From positions 186,001 to 250,000 of the forward strand of contig NZ_QAAA01000001.1 in the NCBI RefSeq assembly GCF_003046545.1: DNA of 64,000 bases, written 5' to 3'. Under the pieces are notes generated by a model. That model had not been told where the DNA came from and did no database searches. It saw only the letters and a program-made list of their open reading frames with translations. A program made the translations under genes and the position numbers. Shown here one piece after another: positions 1 through 64,000 of this stretch (position 1 is the stretch's first letter; each line of letters begins with the position of its first letter). Source of the stretch: Rhodovulum imhoffii (GTDB lineage Bacteria > Pseudomonadota > Alphaproteobacteria > Rhodobacterales > Rhodobacteraceae).

Positions 1-559
1 CGACATCACCGATCTTGTCGCCTTCCAGTTTGACGTCGCTGTTGATGTCGATCCAGCGTACGTCGGCCCGGAAGGCCCCGGTGTCGCTGACCGCGTAATC
101 AAAGCCGGCATGCAGTGCCAGGCCCCAGGAATCGTCGATCGACAGATCGCCCAAGGGCGAGTCTTCCTCGAAGAAAGTGGTGTAGTTGATCCCCGCGCCA
201 AGGAACGGCGTGAAGGCGGATGCGTTGGCGAAGTGGTACTGGAGCGACACCGTCGGCGGCAGGTGCTTGGTCGAAGCCGCCTCGACTCCACCCAGCTTGA
301 TGTCATGTTCGAAGGGCAGAGCCCCCAGAACTTCGATGCCGATATTCTCACGTACGAAGTATTCAAACGTGATCGAGGGGCGCACGCTGTCCTGCACGTC
401 CGAGCGAAAACCCGCCAGATCGCCGTTGTCGGATTTCGGCATGACGCCGATCAGACCGATCCCAAGGGTGAAATCGCCTGCGGATTGTGCCTGTGCCATC
501 GGTGCGAGGGCGAGTGCCGAAGCAAGAGCTGCAGCGGTGAGTGTGATTGTATTTGGCAT
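1..559 (-). CDS. ompW: OmpW family outer membrane protein (partial, 3' end outside window)
   Basis: The reading frame runs leftward from an ATG at 559 and is still open at base 1, so only the first 186 residues are seen. It begins with a signal peptide (basic start, Ala/Leu-rich core, ending in an AQA-type cleavage site near residue 25). Next come a beta-strand-like stretch (FTLGIGLIGVMP), a region resembling the EYF-x-ENIG-x-EV motif of OmpW, LPPTVSLQYHF, and FTPFLGAGINYTTFF. These are typical OmpW/AlkL landmarks. OmpW proteins form small eight-stranded outer-membrane barrels thought to pass small hydrophobic molecules. A purine-rich AGGAA-type ribosome site lies just upstream. It is divergent from mccB, and a possible FNR-type site lies between them. 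The family call is confident; the substrate is unknown. Confidence 0.88.
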   Translation of the reverse strand, partial: MPNTITLTAAALASALALAPMAQAQSAGDFTLGIGLIGVMPKSDNGDLAGFRSDVQDSVRPSITFEYFVRENIGIEVLGALPFEHDIKLGGVEAASTKHLPPTVSLQYHFANASAFTPFLGAGINYTTFFEEDSPLGDLSIDDSWGLALHAGFDYAVSDTGAFRADVRWIDINSDVKLEGDKIGDV

Positions 560-617
560 GTTCCGTCCATTCCTTTGCGAACGGAGCACACAGGCGCATG
601 CCGAGGTGTACCGCAGT

Positions 618-631
618 ATGATCTGCGTCAA
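618..631. promoter_or_regulatory. candidate FNR/FnrL-type operator in the ompW-mccB divergent region
   Basis: On the minus strand the sequence reads TTGAC-GCAG-ATCAT, a near match to the FNR consensus TTGAT-N4-ATCAA with one mismatch in each half. It is centred about 66 bases upstream of the ompW start codon. Control of ompW by oxygen through FNR is known in enterobacteria, and FnrL is the Rhodobacterales counterpart. Whether a regulator binds here is inference. No convincing -10 element was recognised next to it. Confidence 0.4.
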
Positions 632-711
632 GTTTGTAAAAATTCCTGTTCTAAAAATAATCGATCGTCGCAGACAGATCACAGCAGGGCTGTGACCAAG
701 GGGGACAACCG

Positions 712-2316
712 ATGAAACTGACCAGTTCCGTGCTTGCGTCGTCCGAGGCTTTCGCCGCCAACCGGCAGGCGCACCTTGCCTCGCTGGAGACGATTCGGGC
801 GGCCGCTCAGGCTGCGGCCGCAGGCGGTGGCCCGCGTGCGCGCCAGCGTCATATCGACCGGGGCAAGATGTTGCCGCGTGACCGTATCGCCAACCTCCTG
901 GATTCGGGGTCACCGTTTCTGGAAATCGGTACGACGGCGGCGCATGGTCTGTACGATGGGGCAGCCCCTTGCGCGGGTGTGGTCGCCGGGGTGGGGCGGG
1001 TTCATGGCCAGGAAGTGATGGTCGTGTGCAACGACGCCACGGTAAAGGGCGGGACCTACTACCCGATGACGGTGAAAAAGCATCTGCGCGCACAGGAAAT
1101 CGCCGAGGAGTGTCACCTTCCCTGCATCTACCTGGTGGATTCCGGTGGCGCGAACCTGCCCAATCAAGATGAGGTTTTCCCGGATCGTGATCATTTCGGC
1201 CGCATCTTTTACAATCAGGCAAGAATGAGCGCGAAGGGCATTCCCCAGATTGCGGTTGTGATGGGGTCCTGCACGGCCGGCGGGGCTTATGTGCCTGCGA
1301 TGTCCGACGTAACCATCATCGTCAAGGAGCAGGGAACAATCTTTCTTGCCGGCCCGCCGCTGGTCAAGGCCGCCACGGGTGAGGTCGTCACGGCAGAGGA
1401 TCTCGGCGGCGGCGACGTTCATACGCGGCTGTCGGGTGTGGCCGATTACCTGGCTGAAGACGATGCCCACGCTCTTGCTCTGGCACGGCGGGCGGTGGCG
1501 CATTTTAACTGCACCCGCCCCGATACCGTGCGCTGGGAAAGACCGGAAGATCCGGCCTACGACCCGGAAGAAATCCTTGGTGTTGTCCCCGCCGATCTGC
1601 GGACGCCCTACGATATTCGAGAGGTTGTCGCACGCCTGGTCGATGGGTCGCGTTTCGATGAATTCAAGGCCCGCTTCGGGGAAACGCTCGTAACAGGGTT
1701 CGCACATGTCATGGGATGCCCTGTGGGGATCATCGCAAATAACGGCGTTTTGTTTTCCGAGGCGGCCCAGAAAGGTGCCCATTTCGTCGAGTTGTGCAGT
1801 CAGCGCAACATTCCCCTGGTTTTTCTGCAAAACATCACCGGATTTATGGTCGGGCGGAAATACGAAAACGAAGGCATTGCCCGCCACGGGGCCAAGATGG
1901 TGACGGCAGTGGCGACGACTTCGGTACCCAAAATCACGATGCTGGTGGGCGGATCCTTCGGGGCGGGAAACTACGGCATGGCCGGGCGTGCCTACCAGCC
2001 GCGGTTTCTGTGGAGCTGGCCCAACTCGCGGATCAGTGTGATGGGCGGGGAACAGGCGGCAGGTGTGCTGGCCACGGTCAAACGTGATGCGATCGAACGT
2101 GCGGGGGAAAGTTGGTCCGCCGAGGATGAGGCCGAATTCAAGCGCCCGACGATCGAGATGTTTGAGCGTCAGTCCCATCCGCTCTACGCTTCGGCGCGTT
2201 TGTGGGATGACGGCATCATTGACCCGCGCAAAAGCCGTGAGGTGCTGGCGCTGAGCTTGTCTGCGTCGTTGAACGCTCCGCTTGGTCCGACCCGGTTCGG
2301 CGTATTCAGAATGTAG
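712..2316 (+). CDS. mccB: methylcrotonyl-CoA carboxylase, carboxyltransferase (beta) subunit
   Basis: This 534-residue protein is a carboxyltransferase subunit of a biotin-dependent acyl-CoA carboxylase. It moves the carboxyl group from biotin to 3-methylcrotonyl-CoA in leucine degradation. The oxyanion-hole region [15 protein letters not shown] lies near residues 185-199 and [16 protein letters not shown] near residue 413, both typical of MccB. Length matches the family (about 535). Start ATG 712 is preceded by AAGGGGGA with six bases of spacing. mccA follows after a 124-base gap containing a palindromic repeat, and three more leucine-pathway genes follow in overlap. Propionyl-CoA carboxylase beta is the main alternative, but the neighbours (HMG-CoA lyase, hydratase) favour MCC. 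Confidence 0.93.
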
Positions 2317-2334
2317 TCAATGCGCCTTCGGCGA

Positions 2335-2408
2335 GGATATTTGGACCAAAGCAAAACCAATTGCTTTGGCGAAATATCCCTGGGGGTGCGGGGGCAAGCA
2401 GCCCCCGC
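2335..2408 (+). repeat. composite palindromic repeat, copy 1
   Basis: Arm GGATATTTGGACCAAAGCAA (2335-2354) is followed by a 6-base loop and the inverted arm TTGCTTTGGCGAAATATCC (2361-2379). A second, GC-rich hairpin follows, GCGGGGGC-AAGCA-GCCCCCGC (2388-2408). The same AT-rich arms beside a G/C hairpin recur at 28187-28285 in the opposite orientation. It lies between mccB and mccA within one operon, so it would be transcribed and could fold as tandem hairpins. Function is unknown; the look is that of a dispersed intergenic element. Confidence 0.85.
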
Positions 2409-2440
2409 CTTCGCCGAAAGCAAAAGCAAAGGTGGCAAGG

Positions 2441-4381
2441 ATGTTTCGCAAGATTCTCATCGCAAACCGGGGCGAGATCGCCTGCAGGGTAATCGAGACG
2501 GCCCGGTCCATGGGGGTGGCTACGGTTGCCGTCTATTCCGAGGCGGATTCCGCGGCACGCCATGTGGCGTTGGCGGACGAAGCGGTGTTGATCGGGCCGC
2601 CACAGCCGGCCCAGAGTTATCTGCGGGGGGAGTTGATCATCGAGGCGGCTTGTGCCACCGGGGCTGAAGCGATCCACCCGGGTTATGGGTTCCTTTCGGA
2701 GAATCCCGATTTCGTCGAAGCGATCGAGGCGGCTGGTCTGACTTTCATCGGTCCTTCGGCGGCGGCAATCCGGGCGATGGGGCTGAAGGATGCAGCCAAG
2801 GCGCTGATGGAAAAAGCCGGCGTTCCCGTGGTGCCGGGCTATCATGGCGACAATCAAAAGCCGGAGCATCTTGCCTCTGCAGCGGATGCGATTGGATACC
2901 CTGTTCTCATCAAGGCCATCGCCGGCGGCGGAGGAAAGGGGATGCGCAAGGTGGACCGTCCGGAAGAGTTTGCTGCCGCCTTGCAAAGTGCCCGCGCCGA
3001 AGCTCGTACTGCCTTTGGAAATGATGCGGTTCTGATTGAAAAATATGTCGAGAAGCCTCGACATATCGAGGTGCAGGTATTTGGTGACGGTACAAATGCT
3101 GTACACTTGTATGAGCGGGATTGTTCCCTTCAGCGACGCCATCAGAAAGTGATTGAGGAAGCCCCCGCGCCGGGCATGACCCCGGAGGTTCGCATGGCAA
3201 TGGGCGAGGCTGCTGTGCGGGCAGCGAAGGCCATTGGCTACAGGGGCGCGGGCACGGTGGAGTTCATCGTAGACGGGACCCATGGATTGCGCCCTGACGG
3301 ATATTGGTTCATGGAGATGAACACCCGGCTCCAGGTCGAACATCCGGTGACCGAAGCTGTGACCGGGCTTGACCTTGTGGAGTGGCAGTTGCGTATCGCG
3401 GCCGGGGAGGGATTGCCCTTGCGGCAGGATCAGATTCCCTTGAACGGCCATGCCTTTGAAGCGCGTCTTTATGCCGAGGACGTCCCGGCCGGGTTCCTGC
3501 CGGCCACCGGAACGTTGGCACGTCTTTTCTTTCCTGAGGGTGTACGAGCAGATACCGGGGTGCGCTCGGGCGACACCATCACGCCGTTCTACGATCCGAT
3601 GATCGCCAAGATCGTCACCCACGGGCCAACACGTTCGGTGGCCCTTGCGCGCATGACGGGGGCATTGGCAAAGACACAGGTTGCGGGGACGGTTACAAAC
3701 CTTTCCTTCCTTGGGGCTCTGACGGTGCATGAAGGGTTTGTCGCGGGCGATGTCGATACCGGGTTGATCGAGCGCGACCTTGAGGCCCTGAGCGTCGAGA
3801 CCGTCCCGCCCCCTTCGATCATCAGCCTGGCCGCGCTTTCGGGCGCAGGGCTGGATGGCCCGGCGCGCCCGATGCAGGGGTTCGCGCTTTGGGCGCCGCT
3901 GGCATTCCGTATGACGCTGGAAGGGCCGGGTGGCCCCTACGATGTTCGCGTTGAGGTGCTTGGCCCGGATCGGGCCGAAGTGACGCTGGGTGAAGTCACG
4001 CATCACTGTGATCGTCGCCATGGGTTCTGGTGCGTCGATGGGGTGAAGACAGGTGCACAGCTTATGCTTGAGGGGCAGACGGTGACCGTGTTTGCAGGGC
4101 GCACCTGGTCCTTCAGTGTGGTGGATCCGCTGGCATGCGACGCGGCGGGTGCGGGCGGCGGCAACCTGATCGAGGCCCCGATGCCCGGCCTGCTGACGGC
4201 GGTCATGGTTGCAGCCGGGGCCGAAGTGGCGGCCGGCCAGCCGTTGGCGGTTCTGGAGGCGATGAAGATGGAACACACCCTGACGGCCCCCCGGGACGGG
4301 ATGGTGGCCGAGATTCTGGCTGCCCCCGGCGCGCAGGTGGACCATGGTGCGGCGCTGATCCGGCTGGAGGAAGAGACATGA
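2441..4381 (+). CDS. mccA: methylcrotonyl-CoA carboxylase, biotin carboxylase/carrier (alpha) subunit
   Basis: The 646-residue protein carboxylates its own biotin using ATP and bicarbonate, then passes CO2 to MccB. The N-terminal biotin carboxylase begins with FRKILIANRGEIACR. The ATP-grasp loop GGGGKGMR lies near residue 163 and MNTRLQVEHPVTE marks the catalytic core. The C-terminal biotinyl domain contains EAMKMEH with the biotinylated Lys at residue 609, 37 residues from the end as expected. I chose ATG 2441 because the canonical N-terminus starts there; the longer open frame back to 2282 runs through the palindromic repeat and mccB. BirA, which would biotinylate it, is encoded at 23409. 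The stop overlaps the next start as ATGA. Confidence 0.94.
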   Translation: MFRKILIANRGEIACRVIETARSMGVATVAVYSEADSAARHVALADEAVLIGPPQPAQSYLRGELIIEAACATGAEAIHPGYGFLSENPDFVEAIEAAGLTFIGPSAAAIRAMGLKDAAKALMEKAGVPVVPGYHGDNQKPEHLASAADAIGYPVLIKAIAGGGGKGMRKVDRPEEFAAALQSARAEARTAFGNDAVLIEKYVEKPRHIEVQVFGDGTNAVHLYERDCSLQRRHQKVIEEAPAPGMTPEVRMAMGEAAVRAAKAIGYRGAGTVEFIVDGTHGLRPDGYWFMEMNTRLQVEHPVTEAVTGLDLVEWQLRIAAGEGLPLRQDQIPLNGHAFEARLYAEDVPAGFLPATGTLARLFFPEGVRADTGVRSGDTITPFYDPMIAKIVTHGPTRSVALARMTGALAKTQVAGTVTNLSFLGALTVHEGFVAGDVDTGLIERDLEALSVETVPPPSIISLAALSGAGLDGPARPMQGFALWAPLAFRMTLEGPGGPYDVRVEVLGPDRAEVTLGEVTHHCDRRHGFWCVDGVKTGAQLMLEGQTVTVFAGRTWSFSVVDPLACDAAGAGGGNLIEAPMPGLLTAVMVAAGAEVAAGQPLAVLEAMKMEHTLTAPRDGMVAEILAAPGAQVDHGAALIRLEEET

Positions 4382-5028
4382 TCCGGCTGCATCACTGTGC
4401 GCAGGCACGTTCATTCCGTACGCTGTGGCTCTTGCACGAGATGGGGGTGCCGTTCGAACTTGTGCGCCATTCATTCCTCGACAAGTCCCTGCGGGGGGCG
4501 GAGTATCTGGCGCTTTCACCGGCCGGGCGGGTGCCTGCGCTGGAAATCGACGGGCAGGTGTTGTTCGAGTCGGGTGCGATTACCGAGTATCTCGTGGAAA
4601 CGCGCCCTGCCTGCGGTCTTGGTCGCGCACCGAACCACCCGGAGCGTGCGGCATGGCTGGAGTGGCTGCATTTCGCGGAAACCATCGGTCAGCACCTGGC
4701 CAACCTGACACAGCATCACATCGTCTTGCGGGAGGGCTGGATGCGCAGCCCGACGGTGATGCGGCTGGAGGCAAAGCGCCTGGAGCGGACGCTGGGGGTG
4801 ATCGAGGCCGCTGTCGGAGATGGATTCCTGTTGTCTTCGGGGTTTTCGGCCGTGGATGTGAATGTTGGCTACGGCCTGCGCGTGGCACGCCGTTTCGTGC
4901 CGCCCACGCCGGCACTTTCGGCCTATTACGACCGGTTGGCCGCGCGTCCGGCTTTCAGGGCCGCCGAAACACAGGATGGTCCGCCCGAGCTTTACAAACA
5001 GGAATTTTATGAGGCTCCGGATGACTGA
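4378..5028 (+). CDS. glutathione S-transferase family protein
   Basis: The predicted protein of 216 residues has a thioredoxin-fold N-terminal half. It includes RSFRTLWLLHEMGVPFELV and the LSPAGRVPALEIDGQVLFES segment, whose cis-Pro (VPAL) and Glu-Ser (FES) motifs contact glutathione in GSTs. A helical C-terminal domain follows. The start is the ATG at 4378 overlapping the mccA stop as ATGA. The 3' end overlaps the HMG-CoA lyase start by 8 bases. This tight packing within the leucine operon suggests co-expression. The substrate is not predictable; a role in handling reactive acyl-CoA or aldehyde by-products is only a guess. A start further upstream is impossible because it would lie inside mccA in another frame. 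Confidence 0.85.
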   Translation: MIRLHHCAQARSFRTLWLLHEMGVPFELVRHSFLDKSLRGAEYLALSPAGRVPALEIDGQVLFESGAITEYLVETRPACGLGRAPNHPERAAWLEWLHFAETIGQHLANLTQHHIVLREGWMRSPTVMRLEAKRLERTLGVIEAAVGDGFLLSSGFSAVDVNVGYGLRVARRFVPPTPALSAYYDRLAARPAFRAAETQDGPPELYKQEFYEAPDD

Positions 5029-5884
5029 AAAGGTGGAAATCTTCGAGGTCGGTCCCCGTGACGGGCTTCAGAACGAAAAGCGTCCGATTCCGACGGCACA
5101 CAAGGTTGCCTTGATCGACTTGCTCAGCCGCGCAGGGTTCCACCGGATCGAGGCGGGAAGTTTCGTCAGCCCGAAATGGGTGCCGCAGATGGCCGACAGC
5201 AGCGATGTCATGGGTGCGATCACCCGGGTACCTGCTGTGCGCTATGCCGCGCTGACCCCGAATCTGACGGGGTATCGCCGGGCGCGCGCCGCCGGGGTCG
5301 ACGAGGTGGCGATTTTCGGCGCCGCCTCCGAAGGGTTCAGCAGGGCGAACATCAACGCGACCATTGCCGAGAGCCTTGAGCGATTTACCCCCGTTGCCGA
5401 GGCCGCGCGGGCCGATGGGCTGCCGGTGCGGGGGTATATCTCTTGTGTGACCGACTGCCCGTATGACGGCCCCACGCCCCCCGCGAAGGTGGCCGCAGTG
5501 GCCGGGCGCCTGATGGATCTGGGATGTTACGAGATCAGTCTTGGCGACACGATCGGGCAGGGACGGCCGGACACCATAGGCGCGATGTTGCGGGCGGTGT
5601 TGCGGGAGGTCCCGGCGGACAGGCTGGCCGGGCACTACCATGATACCGCCGGGCGCGCGCTGGAAAACATCGAAACCTCTCTGGAGATGGGCCTGCGCGT
5701 GTTCGACGCTGCCGTTGGGGGGCTGGGCGGTTGTCCCTACGCCAAGGGCGCAACGGGGAACGTGGCCACGGAGACGGTGGCCGACCGGCTGGCCGTGCTG
5801 GGGTACGATACCGGGCTGGACAGGGATATCCTTGAACTGGCGGCCCAAATGGCGCGTGACATGCGAGGAGGAGGACGCGAATGA
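5021..5884 (+). CDS. hydroxymethylglutaryl-CoA lyase
   Basis: A 287-residue TIM-barrel lyase of the HMGL family. It cleaves 3-hydroxy-3-methylglutaryl-CoA to acetoacetate and acetyl-CoA, the last step of leucine breakdown. Visible signatures are VGPRDGLQNE near residue 8 (catalytic Arg-Asp), the SPKWVPQM segment, the metal-site HYHDTAG, and the GGLGGCPYAKGATGN loop carrying the catalytic Cys. ATG 5021 is preferred over ATG 5009 because GAGG at 5011 is spaced suitably from 5021. The stop overlaps the hydratase start (ATGA at 5881). Confidence 0.94.
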   Translation: MTEKVEIFEVGPRDGLQNEKRPIPTAHKVALIDLLSRAGFHRIEAGSFVSPKWVPQMADSSDVMGAITRVPAVRYAALTPNLTGYRRARAAGVDEVAIFGAASEGFSRANINATIAESLERFTPVAEAARADGLPVRGYISCVTDCPYDGPTPPAKVAAVAGRLMDLGCYEISLGDTIGQGRPDTIGAMLRAVLREVPADRLAGHYHDTAGRALENIETSLEMGLRVFDAAVGGLGGCPYAKGATGNVATETVADRLAVLGYDTGLDRDILELAAQMARDMRGGGRE

Positions 5885-6663
5885 CCGAAGTTCTGACCAT
5901 CGGGGTCGACGTCCGCGGCGTTGCGACCCTGACCCTGAAACGCCCGGAGAAGCATAATGCCCTGTCGGCGGATCTGATTGCCGCGCTTCATGAGGCCGCA
6001 CTTTCCCTTGGTGCCGACCCCGCCGTGCGGGTCGTCGTGCTGACCGGCGCGGGGGAGAGTTTTTGCGCCGGGGGCGATCTTGGGTGGATGCGCGCCCAGA
6101 TCGCGGCGGACGGTCCGATCCGCGCCACCGAGGCGCGCAAGCTGGCGATGATGCTCAATGCACTCAACACGATGCCCAGACCGCTGATTGGGCGGGTGCA
6201 GGGGCAGGCGTTTGGCGGCGGCATTGGTCTGATGGCAGTGTGCGATGTGGCAATTGGCGTGCAGGGGGCCAGGTTCGGCCTGACCGAAACCCGGCTGGGG
6301 CTGATCCCGGCAACGATCGGCCCTTACGTTGCCGCCCGCATGGGCGAGGCTCGTGCGCGGCGGATTTTCATGTCGGCGCGTCGGTTCGGGGCAGAAGAAG
6401 CGGTAAGGCTGGATCTTTTGGCCCGCGCGGTGCCCCCCGAAGACATCGACGCCGCTGTGGAGGCGGAAGTCACGCCGTATCTTGCCTGTGCGCCCGGCGC
6501 GGTGGGGCGGGCCAAGTCGCTTTTGCGCCGTCTTGGGCCACCGATCGCGCAGGCCGAGATCGAGGACAGTATCTCCGCCCTGGTCGCCGCGTGGGAAGAC
6601 CCGGAAGCGGCAGAGGGAATCGGATCTTTCTTCGACCGGAGAAAACCCGCCTGGGCTGTGTAG
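5881..6663 (+). CDS. enoyl-CoA hydratase, probable methylglutaconyl-CoA hydratase
   Basis: This 260-residue crotonase-fold protein has the expected CoA and oxyanion segments: GAGESFCAGGDLGWM near residue 60, and GGGIGLMAVCDVAIG followed by FGLTETRLGLIP near residues 110-140 (catalytic Glu region). Last gene of the leucine operon, it would hydrate 3-methylglutaconyl-CoA to HMG-CoA, linking MCC to the lyase. The specific substrate is inferred from neighbours; the crotonase family alone is certain. An isovaleryl-CoA dehydrogenase, which normally accompanies these genes, is not in the window. A strong terminator follows. Confidence 0.88.
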   Translation: MTEVLTIGVDVRGVATLTLKRPEKHNALSADLIAALHEAALSLGADPAVRVVVLTGAGESFCAGGDLGWMRAQIAADGPIRATEARKLAMMLNALNTMPRPLIGRVQGQAFGGGIGLMAVCDVAIGVQGARFGLTETRLGLIPATIGPYVAARMGEARARRIFMSARRFGAEEAVRLDLLARAVPPEDIDAAVEAEVTPYLACAPGAVGRAKSLLRRLGPPIAQAEIEDSISALVAAWEDPEAAEGIGSFFDRRKPAWAV

Positions 6664-6717
6664 GGCGTGTGCTCCCCGCCTTTTTTCAAGAGACGTTTGC
6701 GTCACGAAACCGCGATG

Positions 6718-6744
6718 AAAAGCAGGGTCTTTGCCCTGCTTTTT
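6718..6744 (+). terminator. intrinsic terminator of the leucine-catabolism operon
   Basis: A perfect ten-base stem AAAAGCAGGG / CCCTGCTTTT with a six-base loop (TCTTTG) runs into a five-T tract. It lies 55 bases past the hydratase stop and ahead of the nuo promoter. This is the clearest terminator in the window. Confidence 0.9.
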
Positions 6745-6847
6745 CCATATATTCAAGGGTTGCGGCAATCGGGCTCATTTTCAATGCGCACCACTGTATA
6801 CATTTGCGAAAAGGCAGGGTAACAACGGGTCGCGCCGGGGTGGTTTG

Positions 6848-6876
6848 TTGACCGGTCTCCGGTGCGGGTTTAGATT
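6848..6876 (+). promoter_or_regulatory. candidate sigma70 promoter of the nuo operon
   Basis: TTGACC (6848-6853) and TAGATT (6871-6876) are separated by 17 bases, giving 5 of 6 and 4 of 6 matches to the -35 and -10 consensus. Transcription would start near 6883, leaving about a 43-base leader before the nuoA start at 6926. It lies in the only gap long enough to promote the operon. Not experimentally verified. Confidence 0.5.
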
Positions 6877-6925
6877 TCGCTGACCCTAAGCAAATGCCCT
6901 GCGCACGCCACGGAGGAACAGGCCC

Positions 6926-7291
6926 TTGGAAGACTTGGTGCGAGATTATCTCCCCGTACTCATCTTTTTCGCCATGGTGATCGGTCTGGGGCTGATCCTG
7001 ATCCTCTCGGCGGTGATCCTGGCCGTGCGCAACCCCGATCCCGAAAAGGTTTCCGCCTACGAATGCGGCTTCAATGCTTTCGACGATGCGCGCATGACCT
7101 TCGATGTACGGTTCTATCTCGTTGCGATCCTGTTCATCATTTTCGATCTCGAAATCGCGTTCCTGTTCCCCTGGGCGGTGTCATTCGGTCAGATCGGGAT
7201 GGTCGGTTTCTGGTCGATGATGGTCTTTCTCGGGGTTTTGACCGTCGGCTTTGCCTATGAATGGAAGAAAGGAGCCCTGGAATGGGATTGA
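6926..7291 (+). CDS. nuoA: NADH-quinone oxidoreductase subunit A
   Basis: A 121-residue membrane subunit of respiratory complex I with three predicted transmembrane helices (about residues 8-30, 63-85, 90-112). It has the conserved YECGF and [17 protein letters not shown] segments of NuoA/ND3; the Cys-bearing loop before helix 2 senses the active/deactive state in mitochondria. The start is a TTG at 6926, chosen because GGAGG (6912-6916) is correctly spaced and the encoded [11 protein letters not shown] matches the family's N-terminus. It overlaps nuoB by ten bases. Confidence 0.93.
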
Positions 7292-7815
7292 GCACTTCCG
7301 TCAACACTGCCGGGGCCGACAAGGAGCATGCGGCCAAGGCGCTCAATGCCGAATTACAGGACAGGGGATTTCTCGTCACCTCGACGGCGGACATCATCAA
7401 CTGGGCGCGCACCGGTTCCTTGCACTGGATGACTTTTGGGCTGGCATGTTGCGCGGTGGAGATGATGCACAGCTCCATGCCCCGTTATGATCTTGAACGT
7501 TTCGGCACCGCCCCGCGCGCCACTCCGCGCCAATCCGACCTGATGATCGTGGCGGGCACGCTAACCAACAAGATGGCGCCCGCGCTGCGCAAGGTCTACG
7601 ACCAGATGCCGGAGCCGCGCTATGTGATTTCCATGGGGTCCTGTGCCAATGGCGGCGGCTATTACCATTACAGCTATTCTGTCGTGCGCGGCTGCGACCG
7701 GATCGTGCCCGTGGATGTGTATGTTCCCGGCTGCCCGCCGACCGCAGAGGCATTGCTTTATGGCATCCTCCAGTTGCAGCGCAAGATTCGCCGTACCGGC
7801 ACCATCGTGAGGTAA
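7282..7815 (+). CDS. nuoB: NADH-quinone oxidoreductase subunit B
   Basis: A 177-residue peripheral-arm subunit carrying the terminal iron-sulfur cluster N2 that reduces quinone. Ligand motifs are visible: the tandem Cys in [11 protein letters not shown] near residue 55, [10 protein letters not shown], and [10 protein letters not shown] 7282 is chosen because GGAG at 7271-7274 is suitably placed; an in-frame ATG at 7261 lies within nuoA. nuoC follows after three bases. Confidence 0.95.
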
Positions 7816-7818
7816 GAC

Positions 7819-8427
7819 ATGAGCGACGCCCTGAAAGAACTCGGCGCCCATATCGAGGCCCGCCGCCCGGATTGTGTTCTCTCCTACGAGGTGGCGCATG
7901 GGGAGTTGAACATCACCGTCGCGCCCAGCTCTGTCGTCGGCTTCACCGATTTTCTGCGCGCGGATGCGACCTGCCGGTTCTCATCGCTGGTGGACATCAC
8001 CGCGGTGGACTACCCTGACCGGGAAGAGCGTTTCGACGTGGTGTACCATTTCCTGTCGATGTATCAGAATCAGCGCATAAGGGTAAAAACGCCGGTGCGC
8101 GAAGGGGATATGGTCCCCTCGATCATTTCGGTGCACCCCTCTGCCAACTGGTTCGAACGCGAAGTCTTCGACATGTATGGTATTCTCTTTTCCGGCCACC
8201 CGGACCTGCGCCGCATTCTGACCGATTACGGCTTTCGCGGGCATCCGATGCGCAAGGACTTCCCGACAACGGGCTATACCGAGGTTCGTTATGACGAGGC
8301 CGAGAAGCGTGTCGTCTATGAGCCGGTGACCTTGGTCCAGGAATACCGGCAGTTCGATTTCATGTCGCCCTGGGAAGGGGCGGAATATATCCTGCCGGGG
8401 GATGAGCGGGCGAAAGACGACGCGTGA
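7819..8427 (+). CDS. nuoC: NADH-quinone oxidoreductase subunit C
   Basis: A 202-residue 30-kDa-type subunit of the complex I peripheral arm. The family signature [20 protein letters not shown] lies in the centre, followed by [20 protein letters not shown]. It is separate from NuoD, unlike the NuoCD fusion of enterobacteria. It helps shape the quinone-binding region with NuoB and NuoD and holds no cofactor. Confidence 0.95.
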
Positions 8428-8442
8428 TGGTGAAGGTGTAAG

Positions 8443-9654
8443 ATGATGGACGGCAGAGTCGAAGACGCCCTGACCGGCGAACAGCGGATCCGCAATTTCA
8501 ACCTCAATTTCGGGCCTCAGCACCCGGCGGCGCACGGCGTTTTGCGTCTGGTTCTGGAACTGGATGGCGAAATCGTCGAACGTTGCGACCCGCATATCGG
8601 GTTGTTGCATCGTGGCACCGAAAAGCTGATGGAAAGCCGCACCTACCTGCAGAACCTGCCCTATCTGGACCGGCTCGACTATGTCGCACCGATGAACCAG
8701 GAACATGCCTGGTGCATGGCCATCGAAAAGCTGACCGGGACCAGGGTGCCCCGCCGCGCCAGCCTGATCCGGGTTCTTTATTCGGAAATTGGCCGGGTTC
8801 TGAACCATTTGCTGAACGTGACCACGCAGGCCATGGATGTCGGGGCCCTGACGCCACCGCTTTGGGGCTTCGAGGAGCGCGAGAAGCTGATGATCTTTTA
8901 TGAGCGTGCCTGCGGTGCGCGGATGCACGCGGCCTATTTCCGGCCCGGCGGTGTACATCAGGATCTGACGCCGGAGCTTGTCGAGGATATCGATGCCTGG
9001 GCCGAGGAATTTCCGAAGGTTCTGGACGATATCGACGGTCTGCTGACGGAGAACCGTATTTTCAAGCAGCGCAATGCGGATATCGGTATCGTTTCCGAGC
9101 AAGATGTGCTCGACTGGGGCTTTTCCGGTGTGATGGTGCGCGGCTCCGGTCTTGCGTGGGATTTGCGCCGTGCCCAGCCCTATGAATGTTACGATGAGTT
9201 CGACTTCCAGATTCCGGTCGGCAAGAACGGCGACTGCTATGACCGTTACCTTGTGCGGATGGAAGAAATGCGCCAGTCCACCCGGATCATCCGGCAGGCC
9301 TGTGAAAAGCTGCGTCATGAAAAGGGGGATGTGCTTGCCCGCGGCAAGCTGACCCCTCCCAGGCGTGAGGAGATGAAGACCTCTATGGAGGCCTTGATTC
9401 ATCACTTCAAGCTTTACACAGAGGGGTTCCATGTCCCCGAGGGGGAGGTTTACGCCGCGGTTGAAGCCCCGAAGGGCGAGTTCGGCGTTTACCTCGTGGC
9501 CGACGGTACCAACAAACCTTACCGGGCCAAGTTGCGCGCGCCGGGCTTTCTGCACCTTCAGGCGATGGATTACGTGGCCCGCGGCCACCAACTGGCCGAT
9601 GTGGCGGCCATCATCGGCACCATGGATATCGTATTCGGAGAGGTCGACCGGTGA
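8443..9654 (+). CDS. nuoD: NADH-quinone oxidoreductase subunit D
   Basis: A 403-residue 49-kDa-type subunit related to the large subunit of NiFe hydrogenases; it lines the quinone site. Signatures seen are [20 protein letters not shown] near residue 23 (quinone-contact His), [12 protein letters not shown], and the C-terminal DIVFGEVDR ending. Two adjacent ATGs (8443, 8446) could start it; GAAGG at 8432 serves either. Confidence 0.95.
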
Positions 9655-9690
9655 TGATTTCTTTGCACGTTTCGGAAGGACAGGCTGCAC

Positions 9691-10707
9691 ATGCTGCGTA
9701 GACTTCACCCCGACCAGCCCGATGGCTTTGCCTTCACACCCGCCAACCAGGCCTGGGCGGAGGCGCAGATTCGCAAGTATCCTGCCGGGCGCGAGGCCAG
9801 CGCGGTCATTCCGTTGCTGTGGCGCGCGCAGGAGCAGGAGGGGTGGCTGACCCGTCCCGCGATCGAACATGTCGCGGATATGCTCGGCATGGCCTATATC
9901 CGGGCGCTGGAGGTTGCGACCTTCTACTTCATGTTTCAGCTTTCGCCGGTCGGGTCGGTTGCGCATGTGCAGATTTGTGGCACGACGTCGTGCCTGATTT
10001 GCGGCGCGGAAGACCTGATCGGCGTCTGCCGGGAGAAGATCGCTCCGACACCGCACGCCCTGTCCCCGGACGGAAAGTTCAGCTGGGAGGAGGTCGAGTG
10101 CCTTGGCGCCTGTGCCAATGCGCCGATGGCCCAGATCGGCAAGGACTATTACGAGGACCTGACCGCAGAGCGCCTTTCGAAGATTCTCGACGATCTCGCC
10201 TTGGGCAAGGTGCCGACGCCGGGGCCGCAGAACGGACGCTATGCATCGGAACCCGCAGGCGGGTTGACGAGTCTGGCCGGCGGGGCCGAAAGTCCGCACA
10301 AGGGCTATAATGCTTCGGTAGAACTGGCGCGCGGTATCGGCGACACGGTCAGGCGCATCGACGGCACCGAAGTTCCCCTGCTGGTGCCGTGGCGCGCCGC
10401 ACCGGGGCATGAGGACGGTCGCCGGCCGACGGTGCTGCGTGCGCCTCTGGCTTCGGGGGCGGACGACCTGACGCGCCTTGAGGGCGTTGATAAACCGCTT
10501 GCTGCCATGCTCAATACGCTTGGCATCTTTCATTTTGCGCAAATCGCTGAATGGGGGGCCGATAACGTCGCCTGGATGGAGGCGAACCTTGAAGGTTTCA
10601 AGGGGCGTGTCCACGGCGGCATTTGGGTAGAACAGGCCCGGGCATTTGCCTCTGAGGGCGAGACAACGGGCGCTCACCGCGTTAGAAATGAAAACGCGGA
10701 GCACTAA
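9691..10707 (+). CDS. nuoE: NADH-quinone oxidoreductase subunit E with C-terminal helix-hairpin-helix extension
   Basis: Residues 1 to about 180 are a thioredoxin-like [2Fe-2S] NuoE. Cluster ligands are in [11 protein letters not shown] and [10 protein letters not shown], and the subunit passes electrons near the FMN site of NuoF. At 338 residues it is far longer than a minimal NuoE of about 170-240. The extra part holds a linker and, at about residues 256-325, a domain starting [16 protein letters not shown] and ending [14 protein letters not shown]. That domain is clearly similar to the C-terminus of the next gene's product (DDLKRIKGVGPKLERL ... [14 protein letters not shown]). This is a helix-hairpin-helix/H3TH-like fold otherwise linked to nucleic-acid binding. 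Long NuoE forms are known in Rhodobacter relatives; the role of the tail is not known to me. Confidence 0.92.
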
Positions 10708-10728
10708 CCGTTGCAGCGGAGTGAGACA

Positions 10729-11433
10729 ATGAATGTAAACAGACCCGAAAATAAAGTGAGATGCGCCATTGCGATCTGGCTGCTTTCGGCGGTCGTTGGC
10801 GTCACGGTGGCCGTGATCGGATACCGTCTTGGCCTTTGGGCGCTTGGGGCGTTGATTGGCGGGGCCGTAACCCTTGGGGTTATGGGGGCCTTGATGACGA
10901 TGACCTTTTGTCGGACGGATGAGGAAATCGAGGCGGCCCGTCGCGAAAACGCCGAGATCGAGGCGCGCCGGGCGAAGTACCGTGCCGCCGACGATGACGT
11001 GAAGGCACATGACGGGGGGCGCCCTGCGCCCGTGGCGGCCAGGCCTGTGGTGCCGACGGTTGCGGCATCCGCCCCCCGGCCTGCGCCCGCGCCTGCGGCG
11101 CGCCCCGAACCCGCGCCTGTCGAACAGGCCCCGGCGGCCGAGGTCGGGACGCGTCCCGTTGCGCTGGATGGGCCGCGTGCCGGTCAGGCCGACGACCTGA
11201 AGCGGATCAAGGGTGTCGGACCGAAGCTGGAACGGCTTTGCAACCGTCTCGGGTTCTATCACTTTGACCAGATTGCGGCCTGGACCCCGGATGAGATTGC
11301 CTGGGTGGACGAGAACCTTGAGGGGTTCAAGGGCCGGGTCAGCCGGGACGAGTGGGTCGCACAGGCAAGGGTGCTCGCCGAAGGCGGTGAGACGGAGTTT
11401 TCTCAGAAGGTCGACAAGGGCGACGTTTACTGA
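10729..11433 (+). CDS. membrane protein with C-terminal helix-hairpin-helix (H3TH-like) domain, in the nuo operon
   Basis: A 234-residue protein between nuoE and nuoF. Residues about 12-65 form two hydrophobic helices (AIWLLSAVVGVTVAVIGY and ALGALIGGAVTLGVMGALM). A short charged helix and an Ala/Pro-rich linker (about 95-145) follow. At about 153-222 lies the domain DDLKRIKGVGPKLERL ... FDQIAAWTPDEIAWVDENL, which repeats the NuoE tail. ATG 10729 is preferred over the TTG at 10711 because CGGAG (10717-10721) is spaced correctly from it. Its place in the operon suggests a complex I accessory or assembly factor anchored in the membrane; this is inference. Extra open reading frames of unknown function are known in the Rhodobacter capsulatus nuo operon. 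Confidence 0.85.
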   Translation: MNVNRPENKVRCAIAIWLLSAVVGVTVAVIGYRLGLWALGALIGGAVTLGVMGALMTMTFCRTDEEIEAARRENAEIEARRAKYRAADDDVKAHDGGRPAPVAARPVVPTVAASAPRPAPAPAARPEPAPVEQAPAAEVGTRPVALDGPRAGQADDLKRIKGVGPKLERLCNRLGFYHFDQIAAWTPDEIAWVDENLEGFKGRVSRDEWVAQARVLAEGGETEFSQKVDKGDVY

Positions 11434-11590
11434 GGCCAGGACAGGGGCGGCGGCGCACACTGTTTAGCCGCGTTTAGCCGCCCATATGCGGGATGATCCC
11501 GCACGCGAAACTGCCTTGGCGGCGGGTAAGGAATCTGCTGCCAATGGCATCGAAATACGGGCCTTCGCGGCCGACGAACAGGGTGACCCA

Positions 11591-12886
11591 ATGCTGACCG
11601 ATCAGGATCGCATCTTCACAAATCTTTACGGAATGCATGAACGCACGCTGAAGGGCGCGCGGGCGCGCGGGCATTGGGACGGCACCGCCGGGATCATCGC
11701 CAAGGGCCGGGACTGGATCATCGACGAGATGAAGAAATCCGGGCTGCGCGGCCGGGGCGGGGCGGGATTTCCCACGGGCCTTAAATGGTCTTTCATGCCG
11801 AAGGAAAGTGACGGAAGGCCGCACTATCTTGTCATCAATGCGGATGAATCCGAACCCGGGACCTGCAAGGATCGGGAGATCATGCGCCATGATCCGCACA
11901 CCCTGATCGAAGGGGCGCTGATCGCCGGTTTCGCGATGGGGGCGCATGCCTCTTACATCTACATCCGCGGCGAATATATTCGTGAGCGTGAGGCGTTGCA
12001 GGCCGCGATTGACGAGGCTTACGACGCCGGTCTTCTGGGGGCGGATGCCGCCGGGTCGGGCTGGGATTTCGACCTTTACCTGCATCATGGCGCGGGGGCG
12101 TATATCTGCGGGGAGGAGACGGCGCTTCTCGAAAGCCTGGAAGGCAAGAAGGGTATGCCTCGCATGAAACCTCCGTTCCCGGCGGGGGCGGGGCTTTACG
12201 GGTGCCCGACCACGGTCAACAATGTGGAGTCCATCGCCGTGGTGCCGACCATCCTGCGCCGCGGGGGGGACTGGTTTGCCGGTTTCGGCCGCCCCAACAA
12301 TGCCGGGACCAAGATTTTCGCCGTTTCCGGCCATGTGAACAGCCCATGCGTTGTTGAGGAAAGCATGTCCATTTCCCTGCGCGAATTGCTGGATCGCCAC
12401 TGCGGTGGCGTGCGTGGCGGGTGGGGAAACCTCAAGGCGGTGATACCGGGGGGGTCTTCGGTGCCGCTCTTGCCGGCGAGCCTGTGCGATGACGCGATCA
12501 TGGATTTCGACTGGCTGAGGGAGCAGAAATCCGGCCTTGGGACTGCGGCGGTGATCGTGATGGATCAGTCCACCGACCTTATCAAGGCGATCTGGAGACT
12601 TGCCAGTTTCTACAAGCACGAAAGCTGCGGACAATGCACGCCCTGCCGTGAAGGGACCGGCTGGATGATGCGGGTGATGGACCGGCTTGTGCGAGGTGAG
12701 GCCGAGATCGAGGAAATCGACATGTTGTTCGACATTTCCCGTCAGGTCGAGGGCCATACCATCTGTGCGCTTGGCGACGCGGCGGCCTGGCCGATTCAGG
12801 GGCTTATCCGGCATTTTCGCGACGAGATCGAGGATCGGATCAAGGCTCGCAAGAGCGGTCGCGCATCGGCGGTGGCGGCAGAGTGA
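11591..12886 (+). CDS. nuoF: NADH-quinone oxidoreductase subunit F
   Basis: A 431-residue NADH-oxidising subunit. It binds NADH and FMN ([19 protein letters not shown] near residue 53; [16 protein letters not shown]) and cluster N3 ([12 protein letters not shown] near residue 345, plus HTICALGD). ATG 11591 is chosen because [13 protein letters not shown] is the family N-terminus; the longer frame back to 11486 is not conserved-looking. The 157 bases between the preceding gene's stop and this start hold no gene I can support; GGGTGA just upstream may serve as ribosome site. Confidence 0.95.
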
Positions 12887-13302
12887 TGGTGCGTGGGCGG
12901 CATATCTTCGCGGCGCTGATCCTTGCCCTCGCGGGCGGGGGGGTGGCGCATGCCGAGGATCTGCCGCCCTTGCGCGAGAACCGGCATATCAACGGATCTC
13001 TGCTGTCCGCTGCGATCGGGGATGAAATCCGCAAGCACTGTCCGACGATTTCGCCGCGCCTCTTTCTGGCGATGAAAAAGGCGTGGGAACTGGAGCAATA
13101 CGCCAGGAAACTGGGCTACAGCGATGCACAGATCGAGGCGTTTCTCGAGTCCGAGCGGGAGCGAGATCGCATGCGGGCCCTGCGCGACAAGTATTTACGC
13201 GCCAACGGCGTGATCAAGGGCGATGCCGAAAGCTATTGCAGGCTGGGGCGGGCGGAAATCGCAAAGGGAACCCTGACCGGGATTCTGCTGCGGGAGAACT
13301 AG
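12886..13302 (+). CDS. DUF5333 family exported small protein in the nuo operon
   Basis: A 138-residue protein beginning with a signal peptide (VRGRHIFAALILALAGGG, cleavage probably after AHA near residue 22). The mature part is mostly helical and charged, with two Cys (HCPTISPRLF and AESYCRLGR), a pattern I associate with DUF5333 from Rhodobacterales. The ATG at 12886 shares one base with the nuoF stop (TGATG), implying translational coupling. It would act in the periplasm, where no complex I core subunit resides, so a role in assembly or stability is speculative. Function unknown. Confidence 0.75.
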   Translation: MVRGRHIFAALILALAGGGVAHAEDLPPLRENRHINGSLLSAAIGDEIRKHCPTISPRLFLAMKKAWELEQYARKLGYSDAQIEAFLESERERDRMRALRDKYLRANGVIKGDAESYCRLGRAEIAKGTLTGILLREN

Positions 13303-13341
13303 GAAAGGCGGCGTCGAGGCGCCGGAAGGCAAGGGTAGTCA

Positions 13342-15363
13342 ATGTCTGAGCGACGCAAGATCATCATTGATGGCCGCGAGGTCGAGGTCGATCCGGCCAT
13401 GACCCTGTTGCAGGCCTGCGAGGAAGCCGGGGTCGAGGTTCCGCGCTTCTGTTATCATGAGCGGCTGTCGATCGCGGGCAACTGCCGGATGTGCCTTGTC
13501 GAGGTCGTGGGCGGCCCGCCCAAGCCTGCGGCATCCTGTGCGATGCAGGTGCGCGATCTGCGTCCGGGCCCGGAAGGCCAGCCGCCGCAGGTGCGCACCA
13601 ACAGCCCCATGGTCAAGAAAGCCCGTGAAGGGGTGATGGAATTCCTGCTGATCAATCATCCGCTGGACTGCCCGATTTGCGATCAGGGCGGTGAGTGTGA
13701 TTTGCAAGATCAGGCAATGGCTTACGGGGTTGACTTCAGCCGCTACCGGGAGCCCAAGCGCGCCGTGGACGACCCCGATCTCGGGCCTTTGGTGGCGACC
13801 TGCATGACGCGCTGTATTTCCTGCACCCGTTGCGTGCGCTTTACTACCGAGGTCGCGGGCATTGCCCAGATGGGGCAAACCGGACGAGGGGAAGATGCGG
13901 AAATCACCTCCTATCTCGGCCAGACGCTGGAGTCGAACCTTCAGGGCAACATCATCGACCTGTGCCCGGTTGGGGCGCTTACTTCGAAGCCCTACGCCTT
14001 CACTGCTCGTCCGTGGGAACTGACAAAGACCGAAACCATCGACGTGATGGATGCGCTCGGGTCCAGCATCCGGGTGGATACGAAGGGGCGCGAGGTCATG
14101 CGCATTCTGCCGCGCAACAACGACGGTGTGAATGAGGAATGGATCAGCGACAAGACCCGCTTTGTCTGGGATGGGCTGCGCCGCCAGCGGCTGGACCGGC
14201 CTTACCTGCGTGAAAACGGCAGGCTGCGCCCCGCGACCTGGGCGGAGGCCCTTGGAAAGGCGGCGCAGGTGCTGAAGGGCGCGTCGAAACCCGCCGCCCT
14301 GGTGGGCGATCTGGTTTCTGTCGAGGCGGCTTATGCTCTCAAGACCCTGATTGAGGGGTTGGGTGGCGTGGTCGAGTGTCGTACGGACGGGGCGAAGCTG
14401 CCGGTGGGGAACCGCTCGGGGTATGCGGGGACGGCGGCCGTCGAGGATATCGATACGGCGGAGCGGATCCTTCTGATCGGCACCAACCCGAGAGATGAGG
14501 CGCCGGTACTGAACGCACGCATCCGCAAGGCGTGGCTGGCCGGGGCCGAGGTGGCGCTGGTCGGGCCGTTTGCGGACCTGACCTATGATGTTCATCATGC
14601 CGGCAGTGACCGGGCGGCTCTTCAGAAAATCGTCGATATGGGGGGCGATGAGACCATTCGCGGCAAACGGTCGCTGGTGATCGTCGGGCAGGGGGCATTG
14701 CGGGAGGCCGACGGAGCCGCCGTTCTGGCCGCCGCCCAGGCAATTGCCTCGAACACCGAAAGCGGTCTTCTGATCCTGCACAGCGCAGCGTCCCGGGTTG
14801 GGGCGATGGATGTCGGGGCGACCTGTGAGCGTGGCATGGACGCGATAAACGACGCCGATGTGATCTACAACCTCGGTGCCGACGAGGTAGAGATCGGCGA
14901 AGGTGTTTTCGTGATTTATCAGGGCAGCCATGGCGACCGCGGTGCGCATCGTGCCGACGTGATCCTGCCCGGCGCGGCCTATACCGAGGAACAAGGTCTT
15001 TTCGTCAACACCGAGGGGCGTCCCCAATTGGCGCTGCGGGCCGGGTTTCCGCCCGGGGATGCCAGAGAAAACTGGGCCATCCTGCGGGCGCTTTCGGCAG
15101 AGATGGGAAAACCGCTGCCTTTTGACAGCCTCGCGGACCTGCGCCAGCGCCTGATCAAGGCCATACCGCATCTGGGCCGGCTGGACGTGGTGCCGGAGAA
15201 TGCCTGGCAGCCGCTGCCGGCGCTGCCGATGGCGCAGGCATCTTTCCGCTACGCAATATCGGATTTCTACCTGACGAACCCGATTGCGCGGGCGTCGTCC
15301 CTGATGGCGGAATTGTCGGCAAACACAAAGGCACGCCGAAATACGTCCGTGGCGGCGGAGTGA
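13342..15363 (+). CDS. nuoG: NADH-quinone oxidoreductase subunit G
   Basis: A 673-residue iron-sulfur subunit of the peripheral arm. It shows the [2Fe-2S] ligands ([18 protein letters not shown] near residue 38), the His/Cys cluster N5 motif ([18 protein letters not shown] near 107), and N4 ligands ([10 protein letters not shown] and DLCPVGAL). A molybdopterin-oxidoreductase-like domain without metal cofactor follows from about residue 220. Length is close to alphaproteobacterial NuoG and the mitochondrial 75-kDa subunit. Confidence 0.95.
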
Positions 15364-15471
15364 ATGATGAAGGGTTTCCCGGCGAACATGGCCGCACCGC
15401 GCGGCAGCCGGGGTGCCGACCGGGGCCACCCCGTCACGGCGACCAGAGGGATATGGGGCAAGAATGGCTGA
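15364..15471 (+). CDS. possible 35-residue ORF between nuoG and nuoH (doubtful)
   Basis: ATG ATG directly after the nuoG stop opens a 35-codon frame that ends 8 bases inside nuoH. The product would be basic and Gly/Arg/Pro-rich ([16 protein letters not shown] ...), with no recognised domain. It may be a leader for translational coupling to nuoH or simply chance; codon content alone does not separate these. Confidence 0.2.
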
Positions 15472-16501
15472 TTTTCTGAATACCGCTATGGGAACCGCGC
15501 TGATCGTGGCGGCGCAGGGCTTGCTGGTCATCGCATTCGTGATGATCTCATTGTTGTTCCTTGTCTATGGCGACCGCAAGATCTGGGCCGCGGTGCAGAT
15601 GCGCCGGGGGCCGAACGTGGTTGGGGCTTTCGGGTTGCTGCAAACGGTGGCCGACGCGCTGAAATACGTCGTCAAGGAGGTCGTTGTTCCCGCGGGCAGC
15701 GACAAGTCGGTATTCTTCCTGGCTCCGATGATTTCCTTCGTTATGGCGCTGCTGGCCTGGGCTGTCGTCCCGTTTTCCGACCGGCTGGTGCTGGCGGATC
15801 TGAATGTCGCCATCCTTTACGTTCTGGCGGTCTCCTCGCTGGAGGTATACGGGGTGATCATGGGCGGTTGGGCGTCGAATTCGAAATACGCCTTTCTGGG
15901 CAGCCTGCGCTCGGCAGCGCAGATGATTTCCTACGAGGTGTCGATCGGGCTGATCATCATCGGGGTGATCCTGTCTACCGGCAGCCTGAACTTCGGGGAC
16001 ATCGTTGCCGCGCAGGATGGCAGCTTTGGCCTGTTCAACTGGTACTGGCTGCCCCATCTTCCAATGGTGTTCCTGTTCTTCATTTCCGCCCTGGCGGAAA
16101 CGAACCGTCCGCCCTTCGATCTGCCCGAGGCGGAGTCCGAACTCGTGGCGGGCTATCAGGTGGAATATTCCTCCACCCCGTTCCTTCTGTTCATGGCGGG
16201 TGAGTATATTGCCATCTTCCTGATGTGCGCGCTGATGAGCCTGCTGTTTTTCGGGGGATGGCTGTCGCCCATTCCGGGGCTGCCCGACGGGGCGCTGTGG
16301 ATGGTGGCCAAGATGGCCGGCTTCTTCTTCCTCTTCGCGATGGTGAAGGCCATCGTGCCCCGTTACCGCTACGATCAGTTGATGCGGCTGGGCTGGAAGG
16401 TGTTCCTGCCGATGTCGCTGGCCTGGGTGGTTCTGGTGGCGTTCTTCGCAAAATTCGAGATGTTCGGCGGCGCCTATGCCCGCTGGGCGATTGGGGGCTG
16501 A
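15464..16501 (+). CDS. nuoH: NADH-quinone oxidoreductase subunit H
   Basis: A 345-residue membrane subunit (ND1 family) at the joint between the arms, lining the quinone entry channel; about eight transmembrane helices. Signatures are [20 protein letters not shown] near residue 35, [20 protein letters not shown] near 205 (acidic loop of the E-channel), and [18 protein letters not shown]. The start ATG 15464 is preceded by GGGGCAAG; an in-frame ATG at 15413 lies in the intergenic stretch and is not family-like. Confidence 0.95.
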
Positions 16502-17399
<898 letters not shown>

Positions 17400-17403
<4 letters not shown>

Positions 17404-18011
17404 GTGTCGTCGATATCGCATTCTACTGCTTCGCGGGGGTTACGCTGATCTCGGGGCTGTTCGTGGTGCTGTCGCGCAACCCGGTCCATTCGGTCTTGTG
17501 GCTGATCACCGCGTTTCTATCGTCGGCTTGCCTGTTCATTCTGCTTGGGGCGGAACTGTTGGCGATGCTGCTGGTGATCGTTTATGTCGGGGCCGTGGCC
17601 GTGTTGTTCCTGTTCGTGGTCATGATGCTGGATGTGGACTTCACCGAGCTGAAATCCGAGTTCGTGCGTTATCTGCCGGTGGCGGCGCTGATCGGGGTGG
17701 TTTTCCTGATCCAGCTTGGGATGGTTTACGCCGTCTGGGAGCCTGCGCAAAACGCTGCGAACCTGCGGGCCGCGGTCATCTCGGACGCGGAGGCGCACAA
17801 TACCGCCCACCTGGGTACGCTGATCTATGACGACTACCTGCATTTGTTCCAGGCGGCGGGACTGATCCTGCTGGTGGCGATGATCGGGGCGATCGTGCTG
17901 ACGCTGCGTCATCGCACGGATGTCAAGCGCCAGGACATCCTGAAGCAGATCTACAGGGATCCGGCCAAGGCGATGGAACTGAAGGACGTGAAACCGGGGC
18001 AGGGGCTGTGA
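17400..18011 (+). CDS. nuoJ: NADH-quinone oxidoreductase subunit J
   Basis: A 203-residue membrane subunit (ND6 family) with five predicted helices. Seen are [20 protein letters not shown] near residue 23 and [20 protein letters not shown] near 57; the latter is the conserved helix 3 with its pi-bulge Tyr-Val-Gly that couples the E-channel to the pump. Start overlaps the CMD-like gene by four bases. Confidence 0.94.
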
Positions 18012-18051
18012 CCTCGGAGAAGATAACGGGTCTTGGGCCCGGGGGGACTAA

Positions 18052-18357
18052 ATGATCGGACTGGAACATTACCTGACGGTGGCTGCGGCGCTGTTCGTCA
18101 TCGGGATATTCGGGATCTTCCTGAACAGGAGGAACGTGATCGTGATTTTGATGTCGGTCGAGCTGATGCTGCTGGCTGTCAACATTAACCTTGTGGCGTT
18201 CTCGGCCTACCTGAACGACCTTGTCGGGCAGATCTTTACCCTGTTCGTGCTGACCGTCGCTGCCGCCGAAGCCGCGATCGGGTTGGCGATCCTTGTTTGC
18301 TTCCACCGCAACAGGGGCACGATCGCGGTGAAGGCCATCAACCTGCTGAAAGGGTAA
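18052..18357 (+). CDS. nuoK: NADH-quinone oxidoreductase subunit K
   Basis: A 101-residue membrane subunit (ND4L family) with three helices. The two buried Glu used in proton translocation are visible in [16 protein letters not shown] (near residue 36) and [14 protein letters not shown] (near residue 72). Length is exactly typical. Confidence 0.95.
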
Positions 18358-18363
18358 AGCGCC

Positions 18364-20424
18364 ATGGAAAAGATCATTCTTCTCGCCCCGCTGGTTGGGG
18401 CGCTGATCTGCGGGTTCGGCTGGCGCTGGCTGGGTGAAAAGGCCGCGATGTGGACAACCACGACCCTGGTTTTCCTGTCGATGCTGTTTTCGTGGTTCGC
18501 GTTCTGGGGCACCGGAGCGGAGGCCGAGCATATCCAGATCCTGCGCTGGATCGACAGCGGGTCCCTGGTTGCGGACTGGTCGATCCGGGTGGACCGCCTG
18601 ACCACGATCATGCTGATCGTGGTGACGACCGTCTCCGCATTCGTGCATCTTTACAGCTTTGGCTACATGGATCACGATCCGCAGTGGGAAAAGGACGAGC
18701 CTTACAAGGCGCGTTTCTTCGCCTACCTGTCTTTCTTCACCTTCACCATGCTGGCGCTGGTCACGGCGGACAACCTCGTACAGCTTTTCTTCGGCTGGGA
18801 AGGGGTGGGGCTCGCGTCTTACCTCCTGATCGGGTTCTACTACAAGAAACCCTCCGCCAACGCGGCGGCGATGAAGGCGTTCATCGTCAACCGGGTCGGG
18901 GATTTCGGCTTTCTGCTGGGGATCGGTGCGTTGTTCTTCCTTGTGGACAGCGTGCAACTGGATGACATCTTCGCCGCTGCGCCCGCTCTTGCCGAGACGG
19001 GGTTCACTTTTCTCAACTGGCAAGTGAACGCGGCCAATGTCGTGGCGGTTCTGCTGTTCATCGGGGCGATGGGGAAATCGGCCCAACTGTTCCTGCACAC
19101 CTGGTTGCCGGATGCGATGGAGGGGCCCACGCCCGTTTCCGCACTGATCCACGCAGCGACCATGGTCACCGCGGGGGTGTTCCTTGTCAGCCGCATGTCC
19201 CCGGTGATCGAATACGCGCCCGAAGCCAAGATGCTGATCGTTCTCGTCGGGGCTTCAACGGCTTTCTTCGCCGCGACTGTGGGCCTGGTGCAAAACGACA
19301 TCAAGCGCGTGATCGCCTATTCGACCTGTAGCCAGCTTGGCTACATGTTCGTGGCGGCGGGGGTCGGCGTTTATTCGGCGGCCATGTTCCACCTGCTGAC
19401 GCACGCTTTCTTCAAGGCGCTGCTATTTCTTGGTGCGGGGTCGGTTATCCACGCGATGCATCATGAACAGGACATGCGCAACTATGGCGGCCTCAGGAAC
19501 AAGATCCCACTGACCTTCTGGGCGATGATGATCGGCACGCTGGCAATCACCGGAGTTGGGATTCCGCTGACCCATATCGGCTTTGCGGGGTTCCTGTCCA
19601 AGGATGCGATCATTGAAAGCGCATGGGGCGGCGGATCGATGTTTGCCTTCTGGGCGCTGGTCATCGCGGCCTGTTTCACCAGTTTTTACAGCTGGCGGCT
19701 GATGTTCATGACTTTCTGGGGCAAGCCGCGCGGTGACAAGCACGCCCATGAACACGCCCATGAAAGCCCGCGGGTGATGACCATTCCGCTTGGTGTTCTG
19801 GCGTTTGGCGCGGTTGTGTCGGGGATGGTGTTCTACAGCGATTTCTTCGGCAGCCACGACGATGTGAACCGCTTCTTTGGCATCCCGTCCCACGAGGTGT
19901 CGGCCGATGCGGGCCACGGTACGGCGCCGGCGCATGGTGACGATACCCATGGAGAGCCGCAGGTGAACCCCGGCGCCGGGGCAATCTTCATGGCGCCCGA
20001 CAACCATGTCATGGATGCGGCGCACCACGCGCCGGCCTGGGTAAAATCCGCGCCTTTCCTTGCGATGCTGCTGGGGCTGGGGACGGCTTACATGTTCTAC
20101 ATCGTCAGCCCGGATCTCCCGCGCCGCACCGCAGAGCAATTCCGGCTGCTCTATCTGTTCCTGCTGAACAAATGGTACTTCGATGAGCTGTACGAAATTC
20201 TGTTCGTACGTCCGGCCAAGGCTATCGGCGGCGCACTTTGGAAACGCGGTGACGGCAACATCATCGACGGTTTCATCAACGGGCTGACGATGGGCTTCGT
20301 GCCCTTTCTTACCCGTGTCACGGCCCGGATGCAGTCCGGCTATCTTTTCCACTATGCCTTCGCCATGGTTATTGGCGTTGCGCTTCTGATCACCTGGATG
20401 TCGCTGACCGGGGGGGCTAAGTAA
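18364..20424 (+). CDS. nuoL: NADH-quinone oxidoreductase subunit L
   Basis: A 686-residue antiporter-like proton-pumping subunit (ND5 family) with about 16 helices and the long lateral C-terminal helix. Typical segments are [19 protein letters not shown] near residue 145 and [20 protein letters not shown] near residue 246. Between the pump core and the C-terminal helix it carries His-rich loops ([10 protein letters not shown] near residue 460 and [15 protein letters not shown] near residue 518), which could bind metal. The stop shares one base with nuoM (TAATG). Confidence 0.95.
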
Positions 20425-21965
20425 TGGATAACCTTCTTTCCATCGTGACCTTCATCCCGCTGATCGCGGCGCTGATCCTTCTGGTGTTTTTGCGGGGCGA
20501 GGATGAGGCGGCCCAGCGCAATGCCAAGTGGCTGGCCCTGGTGGCGACTTCGGCGACTTTCCTCGTGTCGCTTTTCGTGCTGGCGCAGTTCGACCCGAAC
20601 GACACCGGTTTCCAACTGGTGGAGGAACGGGACTGGCTGCTGGGCCTGAAATACAAGATGGGGGTCGATGGCATCTCGGTTCTGTTCGTGATGCTGACGA
20701 CATTCCTGATGCCCCTGACGATCGCGGCCTGCTGGAACGTGGAACACCGCGTCAAGGAATACATGGCTGCGTTCCTGATCCTTGAGACGCTGATGCTGGG
20801 CGTGTTCACCGCGCTGGATCTGATCCTTTTCTACCTGTTCTTCGAGGGCAGCCTGATCCCGATGTTCCTGATTATCGGCATCTGGGGCGGGAAACAGCGT
20901 ATCTACGCCGCATTCAAGTTCTTCCTCTACACCTTCCTCGGATCGGTTCTGATGCTGGTAGCGATGTTGGCGATGTATATCGATGCAGGGACGACCGATA
21001 TCCCGACACTGCTGAACCATCAGTTCAGCGCGGACAGCTACACGGTCGCCGGGCGCGAAATTCTGGGCGGGATGCAGACGCTGATGTGGTTCGCCTTTTT
21101 CGCCAGTTTCGCGGTCAAGATGCCGATGTGGCCGGTGCATACCTGGCTGCCGGATGCCCACGTTCAGGCCCCGACGGCGGGGTCGGTCATCCTGGCGGCG
21201 ATCTTGCTGAAGATGGGGGGGTATGGGTTCTTGCGGTTCTCGCTGCCGATGTTCCCGGTCGCATCTGACCTGTGGGGGCCGCTTGTCTTGTGGTTGTCGG
21301 TCATCGCCATCGTTTACACATCGCTTGTTGCCTTGGCGCAGACGGACATGAAGAAACTGATCGCGTACTCCTCTGTCGCGCATATGGGCTATGTGACCAT
21401 GGGGATCTTCGCGGCCAACCAGCAAGGTGTGGAGGGGGCGATCTTCCAGATGCTCAGCCACGGGTTCGTTTCGGGCGCCCTGTTTCTGTGCGTCGGCGTC
21501 ATCTATGACCGGATGCACACGCGCGAGATCGACGCCTATGGCGGCCTGGTCAACCGCATGCCGGTTTATGCGCTGGTCTTCATGCTGTTCACCATGGCGA
21601 ATGTCGGTCTGCCGGGCACTTCGGGCTTCGTGGGGGAATTCCTGACAATCGTGGGCGTGTTCCAGGTCAATACCTGGGTAGCGTTTTGTGCGGCGACCGG
21701 GGTGATCCTGTCGGCCTCCTACGCGCTGTGGCTGTATCGCAGGGTAACGCTTGGGGCGTTGCTCAAGGAAAGCCTGCGCTCTATTTCCGACATGACCCTG
21801 CGCGAGCGTGCGATCTTCGCACCGCTTGTGGTGATGACGCTTCTGCTGGGCGTTTATCCCGCGCTTGTCACCGATATCACCGGGCCCTCGGTCGAGGCGC
21901 TTGTTTCCAGTTACCAGACGGCTCTGGCCGAGGCCGACGCCGCCCTGCGGCTGGCCCAGAATTGA
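20424..21965 (+). CDS. nuoM: NADH-quinone oxidoreductase subunit M
   Basis: A 513-residue antiporter-like subunit (ND4 family) with about 14 transmembrane helices. Signatures include [18 protein letters not shown] near residue 135 (key Glu), [20 protein letters not shown] near residue 236, and [17 protein letters not shown] near residue 310 with a conserved Lys. Co-translated with nuoL. Confidence 0.95.
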
Positions 21966-21976
21966 GAGGGACCGTG

Positions 21977-23419
21977 ATGAACCCTTCCGAACTGACAGTT
22001 CTTCTCCCCGAGATCGTTCTGGCCACCTATGCGATGCTGGCGCTTCTGGTCGCGGTTTACACCGGCAAGGATCGCCTGGCACCGCTGCTGGTCTGGGGCA
22101 CGGCCGGGGTATTCTTTGCACTTGCACTCTGGATCGGCGCGTCGGCGGGCGGGGTGAAGACGGCCTTCTCCTCTGCCTTCATCGATGACGGCTTCGCGCG
22201 CTTTGGCAAGGTCGTGATCCTGCTGTCGGCAGGGGCGGTATTGTTGATGAGCACCGACTACATGCGCCGCGCAGGGGCCTTGCGGTTCGAATATCCGGTG
22301 CTTGTTGCGCTTTCGGTGGTCGGCATGATGGTCATGGTGTCTTCGGGCGATCTGATGACCCTCTATATGGGGCTGGAGTTGCAATCCCTGGCGCTTTACG
22401 TGGTTGCCGCGATGCGCCGCGACAGCGCCAGGTCGACCGAGGCGGGCCTGAAATATTTCGTTCTCGGGGCGCTCAGTTCCGGACTTTTGCTTTACGGAGC
22501 GTCACTCGTCTACGGCTACGCGGGAACGACGGTCTTTTCGGGAATACTCTCCACGCTGGGCGAGGGGCAGATGCCTTTGGGCCTGCTTGTCGGGTTGGTT
22601 TTCCTTGTGACGGGGATGGCCTTCAAGGTGTCCGCCGTGCCGTTCCACATGTGGACCCCCGATGTTTATGAAGGCGCGCCAACGCCCGTGACTGCGTTCT
22701 TCGCAACAGCGCCCAAGATGGCGGCGATGGCGCTGTTCGCCCGTGTCATGCACGATGCCTTTGGGGCCGTTCCGGGCGACTGGGGGCAGATCGTGGCCGT
22801 CCTGGCGCTGCTGTCGATGGCGTTGGGGGCCGTGGCCGGGGTTGGCCAGCGTAACATCAAGCGGCTGATGGCCTATTCCTCAATCGCGCATATGGGCTTT
22901 GCGCTGATGGGCCTTGCCGCGGGGACCGCGATGGGGGTCCAGGCGGTTCTGGTTTACATGGTCATCTACGTGATCATGAGCGTCGGCACCTTCGCCTTTA
23001 TCCTGAGCATGGAAAAAGACGGCCAGCCGGTTACCGATATCCGCAGCCTGAACATGTTTTCACGGGTACAGCCGGGCAAGGCGCTGGCCGTCGCGGTGTT
23101 GATGTTCTCGATGGCAGGGGTGCCGCCGCTGGTGGGATTTTTCGGAAAGTTCTACGTGGTCAAGGCCGCGGTGGATGCCGGCTTGGTCTGGCTGGCGGTC
23201 GCGGGGGTCGTAGCTTCGGTGATCAGCGCCTTCTATTACCTGCGTATCGTCTATTACATGTATTTCGGTCAGGAGACGGATGAGGCCATAGACGGCGGTA
23301 TGTCGCGCGTGCTGTGGAGCATGTTGATGCTCTCGGCCTTTGCGATGGTTGCGGGGGTGGTCAACCTCTTCGGCATCGAAGGGCTGGCGCTGGCGGCGGC
23401 ACAGACCCTTGTCAACTGA
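21977..23419 (+). CDS. nuoN: NADH-quinone oxidoreductase subunit N
   Basis: A 480-residue antiporter-like subunit (ND2 family), the last core complex I gene. Seen are [19 protein letters not shown] (key Glu, near residue 131), [19 protein letters not shown] near 220, and [18 protein letters not shown] near 294. ATG 21977 follows GAGAGGG; the open frame extends upstream to 21686 inside nuoM, which is not plausible coding. It overlaps birA by 11 bases. Confidence 0.95.
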
Positions 23420-24191
23420 ACCCGGAGGCTGGCACTGGCCGGCAGGGTACGACCTGATCTTGCTGGATGAGGTCGGAAGTACCATGGCAGAGGCCCGTCG
23501 CAGGGGTCCTGTTCTGGACCGACCCACATGGATTGCCGCGCGCCGCCAGACGGCGGCGGTAGGGCGGCGGGGCCGGAAGTGGATTGCCCCCGAGGGCAAT
23601 CTTTACGCGACGCTTGTTTTCGCCCCGGACTGTTCCGCGGCGCAGGCGGCGTTGTATTCCTTCGTAGCGTCTTATTCGCTCTATGCGACGCTTCTGGCTT
23701 ATGTCGATAGCCCGGCCACTATCGCATTGAAATGGCCCAACGATGTTCTGGTGGGGGGGGGGAAGGTTGCCGGCATCCTGCTGGAAAGCGATGGTACGGC
23801 GGGGCAGGTCACCCGGCTTGCGGTTGGAATCGGGGTGAACCTGAACCATGCGCCGGACCCGGCGGGGCTGGAACCCGGGGCCTTGCCACCCGCACGGGTG
23901 GCCGGATCCGGAGATCCGATCGATCCACTGGAATTCCTGGCTTTCCTTGCGGAACATTTCGCGGTGCAGGCCCGCTTTTTCCGGACCCATGGGTTTGGCC
24001 CCCTGCGCGGGGCGTGGCTTGACCGCGCGGCGCGGCTGGGCGACACGATCACCGCCCGTCTGCCGGGGGAAGACGTCACCGGACGGTTCGAGACGGTAGA
24101 CATGAATGGATGTCTCGTTTTGCAAACGGCCAGGGGGTCACGCAGCATTGCTGCGGCGGATGTGTTTTTCCAGGAAAGGCGCTGCCCATGA
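23409..24191 (+). CDS. birA: biotin-[acetyl-CoA-carboxylase] ligase
   Basis: A 260-residue ligase that activates biotin with ATP and attaches it to carrier lysines such as that of MccA (residue 609). Catalytic segments are seen: [28 protein letters not shown] (biotinyl-AMP loop; GRGxxGR variant), KWPNDVLV and KVAGILLE. There is no N-terminal helix-turn-helix, so it lacks the repressor function of the E. coli protein. No good ATG exists; TTG 23409, inside the nuoN tail, is my best start (a small uncertainty). The stop overlaps coaX (ATGA). Confidence 0.9.
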
Positions 24192-24967
24192 TTTTGTGCA
24201 TCGATTGCGGAAACACCAATACCGTCTTTTCCATCTGGGACGGGGTGCGGTTCCTGTGCACTCTGCGGACCTCGACCGAGCATCAGCGTACCGCAGATCA
24301 GTATTACGTCTGGTTTTCGACCCTGATCCAGCATCATGGCATCAGGACGGACATCACCGATGTCATCATTTCGTCCACCGTGCCGCGTGTGGTGTTCAAT
24401 CTGAGGGTTTTCGCGGACAGGTATTTCAGGGCCCGTCCGCTGGTCGTGGGAAAACCGGATTGCCTGTTGCCGAGCCCTCCGAGGGTGGATGCGGGGACAA
24501 ATGTCGGGCCGGACCGCCTGGTAAATGCCGCAGGTGCCTTTGACCGCCACGGGGGCAATCTGATCGTGGTGGATTTCGGGACCGCCACCACTTTCGATGT
24601 GGTCGCCCATGACGGGGCTTATGTGGGCGGGGTGATTGCGCCGGGGGTAAACCTGTCGCTGGAGGCACTGCACGCTTCGGCTGCGGCGCTGCCCCATGTC
24701 GATGTGACCCGCCCGCCCACGGTCATTGGCACCAACACGGTCGATTGTATGCAATCGGGCGTATTCTGGGGGTATGTCGGTCTGGTTCGGGGTGTCCGGG
24801 ATCGTATTCGTGCAGAATATGGCCAACCTATGCGTGTTATCGGCACAGGCGGGCTGGCGTCATTGTTCGCGCAGGGAGATGTGCTATTTGACCTCATCGA
24901 AGACGATCTGACCATGCATGGCCTGACCGTCATCCATGCCTACAACAAAGAACACGGGGCGATATGA
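24188..24967 (+). CDS. coaX: type III pantothenate kinase
   Basis: A 259-residue ASKHA-fold kinase phosphorylating pantothenate, the first step of CoA synthesis. The phosphate-binding segment is CIDCGNTNTVFSIWDG near residue 4 and the second is VVDFGTATTFDVV near residue 125. GTNTVDCMQSGVFWGYV is the typical later block. ATG 24188 overlaps the birA stop and is preferred to an upstream in-frame ATG at 24110. The nuoN-birA-coaX-rnj order is one I associate with Rhodobacterales. Confidence 0.94.
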   Translation: MILCIDCGNTNTVFSIWDGVRFLCTLRTSTEHQRTADQYYVWFSTLIQHHGIRTDITDVIISSTVPRVVFNLRVFADRYFRARPLVVGKPDCLLPSPPRVDAGTNVGPDRLVNAAGAFDRHGGNLIVVDFGTATTFDVVAHDGAYVGGVIAPGVNLSLEALHASAAALPHVDVTRPPTVIGTNTVDCMQSGVFWGYVGLVRGVRDRIRAEYGQPMRVIGTGGLASLFAQGDVLFDLIEDDLTMHGLTVIHAYNKEHGAI

Positions 24968-26634
24968 GCAAGGAAAGACTGATCTACCTTCCCCTGGGCG
25001 GCGCCGGGGAAATCGGCATGAATGCCTATGTTTACGGCTATGGGCGCGAAGGGCAGGAACGCCTGATCCTCGTGGATCTGGGGGTGACCTTCCCGGACAT
25101 GGATACAACGCCGGGGGTGGACCTGATCTTCGCCGATATCGGCTGGCTGGCCGCGCGCGCCGACCGGTTGGAGGCCATCTTTATCACCCATGCGCATGAG
25201 GACCACGTCGGCGCGGTGGGGCATCTGTGGCAACGCCTGCGGGTGCCGGTCTATGCCCGTCCGTTCACCGCCAACCATGCGGCCCGCAAGATGCAGGAAC
25301 AGGGCAATGACCCCGCACAGGTCAAACCTGTGCAGGCCTGGCCTGAGCGTATCAAGGCCGGACCGTTCGAGGTGTCGTTCCTGCCGGTGTCGCATTCCAT
25401 CCCTGAAAGTGCGGGGCTGGTGATCGATACGCCGGTCGGGCGCATCGTGCATACCGGCGATTTCAAGCTCGACCCGACGCCGGTTCTGGGCGATCCGTTC
25501 GATCCGGCCCTGTGGGGGGAGGTCGTCAGGGCCGGCGTCAAGGTGCTGACCTGCGACTCCACCAATGTCTTCTCTCCCAATCCGGGCCGATCGGAAGCAA
25601 GTCTTGCCCCCGCCATACGCCAGTTGGTGGCGCGCTCCTCGGGAATGTTCGTGGCCACGACGTTTGCTTCCAATATCGCGCGGCTTAAAACACTGGCGGA
25701 GGCGGGGCAGGCTGCGGGCCGCTCTGTCTGCCTGTTGGGGCGTGCCATGCGCCGGATGATCGAAGCCGGGGTCGAAAGTGGCGTCCTGACCGATTTCCCG
25801 AAAACCGTTTCCCCCGAAGAGGCCGGGAATATCCCGCGCGAAAGTCTGATGCTGATCGTCACGGGCAGCCAGGGCGAACGGCGCGCAGCGTCGGCACAGC
25901 TTTCCCGCGGCAAATACATGGGCCTTACCCTGAAAGAGGGGGACAGCTTCCTGTTTTCCTCTAAAACCATTCCGGGCAACGAACGCGGCGTGCTGCGTAT
26001 CGTCAACGCGTATTCCGAGATGGGTGTGGATGTCATCGATGACGGGGCGGACCTGTACCACGTGTCTGGCCATGCAAACCGGCCCGATCTGGCACGTATT
26101 CACAAGCTGATAGCGCCTCGGGTGGTGGTGCCCATGCATGGCGAACATCGCCACCTGCGCGAACATGTCAAGCTGGCCGAAGAAAACGGGCTGAACGCTA
26201 TCGTCGCCCCAAATGGGACGATGCTGGATCTCACCGGCGATACCCCGAAGGTGGCTGAGTTCGTTGAGACCGGACGGACCTATCTGGACGGATCTGTTCA
26301 GATCGGTGCGCTGGACGGGGTGGCCCGTGATCGTATCCGCATGGCGCTGAACGGCCATGCCGTGGTCACCGTCGTGATCGACGAGAACGATGAACCGCTG
26401 GGTGAGCCATGGGTCGATCTCAAGGGGCTGGCGGAAACAGGCAAGAGCAACGTGCCGCTGGCCGATATTCTCGAGGCGGATCTGGAGCAGTTTCTCGGTC
26501 GTGCGTCGGAGGATACGCTGGGGGACGACGACAAGATCGAAGACGCTATGCGCCGCATCCTGCGCCAGAGCGCGGAGCGGGAAATCGGCAAGAAGCCCGA
26601 AGTTACCGTTATCGTCAGCCGCCTGACCACCTGA
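24964..26634 (+). CDS. rnj: ribonuclease J
   Basis: A 556-residue metallo-beta-lactamase/beta-CASP ribonuclease, with 5'-to-3' exonuclease and endonuclease activity on mRNA and rRNA precursors. The metal motif reads THAHEDHVGAVGHL near residue 77 (HxHxDH). The IVHTGDFKLDPTPV block and the beta-CASP motif VSGHANRPDL ... PMHGEHRHLREH are also present. Overlaps coaX by four bases, and is the last gene of the nuo transcription unit. It converges on the helicase gene with only 21 bases between them and no obvious terminator. Confidence 0.95.
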   Translation: MSKERLIYLPLGGAGEIGMNAYVYGYGREGQERLILVDLGVTFPDMDTTPGVDLIFADIGWLAARADRLEAIFITHAHEDHVGAVGHLWQRLRVPVYARPFTANHAARKMQEQGNDPAQVKPVQAWPERIKAGPFEVSFLPVSHSIPESAGLVIDTPVGRIVHTGDFKLDPTPVLGDPFDPALWGEVVRAGVKVLTCDSTNVFSPNPGRSEASLAPAIRQLVARSSGMFVATTFASNIARLKTLAEAGQAAGRSVCLLGRAMRRMIEAGVESGVLTDFPKTVSPEEAGNIPRESLMLIVTGSQGERRAASAQLSRGKYMGLTLKEGDSFLFSSKTIPGNERGVLRIVNAYSEMGVDVIDDGADLYHVSGHANRPDLARIHKLIAPRVVVPMHGEHRHLREHVKLAEENGLNAIVAPNGTMLDLTGDTPKVAEFVETGRTYLDGSVQIGALDGVARDRIRMALNGHAVVTVVIDENDEPLGEPWVDLKGLAETGKSNVPLADILEADLEQFLGRASEDTLGDDDKIEDAMRRILRQSAEREIGKKPEVTVIVSRLTT

Positions 26635-26655
26635 CGGCGGCTTTTCCCTGTTCGC

Positions 26656-28032
26656 CTATTCGGCGGTTTCCCCGGCGGCGGTTCTGAAGGAACGTAACAG
26701 AAAGGCCGGAACGTGGTCTCCCATTCCGACAACGGGGGCCTCCCTGCGCGGGGCCCTTGAACGTTTCTCCTGTGGCGGGTCTGTACGCGGCGCGGAATCC
26801 CGCTTTTCCTCCCGTTTTCGGGGAGGCATCCGCGCCTCATCCGTCCTTACGGATTTCGGGCCCTTTTCGGATTGGGGCGCCCCTGTCAGGGGACTTTCAA
26901 GGCGCGGGATTTCATTGCCGATCAGTTTTTCGATGTCCGCCAACCATTTCTGATCATGCGGGACGCAGATCATCAGTGCCTTGCCCTTGCGTCCGGCCCG
27001 GCCCGTACGACCAATCCGGTGGACGTAATCTTCTGCATGGCTTGGGACGTCGTAGTTGAACACGTGGCTGACACTGGGCACATCCAGTCCTCGCGCCGCA
27101 ACGTCCGAAGCGCATAGAAATTGCAGTTTTCCTTCGCGGAAGGAGTCCAGCGTGCGCATCCGCTGGGACTGGTCGAGGTCGCCATGAATCGGCGCGGCAT
27201 TGTAGCCGTGTTTGCAAAGCGACTTGGCAACGATATCGACTTCGGTCTTGCGGTTGCAGAAGATGATGGCGTTGGTGCAGGACGCGCCTTCCCGGTCGAT
27301 CAGACTGCGCAGAAGGGCACGCTTTTCCTTGGCCTGACGGTCCTTGCGGCTGGCGGTGTAAAGCACCACTCCTTGCGTGATGTTCTCGCCGGTGGTGGCA
27401 GCCCGGGCAACCTCGATTTTCTCGGGCGCGGAAAGGAAGGTGTTGGTGATGCGCTCGATCTCCGGTGCCATGGTGGCACTGAAAAACAGCGTTTGCCGGG
27501 TGAAGGGCGTCAGTTGAAAAATACGCTCGATATCGGGTATGAAGCCCATGTCAAGCATCCGGTCGGCTTCGTCCACAACCATGATCTGGACCCCGGTCAG
27601 CAACAACTTGCCACGTTCGAAATGATCCAGCAGCCGGCCCGGCGTTGCGATCAGGACATCCACCCCCTTGTCGATAAGTGCATCCTGTTCCTTGAAGCTG
27701 ACCCCACCGATCAGCAATGCCTTGGTCAGGCGGGTGTTTCTGGCATAAATATCAAAGTTTTCAGCCACCTGTGCCGCCAGTTCGCGTGTCGGCGCCAGAA
27801 CGAGGCTGCGGGGCATCCGTGCGCGGGCACGCCCACGCCCCAGAAGCGTGATCATCGGCAAAACGAAACCGGCTGTCTTTCCAGTGCCCGTTTGGGCAAT
27901 TCCCAAAACATCGCGGCCAGCCAGCGCAGGCGGAATGGCCCCGGCCTGAATGGGTGTCGGCTTCTCATAGCCGGCAGCAGCAATTGCGGAAAGCACCTTG
28001 GGGTCCAACCCCAAATCGGCAAAACTTGACAT
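26656..28032 (-). CDS. DEAD-box ATP-dependent RNA helicase (RhlE-like)
   Basis: A 458-residue helicase with all core motifs: Q motif (GYEKPTPIQAGAIP), AQTGTGKT, PTRELA, TPGR, DEAD, SAT, ARGLD, HRIGRTGR. The C-terminal tail (about residues 375-458) is basic, Arg/Lys/Pro-rich and of low complexity, as in RhlE proteins that unwind structured RNA in ribosome assembly or decay. It faces rnj, another RNA-processing gene, but they are convergent and not co-transcribed. Confidence 0.93.
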   Translation of the reverse strand: MSSFADLGLDPKVLSAIAAAGYEKPTPIQAGAIPPALAGRDVLGIAQTGTGKTAGFVLPMITLLGRGRARARMPRSLVLAPTRELAAQVAENFDIYARNTRLTKALLIGGVSFKEQDALIDKGVDVLIATPGRLLDHFERGKLLLTGVQIMVVDEADRMLDMGFIPDIERIFQLTPFTRQTLFFSATMAPEIERITNTFLSAPEKIEVARAATTGENITQGVVLYTASRKDRQAKEKRALLRSLIDREGASCTNAIIFCNRKTEVDIVAKSLCKHGYNAAPIHGDLDQSQRMRTLDSFREGKLQFLCASDVAARGLDVPSVSHVFNYDVPSHAEDYVHRIGRTGRAGRKGKALMICVPHDQKWLADIEKLIGNEIPRLESPLTGAPQSEKGPKSVRTDEARMPPRKREEKRDSAPRTDPPQEKRSRAPRREAPVVGMGDHVPAFLLRSFRTAAGETAE

Positions 28033-28186
28033 GAATATCCTTCGCGTATCTGCGGCAAGGTCTTGGCCGCCAGTTCACGCGGCCTGATCGGCCGGATTGC
28101 CGATCTTTCATAATGGCCTTGGCATAGGTCAACATGAGCCTTTCGTCAAGCAACCCAAAATGGCGGTGCGGCATTCGCCGGCGGAT

Positions 28187-28285
28187 GGGGGCGCTGCCCC
28201 CAGCGCGCAAGCGCGCCCCCCCCGGGATATTTGGCCAAAGCAATTCTTTCGTGTGTTGCGGTGTCTTGCTTTGGTCAAAATATCC
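28187..28285 (-). repeat. composite palindromic repeat, copy 2
   Basis: Arm GGATATTTGGCCAAAGCAA (28225-28243) pairs with TTGCTTTGGTCAAAATATCC (28266-28285) across a 22-base loop. On the minus strand this is followed by a G-rich run, GCGCGC hairpin bases, and the hairpin GGGGGC-GCT-GCCCCC (28187-28201). The order is the same as copy 1 at 2335-2408. It fills most of the 279-base gap between the helicase start and the ExoD-like stop, and would lie in the 3' region of the ExoD-like transcript. Confidence 0.85.
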
Positions 28286-28311
28286 GCGCCGCAGGCAGCC
28301 CGCATCGCGGG

Positions 28312-28905
28312 CTATAGTAGCAACCTCCAGATCAGGATCATCTCTGGCAGCACGACAAGGTAACCCAGAAGGCCGATCAATCCGTCCCGGCTGGACAGGC
28401 CAATACCGATCAGAAGAACATGCATAGACATGAGAAACGGCAGGCCGGGGATAAATCCGATGAGAATATTGATTGCGCCGGTTACAATCAGGATCACGGC
28501 AATGATCTTCAGCATTACGGGGCTGTCGATGAGAATGGTAGCGCGGGGCGCGATCATCGGGCGCAGCCGAAGCACCCACGGTTGGGCGCGCGATATCGAA
28601 GCGATCAGAAGGTGGGAGGGCAATTCTACTTTTCGCAGACGCGACGGAAACCACAGATGTGTGCTTCCGACAGCCATTCGCGACCCGATCAGAATAAGAA
28701 ACACGCCGACGATTCCGGGCATGCCGGGGACCATGCCCACCGGCAGGATCAGAAAGGCGGACAGAATAACCAGAAGTGGCCCGAAGCCGCGCGACCCGAG
28801 CGTGTCTATCAATCTTCCCAGAGACACCTGTTCAGTTGCCAAGGCGATGTCGGAGAGTTCTTCCAACAAGGTGGCGATGATCCAGTCACTGCGGAGGTTG
28901 CTCAT
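28312..28905 (-). CDS. ExoD family membrane protein
   Basis: A 197-residue protein with the ExoD-family layout. A soluble N-terminal helix (LLEELSDIALATEQVSLGRL) is followed by about four hydrophobic helices containing the FGPLLVILSAFLILPVGMVP and LIGFIPGLPFLMSMHVLLIG segments with Gly-x-Pro-Gly turns. ExoD was described in rhizobia as affecting exopolysaccharide production and alkaline tolerance; biochemical function is unknown. I start at the Met at 28905 (SNLRSDW), since the longer frame to 28968 adds a non-conserved-looking Arg-rich stretch. Upstream 127 bases to prfC hold no gene. Confidence 0.83.
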   Translation of the reverse strand: MSNLRSDWIIATLLEELSDIALATEQVSLGRLIDTLGSRGFGPLLVILSAFLILPVGMVPGMPGIVGVFLILIGSRMAVGSTHLWFPSRLRKVELPSHLLIASISRAQPWVLRLRPMIAPRATILIDSPVMLKIIAVILIVTGAINILIGFIPGLPFLMSMHVLLIGIGLSSRDGLIGLLGYLVVLPEMILIWRLLL

Positions 28906-29032
28906 CCCTTTTGGGCTCTTGCGGCTGGCGGGAAAGGGAAGGCGCGGCAGCGCGCCCCGGCGGCTCATCCGTTTTCAGATCGGCGCTGCCGGGCGTAAAA
29001 TCAAGGTTTTTCAGTGTCGCGGGCAGTGTGGA

Positions 29033-30640
29033 TCAGACCTGCATCTCTTTCGTGGTGCTGAGTGTCAGGTCGGGGTGGTCGCGCGCGATACGATCGATGT
29101 CCCATTGCAGGCGGGTCATGTAAACGATGTCTCCATCGTTGTCGGTAGCGATATGGCCCTTGTTCTTTGACACGAAACCTTCCACGGCGGCCTTTTCTCC
29201 GTGCACCCACCGGGCGGAGGTAAACTGCGTCGGCCCGAACCTCACAGGCAGGCCGTATTCGATCTCGATCCGGCTGGCCAGAACCTCGAATTGCAGGGCG
29301 CCGACAACGCCGACGATGAAACCCGAGCCGATCATCGGTTTGAATACTTTGGCTGCGCCTTCTTCGGCGAACTGCATCAGCGCCTTGTCGAGATGTTTGG
29401 CCTTCATCGGATCTCCGGCGCGGCAGCTTTGCAGCAACTCGGGTGCGAAGCTGGGGATCCCGGTCACCCGCAGGGCTTCGCCTTCGGTCAGGGTGTCGCC
29501 GATGCGCAACTGACCGTGGTTGGGAATGCCGATGATGTCGCCCGCCCAGGCCTCCTCGGCGAGTTCGCGGTCGGAGGCGAGAAACAGGACGGGATTTGAA
29601 ACCGCCATCGGTTTTTTCGTTCTGACGTGGTTCAGTTTCATCCCGCGCCTGAAATGGCCCGATGCCATGCGCACAAAGGCTACCCTGTCGCGGTGCTTGG
29701 GGTCCATATTCGCCTGAACCTTGAAAACAAAGCCGGTGACTTTGGGCTCTTCGGGGGCGATCTGGCGCGGTTCGGCCGCCTGTATTTGCGGTTCGGGGCC
29801 GTAGGTGCCGATGCCGTTCATCAGTTCCTTGACGCCAAAGGAATTGATCGCCGATCCGAACCAGATCGGCGTCATGTGACCTTCCAGCACCGCTTTCGGG
29901 TCCAGCGCAGGCAAAAGCTCGCGCGCCATCTCCACTTCTTCTATCAGCTTTTCGCGCAAGGGGCCGGGGATGTGTTCCGCCAGCCTTGGGTCGTCGAGGC
30001 CCTCGATACGGATCGATCCGGCAACGCGATTCCGGTCGGCCCGGTCCATCAGTTCCAGCCGGTTGCAAAGCAGGTCATAACAGCCGAGGAAATCGCGCCC
30101 CATGCCGATGGGCCAACTGGCCGGGGTTACGTCGATGGCCAGGTTCTCCTGGATTTCGTCGATGATCTCGAAAGTGTCGCGGCTTTCCCGGTCCATCTTG
30201 TTGCAGAACGTCAGGATCGGCAGGTCGCGCAGACGGCAGACTTCGAAAAGCTTGCGGGTCTGGCTTTCGACGCCCTTCGCCCCGTCGATTACCATGACCG
30301 CGGCGTCCACTGCGGTGAGCGTGCGATAGGTATCTTCGGAAAAGTCGCTGTGGCCGGGGGTATCGACAAGGTTGAATCGGTAGCCGTCATAGTCAAAAGA
30401 CATCGCCGAGGCCGATACCGAAATCCCGCGATCCTGCTCCATCTTCATGAAGTCAGACCGGGTGCGCCGGGCTTCGCCCTTGGCACGGACCTGGCCCGCC
30501 ATCTGGATCGCCCCGCCGAACAGAAGGAATTTTTCTGTCAGGGTGGTTTTTCCCGCATCCGGGTGCGAAATAATGGCAAAGGTCCGCCGCCGGGCGATTT
30601 CGGCGGGCAGGGTGGGGCGGTTATGGGCGGTGTCCAGCAT
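29033..30640 (-). CDS. prfC: peptide chain release factor 3
   Basis: A 535-residue translational GTPase that releases RF1/RF2 from ribosomes after termination. G motifs are clear: ISHPDAGKTTLTEK near residue 23, DTPGHSDF near 90, NKMDR near 145. The RF3-typical block LNHVRTKKPMAVSNPVLFLA and a C-terminal domain (IEIEYGLPVRFGPTQFTSAR) follow. The start is the Met at 30640; the open frame continues to 30754 but in low-complexity sequence. The 221 bases to the divergent ParA-like gene contain no supported ORF. Confidence 0.95.
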   Translation of the reverse strand: MLDTAHNRPTLPAEIARRRTFAIISHPDAGKTTLTEKFLLFGGAIQMAGQVRAKGEARRTRSDFMKMEQDRGISVSASAMSFDYDGYRFNLVDTPGHSDFSEDTYRTLTAVDAAVMVIDGAKGVESQTRKLFEVCRLRDLPILTFCNKMDRESRDTFEIIDEIQENLAIDVTPASWPIGMGRDFLGCYDLLCNRLELMDRADRNRVAGSIRIEGLDDPRLAEHIPGPLREKLIEEVEMARELLPALDPKAVLEGHMTPIWFGSAINSFGVKELMNGIGTYGPEPQIQAAEPRQIAPEEPKVTGFVFKVQANMDPKHRDRVAFVRMASGHFRRGMKLNHVRTKKPMAVSNPVLFLASDRELAEEAWAGDIIGIPNHGQLRIGDTLTEGEALRVTGIPSFAPELLQSCRAGDPMKAKHLDKALMQFAEEGAAKVFKPMIGSGFIVGVVGALQFEVLASRIEIEYGLPVRFGPTQFTSARWVHGEKAAVEGFVSKNKGHIATDNDGDIVYMTRLQWDIDRIARDHPDLTLSTTKEMQV

Positions 30641-30861
30641 GGGCGGGATATAACCGGGCGCTGCGGGCGGTGCAATCTTCCGTTCGCATGCGCGCCGGGG
30701 GGTGTATCTTCTTGCCGCATCGGGGCGGATCGGCTTGGGCGGTGCAGACGGCAAAAGGCGAGATGCCCTGTTTGTCCAAGTCGTGCCACTTTCAGGGACG
30801 AGTCGCCGGGGGCAAAAATCGTCTCGTCCGGCGGTGAAGGTTCAAAAAAGGAGGCAGCCAC

Positions 30862-31482
30862 GTGAAAACCATACTTGTGACGAACCGAAAGGGCGGTTGT
30901 GGCAAGACCATGGCGGCGATTACGCTGGCTGCGGCCCTTTCCGAAGGGGGATGGCGTGTGGCGCTGGCGGATGCGGACCCGCAGGGATCGGCGCTGAAAT
31001 GGGCTGCCCGCCGCCCCAAGGGGGTGGCGAAGGTCAAGGCGCTTGACTGGTCGGGGGCGTCGCTCAAGATCCCAAAGTCCACGGACTGGCTGATCGTGGA
31101 CAGCCCCGGCGGTCTCGGCCGGGCAGAGACCGGGGATCTGGTGGCGGAGACCAAGGTGATCCTGATGGCGGTGATGCCTTCCGTTTTCGATGCCGGGGCC
31201 GCCGCGACGTTTCATGAAGACCTGGGCCGGTTCAAGCGGGTACGCAAGGGCAAGGCCGGGGTGGCGGTTTTGGCCAACCGGGTGCGGCCGCGCACCCGTG
31301 CATTGGCGCGGTTGAGGGCTTTGCTGGATGAAATTGGCGCCCCGCCGCTCGCGGAAATTTCCGAGCGATCCGTCTATGACGATCTGGCGGTGGAGGGCTT
31401 GGCGCTGTTTGATTCGCGGCTGAAGACGCATGCGGGCGCGCGCGCGCAGTGGAGGCCGGTTCTGGAGATGTTGTTGGCCTGA
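30862..31482 (+). CDS. orphan ParA/MinD-type ATPase
   Basis: A 206-residue P-loop protein with the deviant Walker A motif NRKGGCGKTMAAITLA near residue 8 (two Lys, as in ParA/MinD). It also has ALADADPQGSALKWAARRP (switch I Asp plus the SALKW motif common in small ParA proteins) and WLIVDSPGG (Walker B). Start is GTG 30862 with AAGGAGG 8 bases upstream. No ParB or parS-like repeats are adjacent, so it is not an obvious partition locus. Such orphan ParA proteins position varied cargo; the cargo here is unknown. It ends six bases from the convergent Hint-domain gene. Confidence 0.85.
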   Translation: MKTILVTNRKGGCGKTMAAITLAAALSEGGWRVALADADPQGSALKWAARRPKGVAKVKALDWSGASLKIPKSTDWLIVDSPGGLGRAETGDLVAETKVILMAVMPSVFDAGAAATFHEDLGRFKRVRKGKAGVAVLANRVRPRTRALARLRALLDEIGAPPLAEISERSVYDDLAVEGLALFDSRLKTHAGARAQWRPVLEMLLA

Positions 31483-31488
31483 GCCGTC

Positions 31489-32427
31489 TTAATGTGCGGT
31501 CTTGTCAGCCCGGTGTTGCCAGTGGGTGAGGACATCGGTGGGCCATGTCGCTGCCTGCGGATCGGTGCGGGTCACGACGGGCACATGCTCGGCATAGATG
31601 ACCGTCGGGGTTTCGAAGATCAGCTCGAAATACTCGACAGCCCCGCCTTCGCGCAGAAAAATGAACCGGTCGTCGCGCATCGTGCCCGCCCTCAGAAACG
31701 AGTCTGTCAGCGCGATCTGCGGATCGTCGAACGCCTCCTCCAGCAAGACGGGCTGGTTTTGGCTGACAACGAGATCTCCGCAGTTGCCAAGGGTGCCGGC
31801 GGAAATCACCACGGGCGCGGTCCTGCCCGTGGCCGGGTGTTTGGTGCTTTTTATCTGGTTCAGCGCACGGGCGCCCGTATCCCGGGTCTTGAGACGATCG
31901 CCGGGTGCGAGCGCCTCAACCGGGCGGAACGACCCGTCTTCAAGTGCGATCCGGCAGCCGCGGGCAAGCCCCATGATTTCAGCGTTTTCCAGTGAAATCG
32001 GCGCCGGATCATGGCAGATGTGGATCAGGGTGTAGGGGCGCGCCGCCTGCATCGGACGCAGCGGCAACAGGCAGGCACGGCCTTTGGTGGCATCGCCCAC
32101 CCGAAGCACTGCGAGTTCCGCCATGTCGGCCTGTGGGCTCATCAGGGTCAGGCAGGCTTCCAGCCGAATTTTCGTGCCGGTCGGGCCGAGTTCGCTTTTG
32201 TCTTCAGTCAGGGCGGGGGTGGTCGTGTTCAGGGCGGCGGTGAACGCATTCAGGGGCAGGTCAATCCCCCGCGTGCCGGGGCACATGCGGTAGACGTCCC
32301 CCACGAAGGGGTGCGATGCGGCCAGAGTCTCGCCGAGATGTACCCCTTCCACCACACGAAACGCATCGGCGGGCCAGACCTGCCAGTGGCTCAGGGAGGG
32401 GAAGGCGAAATGATCCAGGAGCGTCAT
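31489..32427 (-). CDS. Hint-domain protein
   Basis: A 312-residue protein. Residues about 155-290 match the Hint (hedgehog/intein, Hint_2) module common in Rhodobacterales: GCRIALEDGSFRPVEALAPG followed by GDRLKTRDTGARALNQI, a VISAGTLGNCGDLVVSQNQPVLL block and EYFELIFETPTVIYAEHVPV. The N-terminal half (about 1-145) is unfamiliar. The usual start of the module, CF(T/P)-x-GT-x-I, reads GCRI here, keeping a Cys. Hint domains self-cleave in some proteins; whether this one does is unknown. No calcium-binding RTX repeats are seen. A plausible promoter lies at 32477-32505. Confidence 0.8.
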   Translation of the reverse strand: MTLLDHFAFPSLSHWQVWPADAFRVVEGVHLGETLAASHPFVGDVYRMCPGTRGIDLPLNAFTAALNTTTPALTEDKSELGPTGTKIRLEACLTLMSPQADMAELAVLRVGDATKGRACLLPLRPMQAARPYTLIHICHDPAPISLENAEIMGLARGCRIALEDGSFRPVEALAPGDRLKTRDTGARALNQIKSTKHPATGRTAPVVISAGTLGNCGDLVVSQNQPVLLEEAFDDPQIALTDSFLRAGTMRDDRFIFLREGGAVEYFELIFETPTVIYAEHVPVVTRTDPQAATWPTDVLTHWQHRADKTAH

Positions 32428-32476
32428 ATGAATTCGGTCGATGCCTGAAAAGGAGACGAGTGTATATCTGTGAACC

Positions 32477-32505
32477 TTTATTGTAAAAACAGGCTTTTAG
32501 GTCAA
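32477..32505 (-). promoter_or_regulatory. candidate promoter of the Hint-domain gene
   Basis: Read on the minus strand: TTGACC (-35, 32505-32500), 17-base spacer, AATAAA (-10, 32482-32477). The predicted start near 32470 gives a leader of about 43 bases. The palindrome at 32517-32531 sits directly upstream. Confidence 0.45.
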
Positions 32506-32516
32506 GTTTTCTTTCC

Positions 32517-32531
32517 GTAAAATGATTTTAC
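32517..32531. promoter_or_regulatory. 15-bp perfect palindrome, candidate operator
   Basis: GTAAAATGATTTTAC has 7-base arms around a central G. It lies in an AT-rich 217-base divergent region between the Hint-domain gene and the SDR gene, 12 bases upstream of the putative -35 of the former. The AT-rich patch stands out from the GC-rich surroundings. A regulator is not identified. Confidence 0.5.
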
Positions 32532-32548
32532 CTGTCCTAAAAGACAGG
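32531..32548. other. short hairpin next to the divergent palindrome
   Basis: CCTGTC-CTAAAA-GACAGG, a perfect six-base stem followed by AATTTTC on the plus strand. It directly abuts the 15-bp palindrome. It may be a leader structure or part of an operator; it is too short to call a terminator. Confidence 0.35.
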
Positions 32549-32644
32549 AATTTTCATTTCCACTACCCGCCCCGCGTGCGCCGGCTTCGGGTGCCCGCCT
32601 CAGGGGTGTAAAAGGGGGCGGGTGGCAGTGCGGAAGGAGAGGAC

Positions 32645-33424
32645 ATGGATCTTGGGATTCGCGGAAGGCGGGCGCTGGTTTGCGCGTCGTCGAAAGGGCT
32701 GGGGCTGGGCTGTGCACGGGCGCTGGCCGACGCCGGGGCCGACCTCGTGATGAATGCCCGCAGTGCCGGGCCGCTGGAGGCTGCGGCCGAAAGCCTGCGC
32801 ACCACGTATGGCACCACGGTCGTCACGGTGGCCGCCGACATCACAGACGAAAGCGACCGGGCGCAGGTGCTGGAGATTGCCGGATCGGTGGATATCCTGG
32901 TGACCAATGCGGGCGGGCCGCCGCCGGGGCTTTGGCAGGACTGGGAGCGGGAGGATTTCATTCGTGCGCTCGATGCCAACATGCTGACCCCCATCGCCCT
33001 GATGAAGGCGCTGGTTCCGGGTATGATGGAGCGCGGCTGGGGCCGGGTGGTCAACATCACCAGCCAGTCGGTCAAGGCGCCGGTCCCGGTGCTGGGGTTG
33101 TCGAACTCTGCCCGCGCAGGGTTGACCGGATATGTCGCGGGCACTGCGCGCCAGGTTGCCCCTTACGGGGTGACGATCAACAACCTGTTGCCGGGTCTGC
33201 ACGCCACGGACCGGGCCGACGCCCTGGATCGGGCCGTCGCCGAGACCGGGGGGATTTCCCTCGACGAGGCCCGCGCGCAACGATTTGCCACCATACCCGC
33301 CCGCCGGTACGGGACGCCCAAAGAATTCGGCGCTGCCTGCGCTTTCCTGTGTTCGCAACATGCGGGGTTCATCGTGGGGCAGAATATCCTGCTGGATGGC
33401 GGGGCTGTGAACGCGACGCTTTAG
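32645..33424 (+). CDS. atypical short-chain dehydrogenase/reductase lacking the YxxxK pair
   Basis: A 259-residue Rossmann protein with SDR landmarks: ALVCASSKGLGLGCARALA (cofactor loop), DILVTNAGGPPPG (NAG motif), VVNITSQS (catalytic Ser region) and a C-terminal GQNILLDGGAVNATL. Where classical members have Y-x-x-x-K, aligned on the following AGL and AP-x-GVTIN segments, this one reads SNSAR. Tyr becomes Ser and Lys becomes Arg. The first Gly of the TGxxxGxG motif is Ala. It may have altered chemistry or be non-catalytic. A very good ribosome site (AAGGAGAGG) precedes ATG 32645. Sequence elsewhere is intact, so it is unlikely to be decaying. Confidence 0.85.
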   Translation: MDLGIRGRRALVCASSKGLGLGCARALADAGADLVMNARSAGPLEAAAESLRTTYGTTVVTVAADITDESDRAQVLEIAGSVDILVTNAGGPPPGLWQDWEREDFIRALDANMLTPIALMKALVPGMMERGWGRVVNITSQSVKAPVPVLGLSNSARAGLTGYVAGTARQVAPYGVTINNLLPGLHATDRADALDRAVAETGGISLDEARAQRFATIPARRYGTPKEFGAACAFLCSQHAGFIVGQNILLDGGAVNATL

Positions 33425-33452
33425 GAAAGGTGGTTGCAGTCCCCCTTTAAAT

Positions 33453-33471
33453 TCCGATAGTTTTAATCGGA
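33453..33471 (+). other. small hairpin upstream of the ABC ATPase gene
   Basis: TCCGAT-AGTTTTA-ATCGGA, six-base arms, located 20 bases ahead of the GTG start at 33491 and 29 bases after the SDR stop. It could be a weak terminator-like stem or an operator; there is no T-run on the plus strand. Confidence 0.3.
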
Positions 33472-33490
33472 GATAAGCACGAGGCAGGCC

Positions 33491-34579
33491 GTGACCCCCC
33501 AACCAAGGCTGGAAATCCGCAACATCACCCGATGCTTCAATGGCCGCGCGGTGGTCGATGACGTGTCGCTGAAGGTGATGCCGGGGCAGGTGACCTGTCT
33601 TCTGGGGCCGTCGGGATGCGGCAAGTCAACCACGCTGCGGATCATTGCCGGAGTGGACATGCAGGACAGCGGCGAAATTTACATCGACGGCAATCTGATC
33701 TGCGACACCGTTTACCGTGTTCCACCGGAGCGGCGCTCGGTCGGGCTGATGTTTCAGGATTTTGCGTTGTTCCCGCATCTGAGCGTGGCGGAAAACGTCG
33801 CTTTCGGCCTGGTCGGGGCCAGGGCGCAAAAGCGTGCCCGGGTGGAAGAATTGCTCACGCGTGTGGATCTGATCGGCTACATCGACGCCTTTCCCCACCA
33901 GCTTTCGGGGGGGGAGCAGCAGCGTGTCGCCCTGGCCCGTGCGCTGGCCCCGCGTCCCAGAATAATGCTGATGGATGAGCCGTTCTCCGGTCTCGACAAC
34001 CGCTTGCGCGATGAAATCCGTGATGACACGCTTAGTGTTTTGAAGGAAGAAGGGGCGGCGGTTCTTCTGGTGACCCATGAACCGGACGAGGCCATGCGCA
34101 TGGCCGATGAGATCGCCCTGATGCGCGGCGGACGGATTGTACAGCAGGGGGCGCCCTACAACCTTTACAATGCGCCGGTGGATCGTGCCGCCGCCGCATT
34201 TTTTAGTGATATCAATGTGATAAACGGAAAGGTTCACGGCCTTTTGACGGAAACGCCCTTCGGGCGCTTTCTGACCCCTGCGATCCCCGATGGTTCAGAC
34301 GTGGATATTATCATCCGTCCCCAGCACATCCGCATCGACCTTGACCGTAACGGTCGTGGCCCCAGCCCGACGGAGGAAAACGGCGTTGCGGCCCGCGCCC
34401 ATGTGCACCGGGCACGTTTCATGGGAAATGAAAGCCTTGTCGAATTCCGCATGGAGGCCGATGGCACGGTTCTCAAAGCGACGGTGCCGGCGGTTTTCCT
34501 GCCGAAACCGGGCACGCCGATGTGGCTGATGATCCGGCGTGACCGGTGTTTCGTGTTTCCGTCGGTTCAGCCCACCTGA
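33491..34579 (+). CDS. ABC transporter ATP-binding protein (FbpC/PotA-like), orphan
   Basis: A 362-residue importer-type ATPase. Walker A is GPSGCGKSTT near residue 40, Q-loop FQDFALFPHLSV, signature LSGGEQQR near 138, Walker B IMLMDEPFSGLD near 159, H-loop VTHEPDEA. A C-terminal regulatory TOBE-like domain (about 240-355) follows, including IIRPQHIRIDLD. This layout matches ATPases of iron(III), thiosulfate/sulfate or polyamine uptake systems. No permease or binding protein lies beside it, so it either serves a remote transporter or its partners were lost. GTG start with GAGGCAGG upstream. Its last 13 bases overlap the end of the convergent rhodanese gene. Confidence 0.87.
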   Translation: MTPQPRLEIRNITRCFNGRAVVDDVSLKVMPGQVTCLLGPSGCGKSTTLRIIAGVDMQDSGEIYIDGNLICDTVYRVPPERRSVGLMFQDFALFPHLSVAENVAFGLVGARAQKRARVEELLTRVDLIGYIDAFPHQLSGGEQQRVALARALAPRPRIMLMDEPFSGLDNRLRDEIRDDTLSVLKEEGAAVLLVTHEPDEAMRMADEIALMRGGRIVQQGAPYNLYNAPVDRAAAAFFSDINVINGKVHGLLTETPFGRFLTPAIPDGSDVDIIIRPQHIRIDLDRNGRGPSPTEENGVAARAHVHRARFMGNESLVEFRMEADGTVLKATVPAVFLPKPGTPMWLMIRRDRCFVFPSVQPT

Positions 34580-34941
34580 ACCGGCGCGCCGGAGGCCATG
34601 TCGGTTCCGACATAGGGTTTATGTGCGGCCTTCCACGCGGCGAAGCCCCCTTCCAGGTGAGCGGCGCGTTCATGTCCGGCGGCCAGGCAGGCCTCGGCCA
34701 CCTTGCGAGAGCGCACGCCCGATCCGCAATGGAACACCAGCTGTTTGCTGCCGCCTTCGGGCAGGAAGGACGTGTCGAACGCCGCCATCGGCAGCAAAAG
34801 CGCGCCGCGGATATATTCGAACATGTATTCGGGCGGGGTGCGCACATCGATCAGTACGATGACGTTCTTTTCCAGCGCCTGTTGCAGGTCGTTGCAATCC
34901 CAGTGTTCCAGGGTTTTTCCGTTGATATCTTCACTGTGCAT
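34567..34941 (-). CDS. single-domain rhodanese-like sulfurtransferase
   Basis: A 124-residue protein comprising one rhodanese fold: VIVLIDVRTPPEYMFEYIRG, the active loop CGSGVRS near residue 79 with the persulfide-forming Cys, and HLEGGFAAWKAA. Such proteins move sulfane sulfur. The loop CxxGxRS fits thiosulfate- or GlpE-like enzymes. Start at the Met at 34941 has GGAG upstream; the frame continues to 35043 without a better start. Divergent from tatA. Confidence 0.87.
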   Translation of the reverse strand: MHSEDINGKTLEHWDCNDLQQALEKNVIVLIDVRTPPEYMFEYIRGALLLPMAAFDTSFLPEGGSKQLVFHCGSGVRSRKVAEACLAAGHERAAHLEGGFAAWKAAHKPYVGTDMASGAPVQVG

Positions 34942-35106
34942 GGGGATCTCCTTGGATAGGCGAGTTGGGCGAATGCGCCGCCTCGGGCAATAAATCGCGG
35001 GGCGCGGGTGCAAAAGGGGCTTTGATCCGGGCGCGTAAGCCAATACATGTGACAGACGGAATCCGTATCTGGGCCGGGCCCGCCGCCCGCCCGCAGGGAG
35101 AAGACC

Positions 35107-35328
35107 ATGCTGAACAATATCGGCCTTCCGGGGCTGCTTCTCATTGCCGTTGTCGTTCTGGTGCTTTTTGGCCGGGGCAAGATCTCATCCCTCATGGGAG
35201 AGGTGGGCAAGGGCATCACCGCCTTCAAGAAGGGCGTGCGCGAAGAAACGGAAGAGGCGGCGAAAAGTCTCGAAAGCGCACGAGACGTGACGCCCGAGGA
35301 AACCGGCAGGCAGAAAGACGAGGCGTAA
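35107..35328 (+). CDS. tatA: twin-arginine translocase subunit TatA
   Basis: A 73-residue protein with one N-terminal membrane helix (GLLLIAVVVLVLFG), the FGRGK hinge, an amphipathic helix (ISSLMGEVGKGITAFKKGV) and an acidic tail. It oligomerises to form the Tat pore for folded proteins. The molybdenum formate dehydrogenase nearby is cytoplasmic and not an obvious client. Confidence 0.95.
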   Translation: MLNNIGLPGLLLIAVVVLVLFGRGKISSLMGEVGKGITAFKKGVREETEEAAKSLESARDVTPEETGRQKDEA

Positions 35329-35343
35329 GCCCCGGGGCATCTC

Positions 35344-35760
35344 ATGTTTGATCTTGGCTGGACCGAACTTCTGGTCATCGGCATTGTCGCGCTGATCGTG
35401 GTGGGGCCGAAAGACCTGCCGGGGCTGTTTCGAACGCTGGGGCGGTTCACCGCCAAGGCGCGCAATATGGCGCGTGAATTTCAGCGCGCGATGGATCAGG
35501 CCGCCGACGAGGCGGGTGTCAAGGAAACCGCGGAGGAGTTGCGCGATATCGCCGACCCCCGCAAGATGGGACTCAACGCGCTGGGCGATGCGGCCGAGAA
35601 ATTCGAAAAATGGCAGCCACCCAACCCGGCCCGTGGCCCCGCCACCGCCGAGATGACCGAGGAACGCGCTGCCAAGGCCGAAAAAATCCGCGCTGCCGCC
35701 GCCGAGAAAGCCGCCGCCCGTCAGGCCGCCGATGCCGCCGATCCCGAGAGAGACGCATGA
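35344..35760 (+). CDS. tatB: twin-arginine translocase subunit TatB
   Basis: A 138-residue protein with the TatB start [20 protein letters not shown] and GPKDLP hinge, then a long charged helical tail rich in Ala, Glu and Lys. Works with TatC in signal-peptide recognition. Its stop overlaps the tatC start (ATGA). Confidence 0.95.
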
Positions 35761-36611
35761 GCGAAGACGATCTGGACCAAAGCGCGGCGCCGCTGATTGA
35801 GCATCTGGCTGAACTGCGTACCCGGCTGATTTATTCCGTCGCGGGGTTCGTTGTGGCGATGGTGGCGTGTTTCACGGTCTGGAACCCGGCGTTCAACATC
35901 CTCACCCGACCGATCTGCGGCGCGCTGGCAGAGCGGGGTCAGGATTGCGGGCTTTACCTCATCAAGTTGCAGGAGGGGTTCTTCGTCGCCATCCAGATTT
36001 CGCTTCTGGGCGGTTTCGCGCTCGCCTTTCCGTTGATCGCGTTCCAGATGTGGCGTTTCGTGGCGCCGGGGCTTTACAGGTCCGAAAAGCAGGCCTTCCT
36101 GCCCTTTTTGCTGGCCTCTCCGTTGATGTTCTTTCTTGGGGCGTCTTTCGCTTATTTTGTGGTCATCCCGCTGGCATTCGATTTTTTCTTGAACTTCCAG
36201 CAGGTTGGGCAGCTTGAAGCCGGGGGCGAAAGTGCCACCGCGGGTATCACCTTTCAGGGGTCCGTGCAGGAATACCTGTCTTTGACCATCAAGTTCATCC
36301 TGGCCTTCGGGCTGTGTTTTCAGCTTCCGGTGCTTCTGACGTTGATGGGGAAGGCGGGGTTGGTCTCTGCACTGGGGCTTGCGACGGTCCGCAAATACGC
36401 GGTTGTCGGGATCCTGGTGCTGGCGGCTCTGGTGACGCCGCCGGACGTGATTACTCAGGTCATCCTGTTCGTGGTGGTTTACGGCCTGTATGAGGTCTCG
36501 ATCCTGTTGGTCCGCCGGGTGGAACGCAAGCGTGAGGCGGAACTGCGCGCGCAAGGCCTTTGGTTCGATGATGAAGAGGATCTCGAAGAATCCGGGGCCG
36601 AGCGCCGATGA
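35757..36611 (+). CDS. tatC: twin-arginine translocase subunit TatC
   Basis: A 284-residue integral membrane protein with six helices. Conserved are [17 protein letters not shown] near residue 13, [20 protein letters not shown] near residue 88, and [15 protein letters not shown] near 223. It is the primary receptor for twin-arginine signal peptides. ATG 35757 is the family start; the longer frame back to 35610 lies within tatB. The stop overlaps the next gene as ATGA. Confidence 0.95.
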
Positions 36612-37444
36612 CGGACCCGCTGATCCGCATCGCCCAGGCGCTGGAGCGACTTCGCCCCGCGCCCGCCAGTGTCCCCGATTTCGAGGCCGCCGAGGCCTTC
36701 GTGTGGCGCACTTTTCCCGATGGCCTTGCACCTGTTGCACAGGTAAACCGGGTGGATCTGGCGTTGTTGCGGGGCATCGACCGCGCCCGGGATACGCTTC
36801 TGGCCAATACCCGCCATTTCGCGCAAGGGCTTCCGGCCAACAATGCGCTGCTGTGGGGCGCGCGGGGTATGGGGAAGTCCAGCCTCGTCAAGGCTGCGCA
36901 CGCGCAGATATTGGACGAGGGGCACGCGGTGAAGCTGGTTGAGATCCAGCGTGAGGATCTGCCGTCGATCGGGCGTCTTCTGGGGCTTTTGCGCGCGGCG
37001 CCGCATCGCTTCGTGTTGTTTTGCGATGATCTTTCGTTTTCTCATGATGACCAGCATTACAAGTCGCTCAAGGCGGTACTGGACGGTGGGGTGGAGGGGC
37101 GCCCGGGGAACGTGGTGTTCTACGCCACCTCGAACCGGCGTCACCTGATGCCCCGCGACATGATCGAGAATGAGCGCGGCTCCGCCATCAACCCATCCGA
37201 GGCGGTGGAAGAGAAAGTTTCCCTTTCGGACAGGTTCGGTCTCTGGCTGGGCTTTCACGCCTGCGACCAGGATGAATTCCTCGCCATGATCGAAGGTTAC
37301 TGTCTGGCCTATGGGGTTGAGATCGAGCCTGCCGTGTTGCGCTCCGAGGCGATCGAGTGGCAGGCCACGCGCGGCGCGCGCTCTGGCCGGGTGGCGTGGC
37401 AGTATTTCACCGATCTTGCGGCGCGCAGGGGCGTACGGCTTTAA
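36608..37444 (+). CDS. DUF815 family ATP-binding protein
   Basis: A 278-residue AAA-like P-loop ATPase. Walker A is [13 protein letters not shown] near residue 83, Walker [11 protein letters not shown] near 138, and [12 protein letters not shown] is a sensor-1-like block. Its C-terminal part ([18 protein letters not shown]) is typical of DUF815. The role of the family is unknown to me. The start overlaps tatC by four bases, so it should be co-translated with the Tat translocase. Confidence 0.87.
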
Positions 37445-37487
37445 TCCGGTGTTTTCTTCGCTGACGAATTCAGCTAATCACAAAGGG

Positions 37488-37650
37488 CTTTGGTGTCCGG
37501 CGTTGCCGGACGAAAAGGGAACGCGGTGCGCCTTTGGCAATTCCGCGGCTGCCCCCGCAACTGTAGGCGGAGAGCGCGGCTGACAACGCCACTGGGAAAC
37601 CGGGAAGGCCAGCCAAGCGACGACCCGCAAGCCAGGAGACCTGCCAGGGC
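37488..37650 (+). ncRNA. cobalamin (adenosylcobalamin) riboswitch aptamer
   Basis: Conserved blocks appear in the right order: AAAAGGGAACGCGGTG (near 37513), GCTGCCCCCGCAACTGTA (37548-37565), GCCACTGGGAA (37588-37598) and the B12 box GCAAGCCAGGAGACCTGCC (37627-37645). Downstream, CCGCAGA / TCTGCGG can pair (about 37695-37722) before the btuC start and may be part of the expression platform. Cobalamin binding would reduce expression of the transport operon. No other gene lies in the 308-base gap. Confidence 0.95.
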
Positions 37651-37752
37651 ATTCACCCTTTCCGGGCGCGGGGCGCGCCAAGGAAGCGGCCAGACCGCAG
37701 AGGTGATACACACCGTCTGCGGGGAATCCCGCTGAATGTCACAGGGGGAAAC

Positions 37753-38766
37753 ATGGCTGGCAAACCTTCCCTGCTCAGATCCGGGTCCGCCGTGCCGCTG
37801 GCGCTGGGCGGGGGCGTGGCGTTTTTGTTTGTGGCCTCGCTTCTGGTCGGGCCAGCGGGGCTGCGGGTGGACCAAAGCCTGACGGCGCTGATATCCGGAC
37901 AGGGGGATGCCGCCGTTCTGGTGATGCGCGAAATCCGCCTGCCGCGTGCCATTCTCGCGGTCCTGGTGGGGGCAAGCCTGGGGCTTTCGGGGGCGGCGCT
38001 GCAAGGGTATCTGCGCAACCCGCTGGCGGAGCCGGGCCTGATCGGCGTTTCTGCCTCGGCGGCGCTGGGCGCGGTTCTGGCGCTGCAAACCGGGCTCGCA
38101 GCCAGTTTCGTGCTGGCCTTGCCCTTGATGGCGCTTGCCGGGGCGTTGGGGGCGGTGCTGTTGCTGGTGCTTTTGGCGGGTCCGCGCGGGGGGGCGTTCA
38201 CGCTGATCCTTGCGGGGATTGCCCTCTCGGCGCTGGCGGGTGCGCTGACGTCTTTGGTGCTGAACCTTTCGCCCAATCCCTATGCCGCTTCGGAAATCGT
38301 ATTCTGGATGATGGGGTCCCTTGCGGACCGGTCCTTTACCCATGTCTGGCTGGCGCTGCCGCTGACGCTTTTGGGCTGGTCGCTGTTGCTGCCGCTGGGG
38401 CGTGGGCTGGAGGCGCTGACCCTTGGGGAGGATGCGGCGGAGGCGCTTGGCGTCCGTCTGACCCGCCTGCGGCTGCGGATGGTGCTTGGGGTCTCGGCTT
38501 GCGTCGGGGCGGGGGTGGCGGTGGCCGGGGCGATCGGCTTTGTCGGGCTGATCGTACCGCATGTGCTGCGTCCGCTGGTGGGGGCACGTCCGGGGCGGCT
38601 TCTGGGGGTCTCGGCGTTGGGGGGGGCGGCGCTTTTGCTGGCCGCCGACCTGGCCGTGCGCCTGATTGTGCCGGAGCGGGATCTGAAGCTGGGCGTTTTG
38701 ACGGCGCTTCTGGGGGCCCCGCTTTTCCTGCACCTGATCTTTAGAACCCGGGTGAGGGCGGAATGA
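37753..38766 (+). CDS. btuC: cobalamin ABC transporter permease (FecCD/BtuC family)
   Basis: A 337-residue permease with about ten helices. Family segments are RLPRAILAVLVGASLGLSGA near residue 62, YLRNPLAEPGLIGVSASAAL (coupling region), and AGAIGFVGLIVPHVLRPLVG near residue 257. It is the first gene after the riboswitch, with AGGGGG before its ATG, which supports vitamin B12 rather than siderophore uptake. The stop overlaps btuD. Confidence 0.87.
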   Translation: MAGKPSLLRSGSAVPLALGGGVAFLFVASLLVGPAGLRVDQSLTALISGQGDAAVLVMREIRLPRAILAVLVGASLGLSGAALQGYLRNPLAEPGLIGVSASAALGAVLALQTGLAASFVLALPLMALAGALGAVLLLVLLAGPRGGAFTLILAGIALSALAGALTSLVLNLSPNPYAASEIVFWMMGSLADRSFTHVWLALPLTLLGWSLLLPLGRGLEALTLGEDAAEALGVRLTRLRLRMVLGVSACVGAGVAVAGAIGFVGLIVPHVLRPLVGARPGRLLGVSALGGAALLLAADLAVRLIVPERDLKLGVLTALLGAPLFLHLIFRTRVRAE

Positions 38767-39521
38767 CCGTTCTGGAGCTTTCCGATCTTTCCGTCCGGCG
38801 GCAGGCACGCGAGGTGCTGAGCGGTATCAGCGTGACGCTGCGTCCGGGGGAGTGCGTGGGCCTTGTCGGTCCGAATGGTGCTGGCAAGACGACGCTGATG
38901 CGCGCGGCGCTGGGATTGTTGCCGCATGAGGGGCGTTCCAGCCTTGCGATTCTGCCGCAGCACACGCGCGCGCGCACCGCAGCATGGCTGCCCCAGATGC
39001 GGGAAATCGCCTGGCCCGTCAGCGTGGAAACCGTGGTCGGGCTGGGGCGCACGCCGCATTTTCGCACCCGCCCCGCTGCGCAGGACAGGGCGGCGGTTGC
39101 GGATGCTCTGGCGCGGATGGGTCTGGCCGCCTACGCCGAACGAACCGCGCTCCGCCTTTCGGGGGGGGAGCAGGCGCGGGTTCTGATCGCCCGTGCATTG
39201 GCGCAGGAGGCCCCGGTTCTGTTGGCCGATGAACCGATTGCCGGGCTCGACCCGGCCCATCAGTTGTCGACGATGCGGATTTTTGCCGATCTCGCGGGCG
39301 AGGGGCGCGTGGTTTTGGTTTCACTGCACGATCTCGGCCTTGCGGCGCGGTTCTGCACACGGCTTTTGCTGCTTTCTGGCGGGCGGCTGGTGGCCGATGG
39401 GCCGCCGGGGGCGGTCCTGACCCCGCAAAACCTTGCGCATGTGTTCGGGGTGCGCGCCTTCATGGCGGAAACTCCGGACGGACCTGTGTTTCAGCCCCTG
39501 GAGGTGGTGGAAATTGATTGA
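38763..39521 (+). CDS. btuD: cobalamin ABC transporter ATP-binding protein
   Basis: A 252-residue ATPase with GPNGAGKTTLMRAALG near residue 37, signature RLSGGEQARVLIARALAQ, Walker B VLLADEPIAGLD and H-loop SLHDLGLAARFC. It pairs with the preceding permease. No periplasmic binding protein (BtuF) is present in this operon. The 3' end overlaps exbB by 8 bases. Confidence 0.87.
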   Translation: MTVLELSDLSVRRQAREVLSGISVTLRPGECVGLVGPNGAGKTTLMRAALGLLPHEGRSSLAILPQHTRARTAAWLPQMREIAWPVSVETVVGLGRTPHFRTRPAAQDRAAVADALARMGLAAYAERTALRLSGGEQARVLIARALAQEAPVLLADEPIAGLDPAHQLSTMRIFADLAGEGRVVLVSLHDLGLAARFCTRLLLLSGGRLVADGPPGAVLTPQNLAHVFGVRAFMAETPDGPVFQPLEVVEID

Positions 39522-40119
39522 GTTCTTGCATCAGGGCGGCCCGGTTCTGTGGGGGATTGCCGGCCTTTCGGTCATTACGCTGACGCTGATCATATGGAAG
39601 CTTTGGCGCCTTCTGCTTTGTGGGGCCTGGGCGGGGGGGGGCGCGGAACGCGCGGTTGCGCTTTGGCAGGCGGGGCAGGCGGATGCGGCGCAACAGGCGG
39701 TTGCGGGCCGGGCGGGGATGCGGGCACGTCTGGTGCGTGCGGCTGTCACGGCGCGGCAGACGCGGCCCGAGGCAAAGGCGCGGGAGGAAACGACCCGCGT
39801 TGCCCGTGCCCTGCTGGCCGAGGCCCGCACCGGCCTGCGCGCACTGGAGGTCATCGCGACGGTTGCGCCCCTTCTTGGCCTTCTGGGTACCGTTCTTGGC
39901 ATGATAGAGGCCTTTCGTGTGCTGGAAGCTTCAGGCGCACGGGCCGATCCGTCCGCGCTTGCGGGGGGGATATGGGAAGCCCTGCTGACCACAGCGGCGG
40001 GGATGGCTGTTGCGATTCCCGCCGCGCTGGCGCTGAGCTGGTTCGAGTCGGTGATCGACCGGGCCGGGCATGAGATGGAAGATCTCGCCACCCGGATCTT
40101 TCTGGGCGGAGAGGCGTGA
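39514..40119 (+). CDS. exbB: MotA/TolQ/ExbB proton channel family protein
   Basis: A 201-residue protein with three helices: FLHQGGPVLWGIAGLSVITL at the N-terminus, then ALEVIATVAPLLGLLGTVLG near residue 110, and GIWEALLTTAAGMAVAIPAA near 153. The last two carry the channel residues of the family. The start is a TTG at 39514, supported by GGAGG (39500-39504). With ExbD and TonB it would energise an outer-membrane receptor from the proton gradient. Confidence 0.85.
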   Translation: MIEFLHQGGPVLWGIAGLSVITLTLIIWKLWRLLLCGAWAGGGAERAVALWQAGQADAAQQAVAGRAGMRARLVRAAVTARQTRPEAKAREETTRVARALLAEARTGLRALEVIATVAPLLGLLGTVLGMIEAFRVLEASGARADPSALAGGIWEALLTTAAGMAVAIPAALALSWFESVIDRAGHEMEDLATRIFLGGEA

Positions 40120-40505
40120 TGTTCAGTTTTGTCATGCCGCGTCCGCCCCGCCGGTCGAGCCTGACGCCGATGATCGATGTGGTGTTCCTGTTGCTGGTGT
40201 TTTTCATGCTTGCGGCGCGGTTCGGTATGGAAACCGGGCTGGAGATACGCCTGTCCGGGGCGCCGGGGCCGTGGCAAGGTCCGCCCCGGCTGGTTTCGGT
40301 TCTGCCCAGGGGGGTGGAACTGAACGGCGTTCCGGTCGGGGCGGAGGCCTTGCCGGGCGCGCTTGACGACCTGACCGGCAGCCGAGCCGACACGGTGGTC
40401 TTGCGCCCTGCGCCGGGTGTGGATGTGCAGCGGTTGGTGACAGTGATGGCGGCCTTGTCCGGGGCCGGGTTCACCGGGCTCGCGGTCATGGAGGGGGCAC
40501 GATGA
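40119..40505 (+). CDS. exbD: ExbD/TolR family protein (first copy)
   Basis: A 128-residue protein with an Arg-rich cytoplasmic start (PRPPRRSSLTPMIDVVF), where the Asp of PMIDVVFLLLVFF is the proton-carrying residue of the single helix, then a periplasmic domain. ATG 40119 shares a base with the exbB stop. Two consecutive ExbD proteins imply a heteromeric stator. Confidence 0.85.
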   Translation: MFSFVMPRPPRRSSLTPMIDVVFLLLVFFMLAARFGMETGLEIRLSGAPGPWQGPPRLVSVLPRGVELNGVPVGAEALPGALDDLTGSRADTVVLRPAPGVDVQRLVTVMAALSGAGFTGLAVMEGAR

Positions 40506-40870
40506 TGAAATTTACTCAGCCCCGCCCGCGCCGTGTGGCGGAAAGCGTTGTGCCGATGATTAACGTCGTGTTCCTGTTGCTGATCTTTTTCCTGATGAGC
40601 GCGCAGATCGCCCCCCCCGATATGGGGCAGGTTTCGCCCCCCGAAGGGCCGGGGGAGAATCTGCCCGAGGCAGGCGATGTCCTGGTCGTGGATGCGTCCG
40701 GTCGCATGACGTATGGCCCGCTACAGGGGGACGCGGCGCTGGCCGCTCTTGAGGGGGGGGTGATCTTGCGCGCCGATGCGGCCTTGCCCGCGCAGGATCT
40801 GGCACGTCTTCTGGCACGCCTGGCCGCGGCGGGGCATGGAGACCTGCGCCTTGTGACGGTGACCCCATGA
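40502..40870 (+). CDS. ExbD/TolR family protein (second copy)
   Basis: A 122-residue paralogue of the preceding gene: PRPRRVAESVVPMINVVFLL. In the helix the conserved Asp of PM(I/L)D is Asn (PMIN), so the usual proton-carrying acid is absent in this copy. Periplasmic domain (about 45-122) is similar in size to the first. Overlaps its neighbours by four bases on each side. Confidence 0.83.
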   Translation: MMKFTQPRPRRVAESVVPMINVVFLLLIFFLMSAQIAPPDMGQVSPPEGPGENLPEAGDVLVVDASGRMTYGPLQGDAALAALEGGVILRADAALPAQDLARLLARLAAAGHGDLRLVTVTP

Positions 40871-41649
40871 GGACTGTTGCCGAGATCGTGCTGATCCTGC
40901 CGGTTGCCGCCGGGTTGCACATGGCGGCGTTTGGGTTGGCGGGGACGCCGGGGGGGGGAGCGCGCGGGGGGGAACGGGGGGAAAGTGTTCTATCGCTGGC
41001 CGCCGTGACACCTGGACTGCGGCAGCTTGCCGAAAGTTGGGAAACCGCACCCCCTGTTCGGGCAGATCCGCCGGCCATGCGTGTCCCGGCTGTGGCGGAT
41101 GTGGCGCCGATGCCTCAAACGGGGAGTGCCCGTCCGAAAACGGCAGAACCGGTCGTCCTCGCGCCCGGGCAGCCAGACACCACGCCGCAGATTGCACCGC
41201 CTTTGCGGGCGAAACCCGCCCCCGTCAGGCCGCAGGCCGGGCAGGTCGCGCGTGGGACGGGCGGTGCGCCCAGGGCCGCCCTTGCCACGCCCGCCCCGCA
41301 GGCAGGGTTGTCGCCCGGACAAGAGAAAAGTCTGCGTGTCGATTGGGGCCGGGCGATTCTGACCCGGGTCAGCCGCAGCCATCGTTATCCGCAGGGTGCG
41401 GTACGGGATCGCATGCAGGGGCGCGCGTTGGTGGAACTGGTGGTGGCCCGCGATGGCCGGCTGGTGTCCGTGCGCCTGGTGCAAAGCACGGGGGCGGCGG
41501 TGCTGGACAAGGCCGCGCTTGCGGCGGTGCGCGGTGCGGGGCGTTTTCCGCCCGCGCCCAAAGGGCTGACGCAGGGGCGTTACAGTTTTACGATTCCGCT
41601 TCGGTTTGCCCCGCCGCGCCAGGCGGGCGGATCAGCGGCCCGGCCCTGA
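40867..41649 (+). CDS. tonB: TonB family energy-transducing protein
   Basis: A 260-residue protein. The N-terminal helix (VAEIVLILPVAAGLHMAAFG) anchors it. A long Pro/Ala-rich stretch (about residues 50-150) would span the periplasm. The C-terminal TonB domain is seen as SRSHRYPQGAVRDRMQGRAL, VELVVARDGRLVSVRLVQST and a TIPLRF ending. It transmits energy to a TonB-dependent receptor, here presumably BtuB encoded elsewhere. The last 62 bases are antisense to the end of fdsD. Confidence 0.85.
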   Translation: MRTVAEIVLILPVAAGLHMAAFGLAGTPGGGARGGERGESVLSLAAVTPGLRQLAESWETAPPVRADPPAMRVPAVADVAPMPQTGSARPKTAEPVVLAPGQPDTTPQIAPPLRAKPAPVRPQAGQVARGTGGAPRAALATPAPQAGLSPGQEKSLRVDWGRAILTRVSRSHRYPQGAVRDRMQGRALVELVVARDGRLVSVRLVQSTGAAVLDKAALAAVRGAGRFPPAPKGLTQGRYSFTIPLRFAPPRQAGGSAARP

Positions 41650-41830
41650 GAACTGCGGGCGGCAGGCGGCTGTCCTGGGTTTCGACCAGGCTCAGCAACG
41701 TTCCGCGCATCTGTGGAGGCCAGAAATCATTGATATGGCCGGCAACGGCCCTGGCCTGTGCGTCAGGCGATAAATGGGCGAAGGCGTCCACGATCTGCCC
41801 GGCCATGCGAATGAGCTTTTCAGACGACAT
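41588..41830 (-). CDS. fdsD: formate dehydrogenase delta subunit
   Basis: An 80-residue protein with the delta-subunit pattern EKLIRMAGQIVDAFAHLSPD, then VAGHINDFWPPQMR. FdsD is a small protein needed for assembly of NAD-linked Mo formate dehydrogenase. Start at 41830 overlaps the fdhD-like gene by 11 bases; the 3' end runs 62 bases into tonB on the opposite strand. Confidence 0.87.
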   Translation of the reverse strand: MSSEKLIRMAGQIVDAFAHLSPDAQARAVAGHINDFWPPQMRGTLLSLVETQDSRLPPAVLRAGPLIRPPGAAGQTEAES

Positions 41831-42572
41831 GACTTGCCCCTCCCGAGATTCGCTCTGGGTGTGTGAAGACCTCAAGCGTGCCGTTCGCGCGGCAGGCAAG
41901 GGTCAGGCCGCAGGCCTGTGCCACGCTGACGGCCAGTGCCGTGGGGCGGGAGATCGACACCAGAACCGGTGCGCGGGCCAGAACCGCCTTTTGCACCATT
42001 TCGATCGAGACCCGGCTGCTGAGCAGCACCGCGCCTTCTGCGCAGGTCTGCCCGACCCGGGCGCGGGCGCGGGCGCCGATCAGCTTGTCCAGCGCGTTGT
42101 GGCGGCCGATATCCTCGCGCAGCAAGAATGTGCCGGACGCGTGAAAGGCCGCCGCGTGGGTCGCACGGGTAGAGGTATGGAGCGGTTGGAAGCGGCGCAT
42201 GCTGTTCAGCGCGTGCATCAGGGCGGATCTGTCGAACCTCGTGTCGCCGGAAAGGGCCGGCAATGGGCGCAGGGCGGCTTCGAGACTTTCCACCCCGCAC
42301 AGGCCGCAGCCCACAGGGCCGGCCATTGTGCGGCGGCGTGTGCCAAGGGTGGCCTTGGCTTCCGGCGAAAGCCACAGGCGCATCTCCACTCCCAAGGGCT
42401 GGTCGTGGCGCTCCAACCGCGTGATCTGGGCTGGTGAGGACACGATCTGCTCGGACAGGGAAAAGCCGATGGCAAAATCGGTCAGATCGCTGGGCGTGGC
42501 CATCATTACCGCCTGCGTCGTTCCGTCATAGACCAGTGCGACGGGGGTTTCCTCGGCCAGCGCGCGCGTCAC
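41820..42572 (-). CDS. fdhD: formate dehydrogenase sulfurtransferase/chaperone (FdhD family)
   Basis: A 250-residue FdhD-fold protein that hands sulfur to the molybdenum cofactor before insertion in FdsA. The flexible loop with the CxxC pair reads GPVGCGLCGVES near residue 87; DIGRHNALDKLIGA near residue 155 and SSRVSIEMVQKAV are family blocks. It occupies the place of fdsC in the Rhodobacter capsulatus fdsGBACD operon. It overlaps fdsA by four bases. Confidence 0.92.
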   Translation of the reverse strand: MTRALAEETPVALVYDGTTQAVMMATPSDLTDFAIGFSLSEQIVSSPAQITRLERHDQPLGVEMRLWLSPEAKATLGTRRRTMAGPVGCGLCGVESLEAALRPLPALSGDTRFDRSALMHALNSMRRFQPLHTSTRATHAAAFHASGTFLLREDIGRHNALDKLIGARARARVGQTCAEGAVLLSSRVSIEMVQKAVLARAPVLVSISRPTALAVSVAQACGLTLACRANGTLEVFTHPERISGGASHVV

Positions 42573-45412
42573 TGGCCGGGTTCCAGCATCTTGCGTAGGC
42601 CGGCACTTTCCCTGTCATAGCGGCGCTGCCAGTCGCTGGGGCCGTTGGCTGGACGGACCTGCACGGCGGTCACCTTGTATTCGGGGCAATTGGTGGCCCA
42701 ATCGGAATTGTCGGTGGTCACCACGTTGGTCTGGGTCTGCGGGTGGTGGAAGGTGGTATAGACCACTCCTGGCGCGATGCGATCGCTCAGCGTTGCCCGC
42801 AGGGTGGTTTCGCCGCTGCGCGAGGCCAGGTTCACCAGCATACCTTCCGAGATACCTCTCTGTTCCGCGTCGTGGGGGTGAATCTCAAGCACATCTTCGT
42901 CATGCCAGGCGGTATTGGCGGTGCGTCGCGTCTGGGCGCCGACATTGTACTGTGTCAGCACCCGGCCCGTGGTCAGGAGAAGCGGAAAGCGCGGGCCGGT
43001 CCGTTCATCCGTGGGAATATATTCGGTGACCATGAAGTGCCCGCTTCCGCCTGCAAACCCGGCTTCGTGCATCACCGGCGTACCCAGGGGAGCATCGGCG
43101 TTGCAGGGCCACTGGAGAGAGCCTTCGCGCTCCAACAGGTCATAGCTGACACCGGCAAAGGCCGGAACGCTTGCGGCGATCTCGTCCATGATCTCGCTGG
43201 GGTGGGTATAGGCCCAGCCCGCGCCCATCGCGTTGGCCAGCGCCTGTGTGGCCTGCCAGTCCGCCAACCCGCCCTTCGGTGCCATCGCCCGGCGTATGCG
43301 GTTGATGCGGCGCTCGGCGTTGGTAAAGGTGCCGTCCTTTTCGAGAAAGCTCGCGCCGGGAAGGAACACATGGGCATAGTTCGCGGTCTCGTTCAGGAAC
43401 AGGTCGTGGACGATGACACACTCCATCGCGGCCAGCGCCTCCGCTACGTGGGAGGTGTCCGGATCCGATTGCAGGATATCCTCGCCCTGAATGTAGATCC
43501 CCTTGAACTCCCCTGCACGTGCCGCGTCCAGCATGTTGGGCAGGCGCAGGCCGGGTTCATCGGAGAGCGAAACCTGCCAGAGCCGCTCGTAGGTTTCCCG
43601 TGCGGTGCGGTCGCGCACATGGCGATAGCCGGGAAGTTCGTGCGGAAAGCTGCCCATGTCGCAACTGCCCTGCACGTTGTTCTGGCCGCGCAGGGGGTTA
43701 ACCCCCACGCCGGGACGCCCGATATTTCCGGTTGCCATGGCGAGGTTGGCAATCGCCATCACTGTGGTTGATCCTTGTGCATGCTCTGTTACGCCCAGAC
43801 CGTAATAGATCGCCGCGTTGCCATTGGCATAGGCGCGGGCGGCGGCGCGCAGGTCTGCCGCAGGCACGCCCGTCAACTGCGCGGTCGCCTCGGGGGCGTG
43901 GCGGGGTTCGCGCACGAAGGCGGCCCAGTCGGCATAACTCTCGCCATCGCAGCGGGTCCGCACGAAGGCTTCATCGGTCAGGTCTTCGGTCACCAGAACA
44001 TGTGCGAGCGAGGTCAGGACGGCGACGTTCGTCCCCGGTCTCAGGGCAAGGTGATAGGCCGCGTCGATATGGGGGCTGCGGACCATGTCGATCCGTCGCG
44101 GGTCGATCACGATCAGGGTTGCGCCCTGACGCAGCCGCCGCTTCAGCCGGCTGGCGAAAACCGGGTGTCCGTCGGTTGGATTGGCACCGATCAGCATGAC
44201 CACGTCGGCGTGTTCGATGCTGTCGAAATCCTGTGTGCCGGCCGAAGTGCCGAAAGCCGTTTTCAACCCATAACCGGTCGGGGCGTGGCAAACCCGCGCG
44301 CAGGTGTCCACGTTGTTGGTCGCAAAGACCGCCCGCACGAGCTTTTGCACAAGATAGGTTTCCTCGTTCGTGCAGCGCGAAGAGGTCAGCCCGCCCAACG
44401 ATTGTGCCCCGTAAGCGCTCCGGATGCGGGTCAGCCGCGCGGCGGCGAAGGAAAGGGCCTCATCCCAGCCGACCTTGCGCCACGGGTCGCTGACGGTCTC
44501 GCGGATCATTGGGTCCAGAATGCGGTCGGGGTGGGTGGCGTAGCCAAGGGCGAAACGGCCCTTGACGCAACTGTGGCCGCGATTGGCCTTTCCATCCTTC
44601 GCGGGCACCATACGTACCAGGGTGTCGCCCTTCATCTCGGCCCGGAAGGAACAGCCGACCCCGCAATAGGCACAGGTGGTCAGGACGGTATGATCCGGCA
44701 GCCCTTGTTCGATAACCTCGTTTTCCATCAGCGTTGCGGTGGGGCAGGCCTGTACGCAGGCGCCACAGCTGACACATTCGGAGGACAGGAAGTTCGGCCC
44801 GCCCGTTGCGACGCGGCTGTCGAAACCACGCCCGGTGATCGTCAGGGCAAAGCTGCCCTGGATTTCCGCGCAGGCACGCACGCAGCGGGAGCATACGATA
44901 CATTTCGACGGGTCATAGGTGAAATAGGGGTTTGAGCAATCGGGGGCCTGATAGCGCGGGCTTTCCGGTGTCGTATGGGAGGCGCCCGGCGCATACCGCA
45001 CCTCGCGCAGACCGACGGTTCCGGCCATGTCCTGCAACTCGCAATCGCCGTTCGCCGAACAGGTCAGGCAGTCCAGCGAGTGGTCGGAGATGTAAAGCTC
45101 CATCACGTTGCGGCGCAAATGGGCAAGACGCTTTGTCTGGGTGCGCACCTGCATGCCCTCGGCCACGGGCGTGGTACAGGAGGCGGGCGTGCCGCGCCGC
45201 CCCTCGATTTCGACCAGGCAGAGGCGGCAGGAGCCGAACGGCTCCAGCCGGTCGGTCGCGCAGAGCCGGGGGATGTTGATGCCCGCCAATGCCGCCGCCC
45301 GCAGGATGGGGGTGCCTTCGGGCGCCGATACGGGCAGGCCGTCGATCGTCAGTCTTACGAAGGAGCCGCAGGTCGGGGGTGTGCCGAGGTCCGGCTCTTT
45401 GCGGGGGGTCAT
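42569..45412 (-). CDS. fdsA: NAD-dependent molybdenum formate dehydrogenase, catalytic alpha subunit
   Basis: A 947-residue enzyme oxidising formate to CO2. The NuoG-like N-terminus has a [2Fe-2S] site (FGSCRLCLVE), HSLDCLTCSANGDCELQD, and two [4Fe-4S] motifs (CIVCSRCVRACAE, CVSCGACVQACPT). The molybdopterin part begins with CAYCGVGCSF. The metal-ligand position is Cys in CARVCHAPTGYG, with the following His needed for catalysis; no selenocysteine codon is involved. The C-terminal domain carries the second pterin site (MLVNLASRSGE ...). The start at 45412 gives TPRKEPDLGTPPTCGSF; the frame upstream to 45625 lies in fdsB. Length matches the roughly 960-residue FdsA of R. capsulatus. Confidence 0.95.
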   Translation of the reverse strand: MTPRKEPDLGTPPTCGSFVRLTIDGLPVSAPEGTPILRAAALAGINIPRLCATDRLEPFGSCRLCLVEIEGRRGTPASCTTPVAEGMQVRTQTKRLAHLRRNVMELYISDHSLDCLTCSANGDCELQDMAGTVGLREVRYAPGASHTTPESPRYQAPDCSNPYFTYDPSKCIVCSRCVRACAEIQGSFALTITGRGFDSRVATGGPNFLSSECVSCGACVQACPTATLMENEVIEQGLPDHTVLTTCAYCGVGCSFRAEMKGDTLVRMVPAKDGKANRGHSCVKGRFALGYATHPDRILDPMIRETVSDPWRKVGWDEALSFAAARLTRIRSAYGAQSLGGLTSSRCTNEETYLVQKLVRAVFATNNVDTCARVCHAPTGYGLKTAFGTSAGTQDFDSIEHADVVMLIGANPTDGHPVFASRLKRRLRQGATLIVIDPRRIDMVRSPHIDAAYHLALRPGTNVAVLTSLAHVLVTEDLTDEAFVRTRCDGESYADWAAFVREPRHAPEATAQLTGVPAADLRAAARAYANGNAAIYYGLGVTEHAQGSTTVMAIANLAMATGNIGRPGVGVNPLRGQNNVQGSCDMGSFPHELPGYRHVRDRTARETYERLWQVSLSDEPGLRLPNMLDAARAGEFKGIYIQGEDILQSDPDTSHVAEALAAMECVIVHDLFLNETANYAHVFLPGASFLEKDGTFTNAERRINRIRRAMAPKGGLADWQATQALANAMGAGWAYTHPSEIMDEIAASVPAFAGVSYDLLEREGSLQWPCNADAPLGTPVMHEAGFAGGSGHFMVTEYIPTDERTGPRFPLLLTTGRVLTQYNVGAQTRRTANTAWHDEDVLEIHPHDAEQRGISEGMLVNLASRSGETTLRATLSDRIAPGVVYTTFHHPQTQTNVVTTDNSDWATNCPEYKVTAVQVRPANGPSDWQRRYDRESAGLRKMLEPGQ

Positions 45413-46917
45413 TGGGCGGCCTCCTGCACAGGCGTGAAGTCTTCGGGGAAGTGGCGCAGGGCCGAAAGCACCGGGTAGGGGGTAAACCCGCCCAATGCGC
45501 ATAGCGAGCCTTCGCGCATGGTTTCGCACAGATCTTCGATCAGGGGCCGCGCCGCGGGGTCGCCCGCGCGCAGACGGTCGAGCGTTTCTGTCCCGCGCAC
45601 AGCCCCGATCCGGCAAGGCGTGCACTTTCCGCAGCTTTCCAGCGCGCAGAACTCCATGGCGAAGCGCGCCAGCGCCAGCATGTCGGCCGTTTCATCGAAC
45701 ACCACCATGCCCGCGTGCCCGATCAGCCCGCCCTGATCGTCGAACGCTTCATAGCACAAAGGCGTGGTAAACTTGTAGGGCGGGAAATAGGCCCCCAGAG
45801 GCCCGCCCACCTGAACGGCCTTTACCGGACGGCCGGTGGCGGTCCCGCCGGCGATGTCGGTCACAAGCTCTGCCAGTGTCATGCCGAAAGCGGTTTCGAA
45901 CAGTCCGCCCCGGCGGACATTCCCGGCAATTTGAACCGGAATCGTGCCGCGCGACCGGCCCAGTCCGAAATCACGGTAGAACCCGGCCCCCCTGGCCATG
46001 ATCGTGGGGGCTGCGGCCAGAGTCAGCACGTTGTTGACGACCGTCGGGCAGTTCAGGAAACCTGCATGCGCGGGCAGCGGGGGTTTGGCGCGCACCACGC
46101 CGCGCTTGCCCTCCATCGAATTGAGCAGCGCGGTTTCCTCGCCGCATACGTAGGCACCCGCGCCGAGGCGGATCTCAATGTCGAAGGCTCGGTTCAGCAC
46201 TCCGGCGCGGCGGGCAATTTGCAACGCCTGCGATAATGTGGCGTGGGCCTGGGGATATTCGGAGCGCAGATAAACATAACCTCGCGCCGCCCCCACGGCA
46301 CGCGCGGCGATGGCCATTCCTTCAATCAGCAAGAAGGGGTCGCCCTCGATCAGCATGCGATCGGCAAAGGTGCCGCTGTCGCCTTCGTCGGCGTTGCAAA
46401 CAATGTATTTTCGCGTCCCATTGGCCTTGTAGACGGTTTCCCATTTGATGCCGGTGGGAAAGCCCGCGCCGCCGCGCCCGCGCAGACCGCTTTCGGTAAT
46501 GTCGCGGATGATTTCTTCGGGGGAGAGACGCAGGGCGTGCTCCAGCCCGTTCAGCCCCCCGGCCGCGCGATAGGCGTCGAGATTCAGGGGGTCGTTCACG
46601 CCGCATCGGGCGAAGGTCAGCCGGGTCTGGCGGTTGAAGAACGGTATTTCATCGATTTTTCCAAGGCTTTTTGGGTGGGTGTCGAAGTTGTCCAGCAGTT
46701 CCGGGACATCTTCCGGCGCCAGAGGGCCAAAGCCGAGCCGTTCCCCCTCCTGTTCCATTTCCAGTAAAGGTTCCAGCCATGCCATCCCGCGCGATCCGGT
46801 TCGGATCAGGCGTATCTCCACCCCCCGGCGCGCGGCCTCGTCCTTGAGGGCACGGGCCACGGCATTGGCGCCAACCGCCAGCGCGGCGGCGTCCCGGGGC
46901 AGGTAGAGCGTCAGCAT
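45409..46917 (-). CDS. fdsB: NAD-dependent formate dehydrogenase beta subunit (NuoF-like)
   Basis: A 502-residue flavoprotein that reduces NAD+. It has an N-terminal thioredoxin-like extension (about 1-105), the FMN/NAD loop [16 protein letters not shown] near residue 148, NADEGDSGTFADR, and the [4Fe-4S] motif ESCGKCTPCRIG near residue 430. Together with fdsG it forms the diaphorase module, a relative of NuoE-NuoF. Overlaps fdsA (ATGA) and fdsG. Confidence 0.94.
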   Translation of the reverse strand: MLTLYLPRDAAALAVGANAVARALKDEAARRGVEIRLIRTGSRGMAWLEPLLEMEQEGERLGFGPLAPEDVPELLDNFDTHPKSLGKIDEIPFFNRQTRLTFARCGVNDPLNLDAYRAAGGLNGLEHALRLSPEEIIRDITESGLRGRGGAGFPTGIKWETVYKANGTRKYIVCNADEGDSGTFADRMLIEGDPFLLIEGMAIAARAVGAARGYVYLRSEYPQAHATLSQALQIARRAGVLNRAFDIEIRLGAGAYVCGEETALLNSMEGKRGVVRAKPPLPAHAGFLNCPTVVNNVLTLAAAPTIMARGAGFYRDFGLGRSRGTIPVQIAGNVRRGGLFETAFGMTLAELVTDIAGGTATGRPVKAVQVGGPLGAYFPPYKFTTPLCYEAFDDQGGLIGHAGMVVFDETADMLALARFAMEFCALESCGKCTPCRIGAVRGTETLDRLRAGDPAARPLIEDLCETMREGSLCALGGFTPYPVLSALRHFPEDFTPVQEAAQ

Positions 46918-47378
46918 TGCGGCTCCTCCAGCGCGGTGCGCAGGGCGGCATCAGTCAGCCGCCCGAGGGGCAGACCATCCAGCAGGGCCGCCGGGGCGCA
47001 GGCACAAAGGCCAAGGCAATAGGCGAACTCCACCGTCAGCGCGCCATCGTCGGTGGTGCCGGGCCGCTCCAGTCCGAGATGGGCGAGAATACGTTCGATC
47101 AGCGCCGGCGCCCCCATCGCCTGACAGGCTTCGGCCCGGCACAGACGCAAAATGCGCCGCCCCGGCGGCGCATCGCGGAAATCGTGGTAAAAGCTTATCA
47201 CGCCGCGCAGTTCCGCATCTGAGATGTTCAGAACCTGGGCAATTTCAGGCAGGGCTTCTGCGGGGATGTGGCCGAACCGATCCTGTACCGCGTGCAGAAG
47301 GGGCAAAAGGGGGCCTTCCGCCTGCGCATGGCTCATGGCGATCGCGCGAATCTGCGCGAGTGTATCAGTTTGGGTCAT
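46911..47378 (-). CDS. fdsG: NAD-dependent formate dehydrogenase gamma subunit (NuoE-like)
   Basis: A 155-residue [2Fe-2S] subunit with LLPLLHAVQDRFGHIP, VISFYHDFRDAPPG and the ligand Cys in LCRAEACQAMG and YCLGLCACAPA. Unlike the complex I NuoE in this window it lacks any C-terminal extension. I start at the Met at 47378, right after GGGAGGGGG, instead of the upstream ATG at 47402. Confidence 0.92.
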   Translation of the reverse strand: MTQTDTLAQIRAIAMSHAQAEGPLLPLLHAVQDRFGHIPAEALPEIAQVLNISDAELRGVISFYHDFRDAPPGRRILRLCRAEACQAMGAPALIERILAHLGLERPGTTDDGALTVEFAYCLGLCACAPAALLDGLPLGRLTDAALRTALEEPQC

Positions 47379-47458
47379 GGCACCCCCTCCCTTGGGCGGC
47401 ATGAGACGTTCTGCGTGGCGGGGTGCGGGAAATCAACTCCCACCATGGTCGTAAGTTT

Positions 47459-47487
47459 GTAGCAGGTTCGGCCCTTCATATTGTCAA
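47459..47487 (-). promoter_or_regulatory. possible promoter element of the fds operon
   Basis: On the minus strand a perfect TTGACA occurs (47487-47482) in a T-rich context. At 17 bases spacing the -10 is only TGCTAC (47464-47459), a poor match. The predicted start would leave a leader of about 75 bases. The -35 is suggestive; the promoter as a whole is uncertain. Confidence 0.3.
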
Positions 47488-47567
47488 AAAACGACTCCGG
47501 AAGACCTGAAAGGGAAACTTTGCTGCGTCTGCGGCAAGAGAAGGTCTGGACGCCGGGGGAGGATTGA

Positions 47568-47579
47568 GTTAGCGCTAAC
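47568..47579. promoter_or_regulatory. 12-bp palindrome upstream of nadA, candidate operator
   Basis: GTTAGCGCTAAC is a perfect palindrome with a central CG step, the form typical of LacI/GalR-family operators. It lies 22 bases before the nadA start codon, so a bound repressor would block nadABC. The regulator is not in the window and the assignment is inference. Confidence 0.45.
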
Positions 47580-47601
47580 GATCCGTTTGGAAGGGGAGCC
47601 C

Positions 47602-48636
47602 ATGCTCGATACCGACAGCGCCGCTGACGATCTGGCGGAAATCTACGACCTTGCGCCCAGCCTTGAAAAGGCCGAAGCCACCCGCGATATCCACGCCCGC
47701 GTGGCGCATGTGATCCCATGGGCGGACTGGGCCATCCACGCCCCCTACATCGTTGCGATCAATGCGCTTAAGAAAACGCGCAACGCCGTCATTCTCGGCC
47801 ATAACTACATGGCCCCGGAGATCTTCCACGGCGTTTCGGATTTCGTTGGCGACAGCCTGCAACTGGCCATCGAAGCCACGCGTACCGAGGCGGAGGTGAT
47901 CGTTCAGTGCGGCGTGCATTTCATGGCGGAAACATCCAAGGTGCTGAACCCGTCCAGAACGGTCCTGATTCCCGACATGGGGGCGGGTTGCTCCCTGGCC
48001 GAGTCCGTCACGCCGGAAGACATCGCCGCCCTGCGTGCGCGCCACCCAGGCGCGCCGGTGGTGAGCTACGTGAACACTTCGGCGGCTGTGAAGGCGGTTT
48101 CCGATATCTGCTGCACCTCCGCCAATGCGCTGCGGGTTGTGGACGCGATGGAAGGCGACACCGTCATCATGGCCCCGGACCGGTTCCTGGCCCAGAACGT
48201 GGCGCGGGAAAGTTCCAAGAAGGTGGTCTGGGCCGAAGGCGCCTGTATGGTCCATGAGCTGTTTACCCCCGAAGACCTGCGCGAATGGCGCGCGCAGGAA
48301 CCCGACGGCAAGATCATTGCCCATCCCGAGTGCCCGCCCGAAGTCGTGGCGGAGGCCGACTTTTCCGGCTCCACCAGCGGTATGGTGACCTGGTTGCGCG
48401 ATCACCGTGCGCAAAAGGCCCTGTTGGTTACGGAGTGTTCCATGGCCGCCAATGTTGCGGGGGACCTGCCCGAGGTCAGCTTTGCCAAGCCCTGCAACCT
48501 GTGCCCGCACATGCAAAAAATCACCCTTCCGAAGATCCTGCACGCCTTGCATTACGGTGAGGATGAAGTGACGGTGGATCCGGCGCTGGCCGAAAAGGCG
48601 GCCCGCGCGGTGCAACGCATGATCGACCTGGGCTGA
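47602..48636 (+). CDS. nadA: quinolinate synthase
   Basis: A 344-residue iron-sulfur enzyme condensing iminoaspartate with dihydroxyacetone phosphate. Cluster Cys are visible in IVQCGVHFMAE near residue 105, AVSDICCTSANAL, and KPCNLCPHMQ. NAVILGHNYMAPEIFHGVSD is the substrate segment. ATG 47602 follows AAGGGGAG; a TTG at 47587 is less likely. Confidence 0.95.
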   Translation: MLDTDSAADDLAEIYDLAPSLEKAEATRDIHARVAHVIPWADWAIHAPYIVAINALKKTRNAVILGHNYMAPEIFHGVSDFVGDSLQLAIEATRTEAEVIVQCGVHFMAETSKVLNPSRTVLIPDMGAGCSLAESVTPEDIAALRARHPGAPVVSYVNTSAAVKAVSDICCTSANALRVVDAMEGDTVIMAPDRFLAQNVARESSKKVVWAEGACMVHELFTPEDLREWRAQEPDGKIIAHPECPPEVVAEADFSGSTSGMVTWLRDHRAQKALLVTECSMAANVAGDLPEVSFAKPCNLCPHMQKITLPKILHALHYGEDEVTVDPALAEKAARAVQRMIDLG

Positions 48637-48638
48637 GA

Positions 48639-50195
48639 ATGACCGCCTTTGATACGGACCGTGTCGTGATTGTCGGCGCGGGGATAGCCGGTTTGACGGC
48701 GGCGCTGACTCTGGCGCCACGCCGGGTTCTTGTGATCTCGCCTGCGCCGCTGGGGCAGGGGGCGGGCTCGGCCTGGGCGCAGGGGGGGGTTGCGGCGGCG
48801 GTGGGGCCCGGCGACACGCCAGAGGCCCATGCCCGCGATACGGTTGCCGCAGGCGCGGGCGTGGTGCGCCCGGATGTCGCCCTGCATATCGTCGGCGCGG
48901 CCGGTGAGATGATCGAGACGCTCGCCGGTCTTGGCACACCGTTCGACCGTGACGAAGCCGGGCAATTCCTGCTGAACCGTGAGGCCGCCCATGCGGTGGC
49001 CCGCGTGGTCCGTGTCCAGGGGGACCAGGCGGGGCGGGCGATCATGACGGCGCTGGTGAGGGCGGTGCGGGCGCAACCTTCCGTGCAGGTAATGGAGGGG
49101 GCCTTTGCCGAACGGCTGTACCTGGACAAGGGGCATGTTTGCGGGGTTTGGCTGGCCCCCGAGGGCGCGCGCCCGGTTCTGGTGCGCACCCCGGCGGTGA
49201 TCCTGGCGGGCGGCGGCGCGGCAGGGCTTTATGCCGCGACGACCAATCCCCCGGCGATACGCGGCCAGATGCTTGGCATGGCAGCGCGCGCGGGAGCGCA
49301 GATCGCCGATGCCGAGTTCGTGCAGTTTCACCCGACCGCGATCGATACCGGCGGAATCGGCACCCTGCCCCTGGCGACGGAGGCGTTGCGGGGCGCGGGG
49401 GCGGTGCTGATCGATTCCGAGGGCCGCCGCATCATGGAGGGCCGGCATGACCTGGCGGATCTTGCGCCGCGTGATATCGTGGCGCGCGCGGTTTTCGCCT
49501 GTCACCGTGCCGGGGGGCGTCCGATGCTGGATACACGCGGTGCGCTGGGCCAGCGCCTGCTGCGCGATTTTCCCACCGTGGCCGAAGGGTGCGCGAAGGC
49601 GGGCATCGACCCGGTGACACACCCCATCCCGGTGGTTCCGGCGGCGCATTACCACATGGGGGGAATCGCGGTGGATGTCAGGGGGCGCTCCAGCTTGCCG
49701 GGGCTGTGGGCCTGTGGGGAGGCGGCGCATACGGGGATGCACGGTGCGAATCGGCTGGCTTCGAACGGGTTGCTGGAGGCGCTCGTACTGGGCCGGGCCG
49801 CCGCGCGTGACGTGGCCGGGCAGGTGCCTGAAACCCCGGCCGGGCCGGTGGACCTGTGCTTTGCCCCCGGCGGTGCGGTCCTGCCCGCCGCCGCCATCGA
49901 CGGGTTGCGTGCGGTGATGAGCGCCGAGGTCGGTGTCTTGCGCGCCGGCGGTGGCTTGCGCCGCGCGTTGTCCCGTATCGCCGCGCTGGAGACCGAAGCC
50001 TCCGAAGCCGACTCCTTCCTGAACATGACCGCAGCGGCAACGCTGATCGCGGCTGCCGCGCTGTGCCGCATGGAATCGCGGGGCGCACATTTCCGCACCG
50101 ATTTGCCGGATTCCGACCCGGCACAGGCCCGCTCCGTGCGGATGACCCTGACCGAAGCCCTTTCCCATCGCCGTCAAGCCGAGGACCTCGCATGA
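48639..50195 (+). CDS. nadB: L-aspartate oxidase
   Basis: A 518-residue FAD enzyme making iminoaspartate for NadA. The dinucleotide fold is VIVGAGIAGLTAALTL near residue 7; GSAWAQGGVAAAV, FVQFHPTAID and ANRLASNGLLEALVLGRAAA are typical. It begins two bases after nadA and overlaps nadC by four. Confidence 0.94.
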   Translation: MTAFDTDRVVIVGAGIAGLTAALTLAPRRVLVISPAPLGQGAGSAWAQGGVAAAVGPGDTPEAHARDTVAAGAGVVRPDVALHIVGAAGEMIETLAGLGTPFDRDEAGQFLLNREAAHAVARVVRVQGDQAGRAIMTALVRAVRAQPSVQVMEGAFAERLYLDKGHVCGVWLAPEGARPVLVRTPAVILAGGGAAGLYAATTNPPAIRGQMLGMAARAGAQIADAEFVQFHPTAIDTGGIGTLPLATEALRGAGAVLIDSEGRRIMEGRHDLADLAPRDIVARAVFACHRAGGRPMLDTRGALGQRLLRDFPTVAEGCAKAGIDPVTHPIPVVPAAHYHMGGIAVDVRGRSSLPGLWACGEAAHTGMHGANRLASNGLLEALVLGRAAARDVAGQVPETPAGPVDLCFAPGGAVLPAAAIDGLRAVMSAEVGVLRAGGGLRRALSRIAALETEASEADSFLNMTAAATLIAAAALCRMESRGAHFRTDLPDSDPAQARSVRMTLTEALSHRRQAEDLA

Positions 50196-51037
50196 CCCTG
50201 CCGCTGCCCGCCCTGATCGTTGAACCTATCGTGCGCGCTGCACTGCTGGAGGACCTTGGCCGCCAGGGTGACGTAACCAGCCGCGCGGTTCTTCCGCCGG
50301 GCGCTGTCTGCACCGCTTCCATGAAGGCGCGGGCGGCCGGGGTCGTCTCTGGCGTCTCCGTCGCGGCACTGGCGTTTCGACTCGTCGATCCGGGGCTGGA
50401 GTTGACCGTGCTTCGCCCCGATGGCAGTTCCTGCGCCGCGGGAGAGGCTGTCCTGACGGTTTCGGGCAATGCGGTTTCCGTTCTGACCGGGGAGCGGGTG
50501 GCGCTGAATTTTGCCGCCCGCCTGTCCGGCATCGCGACGGTGACGGCCGCCCATGTGGCGCAGACGCGCGGGACCGGCGCGCGGGTGGCCTGTTCGCGCA
50601 AGACGACGCCAGGGCTGCGGGCGCTGGAAAAACAGGCCGTGCTGCACGGGGGCGGGGTGAACCATCGCTACGACCTGTCGGATGCGATGCTGATCAAGGA
50701 CAATCATATTGCGGTCGGGGGCGGGGTGGCACAGGTTTTGCGCGCGGCGCGGGCGCGGGCTTCTCACATGATGCGGATCGAGATCGAGGTGGACAGCCTT
50801 GCCCAGCTTGAGGACGTTCTGACCACCGGCGGTGCCGATGCCGTGCTGCTGGACAACATGGACAGCGCGACTCTGCGTGAGGCCGTGGCGATGGTCGGCG
50901 GTCGTCTGATCACCGAGGCGTCCGGTGGTATGACGCTGGCGCGCATTGCGGAGGTCGCGGCGACGGGCGTGGATTATATTTCATGCGGGGGATTGACCCA
51001 TTCCGCCCCCGCCCTCGACCTGGGCCTTGACATCTGA
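50192..51037 (+). CDS. nadC: nicotinate-nucleotide pyrophosphorylase (carboxylating)
   Basis: A 281-residue quinolinate phosphoribosyltransferase. Seen are LLEDLGRQGDVTSRAV, ERVALNFAARLSGIAT, CSRKTTPGLRALEKQAV near residue 139, GGGVNHRYDLSDAMLIKDNH and EVDSLAQLEDVL. It completes a nadABC operon. No terminator was recognised in the 110 bases that follow. Confidence 0.95.
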   Translation: MTLPLPALIVEPIVRAALLEDLGRQGDVTSRAVLPPGAVCTASMKARAAGVVSGVSVAALAFRLVDPGLELTVLRPDGSSCAAGEAVLTVSGNAVSVLTGERVALNFAARLSGIATVTAAHVAQTRGTGARVACSRKTTPGLRALEKQAVLHGGGVNHRYDLSDAMLIKDNHIAVGGGVAQVLRAARARASHMMRIEIEVDSLAQLEDVLTTGGADAVLLDNMDSATLREAVAMVGGRLITEASGGMTLARIAEVAATGVDYISCGGLTHSAPALDLGLDI

Positions 51038-51147
51038 CTTTTGTGGACGGAAAAATTTTAAGCAAAATCAGTCTTCTGGGCGGTTTCGCGCCGTGTTAGC
51101 TCGCCTGACGGGTGGCGCAAAGGGCCGCCCGGGAGAGTGCCCGCGCG

Positions 51148-52167
51148 ATGTCTTATACCGATCTTCCCGACCGATCTTTCTGGAAACGCTGTCGGAGCCG
51201 GCCGGATTTCCGCTTTGGCGAAATCTGGCAGCCCGCTTTCGCGATTGATCCCGGTATGCCGGTCAGCACGGCGGGGAGTTGTTTCGCTCAGCATATCGGG
51301 CGGGAATTGCGCGCCTCGGACGCCGCTTTCGTCGACATGGAGCCGACCCCTCCGGGTATGTCCGGGGCCACCGCCGCGCGGTTCGGTTTTGGGCTTTATT
51401 CGGCGCGCTACGGAAACGTTTATACCACGGCCCAGCTTTTGCAGCTGGCCGGGGATGCCTTTGCCGCCCGTTTGCGCCCGGAGACGTTTTTCGAAAAGGA
51501 CGGCGCGTGGTTTGACGGTTTGCGCCCGCGGATCGAGCCGGGCGGGTATGCCACCCGCGATCTTCTGGAAGCCGCGCGCCTGTCGCATTTGCGCAAGGTG
51601 CGGCAGATGTTTGAAAACAGTGCCGTTTTCATTTTCACTCTTGGCCTGACCGAGCGGTGGGAAGATGGCGAAACGGGCAGTGTTTTTCCCCTTTTTCCGG
51701 GTGCGGTGGATGGGGCTTTCGCCCGGCCTGCCCATCGGTTTCATAACGCCCGCGTGACGGAGGTGATCGCCGAGCTGGACCGCTTCATCACATTGGTGCG
51801 GGGTCACAATCCTGAATTGCGCTTTCTCTTCACCGTGTCCCCGGTGCCGCTTGTCGCGACGGCGACCGGAGGGCACGTCTTGCCTGCCACGGTCGGTGCG
51901 AAGGCGGTTCTGCGCACGGCTGCCGGGGAGGTTCAGGCGTGTCACAAGGGTTGCGATTATTTTCCCGCCTATGAGATCGTGACCGCCAGCCCGTTTTGCG
52001 GCGACGCCTTTGAAGCGGACCGGCGCAGCGTCAAGCCCGAGGTCGTGCGGCGTGTCATTCGGGTTTTCCTGACCGCGCAGGGGCTGACGCCATGCTGTGC
52101 GGAACCGGGCCCCGACGCCTTTGATGCAGTGTGCGAGGAAATCCTGCTGGATGCGGTGCGGCGATGA
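51148..52167 (+). CDS. GSCFA-domain protein
   Basis: A 339-residue protein. The family name motif is present as VSTAGSCFAQHIGRELR near residue 31; FGFGLYSARYGNVYT, FIFTLGLTERWED and PELRFLFTVSPVPL match the GSCFA layout, which is distantly related to SGNH hydrolases with Gly-Ser at the nucleophile position. Families of this kind are thought to act on acyl groups of glycans, but substrate is unknown. ATG 51148 is preferred to the GTG at 51112. Its stop overlaps the next start as ATGA. Confidence 0.85.
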   Translation: MSYTDLPDRSFWKRCRSRPDFRFGEIWQPAFAIDPGMPVSTAGSCFAQHIGRELRASDAAFVDMEPTPPGMSGATAARFGFGLYSARYGNVYTTAQLLQLAGDAFAARLRPETFFEKDGAWFDGLRPRIEPGGYATRDLLEAARLSHLRKVRQMFENSAVFIFTLGLTERWEDGETGSVFPLFPGAVDGAFARPAHRFHNARVTEVIAELDRFITLVRGHNPELRFLFTVSPVPLVATATGGHVLPATVGAKAVLRTAAGEVQACHKGCDYFPAYEIVTASPFCGDAFEADRRSVKPEVVRRVIRVFLTAQGLTPCCAEPGPDAFDAVCEEILLDAVRR

Positions 52168-52955
52168 AAATCTGTGTTTTCGGAAATTCCCACACCGCCT
52201 GCCTGATCGAGGCGTGGCGGGCCGTGCGCTTGGGGGGTGAAATGGATTTCTTCGTTCAGGCCGGGACGGGGCCCGCAGGCATGCAGCTTGCCGATGGCCG
52301 GATCGAACCGGAGAGCGCCCGCCACCGTGCCTTTCTGGAACGTCTGGGCCTGCCGGTCCGGCTTGATCTGACGCACTATGATGCGCTGGCGGTTGTGGGG
52401 TGTGGGATCAGCAAGTTCCGGCTGACCGATGTGCTCAACTGCTGTCACGTGCTGGGGTGGCCCTGTCCGAACCCTTCGGACCTGCCCGTGATTACGGAGC
52501 CTTGCCTGCGTGCGGCTTTGTCCGACGCGCTTGCCGGGACGACAGGCGCTTCTCTGGTGCGCCGATTGCGGGCGGCGCGGGCCGATGTGCCCGTTTTCGC
52601 GATTCCCCAACCCGCCCCGTCGGAACGTTTGCTGAAAATGAGGTGTACCGGTGGGGGGTTTCGTCGTTTGATCCGGCAGGGGCTGGCGCTGCACGCGGCG
52701 GAGGTGTTCCGGCAGGTTGCGCGCGCGGTCTGCTCGGCGGAGGGGGCGGTGTTCCTGCCTCAGCCGGACGCTACGATGACCCACGGGATTCTGACGACCG
52801 GGTCGTTTTCCACCGCCGCGACGCGGCTGGTCGATCTGAAAACGCCGCACCCGGATCAGGATATCCTGCACGCCAACGGGGCCTACGGTGCCGTTGTGCT
52901 TGAGGCGCTGCAAGCCGCCCTGAGGCAGGGTGGGAAGCCCTGTATTCCCCGCTGA
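52164..52955 (+). CDS. SGNH-like hypothetical protein
   Basis: A 263-residue protein of no family I can name. It starts KICVFGNSHTACLIEAWR, where GNSH resembles the GDSx first block of SGNH hydrolases. AVVGCGISKF could be a second block, and the C-terminal QDILHANGAYGAVVLEAL places a His where the catalytic D-x-x-H would be. These are weak similarities. It is coupled to the GSCFA gene by an ATGA overlap, so the two products probably act together. Confidence 0.6.
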   Translation: MKICVFGNSHTACLIEAWRAVRLGGEMDFFVQAGTGPAGMQLADGRIEPESARHRAFLERLGLPVRLDLTHYDALAVVGCGISKFRLTDVLNCCHVLGWPCPNPSDLPVITEPCLRAALSDALAGTTGASLVRRLRAARADVPVFAIPQPAPSERLLKMRCTGGGFRRLIRQGLALHAAEVFRQVARAVCSAEGAVFLPQPDATMTHGILTTGSFSTAATRLVDLKTPHPDQDILHANGAYGAVVLEALQAALRQGGKPCIPR

Positions 52956-53018
52956 AACAGGCAAGGCGGTTACCCTGTCTTTACCGGCCTTTGGCAGTCT
53001 GGCATGTGGAGGTGCCGC

Positions 53019-53953
53019 ATGCCGAATGTTTACCTGATTGCCGGGCAAAGCAACGCCGTCAACCTGTCCGATGACCTGCGGGCGGAGATCGAAGCGCATG
53101 ATCCGGGCAGCATCGTCATATCGGTGGCCGCGGCCGGAGCCCCGCTGACCTGGGCGCGTGCCGGCGCCGACTGGGCGCAGGACGATGATCTGCGGGATGC
53201 GTTGTACAGCGCACTTGAGGGGGCGCTTGCCGCGCCCGATGCGCAGTTCAAGGGGATAATCTGGGTACATGGGGAGGCCGATACGCTGGAATGCGCGCGC
53301 AGCGGGTCCTATGCCGAAATGGCGGACGAACTTTTCAATGGACTCGGGAATCATCTGCGCGCCACCTTTCCCGACCGGCGGAGGCGCTGGGCGCGTTCGA
53401 TATCTCTGTCCTGCAACTTTCCGGTCAGGCTCCGGCGGGCCCGAGCCGCGAGAACTGGAAGCGCATCATCGAAGAACAGCAGGATCTCGCCGAAATCCAT
53501 GACCGTATCAGCCTGGTCGACCCTGATGGCGTGGCCCGCGATCACGCCATTTCCCCGGATCGGATGTTTCGCGACGATCTTCATTACAGTGATGCGCTTT
53601 TGGATGCTCTGGCGGGGGAGCTTGTCGGCAACTTGTCGGGGCGTGTGGAAGCGGAGCCTTTGCCGGATGCAGAGACCGTTTTGCACATCATGTCCCGGCT
53701 CTTCGCCTATGGCGGACGCCGTCTGGAGGAAGAGAGCGACTCGCCGGAGCCGGGCGCCCTTGCGGGCGATAGGGAAGGAGAAGTGTTTCACTTCCGCAGT
53801 GATATCGGCCCTGAACACGTGCAAGATCCCTACATAAGTGAGAGTGCTGCTCTCCAGCCCGCGATGTATTTGTCTGCGACACTGTTCGAGACGCCGGATT
53901 TCATGGCATCTGCGGAGGCCGACTTCTATGCCGAGGATGTCTTTTTGATCTGA
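53019..53953 (+). pseudogene. sialate O-acetylesterase-like (SASA/SGNH) gene, frameshifted
   Basis: Translation from ATG 53019 gives PNVYLIAGQSNAVNL, matching the GQSN nucleophile block of sialate-esterase-like (DUF303) proteins, and GIIWVHGEADTLE, the GExD block. Coding then continues in another frame from about 53383 (EALGAFDISVLQLSGQ ... RDDLHYSDALLDALAG, with the D-x-x-H block) to the stop at 53953. The switch is explained by loss of one G in GGCGGAGGCG near 53377-53384: restoring it gives FPDRREALGAFD. The total would be about 311 residues. It is a true pseudogene, a programmed shift or a sequencing error; I cannot tell which. GGAGG precedes the start. Confidence 0.75.
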
Positions 53954-54345
53954 TCTGTACACCCATGGCAAATGTGCGGGCTGTTTTGTTTGTCCCGCTT
54001 CTGTCCGATGGCTGCGGTATAGGAAACCGGGGGGTGGCGGGCCGCGCGTCACGCGCGATTATCCCCGCAAGTGGGAAATGGCCTCTCAGGGGCGGCTTGT
54101 CATGACGGTGGGCACGCGGTGTAATTTCTTCAGGAAAAGAATATTTACATGGTGCAAGCCATCTTTGCCCAGAGTCCAGATCCTGTCGGATTTCCCGACA
54201 GGGGATTCGATGCGGGCGTACCGCCTGATCGGGTGCAATCTAAGCGGAACCGGGGGACAGGGCTGGCCGCCTGTGCCCGTAAGGTTGCCGGGGGTGGGCG
54301 ATACCCGGCAGGTGCGCTGCGGGCCTTTTCCCGGCCGGGCCGGGC
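53954..54345. other. 392-base stretch without a supported gene
   Basis: Both flanking genes end here (convergent). No frame has convincing coding character. A hairpin CCTGTCGG-ATTTC-CCGACAGG (54182-54202) lacks a T-run. An AT-rich patch with TGTAA ... TTTACA (about 54119-54150) is also present. Nothing else recognised. Confidence 0.5.
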
Positions 54346-55029
54346 TTAGCCCCGGTCGCAGCGGGGGATCAGGCCGTCGATCTGAAAACCCTGATTGCGC
54401 AGGGTTCTGATCTCAAAGCCAAAATCGTCACGTTTCAGCTTTTTGCGCAGATAGCCGATATAAACATCTACAACGTTCTCGCTGACCGAGCCGTCGACCG
54501 CCCAGAGCGCGTCGAAAATCGTCCCGCGAGGCAGGGGGCTTCCGGCGTTACGGATCAGCAGCACCAGCAGCGCGGTTTCGCGTTCGGTCAGGTCCGCCCG
54601 GGCCCTCCCGCGCGACAGGGAACGCGCGCTCAGGCATAGCGTGGCGGGCAATGGCTGGGTCTGTTCTGCCCGCAGTTCCTGCACCTTGAGCCTGGCCACC
54701 AATTCATCGAGGCTGAAGGGCTTGACTACATAATCGTTTGCGCCAGCCTCCAGCCCCGCGGCCCGGTCTTCGACATCGGACAGGGCGGACAACATCAGGA
54801 TCGGCAGTGTTGCGCCCCGTGCGCGCGCGTTGCGCACCAGGTCCTGCCCACTGTCGGCGCCCAGCATGACATCGACGATCGCCACGGAAAACGTACCGCT
54901 TTCCAAAAGCTCAAGCGCATGGTCGGCCCGGTTAGAGGCCTCTGCCTCATACCCGAAAAGGTGAAGGCCCCGCACCAGCGCCGAGGTGATTTCCGGGTCG
55001 TCGTCGACGATCAGAATACGGTTTTTCAT
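54346..55029 (-). CDS. OmpR-family response regulator
   Basis: A 227-residue regulator. The receiver has the acidic pocket VDDD (residues 8-11), phospho-acceptor Asp53 in AIVDVMLG and the Lys of YVVKPFS near residue 103. A winged-helix DNA-binding domain follows (about 130-222: LTERETALLVLLIRNAGSPL, VDVYIGYLRKKL). It is translated with the upstream kinase gene (ATGA overlap at 55026). Target genes unknown; a tandem 10-base repeat upstream of the kinase could be an autoregulatory site. Confidence 0.93.
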   Translation of the reverse strand: MKNRILIVDDDPEITSALVRGLHLFGYEAEASNRADHALELLESGTFSVAIVDVMLGADSGQDLVRNARARGATLPILMLSALSDVEDRAAGLEAGANDYVVKPFSLDELVARLKVQELRAEQTQPLPATLCLSARSLSRGRARADLTERETALLVLLIRNAGSPLPRGTIFDALWAVDGSVSENVVDVYIGYLRKKLKRDDFGFEIRTLRNQGFQIDGLIPRCDRG

Positions 55030-56681
55030 GCGTTACTCTCTGGCTTCGCGCGGGGCAGGCGCACCGTGATTTTCGTGCCCGCGCCATTGCCCAGGGCGTC
55101 TTCACGGGGCAGGGGGCTGGTCAGGATGATCTCGCCGCCATGTTCCTCGACCACCCAACGGGCAAGCGCCAGGCCGATCCCGAATCCCTGCGGCCCACCG
55201 TTTCCACCTTGGGCAAAACGGTCGAAAATGCGTGCCTGGTCCGCCGGAGCGATTCCGTTTCCATTGTCGATGACGGAGATTTCAACGCTATGCGTTTCGT
55301 ACGCGGCGCTCAGGGCAATACGACCGCCGGGGCGGGCGTGACGGATGGCATTGCGGATCAGGCTCACCAGCACCTGACGGATCCAGTTCGCATCGGCGCT
55401 CAGCCGGAGGGGGGGCGGGGTGCCGATGACGAATTTCATCCCGGCACTGTCGATTTCGGCGGCGACGTCTTGCTGTATCTCATCGAAAAGGCGCGTCAGG
55501 AGAACCGGCTGGGGATCCAGTTGCAACCTTCCGCTTTCGGATCGGGCCACTCGCAGCAGATCCTCGATACGGCGTGTCAGGCGTGCCGCGCGGGACTCGA
55601 TCGTTGCGAAGGCGCTGCGCGGATCTTCTGTTCCCTCGGCTCCGATCCGGGCTTCCATCAGGATGACGGTCAGAGGGGTCCGAAGCTCGTGGCTGACATC
55701 GGCAAAGAACCGGCGGCGGTTTTCGTCAATTTCAGCCAGACGGGCATTGGCGGTGCGCAACGCTTCGGTACGCCGGGCGATGGTTTCGTTCAGGCGCAAC
55801 CATTCAGCCTGAACCGCGCTGTGCCTTACAGACAGGGCAGAGGCCATGCGGTTGGTTTCCGCGTAGAGGTCCCCGATCTCGTCGATGTCGCCGGCGGGCA
55901 GACTGATGGCAAAGTTTTCCTGCCCGATCTGGTGCGCGGCCCGGCGCAGGGTGTCCAGCCGTGCGAATTGGGGCCGGATCAGGGCAAAATAAAAGGCAGC
56001 CACGGCCAAAACCGTCAGGGTGGCGATGGCAATGGCCGTCAGCCTGAGTACTGTGCGCTGGCTTTCGAGACCTGTCAGGATTTCATTACGTAACAGGAGT
56101 TCCGTATTGACGGCCTGCGCCAGCAATGGATCGAAACCCGCAGAAAAAACATCGATCGTGGTGCGCAACGCTGCGGAGTCGCGCCCTTCCGCCGCCAGCG
56201 CGCGGGTTGTGTTTTCCAAAAGTGCTTCCATCCGGGCAAGGCCGAGCGATTGCGTGCCGTAACGGGACTGGTCGTCCAGGCTCATCGTTTGGGATTTTGC
56301 AAGCGCATGTTCGAGGTCACGGTGCAGCGCGGCAAATGTCGTGTGCAACAGGCCGGAGATTGGTTGAATCCGCTCCTCGCGGGCCGCGGCGGGCAGGTCG
56401 CTCTGGACCGCCTCGCTCGCGATGACCAGATAGGTTGCCGCCTGGGCGGACAGCGTGGCATAGGCATCGATGCGGGCTTCTGCGGCCAGTGCCTTGTCCA
56501 GATGTGTCGCGACCTCCTCCATCCCGATCCACAGAATCGCTGCGGTCAGGAGTGTGCCGCCCCCCAGAAGCGCGGCCCCCAGCGCCAGCCGTGCCTTGAG
56601 GGACCGGAGCCAGGGAAGCCGGCGGCGCGAAAGCCCGGTTGCGCCGGCGTTGTGGGCGCTGTGGGGAGATGTCTCGTCCAT
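55026..56681 (-). CDS. sensor histidine kinase
   Basis: A 551-residue membrane kinase: helix 1 near residues 33-53, a periplasmic mostly helical sensor (about 54-212), helix 2 near 214-234, HAMP, coiled coil. The dimerisation domain with phospho-acceptor His331 is FFADVSHELRTPL. The ATPase domain has an N-box (LIRNAIRHARPGG), IDNGNGI and GFGIGLALARWVVEEHGG. It pairs with the OmpR-type regulator that follows and lies 193 bases downstream of a PQQ-alcohol-type ABC exporter, so a role in alcohol or solvent sensing is possible. The ligand is not predictable. Confidence 0.92.
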   Translation of the reverse strand: MDETSPHSAHNAGATGLSRRRLPWLRSLKARLALGAALLGGGTLLTAAILWIGMEEVATHLDKALAAEARIDAYATLSAQAATYLVIASEAVQSDLPAAAREERIQPISGLLHTTFAALHRDLEHALAKSQTMSLDDQSRYGTQSLGLARMEALLENTTRALAAEGRDSAALRTTIDVFSAGFDPLLAQAVNTELLLRNEILTGLESQRTVLRLTAIAIATLTVLAVAAFYFALIRPQFARLDTLRRAAHQIGQENFAISLPAGDIDEIGDLYAETNRMASALSVRHSAVQAEWLRLNETIARRTEALRTANARLAEIDENRRRFFADVSHELRTPLTVILMEARIGAEGTEDPRSAFATIESRAARLTRRIEDLLRVARSESGRLQLDPQPVLLTRLFDEIQQDVAAEIDSAGMKFVIGTPPPLRLSADANWIRQVLVSLIRNAIRHARPGGRIALSAAYETHSVEISVIDNGNGIAPADQARIFDRFAQGGNGGPQGFGIGLALARWVVEEHGGEIILTSPLPREDALGNGAGTKITVRLPRAKPESNA

Positions 56682-56820
56682 ACGTGCTCCCAGGTCCGCA
56701 TATCGGGTTTGAGGTCATCGGGTTTGCTGGCCGCGCGTGCGAAGGGCGGCACGGGAGGAATGCAAGAAACCATACTGGCCGGATTTTTGTTTGTCGCCTG
56801 CGATGTCCGTGCCGCGTACA

Positions 56821-56840
56821 CTGGCGGAAACTGGCGGTAA
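56821..56840. repeat. tandem direct repeat upstream of the kinase-regulator operon
   Basis: CTGGCGGAAA followed at once by CTGGCGGTAA, a 10-base period equal to one helical turn, as used by OmpR-type regulators. It is 140 bases upstream of the kinase start. Functional meaning is inferred. Confidence 0.4.
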
Positions 56841-56874
56841 AGCCCGGCCCCTGCTGAAAAGCCGCGGGTGAGGG

Positions 56875-57666
56875 TCAGGGTTTGCGCCTGTTCAGGCCGC
56901 GGGCAGGGTCATACGCCCAGACTGCCAGCGCGGTGAACACCAGCGCGGATGTGGCCACCCATGCCAGCGCCCCCCAGTCGACCTGAAGATACAACGAGAA
57001 CCGGATCAGTTCCACGACATGTGTAAACGGATTGCCTGCGCAGATATCGCGCAGCAATGACGAGCTTTCGGCCATTTTCCACAGTGGATAGAGGGCCGAT
57101 GACAGGAAGAACATTGGAAAGATGACGAAGTTCATGATGCCGGCAAAGTTTTCCAGTTGCCGGATGAAACTGGACAGCAGCAACCCCAGTGCGCCCAGCA
57201 TCATCCCGCCCAGGGCCAGTGCGGGCAGAACGGCGGCATATCCGAGGGGCGGCATGACAATGCCAAACAAGGCGGCTATCGCAAGGAACACGTATACCTG
57301 GAGGATGGAGATCGCCGTTGCGCCTGCCAACCGCGAGACCAGCAACCACCAGCGTGGGAAAGGGCTGGTCAACAGAAGCCGCATGGATCCCATCTCACGG
57401 TCGTAAACCAGGCTGAGCGAGCTTTGCATCCCGTTGAACAAGAGCATCATCGCGCAAAGACCGGGCATGATATAGGTCTCATAGGTGATATAGGTCTGGT
57501 ATGGCGGGATGATTGACAGCCCCAATGCGGCGCGAAACCCCGAGGCGAACACCAAAAGCCAGACCAGAGGGCGCACAAGCGCGGCAAAAAACCGTTCCCG
57601 CTGATGGACGAAGCGCAGGAATTCGCGTGCGATAATGGCCCGGCTTACCCCCCAATACCCGTTCAT
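56875..57666 (-). CDS. ABC-2 type transporter permease
   Basis: A 263-residue permease with six predicted helices. Segments REFLRFVHQRERFFAALVRP, YDREMGSMRLLLTSPFPRWW and the FFLSSALYPLWKMAESS block are typical of ABC-2 permeases found beside PQQ-dependent alcohol dehydrogenase genes. Substrate unknown. Overlaps the ATPase gene by four bases (ATGA). Confidence 0.87.
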   Translation of the reverse strand: MNGYWGVSRAIIAREFLRFVHQRERFFAALVRPLVWLLVFASGFRAALGLSIIPPYQTYITYETYIMPGLCAMMLLFNGMQSSLSLVYDREMGSMRLLLTSPFPRWWLLVSRLAGATAISILQVYVFLAIAALFGIVMPPLGYAAVLPALALGGMMLGALGLLLSSFIRQLENFAGIMNFVIFPMFFLSSALYPLWKMAESSSLLRDICAGNPFTHVVELIRFSLYLQVDWGALAWVATSALVFTALAVWAYDPARGLNRRKP

Positions 57667-58409
57667 TCCGCCCCCCCGGTTCGTTTGAGGAACCAGTCTG
57701 ACAGGGGGGCGCCCTGGCGGATATCTCCGGTTATGCCCGCGGCGACGATCCGCCCCCGATGCAGTACCAGGAGGCGGTCCTCATCGCGGACCTCATCTGT
57801 GAGATGCGTTGTCCACAGGACGCAAAGCCCCTGGAGGGCGAGGTCGTGCACATGATCGGTGATGGACCGGCGTGCGGCGGCATCCAGCCCGACTGTCGGT
57901 TCATCCAGCAACAGCACTTTTGGGTCGTGCAGCAGCGCGCGGGCCAGTTCCATCCGGCGACGGTGCCCGCCGTTGAGGTCCCGGGCCTTTTCATCAGCCC
58001 GTTCGCGCATGCCCAGACGGTCGAGCGCGGCGTCGATACGGGGTGCCATCTGCGCCGGTGACAGGCCGTGGAGGGCCGCGAAATAGGCCAGATTTTGCCG
58101 CACCGACAGATTCAGATCCAGGGTCGGCTGTTGAAACACCACCCCAAGCCTGGTTAACGCGGCCCGCGGTGTCCGGGCCAGGTCATGCCCGCAGATGACG
58201 ATCCGGCCTTCCCGTGTGACCAGAAGACGGGTCAACAAGGCGATAAGCGTGGATTTCCCTGCCCCATTGGGGCCTAGCAACGCAGTGAACGCGCCCGCTC
58301 GTACGTCAAGCGACAGGTTATCCAGCGCCACCTTCGCACCGTAGCGAAAGGTCACGTTGCGCACGCTCAGCCCGCTGTCCGCATTTTCGGTTTTATTCGG
58401 TCCGGTCAT
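57663..58409 (-). CDS. ABC transporter ATP-binding protein, PQQ-alcohol-oxidation associated type
   Basis: A 248-residue exporter ATPase with GPNGAGKSTLIALLTRLL near residue 43, Q-loop FQQPTLDLNLSV, and Walker B VLLLDEPTVGLD. The signature LSGGQ is replaced by LNGGHRRRMELARALLH, a variant I associate with the subfamily encoded next to PQQ-dependent alcohol dehydrogenases. It partners the ABC-2 permease. Divergent from the GFA-family gene. Confidence 0.87.
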   Translation of the reverse strand: MTGPNKTENADSGLSVRNVTFRYGAKVALDNLSLDVRAGAFTALLGPNGAGKSTLIALLTRLLVTREGRIVICGHDLARTPRAALTRLGVVFQQPTLDLNLSVRQNLAYFAALHGLSPAQMAPRIDAALDRLGMRERADEKARDLNGGHRRRMELARALLHDPKVLLLDEPTVGLDAAARRSITDHVHDLALQGLCVLWTTHLTDEVRDEDRLLVLHRGRIVAAGITGDIRQGAPLSDWFLKRTGGAE

Positions 58410-58478
58410 ATCGATGTCAGAGCTTGCCCGGCGTGCCCGGCCTTTTCAAGCAAGGTGCGATACACACCTTAGTACGAA

Positions 58479-58492
58479 TTGACGGGAATCAC
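58479..58492. promoter_or_regulatory. weak FNR/CRP-like motif in the ABC-GFA divergent region
   Basis: TTGAC-GGGA-ATCAC shares the TTGA-N6-TCA core with the site at 618-631, but the outer base of each half is non-consensus. The same TTGACG could alternatively be a -35 element for the GFA gene. Low confidence. Confidence 0.22.
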
Positions 58493-58533
58493 CGCAGGGT
58501 CTGAACTTGGAATCTCAAAAAAGGGGGAGTTTC

Positions 58534-58974
58534 ATGGCGGATCATAAGTATCAGGGGGGCTGCGCCCATGTCACCGTCTATGCGGACGCGGAACCCATCG
58601 ACAACCATGAGTGCCATTGCAACGTCTGCAAGTCGGTCACCAATCAGCAAACGACTCATGTGGTGTTTTTCAACCATGCCGAACTGAAGGCTTCGGATGA
58701 AAGTAACATGAAACGTGTACCGTTCAATGCAGCCAATCCCGACGGGCCGCTTGAAATCTGCCTGTGCAAGGATTGCGATGCCGTGCTGATGCTTGATGAC
58801 AGGCAGAAACGCATTCGTGTCGCGGTGCCGAACATCATGGGATACAATCCAGCGCCGCCCGCCGCTTCTTATCACGCGTTCTGGGACCCTTCGAAAGGGT
58901 ATCCGAAACCCGATGACGGGCGGCCGGTCTACGATGGCTTGCGTCCGGATTTCGTATGGCCTCCGGGCGCCTGA
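58534..58974 (+). CDS. GFA family (glutathione-dependent formaldehyde-activating fold) protein
   Basis: A 146-residue zinc protein with the GFA/CENP-V pattern: GGCAHVTVYADAEP, the metal motif ECHCNVCKS near residue 28, and CLCKDCDAV near 81. The classical Gfa of Paracoccus (about 194 residues) promotes formaldehyde addition to glutathione; this protein is shorter and differs in sequence, so enzymatic equivalence is unproven. ATG 58534 follows AAGGGGGAG. Context (NarL regulator, FIST sensor, PQQ-type ABC) fits one-carbon metabolism. Confidence 0.85.
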   Translation: MADHKYQGGCAHVTVYADAEPIDNHECHCNVCKSVTNQQTTHVVFFNHAELKASDESNMKRVPFNAANPDGPLEICLCKDCDAVLMLDDRQKRIRVAVPNIMGYNPAPPAASYHAFWDPSKGYPKPDDGRPVYDGLRPDFVWPPGA

Positions 58975-59205
58975 CGCCTTGGCATGCGTTCCCGTGGCGG
59001 TCCTTCGCGGAGGGGGTGCCACGATACAGGCAAAGCGCGTGCGCGTGTCCGGGGCCGGAACGATTGAGGCTGATGGTCTGGTTCCCTTGCCGGAATGTAT
59101 GTTCCGGGAGGGGGCTGTCGGCGGGCCACCGATCGGGGGGAGCCACATACTTGTTGGAAACAACGATCGGTTCCGATAGCCTTGCGCGTGGGAGGATCAA
59201 CTGTC

Positions 59206-59934
59206 ATGGCGCTTACAAACCCGTCTTTGACAGGGCGGCCGACGTGCATCCTGATCATCGACGACCATCCGCTCTACAGCGATGCGCTGGCCTCTGCCTT
59301 GCAGATGTGCTTCGAGGGATGTGCAATGCACCGCGCCTCCAGCATGGAGGAAACCGTTGCGGTTCTGGAAAGCGGTGTTGCGCCGGATCTGATCATGCTG
59401 GATTTGAAGCTGCCTGACGTGAACGGGATTTCAGGCTTCGAAAAGTTGCGGCAGCGGATGCCAAGGGCGCGTATCCTGGTAATTTCGTCCCTGGCCTCGG
59501 TGGAACTTGTGCAATCTCTTCTGGATCGTGGCGCGATGGGGTTTTTGCCCAAGGAAAGCCCGGCTTCGACCCTGCGCCATGCGGTCTCGGAAATCGCTTC
59601 GGGCCGACGCTACGTGCCCAGGGAATACCTTGCGCGCTTCGGCGGGCAAAGCGCCCGTTTCGACAACGGTGCCGATGTGTTCCAAACCAGCCAGGTGCTT
59701 GCCAGCCTGACGCCACAGCAAACCCGGATTCTGAAACTGATCCGCGCGGGGAAGCCGAACAAGCAGATCGCGTATGAACTTTCCCTGGCCGAGGCCACGG
59801 TCAAGGCTCACATCACGGCATTGTTGCGGCGACTGGGGGTACGCAACCGAACCCAGGCCGCCGTGATGGTCGAGGAACTCGAGGCACAACAGGCGGGCAA
59901 TGAACAAGAGGTTCGGACTTTTTTGAGAAACTGA
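59206..59934 (+). CDS. NarL/LuxR-family response regulator
   Basis: A 242-residue regulator. Receiver: LIIDDHPLYSDALASAL with acidic pair near residue 19, phospho-acceptor Asp66 in IMLDLKLPDV, Lys in GFLPKESPAS. The DNA-binding domain (about 165-228) contains LTPQQTRILKLIRAGKPNKQ and AEATVKAHITALLRRLGVRN. ATG 59206 has GGGAGG upstream. It is followed 10 bases later by the FIST-domain gene and then a hybrid kinase, its likely phosphodonor. Resembles ErbR/AgmR-type regulators of alcohol oxidation in pseudomonads. Confidence 0.92.
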   Translation: MALTNPSLTGRPTCILIIDDHPLYSDALASALQMCFEGCAMHRASSMEETVAVLESGVAPDLIMLDLKLPDVNGISGFEKLRQRMPRARILVISSLASVELVQSLLDRGAMGFLPKESPASTLRHAVSEIASGRRYVPREYLARFGGQSARFDNGADVFQTSQVLASLTPQQTRILKLIRAGKPNKQIAYELSLAEATVKAHITALLRRLGVRNRTQAAVMVEELEAQQAGNEQEVRTFLRN

Positions 59935-59944
59935 CGGGGCCAAG

Positions 59945-61111
59945 GTGAACGAAAGGGTAAAAGAGGGAAAACCGCATTATCTCTCGATCGGGCGTGCTGT
60001 TTCGCAGGTGGCCGAAGATGCGGTCGTCAGGGCTGTAGAGGGCCTGGAAGGATCGCAGGCCTGTTTCGTTCTGGCCTTTGTCCCGGCCCATCTGGACATC
60101 GACGAAACCGTTGCGGCGCTGGGGCGCCATTTGCGGGGAATCCCCGTGTATGGTTGTACCACTGCCGGGCAGATCACGACGCAAGGATACGAAAGTGATG
60201 CGCTGCTGTTGCTGGCTTTTCCGAAGGAACATTTTCGCTGCGCATCGCTCCTTTTCTCGGATCTGGCACCGATTTCGGCGCCTGCAATTGGCGCGGCCGC
60301 CCAGAAACTGGCAGAGAAATTCCGCCATACAGTTGGCTGGAACCGCCTGGCCCTGATTTTCGCGGACGGCCTTTGCAAGCAGGAAGACCTTTTGGCCTCG
60401 ACGCTGGAAACCGCTCTGGACGGGCTGCCGACCTTTGGCGGGTCGGCGGGCGATGGGTTCAGGTTCGAACGGACTTTTGTTCTGCATGGCGGGCGGGCCC
60501 ATACCGATGCGGCGGTCCTGATCCTGCTGGAAACGGATCTGGAGTTTCAGGGGCTTGGCTTCGACCATTTCCTGCCTGTCGGCCGGCAGGTTGTCATTAC
60601 CGGGGCAGATCCCGAAGAACGGCGCGTCTACGAGATAAATGGCGCCCCGGCCGCACTGGAATATGCGCGCCTTGTCGGCTGCTCTGTCGACCAGTTGTCC
60701 CCCGAGATTTTCGCCGAGAACCCGATGCTCCTGCGCCACAACCGGAAATACTACATCCGCGCTGTCCGCAACGTTTCCGAAAACCACGCCATTTCCTTTC
60801 TGGCGGCCATTGACGACGGGCTGATCCTGACCCTTGGGCGCGGACAGGCAATCATTGAAACGCTGGAAAGCGAACTTGACCTGGCCAATGACAATGGCAA
60901 TCCACCGGATTTCATTCTTGGTTTCGATTGTGCCCTTCGAAAGCTCGAGATCGAACAAAAGCAACTCCACGAGCCGGTATCCGGCATTCTCAGGAAGCGG
61001 CGGGTCTTTGGCTTTAACACCTATGGCGAACAAAATTCCGGGGTTCACATCAACCAGACCTTTGTGGGCGTTGCTTTCTTCGAACCCCAGCCCCGGGCGC
61101 TGAACCTGTGA
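59945..61111 (+). CDS. FIST-domain sensory protein (NosP-like)
   Basis: A 388-residue soluble protein with FIST-N (about 25-225: LRGIPVYGCTTAGQI, LPTFGGSAGDGFRFER, VLHGGRAHTDAAVLIL) and FIST-C (about 225-370: FAENPMLLRHNRKYYIRAVR, FILGFDCALRKLEIE, VFGFNTYGEQNSGVHINQTF). FIST proteins are proposed small-molecule sensors; the Pseudomonas member NosP binds haem and nitric oxide and controls a co-encoded hybrid kinase (NahK). The same pairing is seen here: its stop overlaps the kinase start (GTGA at 61108). GTG start. Ligand in this organism is unknown. Confidence 0.88.
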   Translation: MNERVKEGKPHYLSIGRAVSQVAEDAVVRAVEGLEGSQACFVLAFVPAHLDIDETVAALGRHLRGIPVYGCTTAGQITTQGYESDALLLLAFPKEHFRCASLLFSDLAPISAPAIGAAAQKLAEKFRHTVGWNRLALIFADGLCKQEDLLASTLETALDGLPTFGGSAGDGFRFERTFVLHGGRAHTDAAVLILLETDLEFQGLGFDHFLPVGRQVVITGADPEERRVYEINGAPAALEYARLVGCSVDQLSPEIFAENPMLLRHNRKYYIRAVRNVSENHAISFLAAIDDGLILTLGRGQAIIETLESELDLANDNGNPPDFILGFDCALRKLEIEQKQLHEPVSGILRKRRVFGFNTYGEQNSGVHINQTFVGVAFFEPQPRALNL

Positions 61112-63369
61112 GTGAGATGACAGACCCTTCCGAACCGCCCGAGGTTCGGCTTGAGCGGCTGGAGAAAATCATCGACGCACTGATCCGCCGTGCCAACCGG
61201 CAAGACGATATCGGCCCTGCCGCCTTTCGGGCGTTCCAGTCGGCGATTGAGCTTCAGGAACGGGTGGAGGCCCAGACCCGAGATCTCGAGCGTGCGGAAA
61301 CCGAGCTGGAGAGCGTGCGTTATGAACGCGAACGCACGCGGCGCAGCCTGGTTGATGCCTTGTCGTCCATGGCCGAAGGGTTTGCCCTTTTCATGGATGG
61401 AAAGCTGCATGTCACAAATGGCTTCATGGCCAACCTTTTGCCGGATCGCGCCGAAGATTTCGTTCCGGGTCTGGGGGTCAGCGGGTTTTTCAAACTGATT
61501 GCCGAAAGCAATGCCTTTACCTCTGCGGACCGTAACCTGCGTGAGGTTGGTGCACGTCTGTCGCGTCAAAACATGCAGGAGGACATGAAGGTTGTCGTGG
61601 AGCTGTCCGGGGACCGCTGGTACCAGTTGAACGCCCAGCACACGTCCGGTGAGAACCTTGTCCTGCTGATGACAGAGATCACCCAATTGGTGCGCCGCAA
61701 CCGGCAGGAAAAAGAAACCCTGATCGATCTGCAGGAGGATTATCTGCGCGCGGTTTTCCAGCACATGAGCCCGGGCGTGTGCACGATTTCGGCGCAGGGT
61801 CAGATCTTGCTGTTGAACTTTCAGTTTCATGAACTGCTGGGAATTCCGCCCGCCGATCTGAAACCGGGTATGCGCATGGGCAAGATGATCGATCTGCTCA
61901 AGATGCGGGGCCTGTTGAGTGCGAGTGATGAGTTTCGGCTCAGCGTGTGGCGTAACGAGTTGCGGACACGGGGACAGGTGCGACGCCGGATCCGTCCCGG
62001 CGCGGGAAAGGTGTTGGAAGTCCGTGCCACCCGGTTGCCCGGCGGCGGCTTCGTTGTCGAGGTCAGGGACGTGACGCTTGAGGTGCGGACCACCGAAATG
62101 CTGGAAGAGCGTGTCAAGGAGCGCACGGTCGAACTGACCATGGCCAATGAAAGGCTGAGGATGGAATATCGCGAAAAAGCGCGGGTCGAGGAAGAACTGC
62201 GCATCGCGCGTGACCGGGCCGAAGCGGCGATTTCTTCCAAGACGCGGTTTCTCGCGGCGGCCAGCCATGACCTGTTGCAGCCGATCAACGCGGCGCAGCT
62301 TTTGATTTCGACGCTCCGGGAAACCACCCGGCAAAGTGCCTTCCACCCGATGGTGGAGCGGTTGTTCGGGGCCTTCGGGTCGGTGGAACAGTTGTTGCGC
62401 TCCTTGCTGGACATTTCCAGGCTCGAAAGCGCAGATGCCGATGCGGTTTCGATCGAACCGATCCGCCTGGATACCTTGATGAGCGGGATACAAGGCGACC
62501 AGGCGTTGATGGCAGAACAGAAGAACATCCGTTTCGATGTCGTCTTGTCTTCTGCTGTCGTGATCTCGGATTCGATCTACCTGTTGCGGTCGATCCAGAA
62601 CCTCGTGGTCAATGCGATCCAGTACACGCCGCCGGGCGGGCGGGTGCTGGTGGGGTGCCGCCGGAAAGGCAAAGAAGTCGAGCTTCAGGTCTGGGACACC
62701 GGAATCGGGATTGCGCGGGCCGATCAGCTGCGGATCTTCGAGGAATTCACGCGCGGCGAAGGCGCCGGGCTGAGCGCGGGTGTCGGGCTGGGCCTGTCGG
62801 TCGTCGACCGGGCTTGCAGGCTTTTGGGGCACAAGCTTTTCGTGCGTTCCGCACCGGGGGTCGGGTCGATGTTCTCGATCACCATGGGCGTGGCCGAAGA
62901 CGCACCCAGGCGGGGGGAGCCGCCGCGCGCGCTGACGCAGTCCGAAGACCTGAGGCTGGATCACATTGTGCTTGTGATAGAGAACGACGAGGACGTCCTT
63001 TACAGCACTACCAAATGGCTTGAACAGGCGGGCGCAAGCGTTCAGCCGGCCCGTTCGGTCCGCGAGGCGATCGAATTCGTCAACGACATGGGAATGCCCC
63101 CCGACATCATCCTGGCGGATTATCAACTGGATCAGGGAGAAACCGGGGTGGAGGCGATCTCATGCGTGCGTGCTTTGACCAATGCCCATGTTCCGGCAAT
63201 CATGATTACGGCGAACCGCAGTGAAAGCCTGCGTGAGGCGGGTTTGCTCAATGACGTGTCGGTGATGGCCAAGCCCGTCAAGATGGCGCGCCTGAAGCAG
63301 CTCATCGACTGGAAGATCAAAATGAAGGGAAGGCGCAGGCTCGGGGGCACCGATAAAAGTCGGCAGTGA
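61108..63369 (+). CDS. hybrid sensor histidine kinase with receiver domain (NahK-like)
   Basis: A 753-residue protein without membrane helices. Order: N-terminal coiled coil (about 30-80), two PAS-like domains (about 82-190 and 205-335), coiled coil, dimerisation domain with His387 (FLAAASHDLLQPINAAQLL), ATPase domain (NLVVNAIQYTPPGG; WDTGIGI; GVGLGLSVVDRAC), and a receiver (VLVIENDEDVLYS; Asp671 in ILADYQLDQG; MAKPVK). It would be governed by the FIST protein and signal to the NarL-type regulator; the PAS layout and SHDLLQP box are like NahK/ErcS' of pseudomonads. GTG start overlapping the FIST stop. Confidence 0.9.
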   Translation: MSEMTDPSEPPEVRLERLEKIIDALIRRANRQDDIGPAAFRAFQSAIELQERVEAQTRDLERAETELESVRYERERTRRSLVDALSSMAEGFALFMDGKLHVTNGFMANLLPDRAEDFVPGLGVSGFFKLIAESNAFTSADRNLREVGARLSRQNMQEDMKVVVELSGDRWYQLNAQHTSGENLVLLMTEITQLVRRNRQEKETLIDLQEDYLRAVFQHMSPGVCTISAQGQILLLNFQFHELLGIPPADLKPGMRMGKMIDLLKMRGLLSASDEFRLSVWRNELRTRGQVRRRIRPGAGKVLEVRATRLPGGGFVVEVRDVTLEVRTTEMLEERVKERTVELTMANERLRMEYREKARVEEELRIARDRAEAAISSKTRFLAAASHDLLQPINAAQLLISTLRETTRQSAFHPMVERLFGAFGSVEQLLRSLLDISRLESADADAVSIEPIRLDTLMSGIQGDQALMAEQKNIRFDVVLSSAVVISDSIYLLRSIQNLVVNAIQYTPPGGRVLVGCRRKGKEVELQVWDTGIGIARADQLRIFEEFTRGEGAGLSAGVGLGLSVVDRACRLLGHKLFVRSAPGVGSMFSITMGVAEDAPRRGEPPRALTQSEDLRLDHIVLVIENDEDVLYSTTKWLEQAGASVQPARSVREAIEFVNDMGMPPDIILADYQLDQGETGVEAISCVRALTNAHVPAIMITANRSESLREAGLLNDVSVMAKPVKMARLKQLIDWKIKMKGRRRLGGTDKSRQ

Positions 63370-63412
63370 CTGCTGTGCCGGACGGTATAAACTCGGACCC
63401 GGGAGGAATAGC

Positions 63413-64000
63413 ATGATGAAACGACCGATCATCGCCGTGGCCGTGGCGCTTGGTGCCGCTATGGGGGCTGCCCTGGCCGCCGGGGCGCAGGAGACGAAGA
63501 GCTACGATCTTCTGTTTCGCAACGGAACGCTGGACACCGTGGGTCGGGATGCCGCGCTGGTCTATCGCCGTGAGGTAACCAGCCCGCTGGTTCCAGGCGC
63601 CGAAACCCGCGATAGCGGGCATGTCATGCTCAGTTTCAGTGCGGATGACATGTCGATGGTGGAACTGACACTGAAACAGGCGGGCGGGGATCGTGTCCTT
63701 GGGCGGTTTCCGGCCAGCGTTGGCAACCCGATGATCATGTATTTCTACGAAAGCGTCATCCGCGACATGGCCGAGGCGGCAGGCGGCAGTCCGTTTTACA
63801 TCCGCAATCGGGTCAAGGAGGCGCTCGGCTCCCCCGCCGAAACACAGGCCGGTCAGGCCGTCCTGAACGGCCGGGTCATTCCGACCACCACGATCAGCCT
63901 GCGGCCTTTCGAATCCGATCCCAACCGTGACCGCATGAAGGGCTTTGACGATCTGGTGCTGCGTGTGGCCATGTCGGATGAGGTGCCCGGCTGGTATGTC
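63413..64000 (+). CDS. exported protein of unknown function (partial, 3' end outside window)
   Basis: An open frame from ATG 63413 (or 63416), preceded by GGGAGGAA, is still open at the window end; 196 codons are visible. Residues 1-27 form a signal peptide (KRPIIAVAVALGAAMGAALA, cleavage likely near AGA-Q). The mature part (ETKSYDLLFRNGTLDTVGRD, YRREVTSPLVPG, MIMYFYESVIRDMAEAAGGS, FYIRNRVKEAL) contains no motif I recognise. It lies 43 bases after the kinase gene and may be part of the same locus. Confidence 0.8.
   Translation, partial: MMKRPIIAVAVALGAAMGAALAAGAQETKSYDLLFRNGTLDTVGRDAALVYRREVTSPLVPGAETRDSGHVMLSFSADDMSMVELTLKQAGGDRVLGRFPASVGNPMIMYFYESVIRDMAEAAGGSPFYIRNRVKEALGSPAETQAGQAVLNGRVIPTTTISLRPFESDPNRDRMKGFDDLVLRVAMSDEVPGWYV

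Follow-up and report, generated by a model that had tools for sequence, protein, structure and literature searches.

The window, the whole stretch of 64,000 nucleotides of Rhodovulum imhoffii DNA analysed here, contains three genes transcribed in the same direction (+ strand). The first (59206-59934) encodes a NarL/FixJ-type response regulator similar to FlhR and AfdR (Response_reg 72.6 bits, GerE 68.7 bits). It is followed by a gene (59945-61111) encoding a protein with a FIST (PF08495, 143.9 bits) and a FIST_C domain (PF10442, 66.5 bits), both above the gathering score. Judged from Pfam, NCBIfam and a tree, this candidate sensor is a NosP homologue and stands in the place of Orf2, AfdT and RfdT; its structure model has a pLDDT of 91.7. 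The third gene (61108-63369) encodes a soluble hybrid histidine kinase, FlhS/AfdS-like and a relative of NahK/ErcS', containing PAS_7 (91 bits), HisKA, HATPase_c and Response_reg domains. All the listed domains of the three proteins exceed the Pfam cut-offs, and the phospho-residues predicted from motifs are all in place: Asp66 in the receiver of the regulator (codon starting at 59401, + strand), His387 in the HisKA domain and Asp671 in the receiver of the kinase. Only 10 bases separate the regulator gene from the FIST gene, which overlaps the kinase gene by 4 bases, and the three genes probably form one transcriptional unit. The sequence-only reading that they are made together is thus upheld by the spacing, and also by the recurrence of the arrangement in 60 loci of the same bacterial family.

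These 60 loci surround FIST homologues and were divided into set A (n=32), the subfamily of the window, and set B (n=28, including locus L108). In 57 of them (A 32/32, B 25/28) FIST has a homologous kinase next to it, and in 58 (A 31/32, B 27/28) the regulator immediately before it, in both cases on the same strand. Six loci of a Paracoccus/R. sphaeroides-like type carry the label P; L108 had been reassigned from B to P by the time the markers described below were counted, leaving 27 loci in B. A named and annotated parallel of the locus is present on a Ruegeria plasmid.

The surroundings had been described as being of GFA/PQQ type, and this holds. Upstream lies a gene with a GFA (glutathione-dependent formaldehyde-activating) domain (58507-58974, + strand; 37.5 bits, cut-off 24.3), for which the ATG at 58534 behind GGGGGAG is a likelier start, and which is perhaps in the same regulon as the switch. 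On the opposite strand, and outside the switch, are found a PedB-type ABC ATPase of PQQ-alcohol-dehydrogenase systems (57663-58409; TIGR03864, 342 bits, cut-off 302.25) and a PedC-type ABC permease (56875-57666; TIGR03861, 418 bits, cut-off 241.35). Downstream of the kinase, a conserved protein without an assigned family, 'orfA' (63413-64000, + strand), runs beyond the end of the window; a clustered homologue of it is found in 31 of the 32 A loci. The sole over-cut-off gene for glutathione (GSH)-dependent formaldehyde dehydrogenase in the genome, flhA, is located 3.8 kb past the kinase (G000:C1:253205-254308) and is followed by fghA, a cytochrome c, a xoxF-type PQQ dehydrogenase and a methanol-related cytochrome.

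Genes of alcohol and aldehyde oxidation served as markers of the neighbourhood. At least one such marker is found in 31/32 A loci, 23/27 B loci, 19/24 loci of over-cut-off NosP and 0/40 control stretches, and an oxidising enzyme in 25/32, 22/27, 13/24 and 0/40, respectively. The A and B counts are partly so by construction because the marker references were taken from the R. imhoffii genome and the B loci, while the 24 NosP loci, 15 lower-scoring FIST loci (marker in eight, none in seven) and the controls are independent of them. The control stretches were placed by hand on FIST-bearing genomes rather than drawn by a script, and several A loci end at contig ends. Four of the six P-labelled loci have accessory genes and two have no marker; within the piece of sequence examined an oxidising enzyme is found in none of the six. 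Oxidising enzymes at other FIST loci include ethanol-type PQQ dehydrogenases, the acetaldehyde dehydrogenase ExaC or molybdenum aldehyde oxidoreductases, and the plainest factor common to these neighbours would be an aldehyde.

As the sequence-only reading held, the FIST protein and the kinase are homologous to NosP and NahK/ErcS'. These are their best NCBIfam matches, but the scores fall below the curated cut-offs, being 349.1 bits for the NosP model (NF041558, cut-off 450) and 364.3 and 328.3 bits for the NahK/ErcS' models (NF041831 and NF041832, cut-offs 1500 and 400). The same reading took the DNA-binding regulator for an addition peculiar to this version. This cannot be maintained, since a homologous regulator lies within 7 kb in 20 of the 24 over-cut-off NosP loci as well (an adjacent soluble hybrid kinase is found in 22). 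In none of the 24 is the regulator placed directly upstream on the same strand. The Pseudomonas counterpart is AgmR/ErbR according to Table 1 of PMC12997753, a source available in part.

The order regulator - middle protein - kinase (R-T-S) has been published as flhR-orf2-flhS in Paracoccus and as afdRTS and rfdRTS in R. sphaeroides, and the output of FlhRS, AfdRS and RfdRS is the GSH-dependent formaldehyde dehydrogenase encoded by flhA or adhI (available part of PMC4776306). The earlier statement that ligand and output appear undescribed is consequently out of date for the output, while it stands for the ligand. The published proteins were represented in our comparison by Paracoccus and Cereibacter homologues, and it is from position and genus that Orf2, AfdT and RfdT are presumed to be FIST proteins. 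In a quick FIST tree the A clade shares a clade of 34 rows with five of the six P rows and four B rows (SH-aLRT 99); L177, labelled P, groups with B. An R. sphaeroides-like genome, the FIST of which is 84% identical to that of Cereibacter ovatus, has two R-T-S loci, one of them 13 kb from its only over-cut-off GSH-dependent formaldehyde dehydrogenase gene, while the second falls elsewhere in the tree (B). It is very likely that the R. imhoffii locus belongs to the FlhRS/AfdRS type, a formaldehyde-response switch known from methanol-using bacteria, as a Rhodovulum version of it that lies next to the genes it would be expected to control.

A 22-bp box is found upstream of flhA in 51 of 53 related loci, as counted at a low threshold (8) in the same 53 loci to which its matrix was fitted, the R. 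imhoffii genome being excluded from the model. In 30 of the 32 A loci a site near the place of flhA scores higher than any control; in L064 and L066, the remaining two, the piece examined contains no flhA. Exact inverted repeats in front of flhA and xoxF and of the genes for the regulator, the cytochrome and the SoxH-like protein yield no common site, the commonest recurring in three to seven loci, and it was gapped words that revealed the box. Those in front of the cytochrome gene were discarded, as they probably lie within the fghA coding sequence. The top match in the window (58462-58483, + strand, score 17.0) precedes the GFA-like gene and is a candidate operator of the regulator; the maximum in the controls (40 stretches of 20 kb) is 15.8, none of 500 shuffles scores as high, and the second-best match in the window reaches 14.5 (at 47438). 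The promoter of R. imhoffii flhA has a weak and differently spaced box with a score of 3.2, which is reached by 15 of 500 shuffles.

The middle protein contains two highly conserved cysteines, Cys71 and Cys329. Cys329 (codon 60929-60931, + strand) and Glu362 (codon 61028-61030, + strand) are present in 181/181 aligned FIST homologues, a set which includes duplicates (some genomes are present twice). The residues fall at positions 92 and 128 of the Pfam FIST_C profile, to which Cys326 and Glu362 of human FBXO22 map as well. This mapping is new here. The profile scores over its cut-off on both proteins, and the register was counted from the ends of fragment matches, assuming no gap beside those ends. 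With FBXO22 as a single sequence, however, neither hhalign nor MAFFT gave a Cys-to-Cys register: MAFFT gave other registers, and hhalign placed the FBXO22 C-lobe on the FIST N-lobe with a probability of 0.9 to 29%, compared with at most 0.1% for C-lobe against C-lobe. We give precedence to the register of the profile. In a Foldseek search the four best structural matches are FBXO22 chains (E ~1e-7), the match being moderate (TM ~0.5, rmsd 9). Cyanuric acid hydrolase (4nq3_B) was also matched, though weakly (E 7e-4, TM 0.25).

Cys326 of FBXO22 captures aldehydes reversibly, a property described for synthetic degraders; the available portions of the two papers (PMC13316043; PMC11208438) name no aldehyde as a natural ligand. 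By analogy, the R. imhoffii switch may work as follows. The xoxF-type dehydrogenase would turn methanol into formaldehyde, which in the cytoplasm would add reversibly to Cys329 as a hemithioacetal, aided by Glu362, as aldehydes do on FBXO22. In this loaded state FIST, in complex with the soluble hybrid kinase, would alter the autophosphorylation of the kinase, and the phosphate would move on to the NarL-type regulator. The regulator would then bind the box at the promoters of flhA and the GFA-like gene and turn on GSH-dependent formaldehyde oxidation. That FIST binds aldehydes, that it then affects the kinase and that the regulator binds the box are inferences, while the output on flhA/adhI would follow that of the published relatives. 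To the whole chain, an FlhRS/AfdRS-type switch with FIST as the aldehyde sensor that sets kinase activity, we assign not quite an even chance, and to aldehyde sensing through Cys329 a similar one. The same Cys and Glu are also present in the FIST of a chemoreceptor and in one from Sulfurovum; the pair is therefore no marker of aldehyde sensors as such, and it could serve haem or structure instead. The disagreement of the single-sequence alignments, the moderate structural match, the weak box at R. imhoffii flhA and the lack of an oxidising enzyme in the P-labelled pieces likewise speak against this model.

A further objection to the model is that adhI expression with formaldehyde was unchanged in an R. 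sphaeroides rfdT mutant (PMC4776306, part available). This would fit a FIST protein that acts solely as a structural partner or tuner, with the input, for instance redox or quinone state, being read by the PAS_7 domain and N-terminal region of the kinase. PAS_7 is present in the window kinase and also in that of L204, the other R-T-S locus in the R. sphaeroides-like genome, and a Pseudomonas sister kinase has been proposed as the partner of the Fe-alcohol dehydrogenase YiaY instead (PMC12997753, same limitation). However, the two P-type kinases scanned, those of L108 in the R. sphaeroides-like genome and L160 in Paracoccus acridae, have no PAS domain by Pfam and keep FIST, kinases of 440-477 amino acids are encoded in five of the six P loci, and the kinase adjoins FIST almost throughout the family. 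Input through the kinase is hence considered unlikely.

The input had earlier been given as nitric oxide or formaldehyde; formaldehyde fits best, while NO is without support from the gene context tested. A NosP-type sensor would bind haem, NO would alter the kinase, and the regulator would couple C1 metabolism or the denitrification state to NO. Control of kinases by NosP through NO and haem has been published (available part of PMC12570481), NosP and NahK are the best NCBIfam matches, and NO can arise in the host because a NirK gene above cut-off is present in the R. imhoffii genome. His368 (181/181), Cys71 (178/181) and His208 (170/181) are conserved, all three being present in 24/24 over-cut-off NosP proteins, and could form a shared haem site. 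Against this stand the scores below both curated cut-offs, the formaldehyde-oxidising output of the relatives (PMC4776306, as available), and the neighbours, which include alcohol/aldehyde markers. A search for NirK and flavohaemoprotein in 40 genomes finds the former over cut-off in seven and the latter in six, in no case within 20 kb of FIST on its contig, most NirK hits being on other contigs where the distance is undefined. One genome (G558) has a sub-cut-off flavohaemoprotein fragment of 59 residues about 10 kb from its NosP gene. An NO sensor is accordingly regarded as improbable. It is more improbable still that FIST senses something else linked to the pathway, for example S-hydroxymethylglutathione, PQQ or a signal from lanthanides. 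The GSH-dependent dehydrogenase, PedBC and PQQ accessory genes are indeed neighbours, and the box also precedes the GFA-like gene, but an aldehyde would be the plainest factor shared with the ethanol-type PQQ dehydrogenase, ExaC and molybdenum oxidoreductase loci.

How AfdRS and RfdRS sense formaldehyde, a toxic metabolite, is called unknown in the available part of PMC4776306, and these systems seem to be without conserved cysteines. If FIST senses aldehydes, one residue pair of the middle protein would answer this question. The NosP family would then appear in a new light, the aldehyde reactivity of FBXO22 exploited in drug design would have a natural explanation, and synthetic methylotrophy would gain a formaldehyde sensor that is soluble. 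FIST may even be an ancient aldehyde-sensing domain in which an invariant Cys, activated by an invariant Glu, reversibly takes up small aldehydes, both in the bacterial NosP/FlhT proteins next to alcohol- and aldehyde-oxidising enzymes and, with the pair in the corresponding positions, in human FBXO22, the published NO response of NosP being secondary or parallel; this is possible, but doubtful.

Compared with known systems, the R. imhoffii protein shares with FBXO22 the FIST fold and the FIST_C Cys/Arg/Glu positions, while FBXO22 is a eukaryotic F-box protein and a subunit of a ubiquitin ligase. NosP-NahK (PA1975-PA1976) with AgmR/ErbR, and PP_2663-PedS1-AgmR of the ped cluster, similarly have FIST beside a soluble hybrid kinase with a regulator nearby, in loci of PQQ alcohol oxidation and with the same conserved residues. 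NosP-NahK differs in that the regulator is the first gene of the operon at the window locus, and in that the window type would act at the DNA level on C1 genes and NosP-NahK on HptB and biofilm. The FlhRS, AfdRS and RfdRS loci have the same R-T-S order on one strand, and the FIST tree unites the window subfamily and loci of the Paracoccus/R. sphaeroides-like type. The kinases without PAS that retain FIST, and the box before flhA, are new observations here. Unlike the FlhRS/AfdRS type, the window locus has flhA-fghA-xoxF directly downstream, and its kinase has a PAS domain, which is missing from the two P-type kinases scanned.

Gene and domain calls place three forward-strand genes in the window: 59206-59934 encodes a NarL-type response regulator, 59945-61111 a protein with FIST and FIST_C domains, and 61108-63369 a soluble hybrid kinase. 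Their phospho-acceptor residues were found by motif. The coordinates confirm the spacing described in the sequence-only reading, with the FIST gene starting 10 bases after the regulator gene and overlapping the start of the kinase gene. Most probably the unit belongs to the FlhRS/AfdRS type and carries a third component that is conserved but little studied.

A GFA-domain gene is found upstream of the unit, as are the divergent genes for the PedC and PedB transporter. The genes 3' of the unit lie mostly past the window end. They comprise two small genes that match no family, a metallohydrolase of the quinoprotein-relay type (TIGR04559 over cut-off), a GSH-dependent formaldehyde dehydrogenase (TIGR02818, 612 bits) that is the sole one over cut-off in this genome (2.9 Mb assembly), and fghA (TIGR02821 over cut-off) followed by a cytochrome c. 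A PQQ dehydrogenase of the methanol/ethanol family (TIGR03075 over cut-off) occupies the xoxF position. The series also includes a methanol-related cytochrome, likewise over its cut-off (TIGR03874), and a gene whose binding-protein match (SBP_bac_3) is weak, at 21.1 bits against a cut-off of 26.4. The same gene series is present on the Ruegeria sp. AD91A plasmid NZ_CP031947.1, a public record where the annotation reads S-(hydroxymethyl)glutathione dehydrogenase, S-formylglutathione hydrolase and XoxF5.

An OmpR-type regulator and a membrane kinase adjoin PedCB (54346-56681, reverse strand). Homologues of this pair are found by PedB/PedC in three of the loci fetched around FIST homologues (L065, L066, L142) and close to the FIST locus in three others (L125, L133, L134), and the pair may switch the PedBC transporter in response to a metal or lanthanide. 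Past the window (locus L002), the genome has an ORF at 1052-1909 on the reverse strand where 27 of 32 loci of the window protein's FIST subfamily carry an opposite-strand SoxYZ-like gene; a SoxYZ match is located at 10064-10873 of L002.

In 51 of 53 related loci a 22-bp box, ACccACcAtgGTCt.aATTGTt, begins some 90 to 120 bp 5' of flhA, the matrix being fitted on these same 53 loci with the R. imhoffii genome excluded. It was initially detected through gapped words that occurred in 25 of 54 upstream regions; each of two shuffles gave 6. The R. imhoffii flhA has a weak box at -94 with a different spacing, and 15 of 500 shuffles were equally good. The top match in the window (58462-58483, score 17.0) is found 5' of the GFA-like gene, while the best score in forty 20-kb controls was 15.8. 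Judged from sequence, the box is a candidate site for the NarL-type regulator.

FIST homologues are encoded by 125 of 296 genomes of the bacterial family, sampled at one genome per genus. The subfamily of the window protein (A) occurs in 26 of the 296, R. imhoffii included, as judged by score and tree and counted as rows. In a quick tree A forms a single clade of 25 rows (SH-aLRT 99), and a 34-row clade (SH-aLRT 99) unites it with five of the six rows of the Paracoccus/R. sphaeroides-like type (P) and four rows labelled as a further FIST group (B). P-type FIST was matched in 93 of 110 Paracoccus genomes, in some at only about 42% identity. A genus-mate has a FIST match broken across two overlapping frames (G003:C1:847911-849043), which may reflect decay of the copy or an error in sequencing. 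Genome G087 (4.6 Mb, 7 contigs), which we take to be R. sphaeroides 2.4.1, encodes a FIST protein 84% identical to that of Cereibacter ovatus and has two regulator-FIST-kinase loci. The first belongs to P and is found 13 kb from the only formaldehyde dehydrogenase over cut-off in that genome, while the second belongs to B and lies beside a molybdenum aldehyde oxidoreductase. The two loci agree with the afd and rfd pair of the literature, in either assignment.

Loci of at most 20 kb were searched for FlhA, FghA, XoxF, ExaA-like, ExaC, molybdenum aldehyde oxidoreductase, PedC and SoxH-like proteins, with limits on identity and coverage. At least one marker was found in 31/32 A, 23/27 B and 4/6 P loci, and an oxidising enzyme proper in 25/32, 22/27 and 0/6. 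Reference proteins were taken from A and B loci, which makes the counts for these two groups partly circular. The count for proteins over the NCBIfam NosP cut-off is not circular: 19 of 24 loci had a marker and 13 an oxidising enzyme, these loci being drawn from the 31 of 397 genomes passing the cut-off and picked to span genera, with some repeats. Lower-scoring NosP-family loci gave 8/15 for both, and control stretches 0/40 for both. In this sample NosP is therefore mostly found with loci that produce or consume aldehydes. Among the neighbours of B loci are the acetaldehyde dehydrogenase ExaC (over cut-off) and CoxG together with a trio resembling molybdenum aldehyde/CO dehydrogenases, whose large subunit is present in 9 of 27. 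The three-gene modules adjoin this trio and CoxG in, for example, L105, L109, L116 and L118, and this pairing may mark the substrate of the trio as an aldehyde. A chemoreceptor with a FIST domain adjoins a gene annotated as NAD(P)-dependent alcohol dehydrogenase on plasmid NZ_CP143419.1 of Pantoea agglomerans.

Nitric oxide, which is sensed by Pseudomonas NosP, is a possible input for the unit, as haem-candidate histidines are conserved in the FIST protein and the genome encodes a nitrite reductase, but the gene context tested gives this reading no support. Aldehyde sensing by the FIST protein is, we infer, the most likely mechanism. In two kinases, one from an R. sphaeroides-like genome (P locus L108) and one from Paracoccus acridae (L160), a Pfam scan found only HisKA, HATPase and receiver domains and no PAS, while the FIST gene is retained beside both. 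Kinases of about the same length occur in three further P loci; the R. sphaeroides-like genome has a second kinase, in which PAS is present. If the P. denitrificans kinase is of the short type, FIST is the likeliest remaining sensor.

Among 181 FIST proteins from all groups, some duplicated, Cys329, Glu362, His368, Asp141, Arg226, Arg272 and Asn370 (window numbering) are invariant, while 178 have Cys71 and 170 have His208. Every one of the 24 NosP proteins over cut-off has all nine residues. The Pantoea chemoreceptor and a Sulfurovum FIST protein retain Cys329, Arg332 and Glu362, and are without Cys71, His208 and His368. The four best PDB matches of the predicted structure (pLDDT 91.7) are chains of human FBXO22 (E around 1e-7, TM around 0.5, rmsd 9), followed by a weak match to cyanuric acid hydrolase. 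Cys326 of FBXO22 captures aldehydes reversibly as a hemithioacetal, and replacing the adjacent Glu362 by alanine abolished degrader-driven ubiquitination (PMC13316043, PMC11208438). FBXO22 is over the cut-off for Pfam FIST_C. In fragment scans, counted from fragment ends, profile position 92 holds Cys326 of FBXO22 and Cys329 of the window protein, and position 128 holds Glu362 in each. Single-sequence alignments do not give this register, which is therefore provisional. No proposal of an aldehyde-sensing FIST protein was found among the titles of the matches listed in the open-licence literature.

According to a review (PMC4776306), afdT and rfdT of R. sphaeroides lie between afdR and afdS and between rfdR and rfdS, and orf2 of P. 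denitrificans between flhR and flhS. AfdRS activates adhI with formaldehyde, and adhI expression with formaldehyde was unaffected in an rfdT mutant; FlhRS activates flhA and fghA, which were not activated in a P. denitrificans flhRS mutant (PMC4776306). The same review states that AfdRS and RfdRS seem to be without conserved cysteines and calls their mode of formaldehyde sensing unknown. The R. imhoffii locus has the same gene order as FlhRS, AfdRS and RfdRS and is found next to counterparts of their target genes.
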